Assembly (NCBI GenBank): GCA_001803565.1
Contig: MHDQ01000283.1
Coordinates: 1-5,474, forward strand
DNA from: Nitrospinae bacterium RIFCSPLOWO2_12_FULL_45_22
Lineage (GTDB): Bacteria > 2-12-FULL-45-22
Direction: 5' to 3'
DNA length: 5,474 nucleotides
A program made the translations under genes and the position numbers. This document shows, one piece after another, positions 1 through 5,474 of this stretch. Below the pieces are notes generated by a model. The model was not told the origin of the DNA, did not search any database, and saw only the letters and a list, made by a program, of their open reading frames with translations. The first letter of the stretch is position 1, and every line of letters begins with the position of its first letter.

Positions 1-193
1 TAACCAGAATGAAAATACGATTTAAACAGAATATCCTTGAATCCTACTTGGAAAAACTTTATGCTTAAAAAGTGCAAGAGTTTAGTAGATAATATAACCT
101 CCCACTGAATCTTGTCAATTACGAACGCTTTTCGCTTAAAGGTCAGTGTATATAAGGGTGGTTCAAAACACGATAAAGCCCGTTAAATGCGGC
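1..193. other. Gene-free AT-rich region upstream of rplU
   Basis: I see no coding region, tRNA or rRNA here. The stretch is AT-rich and interrupted by stops in all frames, as expected of an intergenic upstream region. A 5-base inverted repeat (AAGCC at 176-180, GGCTT at 191-195) ends inside the -35 box of the promoter called at 194-222. It could be an operator, but arms this short are expected by chance. Other promoter-like pieces (TTGTCA at 112-117, TATATA at 149-154) are not correctly spaced to each other, so I do not call them. Confidence 0.6.
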
Positions 194-222
194 TTGACAT
201 CAATGGTCTTTTGTGTTAGAAA
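194..222 (+). promoter_or_regulatory. Sigma-70-type promoter for the rplU operon
   Basis: A perfect -35 box TTGACA lies at 194-199. After 17 bases comes a TAGAAA -10 box (217-222; 4 of 6 to consensus), preceded by TG at 214-215, an extended -10. Transcription would start near 229, giving a leader of about 54 bases that is rich in T and A and carries the L21 ribosome binding site. The position directly ahead of the first gene of a ribosomal-protein operon supports the call. A TATAAA at 228-233 is a better -10 by sequence but lies 28 bases from the -35 box, too far. No leader structure resembling an autoregulatory site is obvious. Confidence 0.6.
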
Positions 223-282
223 TTTGCTATAAACTTTTTTCTAATTTTCCTTAACCATCAATAAAGACAAGGAGAGAGAGCG

Positions 283-792
283 GTGCGTTATGCAGTTATA
301 AAAACTGGTGGAAAACAATACCGGGTCTCGGTAGGTGAGACTATGATGGTAGAAAAGTTGCCTGGGGAGGTAGGGGGGAAGATAGAGTTAGGCCAGGTAT
401 TGATGATAAAAGATGGTGATCAGGTCTATTATGGCGATCCGTGGGTAGAAAGTGGGTTGGTAACAGCCAAGATAGTTGAGCAAGACCGGGCAAAAAAGAT
501 TATTGTATTTAAACATAAGAGACGCAAGGATTACCGAAAGAAGCAAGGCCATCGGCAATATTTTACCAGGCTAAAAATAGAAAATATTTCTTTAGGAAGC
601 CCGATTTTGGAAAAAACGGGAGAAAAGATGGTTTCTATGCCAGGACCAGAAGGGCTGGGAGCCATTCCAACTGAAGAGCAAACCGTTTTACCATTCAAGT
701 TAGAGATGATGGAAAGCGTAGGAACAGGCCTACCTCCGGAAGGACCCACGGAAAATATGCTATCAGGAGAGGTGATAGAAAATGGCTCATAA
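283..792 (+). CDS. rplU: Large-subunit ribosomal protein L21 (bL21) with acidic C-terminal extension
   Basis: L21 is a 23S rRNA-binding protein of the 50S subunit. The start is GTG at 283, eight bases after AAGGAG (269-274), and gives the family's usual [15 protein letters not shown] opening. The core matches L21 throughout: [11 protein letters not shown] near residues 9-19, [10 protein letters not shown] at 39-48, and the signature [16 protein letters not shown] at 77-92. A typical L21 is about 100-105 residues and ends shortly after the LKIENISL stretch (97-104). This protein continues to 169 residues. The extra 65 or so residues are rich in Gly, Pro, Met and Glu, with about 11 Glu and 3 Lys, so they are acidic and probably disordered. 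The last codons overlap the rpmA start by 11 bases in another frame, implying translational coupling. Identity is secure; the role of the tail is unknown. Confidence 0.96.
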
Positions 793-1048
793 AAAAGGTG
801 GTGGGAGTTCATCTAATGGCCGTGATAGTTGCGGAAAGCGCTTGGGCGTTAAGCGTTTCGCTGGCCAATGGGTATCAGCCGGGAGTATCCTTGTCCGGCA
901 AAGGGGGACAAAATTTAAGCCCGGGTTTAATGTAGGTCTGGGTCGAGACCATACCCTATTTGCAAAGATTGATGGGATAGTAGAGTTCCCCCGGCAAGGG
1001 AAGAGTGACCGGAGGATAAATGTCCTGGCCCTCCCTTCCAGTAGCTAA
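782..1048 (+). CDS. rpmA: Large-subunit ribosomal protein L27 (bL27)
   Basis: L27 is a 50S protein whose N-terminal tail reaches towards the peptidyl-transferase centre and helps place tRNA. The 88-residue product is normal for the family. Visible signatures are MAHKKGGGS at the N-terminus, NGRDS at 12-16, LGVKRF at 21-26, VRQRGTKF at 38-45 and [12 protein letters not shown] at 51-62. The ATG lies inside the last codons of rplU, five bases after a strong ribosome binding site (GAGGTGAT, 769-776) that is itself within rplU. The protein begins directly with MAHKK and has no N-terminal extension of the kind that Firmicutes and some relatives cleave off, a useful taxonomic hint. The C-terminus is slightly unusual (ALPSSS) but such ends vary. 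Confidence 0.97.
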
Positions 1049-1053
1049 GGAGG
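1048..1053 (+). promoter_or_regulatory. Shine-Dalgarno directly abutting the obg start
   Basis: AGGAGG is a perfect anti-Shine-Dalgarno match, but it is followed immediately by the obg ATG at 1054, with no spacer instead of the usual 5-9 bases. Its first base is the last base of the rpmA stop codon. No downstream in-frame start keeps the conserved Obg N-terminus. Initiation may therefore depend on ribosomes arriving from rpmA, which ends 5 bases before the ATG. Confidence 0.6.
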
Positions 1054-2091
1054 ATGTTTGCTGATCGAGTTAAGATATATGTGAGAGGCGGGAGGGGAGG
1101 GAAGGGGTGTGCAAGTTTTTTACGGGCAAGGTTCAATCCACGGGGCGGTCCAGACGGGGGCAATGGTGGCCGAGGTGGTGATGTAATTATCCGGGTCAAA
1201 AAAGAGCTTTATACCTTAATAGATATAAAATACCGGTCGCATAACCTGGCCCGAAAAGGGGGTAATGGGAGCAGTAATAACCGCCGGGGTAGAGATGGCC
1301 CCCCTTGCATTATCAAAGTACCGGTAGGTACAGTGGTGAGAGAGGCTGAGAGTGGCTGTTTACTGGCAGACTTAACCCGGGACGGAGAGGAAGTCATAGT
1401 AGCTCGGGGAGGTCAGGGTGGAAGAGGGAATAACTACTTCAAGTCTGCTATAAACAGGGCGCCCCGTTATGCTGAGGAGGGAGGAGCAGGAGAAGAAAGG
1501 TGGCTTCAATTAGAGCTGAAATTGCTAGCTGATGTTGGCCTGATTGGGATGCCTAATGCTGGAAAATCTACTTTGCTTGCCTCCATATCAGCCGCCCATC
1601 CCCAGATAGCTCAGTATCCATTTACTACCCTGGCCCCTAATCTTGGTGTAGTAAAGTTGCCGGATTTTACCAGATTTATAATAGCCGATATCCCCGGTCT
1701 TATACCTGGTGCCCACCAGGGAAAAGGATTAGGGTATCAGTTCCTTCGGCATATTGAGCGGACCAAGCTCTTGATCCATATTATTGATCTAGCTGTCCCT
1801 GGGCCGCGGGAGCCTTTTGAGGATTTCCAGGCCATTAATAGAGAACTAGAGCTTTATAATTCCTCGCTGGTCAATAAGCCACAATTAATAGCAGCTAATA
1901 AACTTGACCTGCCGGAAGCGCGGGAAAAATTAACTGACTGCCAGGCACAATTTAACCAACAAAACCTCTCTTTCATTCCCATATCAGCAAAGACAGGTGA
2001 AGGTATACCTGAGTTGATTCAATCTTTATGGGGTAAATTGCAGGAGCTAACTCCCCATGATCAGTTGGAAGAAAAGGTAGGAGCTAATTGA
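1054..2091 (+). CDS. obg: Obg-family GTPase (ribosome-assembly GTPase, CgtA)
   Basis: Obg is an essential GTP-binding protein that associates with the 50S subunit during late assembly and links it to stress and growth signals. The 345-residue protein shows the glycine-rich Obg fold (about 1-158: MFADRVKIYVRGGRGGKG, GGPDGGNGGRGGDV, ARGGQGGRGN). The G domain follows: P-loop GMPNAGKST at 165-173, G2 TT at 191-192, G3 DIPG at 212-215, G4 NKLD at 282-285 and G5 SAK at 311-313. The ATG gives the standard N-terminus. The chain stops soon after the G domain, with only a short charged tail (HDQLEEKVGAN). It therefore lacks the C-terminal OCT domain of Bacillus Obg (428 residues) and the longer acidic tail of E. 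coli ObgE (390 residues). The position after rplU-rpmA is conserved in many bacteria. Confidence 0.96.
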   Translation: MFADRVKIYVRGGRGGKGCASFLRARFNPRGGPDGGNGGRGGDVIIRVKKELYTLIDIKYRSHNLARKGGNGSSNNRRGRDGPPCIIKVPVGTVVREAESGCLLADLTRDGEEVIVARGGQGGRGNNYFKSAINRAPRYAEEGGAGEERWLQLELKLLADVGLIGMPNAGKSTLLASISAAHPQIAQYPFTTLAPNLGVVKLPDFTRFIIADIPGLIPGAHQGKGLGYQFLRHIERTKLLIHIIDLAVPGPREPFEDFQAINRELELYNSSLVNKPQLIAANKLDLPEAREKLTDCQAQFNQQNLSFIPISAKTGEGIPELIQSLWGKLQELTPHDQLEEKVGAN

Positions 2092-2103
2092 TAGCTAAGC
2101 GCT

Positions 2104-2244
2104 CTATACACAGCGTCCAAATTAAATACGCATAAGTCGTCATTCCGGCGAAAGCCGGAATCCAGAAAAGATGCTGGATTCCGGGTCAAGCCCGGAATGA
2201 CAGGCAATGTTGGTATGCGCAAATAATTATGCCGCTCTGTATAG
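2104..2244. mobile_element. MITE-like nested inverted-repeat element
   Basis: This 141-base stretch between obg and proB has two layers. The outer layer is a pair of imperfect 31-base inverted repeats, 2104-2134 and 2214-2244, matching at 24 of 31 positions and including identical outer ends (CTATACA) and inner ends (CGCATA). Inside lies the hairpin core at 2139-2201. It encodes no protein, so if mobile it would need a transposase supplied in trans. No clear target-site duplication is visible. A short direct similarity (CGCTCTATA at 2100-2108, CGCTCTGTATA at 2233-2243) leaves the exact ends uncertain. The outer arms may instead be extra stem sequence of a REP-type element. Confidence 0.5.
2139..2201. 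repeat. REP-type double-hairpin palindrome (GTCATTCCGG family)
   Basis: The core has two inverted arms, 2139-2165 and 2174-2201, opening with GTCATTCCGG and closing with CCGGAATGAC, separated by 8 bases. Each arm is itself a hairpin: an 8-base stem closed by GAAA (2142-2161), and an 8-base stem closed by TCAAG (2178-2198). The last stem pair is C-G in the first arm and G-C in the second, a compensatory change that favours conservation of the hairpins. This sequence type is a widespread dispersed intergenic repeat in several Gram-negative-type phyla. There is no T-run after it, so it is not a classical intrinsic terminator, but it could stabilise or attenuate the obg end of the message. Confidence 0.85.
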
Positions 2245-2316
2245 TTCGGATGAAAAATTTATAGATAAGATTAGATCAACATGAATTTGGCCTCTGTGAT
2301 TAAACCAATTGTAGGT

Positions 2317-2321
2317 GGAGG
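2317..2321 (+). promoter_or_regulatory. Ribosome binding site that points to an ACG start for proB
   Basis: GGAGG at 2317-2321 is followed by a 7-base spacer and then ACG at 2329, the codon that lines up with the expected initiator Met of ProB. A second candidate, GAGGAG at 2331-2336, lies only 4 bases before an in-frame ATT at 2341. The first arrangement has the better spacing and the better N-terminal fit. Confidence 0.5.
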
Positions 2322-2328
2322 ATAAGAA

Positions 2329-3450
2329 ACGAGGAGAGAAATTTTAGGTGACTTAAAGCGGATAGTAGTAAAGATTGGCAGTGGGGTTCTGACCAGTACC
2401 GGCCAGGGCCTTGCCATTCCTATAATAGAAAACTTGGTAGATCAACTGGCAACTGTCCAGGGATCAGGCTTAGAGGTCTTGTTGGTTTCCTCCGGCGCTA
2501 TAGCCGCCGGCCTAAAGGAATTAAACCTGCCTGAAGTACCTAAAAGCATCCCCCATAGACAGGCGGCTGCTGCCATTGGCCAGAGCCATCTCATATGGGT
2601 TTACGAAAAATTTTTTAGTCAACGCAACCAAAAAGTTGCCCAGATACTCTTAACTCATGATGACCTGAGTAATCGTCGAAGATACCTTAATGCCCGCAAT
2701 ACCCTCTTTACCCTACTACGATACCGCGTGATCCCGATAATAAATGAGAATGATACTGTAGCGGTAGAAGAGATCCAGTTCGGTGATAATGATAACCTAT
2801 CCGCTCTGGTAACCAATATGGTTGAGGCAGACCTTCTCTTGATCCTTTCCGATGTAGACGGTTTTTATACCGCTGACCCCCGCAGTGATCCTCAGACCAC
2901 CCTATTGTTGCAGGTAGATAAGATAACTTCGGCTATAGAAGCTATGGCTCAACCGAGCCAATCCCCTACCGGTCGGGGTGGTATGATTACCAAAATCCAG
3001 GCTGCCAAAAAAGCCGGGGTCTCAGGGGCTATGACTATTATCGCTAATGGTAAGCTCCCAGGGGTAATTTTGGGAGTATTGGCAGGCGAGGAAATAGGGA
3101 CTCTGTTTTTGCCGCAGAAAGACCGGCTGGCTAGCCGCAAACACTGGATTGCTTATACCCTAAAGCCAAAAGGTGAGGTAGTGGTAGATGATGGGGCCAG
3201 AGAAGCCCTCATCAGGAATGGTAAGAGTCTTCTGCCTAAAGGCATAGTGGAGATCAGAGGGAAGTTCGCTCCGGGTGATGCTGTGACCTGTCTTGATGTT
3301 AAAGAGAAGGAGTTTGCCCGGGGTATAGTTAATTATTCCTCTGAGGAGCTAAAGGCTATTAAAGGCTGTTATTCTAAAGAGATAGAGGAGATTCTTGGCT
3401 ATAAATTTTATGACGAGGTAATTCACCGGGATAATCTGGTATTGCTCTGA
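2329..3450 (+). CDS. proB: Glutamate 5-kinase (gamma-glutamyl kinase)
   Basis: ProB phosphorylates L-glutamate with ATP to gamma-glutamyl phosphate, the first and usually proline-inhibited step of proline synthesis. An amino-acid-kinase domain (about 1-255) shows KRIVVKIGSGVLT at 10-22, VSSGAIAAG at 53-61, NENDTVAV at 139-146, FGDNDNLSA at 151-159, LSDVDGFY at 173-180 and GRGGMITK at 215-222 (often GTGGM in the family). A PUA domain fills about 281-373. The 373-residue length fits the family (E. coli 367). The frame is closed upstream by TAA at 2323-2325 and has no ATG, GTG or TTG before TTG at 2434, which would delete the KIGSG loop. I place the start at ACG 2329 because xRREILGDLKRIVVKIGSG resembles typical ProB N-termini and GGAGG lies 7 bases upstream. 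ATT at 2341, or a sequencing or mutational T-to-C change, are alternatives. Product certain; start tentative. Confidence 0.93.
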   Translation, partial: TRREILGDLKRIVVKIGSGVLTSTGQGLAIPIIENLVDQLATVQGSGLEVLLVSSGAIAAGLKELNLPEVPKSIPHRQAAAAIGQSHLIWVYEKFFSQRNQKVAQILLTHDDLSNRRRYLNARNTLFTLLRYRVIPIINENDTVAVEEIQFGDNDNLSALVTNMVEADLLLILSDVDGFYTADPRSDPQTTLLLQVDKITSAIEAMAQPSQSPTGRGGMITKIQAAKKAGVSGAMTIIANGKLPGVILGVLAGEEIGTLFLPQKDRLASRKHWIAYTLKPKGEVVVDDGAREALIRNGKSLLPKGIVEIRGKFAPGDAVTCLDVKEKEFARGIVNYSSEELKAIKGCYSKEIEEILGYKFYDEVIHRDNLVLL

Positions 3451-3472
3451 GATGCACGGACTTTGTCCATCT

Positions 3473-3540
3473 GTCACCCTGAGCGTAGCGAAGGGTCTTA
3501 GTCTGTGAGGATTGAGATTCTTCGCTTCGCTCAGAATGAC
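3473..3540. repeat. Intergenic inverted repeat of the GTCACCCTGAGCG family
   Basis: Arms 3473-3498 and 3515-3540 are inverted copies matching at 21 of 26 positions, separated by 16 bases. Each arm also folds on itself: ACCCT (3476-3480) pairs with AGGGT (3492-3496), and ATTCT (3517-3521) with AGAAT (3533-3537). The mismatches between arms mostly fall in these stems and are compensatory. This is another widely dispersed intergenic repeat type, unrelated to the one at 2139-2201. It fills most of the 109-base proB-proA gap, ends just before the proA ribosome binding site, and has no T-run that would make it a terminator. Read in frame with proA it encodes a spurious FFASLRMT peptide. Confidence 0.85.
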
Positions 3541-3545
3541 CTGGT

Positions 3546-3553
3546 GGGGAGGG
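3546..3553 (+). promoter_or_regulatory. Ribosome binding site deciding the proA start
   Basis: GGGGAGGG lies 6 bases before ATG at 3560 and just after the inverted repeat. It favours the ATG over the in-frame TTG at 3512, which sits inside the repeat and would add 16 residues not found in the family. Confidence 0.75.
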
Positions 3554-3559
3554 ATATTT

Positions 3560-4816
3560 ATGGATATTAAGCAGGAGGTTTTAAAGCTCGCCCAAGAAGC
3601 CCGCAATGCTGCCAGGTGTATAGCAAATGTATCTTCTAAGGCAAAGGACCGTGCCTTACTGAATATGGCTGGTAAGTTAGAACAGAAAGGGGAATACTTA
3701 CTAGAAGCCAACCGGAAGGATATAGCAGGAGTAAGGGACAAAGGGTTATCGTCTGCCATGATAGATCGCTTGACTCTTAACCCCAAGCGGATAAAAGAAA
3801 TGGCAGCCGGCTTACAGGAAATAGCCGCCCTATCTGATCCTGTGGGGGAGATTGTCAAGATGTGGAGGAGGCCTAATGGATTGTTGGTGGGGAAGATGCG
3901 GGTCCCGTTAGGCGTTATTGGCATTGTCTATGAATCTCGTCCCAATGTAACTGCCGATGCGGCGGGCCTCTGCCTTAAATCGGGCAATGCCGTAATCTTA
4001 CGGGGTGGTTCAGAGGCATTCCATTCCAATAAGGCTATTGTATCTCTCTTAAAAGAGGCATTGATAGAGACGGAGCTACCCGGAAGTGCCGTACAGTTCG
4101 TAGCTACTACCGAGCGGCAGGCGGTGCATGAGCTGTTAAAATTGGATCAGTATATTGATCTAGTAGTACCCCGGGGAGGTACCGACTTGATCCGCCTGGT
4201 AGTAGAGAATTCCTCTATCCCGGTGGTAAAGCATGACAAGGGCCTCTGCCATATCTATGTCGACAATGAGGCGGATTTAGATATGGCAGAAGAAATAGTT
4301 TTTAATGCCAAGGTGCAAAGACCCGGGGTCTGTAATGCGGTAGAGACCCTGCTGGTTCATCAGGAGATTGCCCCGACCTTTCTACCCCGAATGATTCAGC
4401 GTCTGCAAGGCAGTGGCGTAGAAATAAGAGGTTGCCTACAGACAAAGACTATCTCTCCTCAGATTAAAGAGGCTACAGAGGACGACTGGGAGACCGAATA
4501 TCTGGATTTGATCCTTTCTATTAAAGTAGTAAAGGATATGGAAGAAGCTATGGATCATATCGCCAGATATAGTTCTATGCTGGCCGAGGCCATAATAACT
4601 AATAACTATTCCCGGGCGATGAGCTTCCTGCGGGCAGTGGACTCTGCCGCTGTGTTTGTCAATGCCTCTACTCGCTTTACCGATGGTAACCAGTTTGGTC
4701 TAGGGGCAGAACTGGGCATAAGCACCCAAAAGCTCCATGTAAGGGGACCTATGGGCTTGGAAGACCTTACCTCTACTAAGTATATCATCCTGGGAGATGG
4801 ACAGATAAGGGTTTGA
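3560..4816 (+). CDS. proA: Glutamate-5-semialdehyde dehydrogenase (gamma-glutamyl phosphate reductase)
   Basis: ProA reduces gamma-glutamyl phosphate with NADPH to glutamate-5-semialdehyde, which cyclises to pyrroline-5-carboxylate for proline synthesis. It belongs to the aldehyde dehydrogenase superfamily. The 418 residues match the family (E. coli 417). Visible signatures are MRVPLGVIGIVYESRPNVT at 113-131, LKSGNAVILRGGSEA at 139-153, VPRGGTDLI at 203-211, the catalytic cysteine Cys258 in QRPGVCNAVETLLVH, and the C-terminal VNASTRFTDG...FGLGAELGISTQKLHVRGPMGLEDLTS from 367. One departure is Y-S-S-M-L-A-E-A at 337-344, where most relatives have a YGSGHSEA-like motif. The chain is otherwise intact, with no frameshift. 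It follows proB, supplying the next enzyme of the pathway, although a repeat separates the two. Confidence 0.97.
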   Translation: MDIKQEVLKLAQEARNAARCIANVSSKAKDRALLNMAGKLEQKGEYLLEANRKDIAGVRDKGLSSAMIDRLTLNPKRIKEMAAGLQEIAALSDPVGEIVKMWRRPNGLLVGKMRVPLGVIGIVYESRPNVTADAAGLCLKSGNAVILRGGSEAFHSNKAIVSLLKEALIETELPGSAVQFVATTERQAVHELLKLDQYIDLVVPRGGTDLIRLVVENSSIPVVKHDKGLCHIYVDNEADLDMAEEIVFNAKVQRPGVCNAVETLLVHQEIAPTFLPRMIQRLQGSGVEIRGCLQTKTISPQIKEATEDDWETEYLDLILSIKVVKDMEEAMDHIARYSSMLAEAIITNNYSRAMSFLRAVDSAAVFVNASTRFTDGNQFGLGAELGISTQKLHVRGPMGLEDLTSTKYIILGDGQIRV

Positions 4817-4820
4817 TATA

Positions 4821-5474
4821 ATGAAGATAGGGATTATGGGAGGGACATTCAATCCTATCCATTATGGGCATCTGATCCTGGCCAATGAAGCAACCGAGAG
4901 ATTTCAGTTGGACAAGGTAATCTTTGTGCCAGCCGCTACCCCACCCCATAAAGAATCCCAGGAAATAATAGGGCCATATCATCGCTTCATCATGACTGTT
5001 CTGGCTACTGTGGCCCATCCCAAGATGGAAATATCAGACCTGGAAATCCAGCGGGGTGGAAAATCGTATTCTATTGAGACCGTGGAGGAGCTAAAAAAGT
5101 CCTACCCATCAGAGACGGCCTTTTTTTTTATTGTTGGTTGCGATGCGTTTTGGGAGATTGCTACCTGGAAAGAGGTGGATAGATTGTTTCGCTCCTGTCA
5201 TTTTATTATCTCTAACCGCTCTGCCGGGATAGTGGAAACAGGAGAGGTGCTGGAGATGTTAGGGCAGACGGTAATCCCTCATTATCAGGGCTTAACCTTC
5301 CAGGACGGAGGAATAGACTCCGGTTTTGGCTGCTCAAAGATCATCCCATTTAATTCTTCTTATGCTATCTTTTTAACCCGAATACCAGCAATAGATATAT
5401 CATCAACTGATATTAGACGCCGGATAGCTCACAGTAAGAGCATAAAATATCTGGTTCCTGAAGCTGTCGAAGAG
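4821..5474 (+). CDS. nadD: Nicotinate-nucleotide adenylyltransferase, 3' end beyond the window
   Basis: NadD transfers AMP from ATP to nicotinic acid mononucleotide, giving deamido-NAD in the NAD synthesis pathway. The frame is open from ATG 4821 to the last base, 218 codons with no stop. It shows the nucleotidyltransferase N-terminus GGTFNPIHYGH (7-17) with its HxGH motif at 14-17, VPAATPPHK at 36-44, FIVGCDAFWEIATWK at 103-117, and the C-terminal ISSTDIRRRI from 193, followed by YLVPEAVEE. The family usually ends within a few to about a dozen residues of this point, so almost all of the gene is present. It starts 4 bases after the proA stop, with AAGGG at 4807-4811 as a moderate ribosome binding site inside proA. 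A run of nine T at 5121-5129 encodes FFF. rsfS often follows nadD, but this cannot be seen here. Confidence 0.95.
   Translation, partial: MKIGIMGGTFNPIHYGHLILANEATERFQLDKVIFVPAATPPHKESQEIIGPYHRFIMTVLATVAHPKMEISDLEIQRGGKSYSIETVEELKKSYPSETAFFFIVGCDAFWEIATWKEVDRLFRSCHFIISNRSAGIVETGEVLEMLGQTVIPHYQGLTFQDGGIDSGFGCSKIIPFNSSYAIFLTRIPAIDISSTDIRRRIAHSKSIKYLVPEAVEE

Follow-up and report, generated by a model that had tools for sequence, protein, structure and literature searches.

Absence of a canonical start codon in proB

The proB gene of the Nitrospinae bacterium analysed here has no canonical start codon in front of its active-site loop, and we confirmed that such a start is indeed missing from the sequence as assembled. 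The codon standing in its place is an ACG at positions 2329-2331 of the window (the whole stretch of 5,474 nucleotides that was analysed, which is contig C283 of the assembly; all features lie on the + strand), and it stands either for weak initiation that is regulated or for a single wrong letter in the assembly. Gene finders accept only ATG, GTG and TTG, so that genes such as this one are truncated or dropped; a standard gene call here would start at TTG 2434 and lose the active-site loop.

The proB frame is closed upstream by an in-frame TAA (2323-2325), and the next ATG, GTG or TTG is reached only at TTG 2434-2436, which lies too far downstream and has no Shine-Dalgarno match. These frame limits had been given exactly in the initial annotation, as had the geometry of the Shine-Dalgarno motif GGAGG (2317-2321), which a 7-base spacer separates from the ACG. 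The same annotation held that a protein begun at 2434 would be missing its phosphate-binding loop, and indeed the KIGSG codons of this segment (2371-2385) precede the TTG; the first 34 residues after ACG would be lost. As the sequence stands, ACG is the most likely initiation codon of proB, being placed in the start column of ProB proteins and having the best Shine-Dalgarno context in the frame. A second Shine-Dalgarno-like run, AGGAG (2332-2336), is found within the RRE codons, 4 bases before ATT 2341 and 7 before TTA 2344. Farther upstream, a short in-frame ORF of 14 codons (MNLASVIKPIVGGG, 2281-2325) opens at ATG 2281, for which no Shine-Dalgarno match was found, and ends at the TAA 3 bases before ACG; it is a possible leader peptide, likely there by chance. 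GTG 2315 opens another frame, which a one-base insertion would fuse to proB. The start region is weakly folded (z +1.5). Searches for a consensus promoter or terminator close to the proB start, and for Rfam families anywhere in the window, came back empty, and the start region, with either C or T at 2330, had no exact match among the viral contigs scanned.

Integrity and neighbourhood of the gene

The proB gene (2329-3450) is intact to its stop, and from 2332 its frame comprises 372 codons with no stop. The product matches TIGR01027 over model positions 1-362 of 363 (E 1.3e-133; 445.7 bits, with a curated cut-off of 186), carries the domains PF00696 (AA_kinase, with the KxG[ST] loop) and PF01472 (PUA), and aligns nearly end to end with solved glutamate 5-kinases. 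It is encoded by the sole copy in the genome, and the downstream neighbour, proA, is intact as well. By these sequence criteria proB is an intact, selected gene, and its enzyme is predicted to be a glutamate 5-kinase.

The window carries rplU, rpmA, obgE, proB and proA, followed by a last gene that is probably the start of nadD, as judged by its CTP_transf_like domain. The rplU ORF (283-792) has 169 codons, of which the L21 profile spans residues 3-103 only, leaving a 66-residue C-terminal extension. In the gap between obgE and proB, which is only short in the nearest relative (G001), we identified a MITE-like repeat (2104-2244) with terminal inverted repeats, the 31-nt arms of which are 77% complementary. 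It is predicted to form a strong hairpin (z -5.7); three further copies, complete or almost so, match it at 98-99%, and partial ones lie at contig ends. A different dispersed repeat, GTCACCCTGAGCG...CTCAGAATGAC, lies between proB and proA (3472-3545) and has more than 12 partial matches in the genome.

Position of the ribosome start site

When the RREIL codons that follow ACG were scored on the relatives' profile, they surpassed all of 245,112 random genome positions; after the start column the profile reads R, K/R, E, I/L, L. The four codons 5′ of ACG were unremarkable on the family profile, 5% of random positions scoring as well. The RREIL match indicates that the frame is coding from 2332 on. 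It places the ancestral start of translation no later than 2332 and so speaks against an original start at ATT 2341 or TTA 2344. The Shine-Dalgarno motif points to the same place: in the genome sample, 19 of 56 strong sites have a spacing of 7 bases, which is the mode, while a GGAGG at about the spacing of the ACG is seen at 0.6% of random positions. Taken together, the spacing and the conservation of RREIL make 2329, the site preferred in the initial annotation, the most likely start, and we consider it very probable on these comparisons that ribosomes begin there.

ProB loci in relatives

We assembled a set of ProB loci from a genome search and from 80 contigs of the genome collection, which, with the window counted, yielded 104 loci that encode a KxG[ST]-type motif. 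The window was the only one of these in which a canonical start was absent upstream of the motif, and this held under a stricter cut. The start column itself contains a canonical start in 47 of the 103 relatives (ATG in 35, GTG or TTG in 12). None of the relatives among the loci compared, all of which lie outside the genus and the nearest of which is only 70% identical, uses ACG as a start; a more distant one, L046, does have ACG in the start column, but it also has an ATG four codons upstream.

It had been proposed, as one of several possibilities, that the ACG derives from an ancestral ATG at 2329. The frequency of ATG in this column speaks for such an origin, whereas the nearest relative speaks against it: G001, whose ProB is the one that is 70% identical, has GCT in the start column and begins at an ATG that lies eight codons farther 5′, so that its N-terminus carries a charged extension (MDNDQEKRA). 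Since G001 starts eight codons upstream, this lineage may have started elsewhere, and it is possible, from the alignment, that an ancestral upstream start was lost in the present genome.

Other genes without a canonical start in the same genome

The draft assembly totals 3.67 Mb, is split into 321 contigs and has a completeness of 85%. We sampled start codons in 497 kb, or about 14% of the genome, made up of the window and 40 further stretches. ORFs were ranked by the coding-like score of the portion preceding the first canonical start, so that the screen went by score rather than gene by gene. In a 251-kb sample, proB headed the 161 ORFs that are 150 codons or longer, with a pre-start score of 11.9 against 5.7 for the next. 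In the larger sample, with 366 ORFs of 100 codons or more in 497 kb, proB was outscored by a few. Among the highest scorers there, only prfB had a clear family match, and the remaining ones with no family match look like shadow ORFs. Other ORFs with a high pre-start score and a family match were considered as cases similar to proB and set aside, their homology beginning at about the first canonical start or after it.

Three family-identified genes with no canonical start were noticed in the 497-kb sample, namely infC, the downstream part of prfB, and proB. In infC (L137, about 1480-1500; G000:C56) the N-terminus contains no ATG, GTG or TTG, and an AGGAGG is followed after 7 bases by ATA, or by an ATT just before it; the infC genes of several relatives likewise have no canonical start, which is a known trait of infC. 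The downstream part of prfB lies at L143 14920-15966, and a short upstream ORF begins ATGTTAGAAGATTTG, a layout consistent with the classical programmed frameshift. A frameshift of this kind was also considered for proB, in which no such site was seen. Among the three genes, proB is thus the only one for which a known reason is absent.

Is the ACG real?

We put the chances at about even that the ACG at 2329 is the true base and the real start. The main rival is that the C is a consensus error, or the base of a minority strain, and that the true codon is ATG, with the start site still at 2329; this we regard as a serious possibility, if one well short of even. ACG is a single transition away from ATG, in the very column where ATG occurs in 35 of 103 relatives, the source is a fragmented and incomplete draft assembly, and no other family-identified gene of the sample shows a missing start that has no textbook reason. 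However, the other genes of the window look clean, and roughly one codon in three would become a canonical start by a single base change, so that the one-step relation between ACG and ATG is weak evidence. If the base is an error, then a single letter of a draft genome makes an intact enzyme gene look like a fragment.

A start site other than 2329 seems unlikely to us; like those above, this weighting is a judgement and not a computed value. Such a site could be GTG 2315, if a base has dropped out of the AAGAAACGAGG stretch, between 2318 and 2345, in which case the protein would carry a charged extension, for example MEDKKTRREIL. The N-terminus of G001 does carry a charged extension in the equivalent position, but GTG 2315 is preceded by no visible Shine-Dalgarno motif, inspection by eye showed no good slippery sequence at which a programmed shift could occur, and the ideal distance of GGAGG from the ACG would have to be a coincidence; we hold this frameshift to be very unlikely. 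More improbable still is a start at ATG 2281, with TAA 2323 being a nonsense mutation or with ribosomes restarting at ACG through leader-peptide coupling. That ATG is in the proB frame, and its ORF stops only 3 bases 5′ of the ACG. However, besides its want of a Shine-Dalgarno match, the peptide read from it is unlike that of any relative seen, and the codons directly 5′ of ACG do not fit the family profile.

Initiation could also take place downstream of the ACG, at ATT 2341 or at TTA 2344 (as an altered TTG), by means of the AGGAG, whose 7-base distance suits TTA 2344. ATT has been documented as the start of infC (PMC5472188), and E. coli ProB chains begin near these two codons; even with an N-terminus this short, the enzyme would roughly equal that of E. 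coli in the length of this end. Yet the RREI that precedes them is conserved as protein and was therefore translated in the ancestor, and the spacing to ATT 2341 is only 4 bases; the latter codon, which the initial annotation had put forward as an alternative, is accordingly less well supported than 2329, and we would be surprised to find either of the two in use. Finally, the loss of the start codon could be a first step of decay in cells that make no ProB enzyme and take up proline, and a mobile-element-like repeat is indeed inserted in the obgE-proB gap, but all 372 codons that are left are undamaged and match those of G001 at 70% identity, and the neighbouring proA is intact, so that we find this reading hardly credible.

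Possible mechanism and comparison with known systems

The GGAGG at its usual 7-base spacing would set the ribosome start at 2329. If the ACG there is real, the initiator tRNA would read it as Met by pairing at two of the three positions, and the strong Shine-Dalgarno motif and the weakly folded region could both aid initiation. In E. coli, the output of ACG is a small fraction of that of AUG, and IF3 discriminates against ACG. At the proB ACG, initiation would presumably be inefficient and, like that of infC, held back by IF3. We tentatively suggest that a biosynthetic enzyme may here have a real ACG start, by which proline synthesis would be set low and tied to IF3 through an infC-like near-cognate codon, an arrangement that we nevertheless consider rather doubtful. 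Two traits of near-cognate-start genes are found in proB, that is, no canonical start 5′ of conserved coding sequence and a strong Shine-Dalgarno motif at normal spacing. The literature searched yielded no report of a bacterial gene that starts with ACG, the ACG starts described there being eukaryotic, viral or organellar.

Compared with the other ProB loci of TIGR01027, the window likewise encodes a full-length enzyme with AA_kinase and PUA domains in a proB-proA pair, but it is the one locus of 104 with no ATG, GTG or TTG before the phosphate loop. To our knowledge, no C-to-U mRNA editing of the organellar kind occurs in bacteria. The chloroplast starts that are likewise ACG in the DNA at the start position depend, in contrast, on such organellar editing, by which they are converted to AUG (PMC9845219). 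The sigR gene of Streptomyces offers another likeness, being one individual gene whose start (GTC) is very rare and which gene finders misannotate, and its start, like the ATT/ATC starts of infC, is repressed by IF3 (PMC5472188). However, the GTC of sigR has been proven by experiment and is conserved in Streptomyces, whereas the ACG of proB is known from one sequence alone.

The likeness to infC lies in a near-cognate start that follows a strong Shine-Dalgarno motif, as in the infC of this very genome with its AGGAGG, 7 bases and ATA/ATT. The rare start of infC (AUU, AUC or AUA) occurs widely among bacteria, where it completes a feedback loop through IF3, while that of proB occurs in one genome only and, unlike that of infC, differs from AUG at the second position. 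If the proB start is real, a metabolic gene would join the very short list of bacterial near-cognate-start genes, which would suggest that proline synthesis is controlled by IF3 at translation.
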